10,332 nucleotides of DNA from Granulosicoccaceae bacterium (GTDB lineage Bacteria > Pseudomonadota > Gammaproteobacteria > Granulosicoccales > Granulosicoccaceae). The DNA is taken from positions 1 to 10,332 of the forward strand of contig JALZUX010000699.1 of NCBI GenBank assembly GCA_023301405.1. The letters are read 5' to 3'. Of the stretch, positions 1 through 10,332 are shown piece by piece. Position 1 is the stretch's first letter; each line of letters opens with the position of its first letter. The notes below the pieces were generated by a model that saw only the letters and a list, made by a program, of their open reading frames with translations, searched no databases and was not told where the DNA came from. The position numbers were made by a program, and so were the translations under genes.

Positions 1-590
1 TTTGCAATTTGCAAAAACCGCATCGTGCCCCAACTGCTCTCATTGGATAAGCCAATGTGTTTGATTTTTCCATCATCAATATGCTGCTGCAGGGCAAACA
101 ATACTTCACGAATATGATCACTGGTTTCAGCAGTATTCTGGTTGGTGGGATCGTACGACCAGCACTGACGAAAGTGATACGACCCTCGATTTGGCCAGTG
201 CAACTGATACAGATCGATACAGTCGGTTTGCAAACGCTTTAAGCTGCTTTCCAAAGCCAATTGAATTTTTTTTCGGCAGATCGGCATACCTTCATGAATG
301 TACGACTGATTACCGATACCGGTCACTTTAGTGGCAATAATAACATCGCGGTTTTTACCGCCTTTTTTTAGCCAGCTACCAATTATTTCTTCGGTACGAC
401 CTTGGGTTTCCTGACCTAACGGAGTAGTGGGATACATTTCTGCGGTATCAATAATATTGATACCGTGCTCAACGGCATAGTCTATCTGTTGGTGACCCTC
501 TGTCTCAGTGTTTTGCGTTCCCCAGGTCATACTGCCCAAACATAATTCACTGACCTGAAGATCAGTGTTACCGAGTTGGTTATATTTCAT
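1..590 (-). CDS. Tas-like NADP(H)-dependent aldo-keto reductase, 3' end cut off by the window
   Basis: This frame opens with ATG at 590-588 and stays open to the left edge, giving the first 196 residues of a protein that is about 345 residues long in the Tas family. It is a cytosolic TIM-barrel oxidoreductase that reduces aldehydes or ketones with NADPH; the true substrate is unknown. The N-terminal strand reads MKYNQLGNTDLQVSELCLG. The four classical aldo-keto reductase active-site residues can be placed: Asp48 and Tyr53 in IIDTAEMY, Lys88 in ATKV, and His131 in YQLHWP. The stretch after Tyr53 (proline-rich, then ETQGRTEEIIGSWL) and the later IKHIGLSNES motif resemble E. coli Tas. A weak AGGA lies seven bases before the start. 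It is the last gene seen in the minus-strand run, 65 bases after the acetyltransferase, and may share its transcript. Family assignment is firm; membership of the polyamine module is a guess from position. Confidence 0.9.
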   Translation of the reverse strand, partial: MKYNQLGNTDLQVSELCLGSMTWGTQNTETEGHQQIDYAVEHGINIIDTAEMYPTTPLGQETQGRTEEIIGSWLKKGGKNRDVIIATKVTGIGNQSYIHEGMPICRKKIQLALESSLKRLQTDCIDLYQLHWPNRGSYHFRQCWSYDPTNQNTAETSDHIREVLFALQQHIDDGKIKHIGLSNESSWGTMRFLQIA

Positions 591-655
591 CAGATCCTAC
601 TTTTCATATAAAGCGTTAAACATTAAAGCGCCTACTGCCTGGCACCGTCGCACTG

Positions 656-1102
656 TTAAAGCAATTTTTTAAAATACACCCGGTTAAAACCATCTTCAAA
701 TCGACGACTGATTTCAATAAATCCGAGGCCTTTGTACCAATCAAGGTTCTCAACCATTTTTTCGTTAGTATATAGGGATACTGTATCGAAACCCCTTTGC
801 TTAGCCTGCAATTGCACAGCTTCTATTAAAAGTCTGCCAACGCCGCCACCTTGATTGTCAGGGGCAACCGCAATATTTTCCAGATGAAAATCACCACCCA
901 ATGGGTAACACACGGCAAAGGCAATTGGCGCAGCATTGTCAATCGCCACTATCACTTTCTTTGCGGTTATTTGCGCCGCAAAGTCTGCCACCATCGGGGC
1001 AGGTGCTTTGCCAATGCGGTCAATGTATTTTACGTAAGCTAGCTGCGCACACGCTTGCACAAATGCACAATCTGCTGCAGTCGCTAGACGAATACTTATC
1101 AT
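656..1102 (-). CDS. GNAT-family N-acetyltransferase
   Basis: This 148-residue protein is a single-domain acetyl-CoA-dependent acetyltransferase and probably cytosolic. The acetyl-CoA-binding motif A is clear: LENIAVAP at residues 74-81 followed by NQGGGVGRLL at 83-92, the Q/G-x-x-G-x-G pyrophosphate loop. Further on, LYTNEKMVEN (110-119), Tyr123 and the FNRVYFKKLL tail match a common uncharacterised GNAT subfamily that also carries a PAPM motif near residue 34. The length is normal for the family. The start codon follows the stop of the spermidine-synthase-like gene after one base, with only GGCGGA as a weak ribosome site, so translation is probably coupled to the upstream gene. The tight pairing suggests the substrate could be a polyamine or its product, but no residue shows this; a general amine or peptide substrate is equally possible. 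Confidence 0.9.
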   Translation of the reverse strand: MISIRLATAADCAFVQACAQLAYVKYIDRIGKAPAPMVADFAAQITAKKVIVAIDNAAPIAFAVCYPLGGDFHLENIAVAPDNQGGGVGRLLIEAVQLQAKQRGFDTVSLYTNEKMVENLDWYKGLGFIEISRRFEDGFNRVYFKKLL

Positions 1103-1103
1103 T

Positions 1104-2687
1104 TTATCCGCCGGGCGCGGGAAGCGGAACCTGTGCGCGGTTAAGCGCTTCCCAGCCTTCCCTATAATAATTAATTATAGGCAGAGACTGATTTCGATTC
1201 ACCTCTACCGGTAAACGCGGAAGGTCAGGAGGTAACGTTAAGATGCGATCCATTGAATTTTCGTTTAGGTACTCACCTGCATAAGGGGCTCTAGCCGGGC
1301 TTTGTAATGAGTGTTGAGCGCCGATAAAAAAGCCCCACAAACCAAATGACGGAACATACACCGTGGCGGGGCGCACATGACTAAAAACAACTTCCATCGT
1401 GGCACCTATACTCCAAAACGCTCGTCGCGCAAACCAGGGGGAAGTCGCCTGGGTGATCATCACACCGCCAACAGCCAGCCTACGAGCCACACGCTCATAA
1501 AAGGCCACACTGTAAAGCTTAGCTACATCTTCGCTCTCAGGGTCTGGCAAATCAATAATCACCAAGTTAAAAACATCACCCTGCTCTCTTAGCCATTGCC
1601 AGGCATCCTGGTTAACCACAGTGACTTTTGAGTTATCTAGTGATTGCTGATTCAGCATCTTTAATTGCGTGTGCGTTCTAGCAAGGTTCGTCACTGCCGG
1701 ATCAAGGTCAACCACAATTATTTCTGTCACTGACTGATAGCGTAATAGCTCTCTAACTGCCAGACCATCACCACCACCAATCACTAAAACACGATCAAGG
1801 CGGGCCGTAAAAGAAGCTGGCAGATGCACCAGTACTTCGTGATATCGATATTCATCAACACTTGAAAATTGCAAATTTCCGTCAAGGAATAAACGCAGAT
1901 CATCACCCTGCTTACTCATAACAAGCTTTTGATAACGGCTCTGTTCAGAATGTATCACCGGGTCTTCATAAAGTGCATTTTCAAATAGCTCTGCCGCCGG
2001 GTTTGCCCACAAGGCAGTGGCTACTAATAAAACGATGGCGATGACAGAACCACTAGCCACTTGAAGCTTCCACTTGCCCAGCTGATCCTTAAAACTCCAC
2101 GCCACGATAAGGGCGACCAACAAGTTTATACCGCCAATTGCACTGGCCGTTAACAGATGACCTAAGTACGGTAAAAGAATAAACGGAAACAGGGCTGATG
2201 CCAGCAGCGCGCCAAAATAATCAAAACTCATTACCTGACTTATGCCCCGCCGAAGACCGCTGCGCGACTCGAGTATTCGAGTCAGTAGCGGCAACTCCAT
2301 GCCCACCAATATGCCAATGGCGGCGATAGTAATGAGCATCGCCGGATAATAAAAGCTAGTCCATGCGTAAACGCCATACAGCACCATGGCAGAGATACCA
2401 CCCACTGCACCGATGGCTATTTCAATAGCGACGAAAGCCGGTATCAGATCACGCTCAATGGACTGGGAAAACCACGCACCGACCCCCATAAAAAATAAAA
2501 ACAATCCAATCGTCAGGGAATAATGAATCACGCTTGAGCCAAGCAAGTAAGTAGACAAACTACTGATTAAGAGTTCATAAATTAGACTGCAGGCAGCAAT
2601 AATAAAAATTGACCCACTAAGCAATACAAACTGATTTTGCGTGACTACCGACGAATCAGACAGATTCTCCGCACTCAGATCATTCAT
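1104..2687 (-). CDS. Membrane-anchored spermidine-synthase-like aminopropyltransferase
   Basis: This 527-residue protein has an N-terminal half with about seven hydrophobic segments (roughly 19-42, 52-72, 82-104, 112-135, 155-178, 180-198, 208-228), followed by a cytosolic spermidine synthase domain at about 235-460. Aminopropyltransferases move an aminopropyl group from decarboxylated S-adenosylmethionine to an amine. Most key elements are visible: LDGNLQ (268-273), DEYRYHE (278-284) with the substrate-binding Tyr-His, the SAM loop VIGGGDG (302-308), Asp327 in VVDLDP where soluble enzymes usually have Glu, DLPDP (379-383) in place of DSTDP but keeping both acidic residues, and GLWGF (449-453). 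A tail of about 65 residues extends past the domain. Transferase chemistry is therefore plausible, with an altered amine pocket. The ATG at 2687 lacks a good Shine-Dalgarno; the reading frame from the repeat region ends over it, so coupling is possible. No AdoMet decarboxylase gene is in the window. Confidence 0.92.
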   Translation of the reverse strand: MNDLSAENLSDSSVVTQNQFVLLSGSIFIIAACSLIYELLISSLSTYLLGSSVIHYSLTIGLFLFFMGVGAWFSQSIERDLIPAFVAIEIAIGAVGGISAMVLYGVYAWTSFYYPAMLITIAAIGILVGMELPLLTRILESRSGLRRGISQVMSFDYFGALLASALFPFILLPYLGHLLTASAIGGINLLVALIVAWSFKDQLGKWKLQVASGSVIAIVLLVATALWANPAAELFENALYEDPVIHSEQSRYQKLVMSKQGDDLRLFLDGNLQFSSVDEYRYHEVLVHLPASFTARLDRVLVIGGGDGLAVRELLRYQSVTEIIVVDLDPAVTNLARTHTQLKMLNQQSLDNSKVTVVNQDAWQWLREQGDVFNLVIIDLPDPESEDVAKLYSVAFYERVARRLAVGGVMITQATSPWFARRAFWSIGATMEVVFSHVRPATVYVPSFGLWGFFIGAQHSLQSPARAPYAGEYLNENSMDRILTLPPDLPRLPVEVNRNQSLPIINYYREGWEALNRAQVPLPAPGG

Positions 2688-2761
2688 GGCAGGTGTGCCG
2701 CATAATTAAACCACAATGATTCAGCCACCAAGGTAGCCGTGTGAAAGGGACAAATGGAAGG

Positions 2762-2919
2762 CGGACAGCTTGGTGGCGGCCCGGCAGCAGAAGCTTCGCG
2801 AAGGTGTGAGATTTCAAGCTAGATATTTCGATCGATAGAGGCAAGTAGTTGTTCTTCTTTAACGAAATCGATCGCAATAGTTTGCCGAAAGATCGCTTCC
2901 GCTGTAGATCATTCATTCT
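2762..2919 (-). repeat. Degenerate tandem repeat, copy nearest the aminopropyltransferase gene
   Basis: On the plus strand the unit begins with CGGACAG and runs 158 bases to the next CGGACAG. Its core at 2807-2895 aligns without gaps to 2970-3058 of the neighbouring copy at about 80% identity counted by eye, including the identical block TTCTTCTTTAACGAAA (2852-2867). Inverted arms CGATCGAT (2829-2836) and ATCGATCG (2867-2874) flank that block and can form an 8-bp stem. The palindrome CTTCGCGAAG lies at 2794-2803. Confidence 0.8.
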
Positions 2920-3081
2920 CGGACAGCCACATAGGTGGCGGTCCGGGAATTGGAATTGCAACGAGACTGTAAGATTTCGAGACAGATCTTTCGTTCGATT
3001 GAGGCGAATAGTCATTCTTCTTTAACGAAAAAGATCGTAATAGCTGGCCGAAAGACCGTGACCACAGTAGATTGTAATTCT
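2920..3081 (-). repeat. Degenerate tandem repeat, copy nearest the DUF350 gene
   Basis: This 162-base unit is the second copy. It starts with an 11-bp hairpin with one mismatch: arms 2920-2930 and 2935-2945 around a four-base loop. The internal stem seen in the other copy is kept with different bases: GATCTTTCGTT (2985-2995) pairs with 3024-3036 apart from a two-base bulge, enclosing the conserved TTCTTCTTTA block. Keeping pairing while the bases change suggests a selected RNA or DNA structure. A third CGGACAG at 3082-3088 begins a decayed further copy. Confidence 0.8.
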
Positions 3082-3155
3082 CGGACAGTCGCCTAACTGC
3101 CCTCGAATAACTAACCAGAACGAACGCTGCGTTACGCGCCGGTTCCAGACGGGCA

Positions 3156-3443
3156 CTAGCTAACCAGCACACTCGCAATGATAATGCAGACGCCCAGCAT
3201 CATAGAGCCTGCAAGAATTGCCAATGCCCGGTTTTCTTTGTGTGCGACTTCTTCAGCAAGACTGCCTGGAGTCAACCAGTCGACCACCTTAAAGCCCACA
3301 ACCCCCATCACGATACCCACCGCAGAGTAGACAACCGTAGACAGTAACTCAGTGGCGAAATCAGCCATTCCCGTTTGTGCAAACGCAGGTGCACTGACTG
3401 TTGCCAACAGTAATAACCCCAGAACATGGGCACGTCTTTTCAT
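3156..3443 (-). CDS. DUF350 (YjfL-type) small membrane protein
   Basis: The protein has 95 residues. Residues 1-22 look like a cleavable signal peptide (positive MKRR, hydrophobic core, APAFA before QTG). Two membrane segments follow at about 33-55 and 73-94. The connecting loop FKVVDWLTPGSLAEEVAHKE and the segment NRALAILAGSMMLGVCIIIA match the DUF350 pattern, in which a polar loop with a conserved Asn leads into a glycine-containing helix. The family's biochemical role is unknown. E. coli YjfL belongs to it and lies near a PspA-like gene and a glutathionylspermidine-synthase-like gene, so a membrane and polyamine link recurs. The ATG at 3443 is set by GGAG at 3453-3450, six bases upstream. 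It follows the 59-residue microprotein gene by 36 bases and precedes the repeat-filled gap. Confidence 0.88.
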   Translation of the reverse strand: MKRRAHVLGLLLLATVSAPAFAQTGMADFATELLSTVVYSAVGIVMGVVGFKVVDWLTPGSLAEEVAHKENRALAILAGSMMLGVCIIIASVLVS

Positions 3444-3449
3444 TGAATT

Positions 3450-3453
3450 CTCC
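3450..3453 (-). promoter_or_regulatory. Ribosome-binding site of the DUF350 gene
   Basis: The sequence GGAG on the minus strand sits six bases before the ATG at 3443, fixing the start and giving the full signal peptide. Confidence 0.75.
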
Positions 3454-3479
3454 GTAGAAACTTTTTGATTACTAGTAAA

Positions 3480-3659
3480 TTATTTACCAACACGCGGTCC
3501 GCCCCCAACATAGGTACGCCCTGACTTGGAACGCAGAACTTCTTTGTCGCCTTTACCCGGCACCGCCTCAGCGGAACTACCATTAACCGCATACCAGCTT
3601 GGTAGTCCGACGATGGCAATCAACAGCAATGCGAGCAAAGGATAATGCAGTCTTTTCAT
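3480..3659 (-). CDS. 59-residue exported or membrane microprotein in the DUF4178/DUF350 operon
   Basis: A small frame begins with ATG at 3659-3657, overlapping the TGA of the upstream DUF4178 gene in an ATGA arrangement, and ends with TAA at 3482-3480. This overlap is typical of translational coupling and is the best evidence that it is real. The protein starts MKRLHYPLLALLLIAIVG, a positively charged start and one hydrophobic segment (about 7-20) that could be a signal peptide or a membrane anchor. A short polar tail follows, with LRSKSGRTYVGGGPRVGK at the C-terminus, rich in glycine and basic residues. No known family is recognised. The DUF350 gene begins 36 bases later. If the anchor is uncleaved, the tail would sit in the periplasm near the DUF350 protein. 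A possible role is a subunit or regulator of the complex; this is inference. Confidence 0.75.
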   Translation of the reverse strand: MKRLHYPLLALLLIAIVGLPSWYAVNGSSAEAVPGKGDKEVLRSKSGRTYVGGGPRVGK

Positions 3660-5179
3660 GACAGAGCTCTACCGTTAGCCTTACTTTTTTTAGAGCCTAA
3701 ATAGCGCTTATTTAACTTTAACGCTATTGATGAAGCAGCAGCACTGAGCGACCCCATTTTTGATCGGCACATCATGACTAAAAATAAACTAAAAAAGCCG
3801 GCCAAAATAAAAGGGGTTATCGATGCCTTGTTAGGCTCCATGTGCAAGCGGAAATCAGCAGTTTGGCTGGTAGATTGCTCATCACCATCAATCACCACAG
3901 TATACGTATCAGCTTTATCAACCCTGATATACCAGCTTGCGTTAAGAATTGCCTCTGACCACCGACCATCTGAATCAACCCCGGTCTCACGCCAAAATTC
4001 CAAGTATTTGCTGTAGATGTATTCGTTATCGCTGCTTTGCAATCCTACTTCAACACCAAACCATGAGTTATTGTTAAGCCCGGCTATCGAACCACGCAGC
4101 TTGATGAGTTGCCCTGGTTTATCAACGCTGATCTGCTGCATCACCACTTGCTTATCATTCTTTGACAGTGCGATCGTTTCAAGGGTTTGTTCACCGCCAC
4201 GATTCAACATAAAGGCGCTGGCGGCAAGCAACGGTAGCGCTACCAGTAAACCCCGCATGGTATTGCTCCAGCGGTTTCGGTCGTTGAGCGCCACGTCTTT
4301 CCCCAAACCTTTCAGCATATCTGCGTGGGGGATCATGCTGGATTTTACAAACTCGATCTCTGACACTCTGCCTTTTTCATCAAGGCGTGACTCTACGCTT
4401 GTATAGTAACGCTGCCTAGACGCTGCTTGACCTTGCGACGCTGATGGCAATGCTCTGGATGCACTGCTCTCAGCACTATGATGTTGTTCTTTATGGCGCG
4501 GCTGGTAGCTGAACTCACCTGCAGCGAATTCAAGCTGCCATTCTCCATGCTCAAAGCTACGGTCTTTACTTTCCGGTACGGCGGGCTTTTCAGGGATATA
4601 TTTCTCGGCCCAATAGCGCCTGCTACCATCATCAACCAGCCAGGCCAACTCACGCTGTTTGTTAAGCATCCACCAGCTTGTATAACGCGAAAAGCTGGTT
4701 TCCCAACCATCTTCACTATTATATTCACGTACCCGGCCACTGAATAACTGCACACCGACTGCCTGCCACTGAGCCCCTTTGTAGGTGAAAAAATCACCAA
4801 TGGTGAAATTAGATTCAAGGTCAAGCGATTTATTCCATCGATCAAGCGCTTTGTCGGCGGCCGGATGTTCAGCATCGCAACCACAGTAATGACAAATCAC
4901 ATGCACGGTATTACGACCTTGTTTGGTCAGGCCTCCGCCGCAGTTAACGCACCGAAATATCTCTGCGCTTTCAGGATTAATAACTTTGACGTCGTCAAGC
5001 AGCTTGTCGGTGAGCTTGCGCTTTATGGCATCGAGCTCATTATGAAACTGAGGGTGACTAAGCTGTAAATCAGGAATTGCCTGCAGTGCAGACTGCTCAT
5101 GGCCGTCATCAATATGTGCTTGAAGTGTTCCCAGTAGTTTATCCGGGTGCATTTTGGCTAATCGCGTGGCTGTTTGCAT
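3656..5179 (-). CDS. Zinc-ribbon DUF4178 protein with two membrane segments
   Basis: This 507-residue protein starts with a charged, probably helical region (1-70). A zinc ribbon with CVNC (77-80) and CHYCGC (96-101) follows, then a DUF4178 domain at about 122-200: NFTIGDFFTYKGAQWQAVG, later GWETSFSRYTSWWML, and LAWLVDDGSRRYW. A linker rich in Ser, Gln and His (about 225-260) comes next, then a hydrophobic segment at 307-325, a region of about 125 residues that looks rich in beta strands (330-450), and a second hydrophobic segment at 455-471 before a basic tail. The likely layout is a cytosolic zinc ribbon and DUF4178 domain, a periplasmic loop and a cytosolic tail. DUF4178 has no established biochemical activity. 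The ATG lies 12 bases after the short DUF4178 gene with a weak ribosome site, and its stop overlaps the microprotein start, so it is in the middle of one transcript. Confidence 0.85.
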   Translation of the reverse strand: MQTATRLAKMHPDKLLGTLQAHIDDGHEQSALQAIPDLQLSHPQFHNELDAIKRKLTDKLLDDVKVINPESAEIFRCVNCGGGLTKQGRNTVHVICHYCGCDAEHPAADKALDRWNKSLDLESNFTIGDFFTYKGAQWQAVGVQLFSGRVREYNSEDGWETSFSRYTSWWMLNKQRELAWLVDDGSRRYWAEKYIPEKPAVPESKDRSFEHGEWQLEFAAGEFSYQPRHKEQHHSAESSASRALPSASQGQAASRQRYYTSVESRLDEKGRVSEIEFVKSSMIPHADMLKGLGKDVALNDRNRWSNTMRGLLVALPLLAASAFMLNRGGEQTLETIALSKNDKQVVMQQISVDKPGQLIKLRGSIAGLNNNSWFGVEVGLQSSDNEYIYSKYLEFWRETGVDSDGRWSEAILNASWYIRVDKADTYTVVIDGDEQSTSQTADFRLHMEPNKASITPFILAGFFSLFLVMMCRSKMGSLSAAASSIALKLNKRYLGSKKSKANGRALS

Positions 5180-5191
5180 TGGCTTATCTGA

Positions 5192-5818
5192 TTAGTCCCA
5201 CACCAGCGCAGATGCTGATATTGATTGGCTTTGCGTGATGCTGACATCAAGCCCACTGGCCTCTATTGATATTTCACTGCCATTACCAATCGCGTCAATG
5301 CAAACAACTGACTCGGTCGGTCTGGTTGCAACAGGCAGAGACCCTTCGGTGCCGGCGACCTCTGCGTCGATTCGCTCAGTCACAAACCAGCTGACCCCGC
5401 CTATGTCCAAGCTACTACCGGCATGACTGGCAAGTGCTTTTTCAGGGTCGAGCTGGTAATCAGTCGCTGCATGGAGCTGATAGCTGCCATCATCTTCTTC
5501 AAGCCATTGGTGCTGTCCGTCATCGAATTCCAGCCACCATTCGTCCCAGTAGCCGTCGCTGTACGACACTCTAAGCCGACCTGCCACCACAAATCGGCGA
5601 GGTGAATCGACCTTGGATTCAAGTTTACCGGCTCGACCTAAACGCAATAACGACGGGGCATCGAGCGCGTGCTCGAACAAACCGCCATTAGTCCAGCCAT
5701 TGTTGCTGAAATATACCCAGTTTGCGCAATGCGGGCACTGCAAGCTACGGGTATGTGCAGAGACACCCGCTATCGCCACCCCACAGGACGGGCATGACAG
5801 ATCTGAACTGAAAGCCAT
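5192..5818 (-). CDS. Short zinc-ribbon DUF4178 protein, first gene of the operon
   Basis: The protein has 208 residues. Four cysteines at 9, 12, 28 and 31 (CPSC and CPHC) form an N-terminal zinc ribbon. The DUF4178 domain covers about 58-130: LRLGRAGKLESKVDSPRRF, then FVVAGRLRVSYSDGYWDEWW and DDGQHQWLEEDDGSYQL, which match the family's pattern of an aromatic W-x-E-W segment and a WL-E-G turn. The C-terminal part (about 130-208) is soluble, acidic and serine-rich, and contains a second related block (LDIGGVSWFVTERIDAEVAG) that may be the rest of the fold. No membrane segment is seen, so it should be cytosolic. It is paralogous in architecture to the next gene, suggesting a soluble and a membrane partner. 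A strong GAGGTG sits four bases before the ATG. Confidence 0.87.
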   Translation of the reverse strand: MAFSSDLSCPSCGVAIAGVSAHTRSLQCPHCANWVYFSNNGWTNGGLFEHALDAPSLLRLGRAGKLESKVDSPRRFVVAGRLRVSYSDGYWDEWWLEFDDGQHQWLEEDDGSYQLHAATDYQLDPEKALASHAGSSLDIGGVSWFVTERIDAEVAGTEGSLPVATRPTESVVCIDAIGNGSEISIEASGLDVSITQSQSISASALVWD

Positions 5819-5822
5819 TGTT

Positions 5823-5828
5823 CACCTC
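5823..5828 (-). promoter_or_regulatory. Strong ribosome-binding site of the first DUF4178 gene
   Basis: GAGGTG on the minus strand lies four bases before the ATG at 5818. It is the strongest ribosome site in the gene run, as expected for the first gene of an operon. Confidence 0.75.
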
Positions 5829-5897
5829 AAAAGTTCGCCCACAGACCGAAATTTTTACGAAGCGGCTTCGGTTAGGCGTCAACAGTAATTATCCCTT

Positions 5898-5903
5898 ATT
5901 ATA
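5898..5903 (-). promoter_or_regulatory. Candidate -10 box for the DUF4178/DUF350 operon
   Basis: A perfect TATAAT is read on the minus strand 79 bases before the first ATG. The -35 region at 16-18 bases is poor (ACACAT or CACACA), so an activator or another sigma contact would be needed. This is a candidate from sequence only. Confidence 0.4.
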
Positions 5904-5996
5904 TGCTGAAGCGAACCATTATGTGTGTCACGGCGGCAACGCTGGCGACAGTCGCGCAGCAATTGAAGTTTCAACATCAACCTATCGGCACAAACC

Positions 5997-6000
5997 GGAG
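5997..6000 (+). promoter_or_regulatory. Ribosome-binding site selecting a TTG start for the HlyU-family gene
   Basis: GGAG is followed by seven bases and TTG at 6008. No comparable site precedes the in-frame ATG at 5921, so this site decides the start. Confidence 0.6.
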
Positions 6001-6007
6001 AATCAAA

Positions 6008-6316
6008 TTGGCCCTGAAGAATTTGCTCAAATCTATTTTTGGCAGTGGTAGCGAATCTGCCAAAGATCAGGCAAAACCTGAAGACAACCAGGAATATAAG
6101 CAATTCACTATCTCACCAACCCCGATAGCAGAGGGAAGCCAGTTTCGCACGGCAGGCACCATCAGCAAGGATCAGGACGGCGAAATCAAGAGCAGCTCAT
6201 TTGTTCGAGCCGACAATCATTCCAGCCGCGACGCCGCCGTAGAACATGCCGTTAGCAAAGCTAAGCAGATTATCGATGAGCGGGGTGAAGATTTGCTTGC
6301 AAAGAGCCATTGTTAG
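6008..6316 (+). CDS. HlyU-family protein with probable TTG start
   Basis: From the TTG at 6008 the protein is 102 residues. It matches the HlyU family pattern: a short N-terminal ALKNLLKSIFGSG segment, a charged linker, YKQFTISPTP (30-39), EGSQFRTAGTI (42-52), SSFVRADN (63-70), and a C-terminal helix with KAKQIIDERGEDLL (84-97). The family is named after a haemolysin activator, but most members of this Pfam type are of unproven function, so a regulatory role should not be assumed. The same frame is open upstream to 5903, which would add 35 residues with no family similarity; the family usually begins near this leucine-lysine segment. Transcription is divergent from the DUF4178 operon, leaving about 190 bases between them. 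No clear promoter was found for it. Confidence 0.82.
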   Translation: MALKNLLKSIFGSGSESAKDQAKPEDNQEYKQFTISPTPIAEGSQFRTAGTISKDQDGEIKSSSFVRADNHSSRDAAVEHAVSKAKQIIDERGEDLLAKSHC

Positions 6317-6382
6317 TCAATAGGACAACAATGCACGCATAATTAAAAGCACGGCGTTATCATCGTAGGGCGTCACTACAGT

Positions 6383-7012
6383 TCAGTCATCAGCCCCTGA
6401 AGCTTTCTGCCAACACCAAACCCGCATTGGCGGGATGCTTAACAGTTCTAACTGCAAAGTTTTCCAGTCACCGAAGCTGGTCGCTAACCTGGCAACTTGA
6501 GCGCTGAGCTGGTAGGCCACAAAGCGACCATTGGGCGCCAATTGCCGGTGAATGGACTCGACAATTAACGATCCAGTAGCCGGGTCCATGGTGGAAAATG
6601 GAATTCCTGATATGACAACATCTGGAGCCGGAAGTCCGTAATGCTGCAAAATATCGATCAAATCTAACGCGTCGCCATGATGCACAATGCAACGTGGATC
6701 ATCAATCTGACTGACCAACTTATACAAACCTTCGTTCAGCTCTATCGTAAGCAAGGTTGCATCTGCTTTCATGGCGCCCAGAAAATGCCGAGTAGTGCCA
6801 CCGCCACCGGGGCCTAGTTCAACCACTACGTTTGCCGTAGACAGCTTGGCGCTATTACTTATACGTCGCTTAAGAAACCCTGTACTAGGTATAACCGAGC
6901 CAAGCTGCCTCGGGTTCTTAATAAACTGTGCAAAAAACAAGACCGCATTGATCACCTTGCCCACAAAACCTCCCACCACATTTCTCAGTGCCCTTACCAT
7001 TCTGGAGGGCAT
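6383..7012 (-). CDS. PmtA-like SAM-dependent methyltransferase, possibly a phospholipid N-methyltransferase
   Basis: The protein has 209 residues. The N-terminal 50 residues are amphipathic and include FFAQFIKNPRQLGSVIPST, the pattern that opens PmtA-like phosphatidylethanolamine methyltransferases. The Rossmann methyltransferase core follows: VVELGPGGGGTTRHFL (63-78, motif I), the acidic residue Glu91 in TIELNEGL, HHGDALDL (111-118), and VISGIPFSTMDP (133-144, motif IV). PmtA enzymes methylate phosphatidylethanolamine toward phosphatidylcholine at the inner membrane. The same core is shared with rRNA adenine dimethyltransferases, so lipid specificity is inferred from the N-terminal region only. 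AAGG stands just before the ATG at 7012, and a good promoter lies about 100 bases upstream. The gene stands alone, convergent with the HlyU-family gene. Confidence 0.8.
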   Translation of the reverse strand: MPSRMVRALRNVVGGFVGKVINAVLFFAQFIKNPRQLGSVIPSTGFLKRRISNSAKLSTANVVVELGPGGGGTTRHFLGAMKADATLLTIELNEGLYKLVSQIDDPRCIVHHGDALDLIDILQHYGLPAPDVVISGIPFSTMDPATGSLIVESIHRQLAPNGRFVAYQLSAQVARLATSFGDWKTLQLELLSIPPMRVWCWQKASGADD

Positions 7013-7109
7013 CTTACCTTGCTGCGGAAGATGCGCCTGAATTGAGGGCGTAACTTAGCTGAATGTCAGGCGCCGAGCAAACAGTTTGCAGCTTCGACCA
7101 CGTTTTTTT

Positions 7110-7137
7110 ATTATATCTTCAAGGAATACAACGTCTA
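7110..7137 (-). promoter_or_regulatory. Candidate sigma-70 promoter for the PmtA-like gene
   Basis: On the minus strand, TAGACG (7137-7132, four of six matches to TTGACA) is separated by 16 bases from a perfect TATAAT (7115-7110). Transcription would give a leader of about 90 bases before the ATG at 7012. The same AT-rich tract read on the plus strand offers TATTAT (7109-7114) 17 bases after TTGCAG, a weaker candidate for the divergent gene at 7173. Confidence 0.5.
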
Positions 7138-7172
7138 GTCGATACCCACCCCACCGTCTCGTCTGGTTTCCT

Positions 7173-7985
7173 ATGCGTTCTAACCTTCTAACCGCAGTCG
7201 GACTTAGCACCTGTCTGATTTGCGGTAATGCCAACACCGCTGAGCTTAACGATCCACATCAGCAGATATTACTTGCGACCGGCATGACCGGACTGCTGGA
7301 AGTGGTTCCATCAGAAATTATCGAAAGTGCCAATCAACACGCGACACGCTGTAACGCTAGCACAGCCAAAAAACAACTCCCCGTCGACAGCCATGAAAGC
7401 TTGTCACGAACAATGAAACAAAACCTAGCCAGCACCACCACTATTCCAGAAGCTCATGTAATCTTACGTTGGTACCAGTCAACGGCCGGGTCTAAAATTA
7501 CAGCACTTGAGAAACAACCCTCTACCAATAACGAGGTAAAGGCCTTTGTAGAAGATCGATCAAACAACCCCGACTGGATGGCGAACCGGTATTCGTTATT
7601 CAAACGTATCTTTGAGAACACCGGAGCCGGAGCAGTAAATGCGATCATCGGTGTTGAGATTGAATACGCAGGTCAGGTTGTCAGCGGCTGCATTGAACAA
7701 TATGCGCTTGAGCATCAGGCCGAGGCCATCAACGCCGAGCAGGTAATGGCGGACCTGATCCGCAGCGACAAAGAATTAATGATGCTACTTTTCAAGCAGG
7801 ATTCACTTTTCGGCATGGCCTTTACCTTGCGCTCATTAAACACTGCAGAACTCACTGCCTACGCAAACTTTACTGAGCGACATCAAGGTTACTACCGTTC
7901 ACTAGTGCAGTCGTTTGAAATGGCATTAAAAACTTACTCTGACCACTTAGCGACACAACAAGTCGCTATCGCTACTGATGAGTAA
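7173..7985 (+). CDS. Exported protein of unknown function with DUF2059-like motifs
   Basis: From the ATG at 7173 the protein has 270 residues. It opens with a signal peptide, MRSNLLTAVGLSTCLICG, and probable cleavage after ANTA, so it should be periplasmic or secreted. The cysteine context does not fit a lipobox. The mature part is mostly helical and polar. Two segments recall DUF2059: LRWYQSTAGSKITALEKQ near 98-115, and LNTAELTAYANFTERHQG near 222-239, both of the helix plus aromatic-x-S/x-x-G type. Family membership is tentative. The frame also extends upstream to a TTG at 7086, but those residues are basic, resemble no family and would bury the signal peptide. No strong Shine-Dalgarno is present. 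It is convergent with the oxygenase gene, with 35 bases between their stops. Confidence 0.72.
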   Translation: MRSNLLTAVGLSTCLICGNANTAELNDPHQQILLATGMTGLLEVVPSEIIESANQHATRCNASTAKKQLPVDSHESLSRTMKQNLASTTTIPEAHVILRWYQSTAGSKITALEKQPSTNNEVKAFVEDRSNNPDWMANRYSLFKRIFENTGAGAVNAIIGVEIEYAGQVVSGCIEQYALEHQAEAINAEQVMADLIRSDKELMMLLFKQDSLFGMAFTLRSLNTAELTAYANFTERHQGYYRSLVQSFEMALKTYSDHLATQQVAIATDE

Positions 7986-8020
7986 TAACGTACACCAGCT
8001 AACGCGGAGCTTTATTGCTG

Positions 8021-8680
8021 TTAACTTTGCTGTGGTAGCAGTTCATCGGACCATTTAAGCACGATATTAAACGATATCGATATTCTGGGGTCATCTGACA
8101 AGTTAGGGTGAACAAAATGGTGCAGGAATGAAGGCCATAACAAGATACTACCGGCTTGTGGCATTACCGTGTATTCCGCTTCAATTTGCGGATCGTCTTT
8201 TACTGCCGTCATGTTTGCCTGGGGCCTCGGATCATAAAACGAAATAGCACCCGGCCTTCGATCAGCCCTGCCAGCCAGTGCTTTACCGCTCTGAGGCACC
8301 TGCACATAGTAGGTACCACTCAAATAACTGTGCGGATGATTATGCAAATCATGGTAGTCACCAAAACGATTAACGTTTGGCCAACTTTGCACGTGCCACT
8401 CAGCTTTATAGCGCTGCCCCGATTCATGCAAATAGTCGACTACTGTTTTATTTACACACTGCAACAGCCACTGCGTTGCCGGATGTTGCTGCTGCAGAAA
8501 ACCAGTTGACAAGTAATTAGTGGTTAGATTTTCCTGTTCTGTGTCCATACGCAGAATCAGCATCTGTAGAAGATCAGTGGGTTTTTCGTAACCCGGCAAC
8601 TGACGCTGCATAAAGTGCGTTGGCCATAGTTTCAGCATACCTGTACTGGTGATCGCACGACCTGCTTTTTGATCAGGCAA
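8021..8680 (-). CDS. TIGR02466-type putative 2-oxoglutarate/Fe(II) oxygenase with probable TTG start
   Basis: The protein has 219 residues from a TTG at 8680. Its second half shows the double-stranded beta-helix signature of the TIGR02466/2OG-FeII_Oxy_5 family: WPNVNRFGDYHDLHNHPHS (100-118) leading into YLSGTYYVQVP, AISFYDPRPQ (145-154), and then GSILLWPSFLHHFVHPN (177-193) and RISISFN (199-205). His113 or His115 and His188 are the likely iron ligands, and Arg199 the likely 2-oxoglutarate contact. Members of this family are often phage or bacterial enzymes with unknown hydroxylation targets. The start is supported by GGAG seven bases upstream; an internal ATG at 8638 with a weak site is the alternative and would remove 14 residues that carry no family motif. 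The gene has its own 190-base upstream gap. Confidence 0.85.
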   Translation of the reverse strand: MPDQKAGRAITSTGMLKLWPTHFMQRQLPGYEKPTDLLQMLILRMDTEQENLTTNYLSTGFLQQQHPATQWLLQCVNKTVVDYLHESGQRYKAEWHVQSWPNVNRFGDYHDLHNHPHSYLSGTYYVQVPQSGKALAGRADRRPGAISFYDPRPQANMTAVKDDPQIEAEYTVMPQAGSILLWPSFLHHFVHPNLSDDPRISISFNIVLKWSDELLPQQS

Positions 8681-8687
8681 TTATGTT

Positions 8688-8691
8688 CTCC
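8688..8691 (-). promoter_or_regulatory. Ribosome-binding site selecting the TTG start of the oxygenase gene
   Basis: GGAG on the minus strand precedes the TTG at 8680 with seven bases between. It is the same layout as at the HlyU-family gene in this window. Confidence 0.6.
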
Positions 8692-8872
8692 GGCTATGTC
8701 ATACCCACCACCTGACAGAGATGGCGTTGAGCGCTTATTCTTACACACACTTCACTACCATTAACTCAAGCGGCAGCAATAATTTACCGTTCACACATTC
8801 TTTAAGGCTATCACCCACCTACGACTAGCAGGCAAAGTCAACTGAGCAGCCTGGTTACCCCCAGCACTCTGG

Positions 8873-9322
8873 TTAGCTAAGAACGAAAAAGAAGCCTGTA
8901 TTGTACCAGCAGTGCAAAATGATGCACGGCAATACACTGTCATGACGCTCACGAAAATAGCCAAACACAACGGACGGAAAAAATACCGCAGCTGCCCACA
9001 ACGGCGGCTGATTGAATAAATGCAATGCGGCAAAAATAACACTTGTGGTGACATTAGCTAGACTGACACCGGCAAGCTGTTTTTTGGCAACTTGAACTGT
9101 GTCTAGTAACCACGACTGCACAAAACCCCTGAAGGCAAGTTCCTCGAGTATCGGGTACATCAGGCAAACGGTAAGCAGCATTATTATGTCGAGCGACGAT
9201 GCTGAATTCAATGGCAGGAAATACAATACCACCCACACGCAGGGACCAAGCGCTAACGCAACAAGGAAGTGAGGATCAGTAAAAAAACGCTTCATAAAAC
9301 CAACCAGATAGTATAAGCGCAT
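8873..9322 (-). CDS. CPBP/glutamic-type intramembrane protease, resembling MrtJ-like sorting proteases
   Basis: This 149-residue membrane protein carries all three active-site motifs of the CPBP (Abi/CAAX-like) family: EELAFR with Glu60, Glu61 and Arg65; FAALH ending in His101; and HCWYN with His137 and Asn141. Hydrophobic segments lie at about 18-37, 44-60, 90-100, 108-122 and 130-147. The short length and the run HLFNQPPLWAAAVFFPSVVF followed by GYFRERHDS resemble glutamic-type proteases tied to JDVT-CTERM protein sorting, in which the enzyme cuts a C-terminal anchor of surface proteins. That assignment is from memory of the pattern and is less certain than the CPBP call. No protein with such a C-terminal anchor is encoded in this window. 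The ATG at 9322 lacks a good ribosome site; Met10 is an alternative start. Confidence 0.87.
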   Translation of the reverse strand: MRLYYLVGFMKRFFTDPHFLVALALGPCVWVVLYFLPLNSASSLDIIMLLTVCLMYPILEELAFRGFVQSWLLDTVQVAKKQLAGVSLANVTTSVIFAALHLFNQPPLWAAAVFFPSVVFGYFRERHDSVLPCIILHCWYNTGFFFVLS

Positions 9323-9644
9323 GGTACCGGTTTTAGAAAATGGCTGTATAACGATAAGCGCGTAGCTGGCTTGCTATCGCGCACACATTGGGATTTAAAC
9401 CTGCATTATTCACGGGGCTGGCGAATGAGATCGACCTGTTTAGTGTTACGGTTCCAAACATACGTTCAGCCGCCGCCTTTAAACTAAAAGTGTGTCTACT
9501 CACCACCTGATGAATGATCGCTTTGCATCTTGCTTGATCAAGCGCTGCACGTGGCAGAGCGTGCTTCTCGCTTAATCAAGCAATCTTCCACTGTTGCCGC
9601 CGTTAGCCGCTGCGGGGCAAATTCCTGAATATTGCAGGTTAAAG
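9323..9644. other. 322-base gap between the protease gene and the OmpA-like gene
   Basis: No coding frame with a start signal is seen on either strand. The one clear structure is the nested inverted repeat at 9531-9582, listed separately. The part from 9323 to 9530 should contain the promoter of the minus-strand protease gene, but no convincing -35/-10 pair could be picked. Confidence 0.6.
9531..9582. repeat. Large nested inverted repeat
   Basis: TGCTTGATCAAGCG (9531-9544) and CGCTTAATCAAGCA (9569-9582) are inverted copies with one mismatch over 14 bases. Inside them GCACG (9547-9551) pairs with CGTGC (9560-9564) around an eight-base loop. Each outer arm is itself nearly palindromic (GCTTGATCAAGC is perfect). 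It starts 62 bases past the stop of the OmpA-like gene in that gene's direction. No T-run follows on either strand, so a simple intrinsic terminator is unlikely. Confidence 0.75.
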
Positions 9645-10332
9645 CTAATCAACTTCCTTAATAAATATCTGATTAGTCATACCATCTCGATGCGACAATG
9701 CAAATGCCTGCAATTGACTTTGATTCACGCCCTTGGCAATCAGATAATCAACAACAGCAAATCCTCTGACACGTGCCTGCTCGCGCATCAAGTCTGGTAC
9801 ACCGTCCTTGCTATAAGACAATACGGCTATTTTTGAAGCAGGGTGATCAATCATAGTAAAAGCGACAATATTGAGTGAGCTCTTGGCCGTTTCACTAAGA
9901 TCACTTGACTCACCGATAAAACCGACATCCTTAAGAGGTCCGTCTAGCGACTGACAACCGCGCTCATTAACTGGATAACCGATGCGCGAGACACAAGCAT
10001 CCGCATTATCAGGAACACCATCTGCATCTGCATCTTCCACCATTGCTGGCTCTGGCGGCTGCGTGCTGGCAGGCACAACGAGGACTGATGCAGGCACCGG
10101 TACGATTGGCGATACCGCAGCAATTGATTGAGCGCTTACCTGCTGCACCGCAATTGCTTGCTGATTAGTCACAGTAAGTGGCTGTACTTCAACCCAAACC
10201 CCGTCTACCGGTAAAACTGACCCCACATCAGCAACCCGCTCTACATCATCAACAACAGAGTCTGCTTCAACCACAGCAACCGGCTCTACATCATCAACAA
10301 CAGAGTTTGCTTCAACCACAGCAACCGGCTCT
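9645..10332 (-). CDS. C-terminal part of an envelope protein with a thrombospondin type-3 motif and a degenerate OmpA-like domain
   Basis: The frame is open to the right edge, so the start and N-terminus are missing; at least 228 residues are seen. In order they are: a 15-residue tandem repeat (EPVAVVEADSVVDDV and a near-copy), a Val/Ala/Pro-rich stretch, one calcium-binding-type thrombospondin-3 motif DADADGVPDNADAC (about 9993-10037) followed by YPVNERGCQ, and an OmpA-like C-terminal domain. That domain keeps the arginine and ending of the family (RVRGFAVVDYLIAKGV), but the segment that normally reads GHTD is SYSK (about 9807-9818), so the peptidoglycan-binding Asp appears to be Lys. Full-length relatives are outer-membrane or periplasmic proteins that anchor to the cell wall; binding may be lost here. 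No strong neighbour link is seen. Confidence 0.82.
   Translation of the reverse strand, partial: EPVAVVEANSVVDDVEPVAVVEADSVVDDVERVADVGSVLPVDGVWVEVQPLTVTNQQAIAVQQVSAQSIAAVSPIVPVPASVLVVPASTQPPEPAMVEDADADGVPDNADACVSRIGYPVNERGCQSLDGPLKDVGFIGESSDLSETAKSSLNIVAFTMIDHPASKIAVLSYSKDGVPDLMREQARVRGFAVVDYLIAKGVNQSQLQAFALSHRDGMTNQIFIKEVD
10242..10331 (-). repeat. 45-bp in-frame coding tandem repeat
   Basis: Bases 10242-10286 and 10287-10331 are two adjacent 45-base copies differing at one base, an Asp-to-Asn change. A partial, more diverged copy (encoding ERVADV) follows toward the C-terminus. The array probably continues past the window edge. Confidence 0.88.

Follow-up and report, generated by a model that had tools for sequence, protein, structure and literature searches.

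A bacterial operon with a membrane aminopropyltransferase and a small lysine-ended exported protein as its possible acceptor

The operon described here may encode a membrane-bound aminopropyltransferase (APT) that uses a small exported protein as acceptor, a reading that we regard, from the sequence comparisons at hand, as evenly poised. The linked small exported protein ends in lysine in nearly every relative examined, which suggests that the APT modifies the tip of this protein and does not produce free polyamines. In a wider form, put forward somewhat more tentatively, an extracytoplasmic membrane APT would build one or more aminopropyl units on the terminal lysine of exported tails as a widespread bacterial post-translational modification. 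The lysine-ended small exported partner of the APT is the new element; the operon kind itself has already been published. Among the literature matches listed (titles and abstract openings), neither such a partner nor protein aminopropylation by these APTs was described.

Organization and conservation of the gene module

The window, i.e. the whole stretch of 10,332 nt that was analysed, is the complete contig C699 of a genome in 704 contigs (86% complete). Six minus-strand open reading frames (ORFs) run from position 5818 to 656 (Table 1), and the genes, strand, positions and joints of the original prediction all match the ORF list. In gene order, the joints are 12 nt, a 4-nt overlap, 36 nt, 468 nt and 1 nt. 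The 468-nt gap contains two repeat copies of about 120 nt (about 2805-2926 and 2968-3088) that are 79% alike; the matching gap measures 6-288 nt in 17 relatives. Since the minus strand of this gap holds one terminator-like site directly after the DUF350 gene (3140-3123) and one promoter-like site directly before the APT gene (2745-2716), APT-GNAT may be transcribed separately from the preceding genes at this locus. Such matches denote sequence resemblance and are no evidence of function, with 4 promoter-like sites observed vs 6.8 expected from shuffling, and 13 terminator-like sites vs 5.9. A neighbouring gene (6383-7012) shows weak likeness, below cut-offs, to phospholipid N-methyltransferases.

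Table 1 Features of the locus on contig C699
Feature	Position	Strand	Basis
ZnR208, zinc-ribbon DUF4178 protein, 208 aa, without evident TM segment	5192..5818	-	ORF and PF13785
Big507, 507 aa	3656..5179	-	ORF, invariant alignment columns, profile-profile comparison
micro59, 59 aa, single-TM tail protein, end VGGGPRVGK, proposed acceptor	3480..3659	-	ORF and homologs
Codons for the C-terminal GGGPRVGK of micro59	3483..3506	-	terminal Lys codon at 3483-3485
YjfL-like DUF350 membrane protein; signal-like segment at the N terminus, judged by eye	3156..3443	-	PF03994
Intergenic stretch with two direct repeat copies	2688..3155		repeat comparison
APT, membrane aminopropyltransferase	1104..2687	-	PF01564 and NF002956
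GNAT acetyltransferase, accessory	656..1102	-	PF13508

Conservation of the module was evident when 26 loci were gathered with a Big507 profile. The predicted co-occurrence of these genes held up, and the exact order ZnR208-Big507-micro59-DUF350-APT was found in 17/17 Granulosicoccaceae-type loci of sufficient length (L002-L016, L018, L019). An APT was detected in 19 of the 20 family genomes bearing Big507; in the remaining one (G016) the APT match ends at residue 404, at a contig edge. The same gene set with a divergent micro59 is present in Leucothrix, where micro59 gave a weak phmmer match, and in one Bdellovibrionales genome, where it gave no phmmer match. With changes, the module also occurs in other phyla beyond the family. 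Culturable strains with the operon include Alteromonas mediterranea and, reportedly, Shewanella oneidensis MR-1 as the source of the accessions in Ravi 2024. Chloroflexi loci keep the order of ZnR, Big-like protein and APT; DUF350 lies past APT on the opposite strand in L023-L025 and was not found in L027.

A GNAT gene follows APT in 5/17 loci and in the present one, some contigs stopping too early to judge. In the neighbourhood survey of 60 loci (phmmer E <= 1e-4 to a few queries; a subset of the gathered loci, which lack phylogenetic independence from one another), GNAT was near APT in 14 loci and PspA in 11. Layouts with PspA are seen in L026, L063, L128 and others. GNAT, originally counted as part of the module, is thus not core. 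It is accessory to a core of ZnR/DUF4178, a DUF4178-like membrane protein, the microprotein, DUF350 and APT.

Pfam searches bore out DUF350 (PF03994, 57.0 bits; cut-off 26) and assigned the GNAT protein to PF13508 (48.2 bits; cut-off 27). Of the two zinc-ribbon DUF4178 proteins that had been predicted, ZnR208 passes PF13785 (41.2 bits; cut-off 25) and has 74 homologs among the matches listed, whereas Big507 falls below this threshold, as do all members of its alignment (0/34 match). Big507 combines a zinc ribbon (C77/C80/C96/C99), a derived DUF4178 domain and two TM segments, assigned by eye, which flank a predicted outside domain with the motif EFWRETGVDSDGRW. Its profile aligned with the ZnR208 family (hhalign probability 90.8, E 1.2e-6), and the proteins occupying the equivalent position in L061, L024 and L144 exceed the PF13785 cut-off (the one in L146 stays below it with 22.2 bits); the DUF4178 label is therefore correct by descent. 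When Big507 was compared by sequence with solved structures, the sole match was the zinc ribbon of RNA polymerase subunit P (E 0.0089).

Small exported proteins with a C-terminal lysine

Homologs establish the 59-aa ORF as a genuine gene: 43 were found (49-59 aa, 66-100% identity, annotated 'hypothetical protein' at best), with a conserved tail. All terminate in GK except for P0124 (49 aa, on a 2-kb contig), which lacks the C-terminal lysine (42/43). The protein falls into a class that we define here as exported or TM proteins encoded with a 7TM APT and ending in lysine. The original prediction listed it without assigning a role; of all candidates for the target of modification, it seems the best.

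In other phyla, a pattern search revealed as micro59 counterpart a small TM protein of unlike sequence between the DUF4178 gene and DUF350/APT, with the ends GGGPSSGK in Leucothrix, GGGMRSGK in Bdellovibrionales, GGGPSGGK in Chloroflexi and GGGPRAGK in Nitrospiria. When all gap ORFs of 21 intervals were considered independently of their ending, the longest hydrophobic ORF was Lys-ended in 20/21; the interval rule missed L023. Other frames hold a few hydrophobic ORFs of lesser length with different ends, e.g. Pro in a 35-aa ORF of L063. Modules from plasmid records and Chloroflexi carry Lys-ended lipoproteins, fused tails and microproteins. The tails of L023 and L076 were detected solely by scans favouring Lys ends.

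A test set of 25 loci in three groups was chosen by APT profile alone, taking 15 of 22, 5 of 7 and 5 of 8 APT search matches and omitting places seen before, partial matches and G728 (266 bits). It consists of APTs like the module's own, because the profile was built from module APTs. A linked tail protein was present in 20/25 of these loci and Lys-ended in 20/20, the tail ORF of L148 being below the hydropathy limit and chosen by eye, and L140 and L145 each having a competing overlapping hydrophobic ORF without Lys end. In 4 test loci (three genomes) the tail is unlinked, lies beside DUF350 elsewhere and is Lys-ended, as detected by a lipoprotein profile. For L133, no tail protein was found within reach, and none by profile across genome G351. 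The tail list omits L017, L020 and L035, where the contig stops short of the tail gene, L080, which has just an APT fragment, and L083 and L086, which have no APT. L084, nearly identical to L082, and repeat copies of counted loci (L034, L036-L040) were likewise omitted.

Composition was counted over 66 tails located via Lys-ended keys, so that exceptions cannot show: acidic residues occupy 0/792 of the final 12 positions, a second Lys at -12 to -2 occurs in 5 tails, and Arg makes up 14% of tail residues. As background, C-terminal lysine was found in 2/51 APT, 3/74 ZnR208 and 5/82 Big507 sequences. That lysine is sparse elsewhere in the tail but fixed at the terminus speaks for a role of its amine beyond that of its charge. 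The tail proteins comprise several sequence types that are unconnected by phmmer and share the Lys end and the APT; Pfam gave no match for the tail lipoproteins of L063 and L126 and nothing above cut-off for that of L079.

The aminopropyltransferase, its donor and the possible reaction

The gene predicted as membrane-bound and spermidine-synthase-like proved to be just that, with 133.2 bits for PF01564 (cut-off 22.9), 585.3 bits for the NCBIfam polyamine aminopropyltransferase NF002956 (cut-off 472), and seven hydrophobic segments followed by a spermidine-synthase domain from about residue 240. Residues Q253, Y282, D307, D329, D361, D379 and D382, which we take from solved enzymes to be the dcAdoMet/amine residues, are kept in 51/51 APT sequences. 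The catalytic domain is predicted to face outside. The charges of the other loops speak less clearly for this topology, with a net positive charge in 28/51 (loop 2) and 39/51 (loop 4) sequences but also in 25/51 for loop 5, intended outside. In the AF2 secondary structure, residues 145-198 form a single helix; if so, there would be six TM segments and the catalytic domain would lie inside. An outside domain would require an export route for dcAdoMet, and we know of none. PADLOC matches pointing to a defence system, i.e. mad2 (mads_2; E 8.6e-18, APT residues 296-443), GajA (0.012) and, for GNAT, PDC-M11A (0.0026), were rejected and read as shared Rossmann/GNAT folds because the NF002956 score over the whole protein is 585 bits.

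The predicted link to aminopropyl chemistry gained weight from AdoMetDC (PF02675), which was present in 20/23 family genomes with APT vs 5/25 without (Fisher p 3e-6). This gene is found no more than 6 kb from APT in 15/60 loci, and in genus g4 it adjoins the module in divergent orientation. Its absence from the window had been noted correctly and, given these frequencies, is no great obstacle. It was also undetected in this 86%-complete genome, in G014 (98% complete) and in 4/4 Chloroflexi module genomes, which counts against the reaction proposed below. Five loci in the family with an APT of a second type (L160-L164) have the layout AdoMetDC-GNAT-tail lipoprotein-APT, with tails ending in SGSHSRGK, SGSHSIGK or SGSHSVGK, and in L125-L127 GNAT, tail and APT are likewise adjacent. 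Neither a protease nor a sortase is among the adjacent genes of these eight loci, and the four-gene unit contains no diamine-making enzyme, PspA or lipid enzyme among its four members.

The side chain of lysine is an aminobutylamine, the same group that putrescine offers to an aminopropyltransferase. On chemical grounds, aminopropyl addition would thus give spermidine spacing at the end of a protein. In the scheme proposed here, whose topology, acceptor and functions we infer, AdoMetDC, adjacent or encoded elsewhere, would supply dcAdoMet. The 7TM APT, with its catalytic domain at the outer face of the inner membrane, would receive dcAdoMet, perhaps via its own TM domain or DUF350, and would attach at least one 3-aminopropyl group to the epsilon-amine of the terminal lysine of the tail (here micro59), yielding a spermidine-like N-C4-N-C3-N tip. 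GNAT may cap or tune the modified product in some lineages, and the DUF4178/zinc-ribbon proteins, elsewhere PspA-CesT, might couple the modified tail to the membrane state.

The terminal lysine could instead serve binding or processing. The APT might make or sense free polyamine, with the Lys tail filling the acceptor site, as a pseudo-substrate or as an arm for docking or regulation, until polyamine displaces it. Such an envelope-stress sensor would be in line with the PSP-linked monitoring proposal in the available part of Ravi 2024 (PMC11237479), with PspA near APT in 11/60 loci and with the NF002956 score and spermidine-synthase fold of the APT. We nevertheless consider it rather unlikely, as the four-gene unit dispenses with a diamine-making enzyme and PspA, as far as adjacent genes are concerned, and none of the tail proteins inspected ends in Arg, though Arg is the common basic residue of the tails. 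The invariance of the extreme C-terminus behind a variable Gly/Ser/Arg tail would also suit a signal for sorting, assembly or processing that a protease or the complex recognizes, without any aminopropylation. Against this, tail types that phmmer does not connect have both Lys end and APT in common and no protease or sortase adjoins them in L125-L127 and L160-L164, which makes such a signal an improbable explanation.

The original prediction had put forward a lipid or envelope target for the aminopropyl group, with the zinc-ribbon proteins in assembly or sensing; in the version weighed here, the tail and the DUF4178 proteins would help in assembly. The membrane-embedded enzyme and the weakly phospholipid N-methyltransferase-like neighbour would fit, but nothing pointing to a lipid target was found, and the small four-gene unit lacks a lipid enzyme, a weak point since these genes alone were considered; we judge such a target very unlikely. 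That the APT is catalytically idle and retained as a scaffold is hardly to be expected with catalytic residues intact in 51/51 sequences, even though the donor gene was undetected in some module genomes. As a whole, the original interpretation is partly supported.

If the tail lysine is the acceptor, as we prefer, the name of NF002956 would be wrong in these operons, as would polyamine pathways inferred from it. The DUF350/DUF4178/PspA operons are spread over at least five phyla (Pseudomonadota, Bdellovibrionota, Nitrospirota, Chloroflexota, Gemmatimonadota). They would then have a defined biochemical role, to provide the cell envelope with a protein bearing a polyamine tip, and the presence of AdoMetDC and 'spermidine synthase' genes beside PspA, DUF350 and DUF4178 in envelope operons would be explained. 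The 59-residue ORF would become the probable substrate of the APT, and aminopropylation predicts a gain of +57.058 Da for each unit added to a single residue, a sharp prediction testable by MS. The reaction would be the amine-end counterpart of that of peptide-spermidine ligases, which link spermidine to a carboxyl end.

Comparison with known systems

The available part of Ravi 2024 (PMC11237479) describes operons of DUF350, DUF4178 and a 7TM-spermidine synthase with PspA, and suggests a role in monitoring polyamines or aminopropylation. Group 2 therein comprises a PspA-CesT dyad, 7TM-spermine synthase, DUF350, DUF4178 and the 'Ctha_1186' lipoprotein. Like this group as described there, the present locus has a 7TM-spermidine-synthase protein, DUF350, DUF4178 and an exported accessory protein; unlike it, the locus has two copies of DUF4178, both with zinc ribbons, and a TM microprotein of 59 aa as the exported protein, and neither PspA nor CesT had a match among the window proteins scanned. 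The lipoprotein profile A5 gave zero matches in this genome, and the TM microprotein may stand in for Ctha_1186. The term 'lysine' had 0 matches in the available main text of Ravi 2024.

With the soluble APTs of T. thermophilus (1uir) and P. calidifontis (7xif), the APT shares the catalytic fold and aligned residues; these enzymes are without a membrane domain, and the structure matches begin near APT residue 230. A dcAdoMet-dependent tandem aminopropylation of microcin C in B. subtilis is reportedly the subject of Kulikovsky 2025. According to the available part of PMC9239234, microcin C carries its aminopropyl group on the product of a ribosomally made peptide and its system includes the GNAT MccE2. 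Unlike in the APT module, it is the phosphate of a peptidyl nucleotide that is modified in microcin C, and the description, in the part available, is without a membrane enzyme or tail protein. Diatom silaffins and the hypusine of eIF5A differ from the APT module in being eukaryotic and in using internal lysines. In silaffins propylamine units sit on lysine, and hypusine is a polyamine-type protein modification with an aminobutyl group from spermidine. Silaffins appear as polyamine-type protein modification in the available part of PMC6356823.

YjfC and YgiC are peptide--spermidine ligases according to their RefSeq product names, and they adjoin YjfM and YgiB, respectively, which would be their substrates. 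Pederick 2023 is said to be a study tied to these ligases. No YjfC/YgiC-type ligase was matched among the six proteins of the locus. PspA-type Lys-ended lipoproteins were considered as YjfM homologs and rejected, with no detectable homology. The E. coli yjfIJKLMC genes resemble the module in encoding DUF350 (YjfL) and the PspA-family YjfJ, both kinds being found in module operons. In yjf and ygiBC alike, the partner has a Gly/Ser/Arg-containing tail and polyamine is joined to peptide. Unlike the APT module, the E. coli systems use a ligase, and their partner proteins YjfM and YgiB have GG instead of Lys at the end. The ligases would act on the carboxyl end and the APT on the amine end, a parallel that would be close in logic.

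Surroundings of the module and repeats within it

Features in the window and in compared loci (L-numbers) from other genomes
Feature	Locus	Positions	Strand	Remarks
HlyU-family gene	Window	5903-6316	+	PF10115, 95.5 bits; divergent from module
Family synteny next to module	Window	6383-9322		Methyltransferase, DUF2059, TIGR02466 and Rce1-like genes
Contig-end ORF	Window	9645-10319		Apparent OmpA/TSP3-type protein, from reading of the sequence
Domain with motif EFWRESGxDSDGxWxE	Window	3656-5179		Predicted outside; part of Big507 (zinc-ribbon/DUF4178-like)
Same domain as separate small protein, Nitrospirota	L026	9860-10444		Apparent TM segment at each end
Same domain as separate small protein, Nitrospirota	L140	9197-9760		Assigned by phmmer match
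DUF2617 gene adjoining DUF350, Chloroflexi module	L024	13399-13935		PF10936, 40.5 bits
DUF2617 gene adjoining DUF350, Chloroflexi module	L023	14366-14950		Assigned by likeness
Band-7/SHOCT protein, first in Bdellovibrionota module	L145	7003-8085

The HlyU-family gene, which occupies the same place in L037 and L040, is a possible regulator. In the adjacent synteny block, the methyltransferase showed weak likeness to phospholipid N-methyltransferases, with scores below the cut-offs.

The gap between the DUF350 and membrane aminopropyltransferase (APT) genes (2688-3155) contains two repeats of about 120 nt each. Stretches 77-84% alike to these were found in L008 (11409-11536) and L012 (1-125). 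The repeats may represent an intergenic element that is dispersed in this group of bacteria.

Module variants in other genomes

A Pfam search with the L140 small protein gave no matches. PF02675 (AdoMetDC, maker of the proposed aminopropyl donor) was not matched in any of the four Chloroflexi genomes checked. Genes resembling, by appearance, the Band-7/SHOCT gene were seen in L146, L147 and L148.

Loci L160-L164 carry a unit of four genes, in the order AdoMetDC, GNAT (about 270 aa), lipoprotein with C-terminal lysine and APT; no DUF350 or DUF4178 matches were found within 6 kb.

Neighbours of peptide--spermidine ligases

In E. coli, the genes adjoining those of peptide--spermidine ligases encode YjfM (L087, 8388-9026) and YgiB (L167, 3-416), both of which end in a C-terminal GG.
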